NCBI GenBank assembly: GCA_002030045.1 | Contig: LQBI01000020.1 | Span: 1 to 6,284, forward strand | DNA: 6,284 nt | DNA from: Candidatus Aegiribacteria sp. MLS_C | GTDB lineage: Bacteria > Fermentibacterota > Fermentibacteria > Fermentibacterales > JCC-6 | Direction: 5' to 3' | Part shown: piece after piece, positions 1 to 6,284 of the stretch | Layout: the number at the start of each line of letters is the position of its first letter | How positions within the stretch are numbered: the first letter of the stretch is position 1 | Translations under genes and position numbers: made by a program | Notes under the pieces: generated by a model | Told to the model about the DNA's origin: nothing | Seen by the model: the letters and a program-made list of their open reading frames with translations, nothing else | Database searches by the model: none

Positions 1-73
1 CTAATAGTCCTCTTATGCCTTAGACCTGCAATAATCTGCCATATTGTATAACCACGGAAGGATCAGTAGGGTA
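1..73. other. Short non-coding edge downstream of the decayed gene
   Basis: I see no complete gene, hairpin terminator or RNA here. On the minus strand, one frame over from the TGA at 76-74, reading stays open to a TAA at 15-13 and gives a partly hydrophobic peptide of about 20 residues. The decayed gene may once have ended there. This is speculative. Confidence 0.25.
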
Positions 74-982
74 TCATGAAGATTCCCAATAGTTATGCAT
101 TGCCAGTTCCGATTCCCGCCTGTGCTTGGCAAGAACACCCCTGTAGTAATCGATCCTGCCTCCCCAACCCCCATTGCTCGAGAATAGCAGAAGCGCTGCC
201 CATGCTAGAAGAGTCGATGGACCAGCTATCGTGAACCGGTTTCTCCTGGCCGCAAGCAGCAGCATGAAGATGCAGGAGACCGAGAGCAGCAGCCCGATGA
301 TACCTCCAAAGAGCCAAGTCGAGTGGTGCCCCCGGAGAATCATGGAAACGCCTATGCTGAATTGCGGCAGTGGAATTGGCTGTTCAACTGGATGTACAGG
401 CTGGTGGATCTCTCCGAATGTCCCTATGAGAGCGATGAATATCGATGGAAGGATCGGAACAGCTGAAAAAATAAAGGCTCCTGCGGTCTCGTCCTGAGAA
501 TCGGGACAATCCAACAGCAATGAAGGGAATGACCTGAATGAGATGCCTTGGCCCGTATGCCCACCCTCCGGAAGACATGTTATAGGTCGAGAAAAGAAGG
601 ATGTACGAGATTGTGATCAGAGGCAGCGGATCTATCTCAAGGATGGATACAGATCTGCGGTCAATGAAGAAGCCGATGAAACCCGGGATCACCCAGGGCA
701 TGTAGAACAGGAAACCTCTCTCCGGTAACATCTGCTGCAAAGGATGTCAGGACCGTCTTGTCACAGTAGTAGTGTCCTTCGTGGAAGGCCCGGTCATTCG
801 TGAGATCGGCGTACTGGTCTATCGCTATGGTTCCGTTCTCGATGACCTGTCTGGTCAGGACCCATCTTATAACGACGTTGTCATAGGGATGGGGATGGAA
901 GACCCAGAAGGAGCAGCAGCGTCTGCAGAATGGCCATTGATGGAAACCGGGTCCTTATCTTTGTAAGTATATTCAGCTTCAC
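74..982 (-). pseudogene. Decayed GT-C-like multi-pass membrane glycosyltransferase gene, frameshifted and internally deleted
   Basis: Homology-like pieces lie in successive minus-strand frames. A GTG at 982-980, behind a weak GGAAAG, opens a basic start and a first membrane segment (MAILQTLLLLLG), which hits TGA at 883-881. From about 900 another frame carries HPYDNVVIRWVLTRQ and then a loop with NGTIAIDQYADLTNDR and GHYYCDK. This resembles the first outer loop of large GT-C-type membrane proteins, which often read GHYYSDKAPG. Near 735-745 the reading jumps to a third frame, with ERGFLFYMPWVIPGF and GGWAYGPRHLIQVIPF, motifs that lie far downstream in intact relatives. Near 475-510 a third shift leads to two more hydrophobic segments and the TGA at 76-74. 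An intact member would be well over 400 residues, but only about 300 codons remain. The transmembrane segments and glycines typical of the middle are missing at the second break, so I infer a deletion there rather than a simple indel. Function is presumably lost. Single-base sequencing errors could explain two of the shifts but not the missing middle. Confidence 0.72.
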
Positions 983-986
983 CTGC

Positions 987-1015
987 TTTCCAGAATGATC
1001 AGTGACTGATATAAA
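987..1015 (+). promoter_or_regulatory. Possible sigma70-type promoter for the rightward three-gene cluster
   Basis: TTTCCA at 987-992 (4/6 to the -35 consensus) is separated by 17 nt from TATAAA at 1010-1015 (5/6 to the -10 consensus). The surrounding 60 bases are only about one third GC, far lower than the flanking coding DNA. Transcription would begin near 1022, giving a leader of about 20 nt before the GTG at 1043. This fits the lack of an obvious ribosome binding site there. Confidence 0.35.
998..1010. repeat. Small perfect dyad (ATCAGT-G-ACTGAT) between the divergent promoters
   Basis: Two 6-bp arms at 998-1003 and 1005-1010 are perfect inverted repeats around one base (G1004). The dyad occupies most of the spacer of the rightward promoter candidate and touches the -10 of the leftward one. 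That is where an operator would sit. The arms are short, so chance is a real alternative. Confidence 0.25.
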
Positions 1016-1036
1016 TTGATGACCCGGCATTGGCAA
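1008..1036 (-). promoter_or_regulatory. Possible sigma70-type promoter of the decayed leftward gene
   Basis: On the minus strand a TTGCCA (1036-1031, 5/6 to the -35 consensus) is followed after 17 nt by TATATC (1013-1008, 4/6 to the -10 consensus). It lies about 26 nt upstream of the GTG at 982-980. It shares bases with the rightward promoter candidate. This is consensus matching by eye only. Confidence 0.3.
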
Positions 1037-1042
1037 ACCTAA

Positions 1043-2923
1043 GTGGTGGAGGTTACTCTGGAAACGGCTCCAAGGATCTTACAGACTGTCTGGCTGGTCA
1101 CAAGGATAGCCGCAGTATGGTTCGCCTTTCATGGCATGGGAGTACTGGCGAGGGCCAGGCTGCTTCGAGGCAGGCACCTTGAAGGATTACCATCACTGGT
1201 TCTTGGGATCATGGGTCTGGTCGTCCTCACTCTGGTGCTGTCGCTGATGCAGCTACTGACTAGATGGTTCCTTCCCTTCGTCATCATGAGTGCAGCAGCC
1301 TATGGTGTTCTCGACCTTCATCGCAGGCGCCGTTATGCCTCAGTTTCCGGTCAGCTTCGGTCATGGCTGGCAGTACCGGCGGGCCTGACGCTCGCCGTTC
1401 TTCTACTCTCGGACATCTTCCATGCGGCAATCCCGCATGGAATGGTGGATCCCCTCATCACCTACGCCGTACAGCCCGACAGGTGGCTGGACGCCGGTGG
1501 GATGTATTTCCTGAGCGAGACCAAGTTCTCTCTGTTTCCTCTAATAGGTGAGATGCTGGCAGTCTGGCCAGCTTCTCTTTCGGAAGGCATGGTCGATCAG
1601 CTCATTATCCTTCAGCTCTTCCAGTTCAGTCTCTTGACCGGTTCCTTTCTCATTGCGGTAAGGTTCATGGGACTTGGTTGGAAAGGGGCTGCAACCGTTC
1701 TTCTTCTGTGTCTTTCTTCACCGATCCTTGTGAAATGGGGTTCCTGGGCGAAGAATGATATGACGGCACTGTTCATGTCCACGGTTTCCCTCTCTTTTTT
1801 CTTCAGGTTCTGGTACTCCGAAAGAAACACCGGAATACCGCTGATCGCCTGGTTCCTGATGGGACTTGCCATTTCTGTGAAGCTTACAGCGGCATTTGCC
1901 ATGACCGCAGCGATACCCGCAGTATTCATTTGCTCTGGAACAGGGAAGTGGAAGCAGCTTCTCATGGGTCTCGGGGCTATGGCGCTTGTCCCAATGGTCT
2001 TCGCCATCAGGAACCTCATGATCACCGGAGAGCCGTTCTACCCCTGGAACTTCCCTTTCTTTTCACCGAACGAGAGCTGGAACATCGAGTCGATACAGGT
2101 GCTGGATTCCATAAAGGAACGCGGGAGTGCCTCTTTACTTGACAATCTGGTGCTGCTCATCCGGTCATGGGGCGGAATAGGTATCATCTTCCTGGCAGGT
2201 GTGCTGGCAGCGGTCAGGATCGGCTGGAGAAGAGTCCTTCCACCGTTCATCACCGTTGTCATCTACGCCGTAGTCAGCTGTCTCGTCTTCGATCCGATAT
2301 CCTGGGGAGAGAAGTACGCCATAATACTGCTGCCCTGCATGGCAGCCGTCGGGACATTCTATCTGAGAAAGTGGACGAGAGTGGTACTGCTGATAGTGAC
2401 GGTTCTTGTCATTATGACTTCGTCCTTTTCGGACAGGGCAGTCTTCATCTGGAACTTCTTCCGGGACCGCAACCCCCTGCAGTTCCAGGGGCTGGATACT
2501 CCTCCCGCCATGCCCCTTCATCTGTGGGCGAACGAAAACCTCCCGCAAGGTTCAAGACTCCTGTCGATGTGGAGATACGAGAGGTATTTCTCCGACCATG
2601 TGATACTGGTGCTCCAGAACCATCCTGATGGAGTTGAACTGCTGCTTGAGAACTCGCTGGCGGAGGAGTTCGAAATACTGGACAGGATGGGAGTGGACTA
2701 CCTCTATTTCCATGCTGAAGACCCGATGCCGGGGGATCTTGAGTCACGGATCAGGCTGTTCTCGGCCATAGGCGATGAAGGAAGGATCAGACCGGTGGTG
2801 GAGGTTTCCGGATACCTGCTCTGCAGGATAGTGGACCCTGACAGTGAAGACCGTGTGCACCGGGACGTTGATCCTGAGTATGATCCGGTTGGGAGGGAGA
2901 GCCTGTCTTGTCCTTCAGATTGA
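1043..2923 (+). CDS. GT-C-type (ArnT/PMT-like) integral membrane glycosyltransferase
   Basis: The 626-residue multi-pass membrane protein probably transfers a sugar from a polyprenyl-phosphate donor to an acceptor on the outer face of the inner membrane. Hydrophobic segments lie near residues 12-35, 50-72, 74-92, 108-128, 185-207, 215-232, 238-256, 264-297, 305-322, 375-393, 398-416 and 424-460. The loop after the fourth segment holds D136 in VDPLITYAVQPDRWLDAGG and E170 in FPLIGEML, the usual places for GT-C catalytic acids. Further family-like motifs are WAKNDM (235-240), GLAISVKLTA (274-283) and RNLMITGEPFYPW (323-335). A soluble C-terminal part (about 485-600) contains LWANENLPQGSRLL and MGVDYLYF, as in related proteins. 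A stop lies directly upstream at 1040, so the start must be GTG 1043, GTG 1046 or a later codon; none has a good ribosome binding site. The 3' end overlaps the next gene by 16 nt. The family assignment is strong, but the exact sugar and acceptor cannot be read. Confidence 0.85.
   Translation: MVEVTLETAPRILQTVWLVTRIAAVWFAFHGMGVLARARLLRGRHLEGLPSLVLGIMGLVVLTLVLSLMQLLTRWFLPFVIMSAAAYGVLDLHRRRRYASVSGQLRSWLAVPAGLTLAVLLLSDIFHAAIPHGMVDPLITYAVQPDRWLDAGGMYFLSETKFSLFPLIGEMLAVWPASLSEGMVDQLIILQLFQFSLLTGSFLIAVRFMGLGWKGAATVLLLCLSSPILVKWGSWAKNDMTALFMSTVSLSFFFRFWYSERNTGIPLIAWFLMGLAISVKLTAAFAMTAAIPAVFICSGTGKWKQLLMGLGAMALVPMVFAIRNLMITGEPFYPWNFPFFSPNESWNIESIQVLDSIKERGSASLLDNLVLLIRSWGGIGIIFLAGVLAAVRIGWRRVLPPFITVVIYAVVSCLVFDPISWGEKYAIILLPCMAAVGTFYLRKWTRVVLLIVTVLVIMTSSFSDRAVFIWNFFRDRNPLQFQGLDTPPAMPLHLWANENLPQGSRLLSMWRYERYFSDHVILVLQNHPDGVELLLENSLAEEFEILDRMGVDYLYFHAEDPMPGDLESRIRLFSAIGDEGRIRPVVEVSGYLLCRIVDPDSEDRVHRDVDPEYDPVGRESLSCPSD
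2892..2900 (+). promoter_or_regulatory. Ribosome binding site for the pyruvyl transferase-FrhB gene, inside the upstream gene
   Basis: A purine-rich GGAGGGAGA stretch lies 7-11 nt before the TTG at 2908. It is the strongest Shine-Dalgarno-like sequence of the cluster and decides the TTG start. It is still inside the end of the glycosyltransferase gene, consistent with coupled translation. Confidence 0.6.
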
Positions 2924-5205
2924 GTTTCATAGGAGCCACATACTCCGGCAACAAGGGAGCCGCCGGTATGCTGCGTGCAGCTGTAGGCTCGCTAATGGAA
3001 CGGATGCCGGATGATACGGAGTATTCGGTACTGTCACTCTACCCTTCCAGGGACAGGGACCGTAAGCAGTCGGGTGTTCGCATTGTTCCCTGCAGACTGT
3101 TACCTCACCTTCTCCTGCTTTCGTCGCTGGCCCTTCTCTACAGGCTGTTCTCCTGGTTCGGTCCGGTGCGCAGGGTCCTGGCCGTGTTCCCGCCGCTGAA
3201 GGCGCTTGTCGGATCCGATGTCCTCCTGGACCTCTCGGGAATTTCCTTCGTTGACGGGAGGACCGCCACCCTCTTCTACAACGCGGCGTGCATTCTTCCC
3301 GCCATACTCGTCGGCACTCCTGTAATCAAACTCTCTCAGGCGCTGGGGCCCTTCCGCCGCTTCCCCAACAGGCAGCTCGCATCAATACTCCTGAGGAGGA
3401 TGGAGCACATTTACGCTAGGGGCGCCGGGACCGCTGCCAACCTCCGGGAACTGGGTCTCGAGAACTGGAGTCCGGCACATGACCTGGCCTTTGCTCTCGG
3501 ACCGGTGGAAACCATTCCCTCGGAAGACCCTCCTGTGATCGGCGTGCTTCCAAGCCGTGTGATGCAGCAGTGCTGTAAAAACAGCGGGATCGAATACCTA
3601 CGGGTAATGGCCGGAGCCCTGAACGCCTACCTCGAAAAAGACGACAGAGCCCGCGTGGTGGTCATGGCCCACAGCAATCTGGGACCGGACACGGAATCGA
3701 GGAACAACGACTACAGGGTTTGCAGGGAACTTCACGGAATGCTGCCGCCGGAGAGGACTGCACTTCTGGTGGAGGACCTTGGCCCGGAGGAACTCAGGGC
3801 CGAGATCGGCGGATGCACCGTCTGCATCGCGTCCAGGTTCCACGGGATGATCTCGGCGCTCTGCACCGGTACGCCTGTTCTGGTCACCGCCTGGTCACAC
3901 AAGTACAGGGAGGTGCTGGAGTCGTTCGAATGTTCGGAATGGGTGGTGGACATGCCGGGGATGACCCAGGAGAACCTTCTCGAGATGCTTCGACGAATCA
4001 TGGAGAGAAGGGTAACCGTAAGAGAATCCATCCTGCGGCATCTGCCCGCCGTCCGCGAATCCGCCGAGGACCAGCTCAGGGAGGTGTCCCGCCTCATCAT
4101 GAGCCCGGTCCCGGAGGTTCGGGGAATTGGAAGGACGGCCAGGAGACTCCACGGGGAGTTCTACGCCGGGGTCTTTCGAAGCGGTTGCATCGGGTATTCC
4201 ATAGCTCCTTCGCTCCGTAGGAACTGCGCCTCGGGAGGTCTTGTCACTTCACTGCTGGCGGGGAGGATGGAGCGAGGCATCACCAGCGGAGCCGTGGTGG
4301 CAGGCATGGAATACGGAGAGGACGGTCCGCAACCCGTTTCCCGTCTTGCCACCAGCAGGGAGGAGCTGGAGGGCCTGGCAGGGAGCGTATACACCGATTT
4401 CGACCATATCGGAGGTATAAGAAGACTGCTTCATGAGCATGAAGGGACCTACGACCTGGTTGTACTCCCATGCCAGGCCAGAGCCCTGAGGGCGCTGATG
4501 GAGAAGGATGCCCTCCTGAGATCCAGGACCGGTCTCCTGATAGGTCTATGGTGCGGTCATGCCACAGGTCCGGGTCTCCTGAGGGACATACTCCGAAGAT
4601 GGGGTGTGGATGGTGCTGATGTGAAGAGGTTCAGATACAGGAAGGGGCACTGGAGGGGCCGCAGCGTCGTGGAACTGGAGGACGGTTCGCGGATCGAGAG
4701 GAGTTTCAGCAGGAACTACGGATTGTTCCAGAACCTCTACGTGGACTGCATGCCCAGATGTCTCTCGTGCACCGATCATTTCGCATCTCAGTCCGATCTC
4801 AGTTTCGGTGACTGCTGGATCAGGTCCGAGAAACGCTCCAACATGAAGAAGACCATGGCGGTAGCTTTGACCCCGGAGGGTGAGGCAGTCCTTGAGAGGC
4901 TCGGCGAGGACCCGGGTATCGTGATCTCCGGAGTGGATCCGGCCATGGCGGTCCAGGCACAGAAGAGGGCGGTTGTATGGCATACCTACGGATGCGCGGG
5001 GAGGTCCTCGCTTTCCCGGCTGTTCGGTATGGATGTATCCTGCGGGCTGGACATACGTCCGAGGATCAACGACCTAGTCTCCGCTTTCATCATACTCTCC
5101 ACCGTGAAACTCTTCTCGGGTCCCCTGCGGAAGTTCCTCCTGGGCCTTCCATGGTGGGTTCACTATCCGGCCATGGCATTTCAGAAACTGATGCTCAACA
5201 GGTGA
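2908..5205 (+). CDS. Fusion protein: polysaccharide pyruvyl transferase domain + FrhB-like (F420 hydrogenase/dehydrogenase beta subunit) domain
   Basis: Residues about 5-395 match the polysaccharide pyruvyl transferase family (CsaB/WcaK-like), which adds ketal pyruvate from phosphoenolpyruvate to sugars. Visible are the N-terminal GATYSGNKGAAGML, VLLDLSGISFVD (105-116), KLSQALGPF (141-149), SRFHGM (309-314) with TGTPVLVTAWSHKY after it. After a linker (about 396-420), residues 421-690 match FrhB N- and C-terminal domains: NCASGGLVTSLL (439-450), VVLPCQARAL (518-527), WCGHATG (548-554), RFRYRKGHWRG (574-584) and CMPRCLSC (614-621) leading to DLSFGDCW (630-637). FrhB relatives are flavin/Fe-S reductases; known members include F420-hydrogenase FrhB and chlorophyll-pathway reductases (HCAR, BciB). 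The ferredoxin-like CxxCxxC section that often precedes FrhB domains in glycan clusters is absent. A hydrophobic stretch near 722-757 may touch the membrane. Both domains look intact and in one frame. The TTG start follows a good ribosome binding site and overlaps the upstream gene by 16 nt. Substrates are unknown. Confidence 0.85.
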   Translation: MSFRLSFIGATYSGNKGAAGMLRAAVGSLMERMPDDTEYSVLSLYPSRDRDRKQSGVRIVPCRLLPHLLLLSSLALLYRLFSWFGPVRRVLAVFPPLKALVGSDVLLDLSGISFVDGRTATLFYNAACILPAILVGTPVIKLSQALGPFRRFPNRQLASILLRRMEHIYARGAGTAANLRELGLENWSPAHDLAFALGPVETIPSEDPPVIGVLPSRVMQQCCKNSGIEYLRVMAGALNAYLEKDDRARVVVMAHSNLGPDTESRNNDYRVCRELHGMLPPERTALLVEDLGPEELRAEIGGCTVCIASRFHGMISALCTGTPVLVTAWSHKYREVLESFECSEWVVDMPGMTQENLLEMLRRIMERRVTVRESILRHLPAVRESAEDQLREVSRLIMSPVPEVRGIGRTARRLHGEFYAGVFRSGCIGYSIAPSLRRNCASGGLVTSLLAGRMERGITSGAVVAGMEYGEDGPQPVSRLATSREELEGLAGSVYTDFDHIGGIRRLLHEHEGTYDLVVLPCQARALRALMEKDALLRSRTGLLIGLWCGHATGPGLLRDILRRWGVDGADVKRFRYRKGHWRGRSVVELEDGSRIERSFSRNYGLFQNLYVDCMPRCLSCTDHFASQSDLSFGDCWIRSEKRSNMKKTMAVALTPEGEAVLERLGEDPGIVISGVDPAMAVQAQKRAVVWHTYGCAGRSSLSRLFGMDVSCGLDIRPRINDLVSAFIILSTVKLFSGPLRKFLLGLPWWVHYPAMAFQKLMLNR

Positions 5206-6176
5206 TGATGCAGGTGGTCCGGCGTTCGGTTGATGCTCTCATGAAGAACAGGTTCGTGGGTATCATCATCTTTCTGGCAGTACTCGGGGCTGTGACCCTG
5301 TTTGCAGTAAGGTCGATATCCTCGGTTGACATCAACCGCATGAAGGACATCGGACCGGAGTCGTTCCCGCTTCCTCTGGCGCTTGTGATACTGGCGTACC
5401 TGAACAGGTTCCTCTTCTGGAACAGGCTTGCCGCAGCCTTCCATCTCAGGGCCAGGTATACAGTGGCAGGCAGAGCCTTCTTCTATTCCATACTCGGTCG
5501 CTACGTACCGGGGAAGGCCGGGCTGTTCCTTCTGAGGTTAAGGGCCTACAAGGGCAAGTCGAGAAAAAAGGTAGGTGCCGCGATGATAGCCGAATACATC
5601 GCAACGATACTGGCTGCCTGCATACTTGTTCTTGCAGGTTCGATACTCGCTTCCGGCTCCAATCCCCTCCTTACCAGGTGGATACCTCTGGGAGTCGCGG
5701 TTCTCTCGGTCCTGATGCTGCACCCCCGCCTGCTCAGACGCATGGTCAATTCCCTTATCGGTCTCACCGGCCGCAGCCATCTGGTGGAGTTCCCGACCGC
5801 CGGCAACGTGGCGGTGGTCACCGCCGGATACGGCCTCACGGGGCTTCTTCATGGCATGGCTCTGTTCATGATAATGAGAATGTTCGGGGATATGCCGTTC
5901 GAACTGTACCCTGTTGTTACAGGGGCTTATTATACGGCGGGTCTCATAGGCATGGTCGCTTTCTTCGCCCCTGGAGGGCTTGGCGTCAGGGAGGGGGTGC
6001 TGTTCCTTCTCCTGCCGGCCTATTCGGACACCGGGGCCGTGGTACTGTCGGCCGCCCTGATGAGGATACTAACGCTGGCAGCGGAGCTTCTTCTTGCCGG
6101 TTTCTTCGCGCTTCTTTCCGGAAGGTCTGCCGGTGATCTGAATGGAACGGCTCTTCCATCGGATACTGTAGATTGA
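5205..6176 (+). CDS. UPF0104 / LPG_synthase_TM-type (flippase-like) integral membrane protein
   Basis: The 323-residue protein is mostly membrane-embedded, with hydrophobic segments near residues 17-37, 55-73, 126-148, 158-173, 202-222, 234-254 and 276-305. Two signatures place it in the family that includes the transmembrane part of MprF: ILGRYVPGKAGLF (96-108) and FFAPGGLGVREGVL (253-266). The cytosolic aminoacyl-transfer domain of full MprF is missing, as is usual for the roughly 300-residue members found in glycan clusters. These are thought to move or handle lipid-linked substrates; the substrate here is not known. I chose ATG 5205, which shares its A with the preceding TGA stop (TGATG), a typical coupled junction. 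ATG 5208 and ATG 5241 are alternatives, and no start has a strong ribosome binding site. The open frame extends upstream to 4977, but that part overlaps the fusion gene and reads as an out-of-frame shadow. Confidence 0.82.
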   Translation: MMQVVRRSVDALMKNRFVGIIIFLAVLGAVTLFAVRSISSVDINRMKDIGPESFPLPLALVILAYLNRFLFWNRLAAAFHLRARYTVAGRAFFYSILGRYVPGKAGLFLLRLRAYKGKSRKKVGAAMIAEYIATILAACILVLAGSILASGSNPLLTRWIPLGVAVLSVLMLHPRLLRRMVNSLIGLTGRSHLVEFPTAGNVAVVTAGYGLTGLLHGMALFMIMRMFGDMPFELYPVVTGAYYTAGLIGMVAFFAPGGLGVREGVLFLLLPAYSDTGAVVLSAALMRILTLAAELLLAGFFALLSGRSAGDLNGTALPSDTVD

Positions 6177-6184
6177 TACTCTAA

Positions 6185-6194
6185 AAGAAGGAAG
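6185..6194 (+). promoter_or_regulatory. Ribosome binding site for obg
   Basis: AAGAAGGAAG contains AAGGA at 6188-6192, six nt before the TTG at 6199. This supports the TTG start; no ATG or GTG in that frame lies between the binding site and the conserved protein start. The gap from the previous stop is only 22 nt and shows no hairpin terminator. Confidence 0.6.
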
Positions 6195-6198
6195 ACCC

Positions 6199-6284
6199 TT
6201 GGGTACACGTTTCATCGACCTGGTATCGATAGAGGTACATGGGGGTAGCGGGGGGGACGGCATCGTCTCATTCCGCAGGGAGGC
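6199..6284 (+). CDS. obg: Obg/CgtA GTPase, 5' end only (cut by window end)
   Basis: Only 28 complete codons are present. After a short MGTR start they read FIDLVSIEVHGGSGGDG followed by VSFRREA. This is the start of the glycine-rich Obg fold, which in well-known members reads F-x-D-x-V-x-I-x-V-x-GG-x-GG-x-G-x-x-x-FRRE. Obg is a large-subunit (50S) ribosome-associated GTPase for ribosome assembly and stress or cell-cycle control. The GTPase domain lies beyond the window. Initiation is at TTG 6199 with a good binding site. In many bacteria obg follows rplU and rpmA; here it follows an envelope gene by 22 nt, so it may share that transcript or have a promoter inside it. Confidence 0.9.
   Translation, partial: MGTRFIDLVSIEVHGGSGGDGIVSFRRE

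Follow-up and report, generated by a model that had tools for sequence, protein, structure and literature searches.

The window, that is, the whole stretch of DNA that was analysed, is a complete contig of 6284 bp. It carries a gene in which a pyruvyl transferase domain (PS_pyruv_trans, here PST) is joined to an FrhB-type domain in a single chain (Table 1). The frame runs for 765 codons from the TTG codon to the stop codon, and the amino-terminus, counted from this TTG, has the same length as that of close relatives with an ATG start. The gene overlaps with both of its neighbours on the same strand, a multi-pass membrane protein gene on the 5' side and an LPG_synthase_TM-type gene on the 3' side, the latter overlap being contained in the sequence TGATG (5203–5207). 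On the reverse strand, nucleotides 23–912 hold the remnant of another membrane protein gene, spread over three frames and with about 195 residues missing, of which intact relatives are found in loci L040 (3465–5093) and L039 (8419–10014). The contig is short and has a GC content of 56%, compared to 61–65% in the other stretches of the genome that were examined. Two other short contigs of the window's genome (G000), C21 (L067) and C25 (L068), share 87% identity over 4.86 kb, and both contain murB, a likeness that suggests that a sister strain or species is mixed into the assembly, or that there has been a duplication.

Table 1. Features of the window, with nucleotide positions.
Feature	Position	Strand	Remarks
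Multi-pass membrane protein, probable GT-C-type glycosyltransferase	1043..2923	+	Weak NF047510 (LIC_10190) match; end overlaps fusion start
Ribosome-binding-site-like sequence GGGAGGGAG	2891..2899	+	8 nt 5' of the TTG start
PST-FrhB fusion gene	2908..5205	+	Single unbroken frame, 765 amino acids, TTG start
PS_pyruv_trans domain, residues 15–331	2950..3900	+	Pfam; GT-B fold in predicted model
Putative PEP-site motif, R310 and H312 (SRFHGM), K332 (WSHKY)	3835..3903	+	R171 at 3418–3420; by motif order versus CsaB
Interdomain linker, about residues 401–428	4108..4191	+	Without Fer4 cysteines
FrhB_FdhB_N domain, residues 429–496	4192..4395	+	Pfam
FrhB_FdhB_C domain, residues 517–668	4456..4911	+	Pfam; FrhB fold in domain model
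Conserved cysteines C522, C549, C614, C618, C621	4471..4770	+	Alignment of fusions
LPG_synthase_TM-type membrane protein	5205..6176	+	Pfam; start overlaps fusion stop

An earlier note on this DNA had described one uninterrupted frame encoding both a pyruvyl transferase and an FrhB part devoid of ferredoxin, and a Pfam scan agrees with this description on each point. PS_pyruv_trans (E-value 3.6e-25), FrhB_FdhB_C (4.4e-22) and FrhB_FdhB_N (4.9e-11) all exceed their gathering scores. For the first of these (PF04230), the profile is matched over its full length (1–280 of 280) with a score of 89.9 bits, against a gathering cut-off of 25.3 bits. Membership of the FrhB_FdhB family (PF04422 plus PF04432) is indicated by both domains scoring above the cut-off and by the FrhB fold of the predicted model. 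Pfam finds no Fer4 match in the window protein, nor in five more fusions of the same type that were scanned, all with the same domain order. Against the NCBIfam equivalogs for CsaB and WcaK, the window protein remains under the cut-offs, with 63 versus 213 bits and 28 versus 727 bits, respectively.

The full-length AlphaFold model, built from four sequences, is reliable over no more than the first 400 residues, the FrhB half being poor. The modelled first 400 residues match GT-B enzymes, with a Z-score of about 25 to UDP-GlcNAc 2-epimerases. Pvg1p, a pyruvyl transferase of solved structure, is absent from the best 50 matches listed in the fold searches, and a sequence search of the PDB with the amino-terminal half found no relative. 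When folded alone, the FrhB half reaches a pLDDT of 74 and a pTM of 0.78; its Foldseek matches at E below 0.001 number 20, and each is a relative of FrhB, including HCAR.

In the PST half, all 14 fusions share R310, H312 and K332, and all 12 full-length ones share R171. Residues R306, H308, K328 and R148 of CsaB have been assigned to PEP binding (PMC10435577). When the fusion is matched to CsaB by motif order, rather than by direct alignment, the four invariant residues correspond to these in the order given, and they would form the putative PEP-binding set of two arginines, a histidine and a lysine of the PS_pyruv_trans family. In the FrhB half, eight cysteines had been put forward as iron-sulphur ligands. 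Five of them, C522, C549, C614, C618 and C621, are invariant in the 14 fusions; the other three, C427 (present in the window protein only), C440 and C636, vary. Standalone relatives likewise keep C522, C549, C618 and C621 without exception, and these four line up with cysteines in FrhB proteins of solved structure, which makes them the likely ligands of one proposed [4Fe-4S] cluster; C614 is specific to the PST-FrhB fusion type. An SGG motif is kept in the FrhB half of all fusions.

An architecture search establishes that the fusion is genuine rather than the product of a sequence error, and that it recurs in other genomes: the order PST-FrhB is present in 12 complete fusions, the window included, and in two more that are truncated by the ends of their contigs. 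These come from two phyla, the window's own (Fermentibacterota) and Krumholzibacteriota. In the window's genus, the fusion is also found in G003, G008 and G014 (48–49% identity), and it is present in another family of the same order (G037 and G038). Two loci from genome records named Krumholzibacteriota (L033 and L034) encode it, and a survey of 80 genomes of that phylum adds G400, G402, G403, G404 and G411, plus the truncated G413. Among the 385 genomes sampled around the window, the PST-FrhB type is limited to the window's own phylum; in viral contigs, relatives of the fusion were looked for and none was found. In a tree of 12 proteins, a single branch (support 100/99) separates the two phyla, a split that would fit either one ancient origin or one ancient transfer. 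In four close pairs, dN/dS is about 0.14–0.17 in both halves, and both halves are under purifying selection.

Only one relative, that of G035 (L041, 9167–11492), has its halves in different frames. Its linker is scrambled and read through more than one frame, a pattern as would be expected of indels or decay. This copy was considered as a clean two-gene form and rejected, given the different frames, the disturbed linker and its origin in a metagenome-assembled genome that is 71% complete.

Fusions of the PST and FrhB families come in three domain orders: PST-FrhB, Fer4-FrhB-PST (L047, L048, L050 and L051) and PST-Fer4-FrhB (L049), the latter two as identified by Pfam. The layout of L049 contradicts the idea in the earlier note that PST simply takes the place of Fer4, since in this protein both are present; the loss of Fer4 is no simple replacement. 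The families are also found as separate genes, overlapping on Sinorhizobium meliloti pSymB, where PST precedes FrhB, and neighbouring in Loktanella. Separate neighbours occur in at least eight of the sampled genomes (G010, G025, G035, G065, G132, G208, G272 and G307), a lower bound obtained by comparing contig coordinates by eye. A PST gene is present in 156 of the 385 sampled genomes, that is, in fewer than half, so that the two genes would seldom lie within a few kilobases of one another by chance. From these gene arrangements, the coupling of the two families is recurrent, and the repetition of their linkage is the main argument that the two halves perform coupled steps. The other fusion layouts and the many adjacent pairs strengthen the previous suggestion that both halves act on one substrate, although the action on a common substrate is itself something we infer. 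The window type is a form without ferredoxin of an already known pairing, one that occurs widely as adjacent genes and also in other fusions.

An LPG_synthase_TM-type protein is encoded directly downstream of the fusion, on the same strand, in 15 of 15 loci, including that of the broken G035 copy. In MprF, the LPG_synthase_TM region is known to carry lipid across the membrane, and by analogy the substrate of the fusion is probably a lipid-linked sugar. In the Krumholzibacteriota loci (L033, L034 and L052–L055), a reading of the sequences shows that the fusion and the LPG_synthase_TM gene are often located beside a GT2 gene resembling dolichyl-phosphate mannose synthase and beside genes of membrane proteins that resemble GT-C transferases.

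We propose, with a probability of roughly 0.4, that the fusion is a two-step enzyme that modifies a cell-surface glycan by forming a lactyl (1-carboxyethyl) ether on one of its sugars. In ketal pyruvyl transferases, C2 of PEP joins one hydroxyl and a second hydroxyl closes the ring. In the fusion, the PST domain would use PEP to place an enolpyruvyl group on a hydroxyl of the sugar, with no ketal closure. The FrhB domain, carrying a flavin and a single [4Fe-4S] cluster, would then convert this enol ether to a lactyl ether by reduction, just as MurB follows MurA. Enolpyruvyl transfer followed by reduction has its precedent in these two enzymes of peptidoglycan synthesis. Since the fusion lacks the ferredoxin (Fer4) that FrhB partners usually bring along, its electrons would have to be supplied by an external donor, and the co-conserved LPG_synthase_TM protein may flip or otherwise handle the lipid-linked product. 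The three fusion layouts and the many adjacent pairs are as expected of consecutive steps. In a more specific and more tentative form, the proposal is that the fusion could be a one-protein counterpart of MurA plus MurB, assembled from unrelated parts, which makes lactyl ethers on lipid-linked surface sugars. A role as a replacement of MurB itself was also considered and rejected, a genuine MurB being present in the genome.

Lactyl ethers occur in surface glycans (PMC10609480). In a survey of Klebsiella, types K8, K22, K37 and K66 have pyruvyltransferase genes without having pyruvylated capsules, and one cps locus contains a gene annotated as "coenzyme F420 hydrogenase" (PMC4616057). A title cited in PMC3857182 places 4-O-[(S)-1-carboxyethyl]-glucuronic acid in the K22 capsule, and a title cited in PMC5643014 reports two genes for glucolactilic acid in Shigella boydii 17. 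The literature on lactyl-ether antigens fits the proposed synthesis without proving it, and hints at a possible link to FrhB genes.

The main rival, which we regard as somewhat less likely, is that the two halves carry out separate modifications of one glycan. PST would then make an ordinary pyruvyl ketal and FrhB would reduce something else, on the glycan, its nucleotide sugar or the polyprenyl carrier, the fusion merely keeping the two halves together. HCAR and other FrhB relatives do act as reductases on varied organic substrates, HCAR being a significant fold match of this half, and both families also occur alone. The characterised PS_pyruv_trans enzymes form ketals, not enol ethers (PMC6801904, PMC10435577), which favours this rival and counts against the synthesis of a lactyl ether. 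However, the three fused layouts and the repeated adjacency suit consecutive chemistry better. It is improbable that the FrhB half works off the glycan, controlling or supporting PST (for instance by sensing redox state), or that it has no catalytic activity: the domain through which electrons usually enter is indeed missing, but every fusion retains the SGG motif and the four cysteines common to FrhB proteins of solved structure, and the dN/dS of this half, given above, also counts against such a role. Much less probable still is an F420-dependent oxidoreductase like FrhB proper. Although FrhB and FdhB turn up as matches in Pfam and in the PDB, which would favour this reading, the score of the window protein is far under the cut-off of the frhB equivalog TIGR03289 (39 versus 331 bits), and the cofD profile (TIGR01819) has no match in 19 genomes of the window's genus, 10 of them nearly complete, so that F420 is an unlikely cofactor. 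That sequencing or assembly joined two neighbouring genes has practically no chance of being correct: separate adjacent PST and FrhB genes do exist in other bacteria and the G035 halves lie in two frames, but independent genomes refute it, with the read-through architecture in 12 complete proteins of two phyla, each on its own side of a well-supported branch.

If lactyl-ether synthesis is indeed the function of the fusion, the same function would apply to the many neighbouring PS_pyruv_trans/FrhB pairs in capsule and O-antigen loci. The FrhB-type proteins of capsule and exopolysaccharide clusters carry the misleading name "F420 hydrogenase"; the conserved fusion to PST points to their probable target and presents a candidate enzyme pair for lactyl-ether sugars, in the form of one protein in which the idea becomes testable.

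Compared with CsaB, WcaK and Pvg1p (PF04230), the PST half belongs to the same Pfam family, has the same GT-B fold in the predicted model and keeps the SRFH and HKY motifs of the PEP site, but the protein is far under the equivalog cut-offs of CsaB and WcaK and its PST is joined to an FrhB domain. With the Fer4-FrhB proteins of polysaccharide clusters it shares the pairing with PS_pyruv_trans, seen in S. meliloti pSymB, Loktanella and the fusions L047–L051; in the window type, PST comes first and there is no Fer4, whereas Fer4 is present in L047–L051. The FrhB half has the fold and the aligned cysteines of the solved structures of FrhB, HCAR and F420-dependent sulfite reductase, while it differs from them in its partner domain, in having no ferredoxin module and in belonging to a genus without the F420 pathway marker. 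The likeness to MurA and MurB is hypothetical and would be one of logic, enolpyruvyl transfer followed by flavin-dependent reduction to a lactyl ether, the protein families of the fusion being unrelated to them. Finally, a likeness of product is proposed with the lactyl-ether O- and K-antigen loci of Shigella boydii 17 and Klebsiella K22; in K22, a pyruvyltransferase gene accompanies a capsule that is not pyruvylated.
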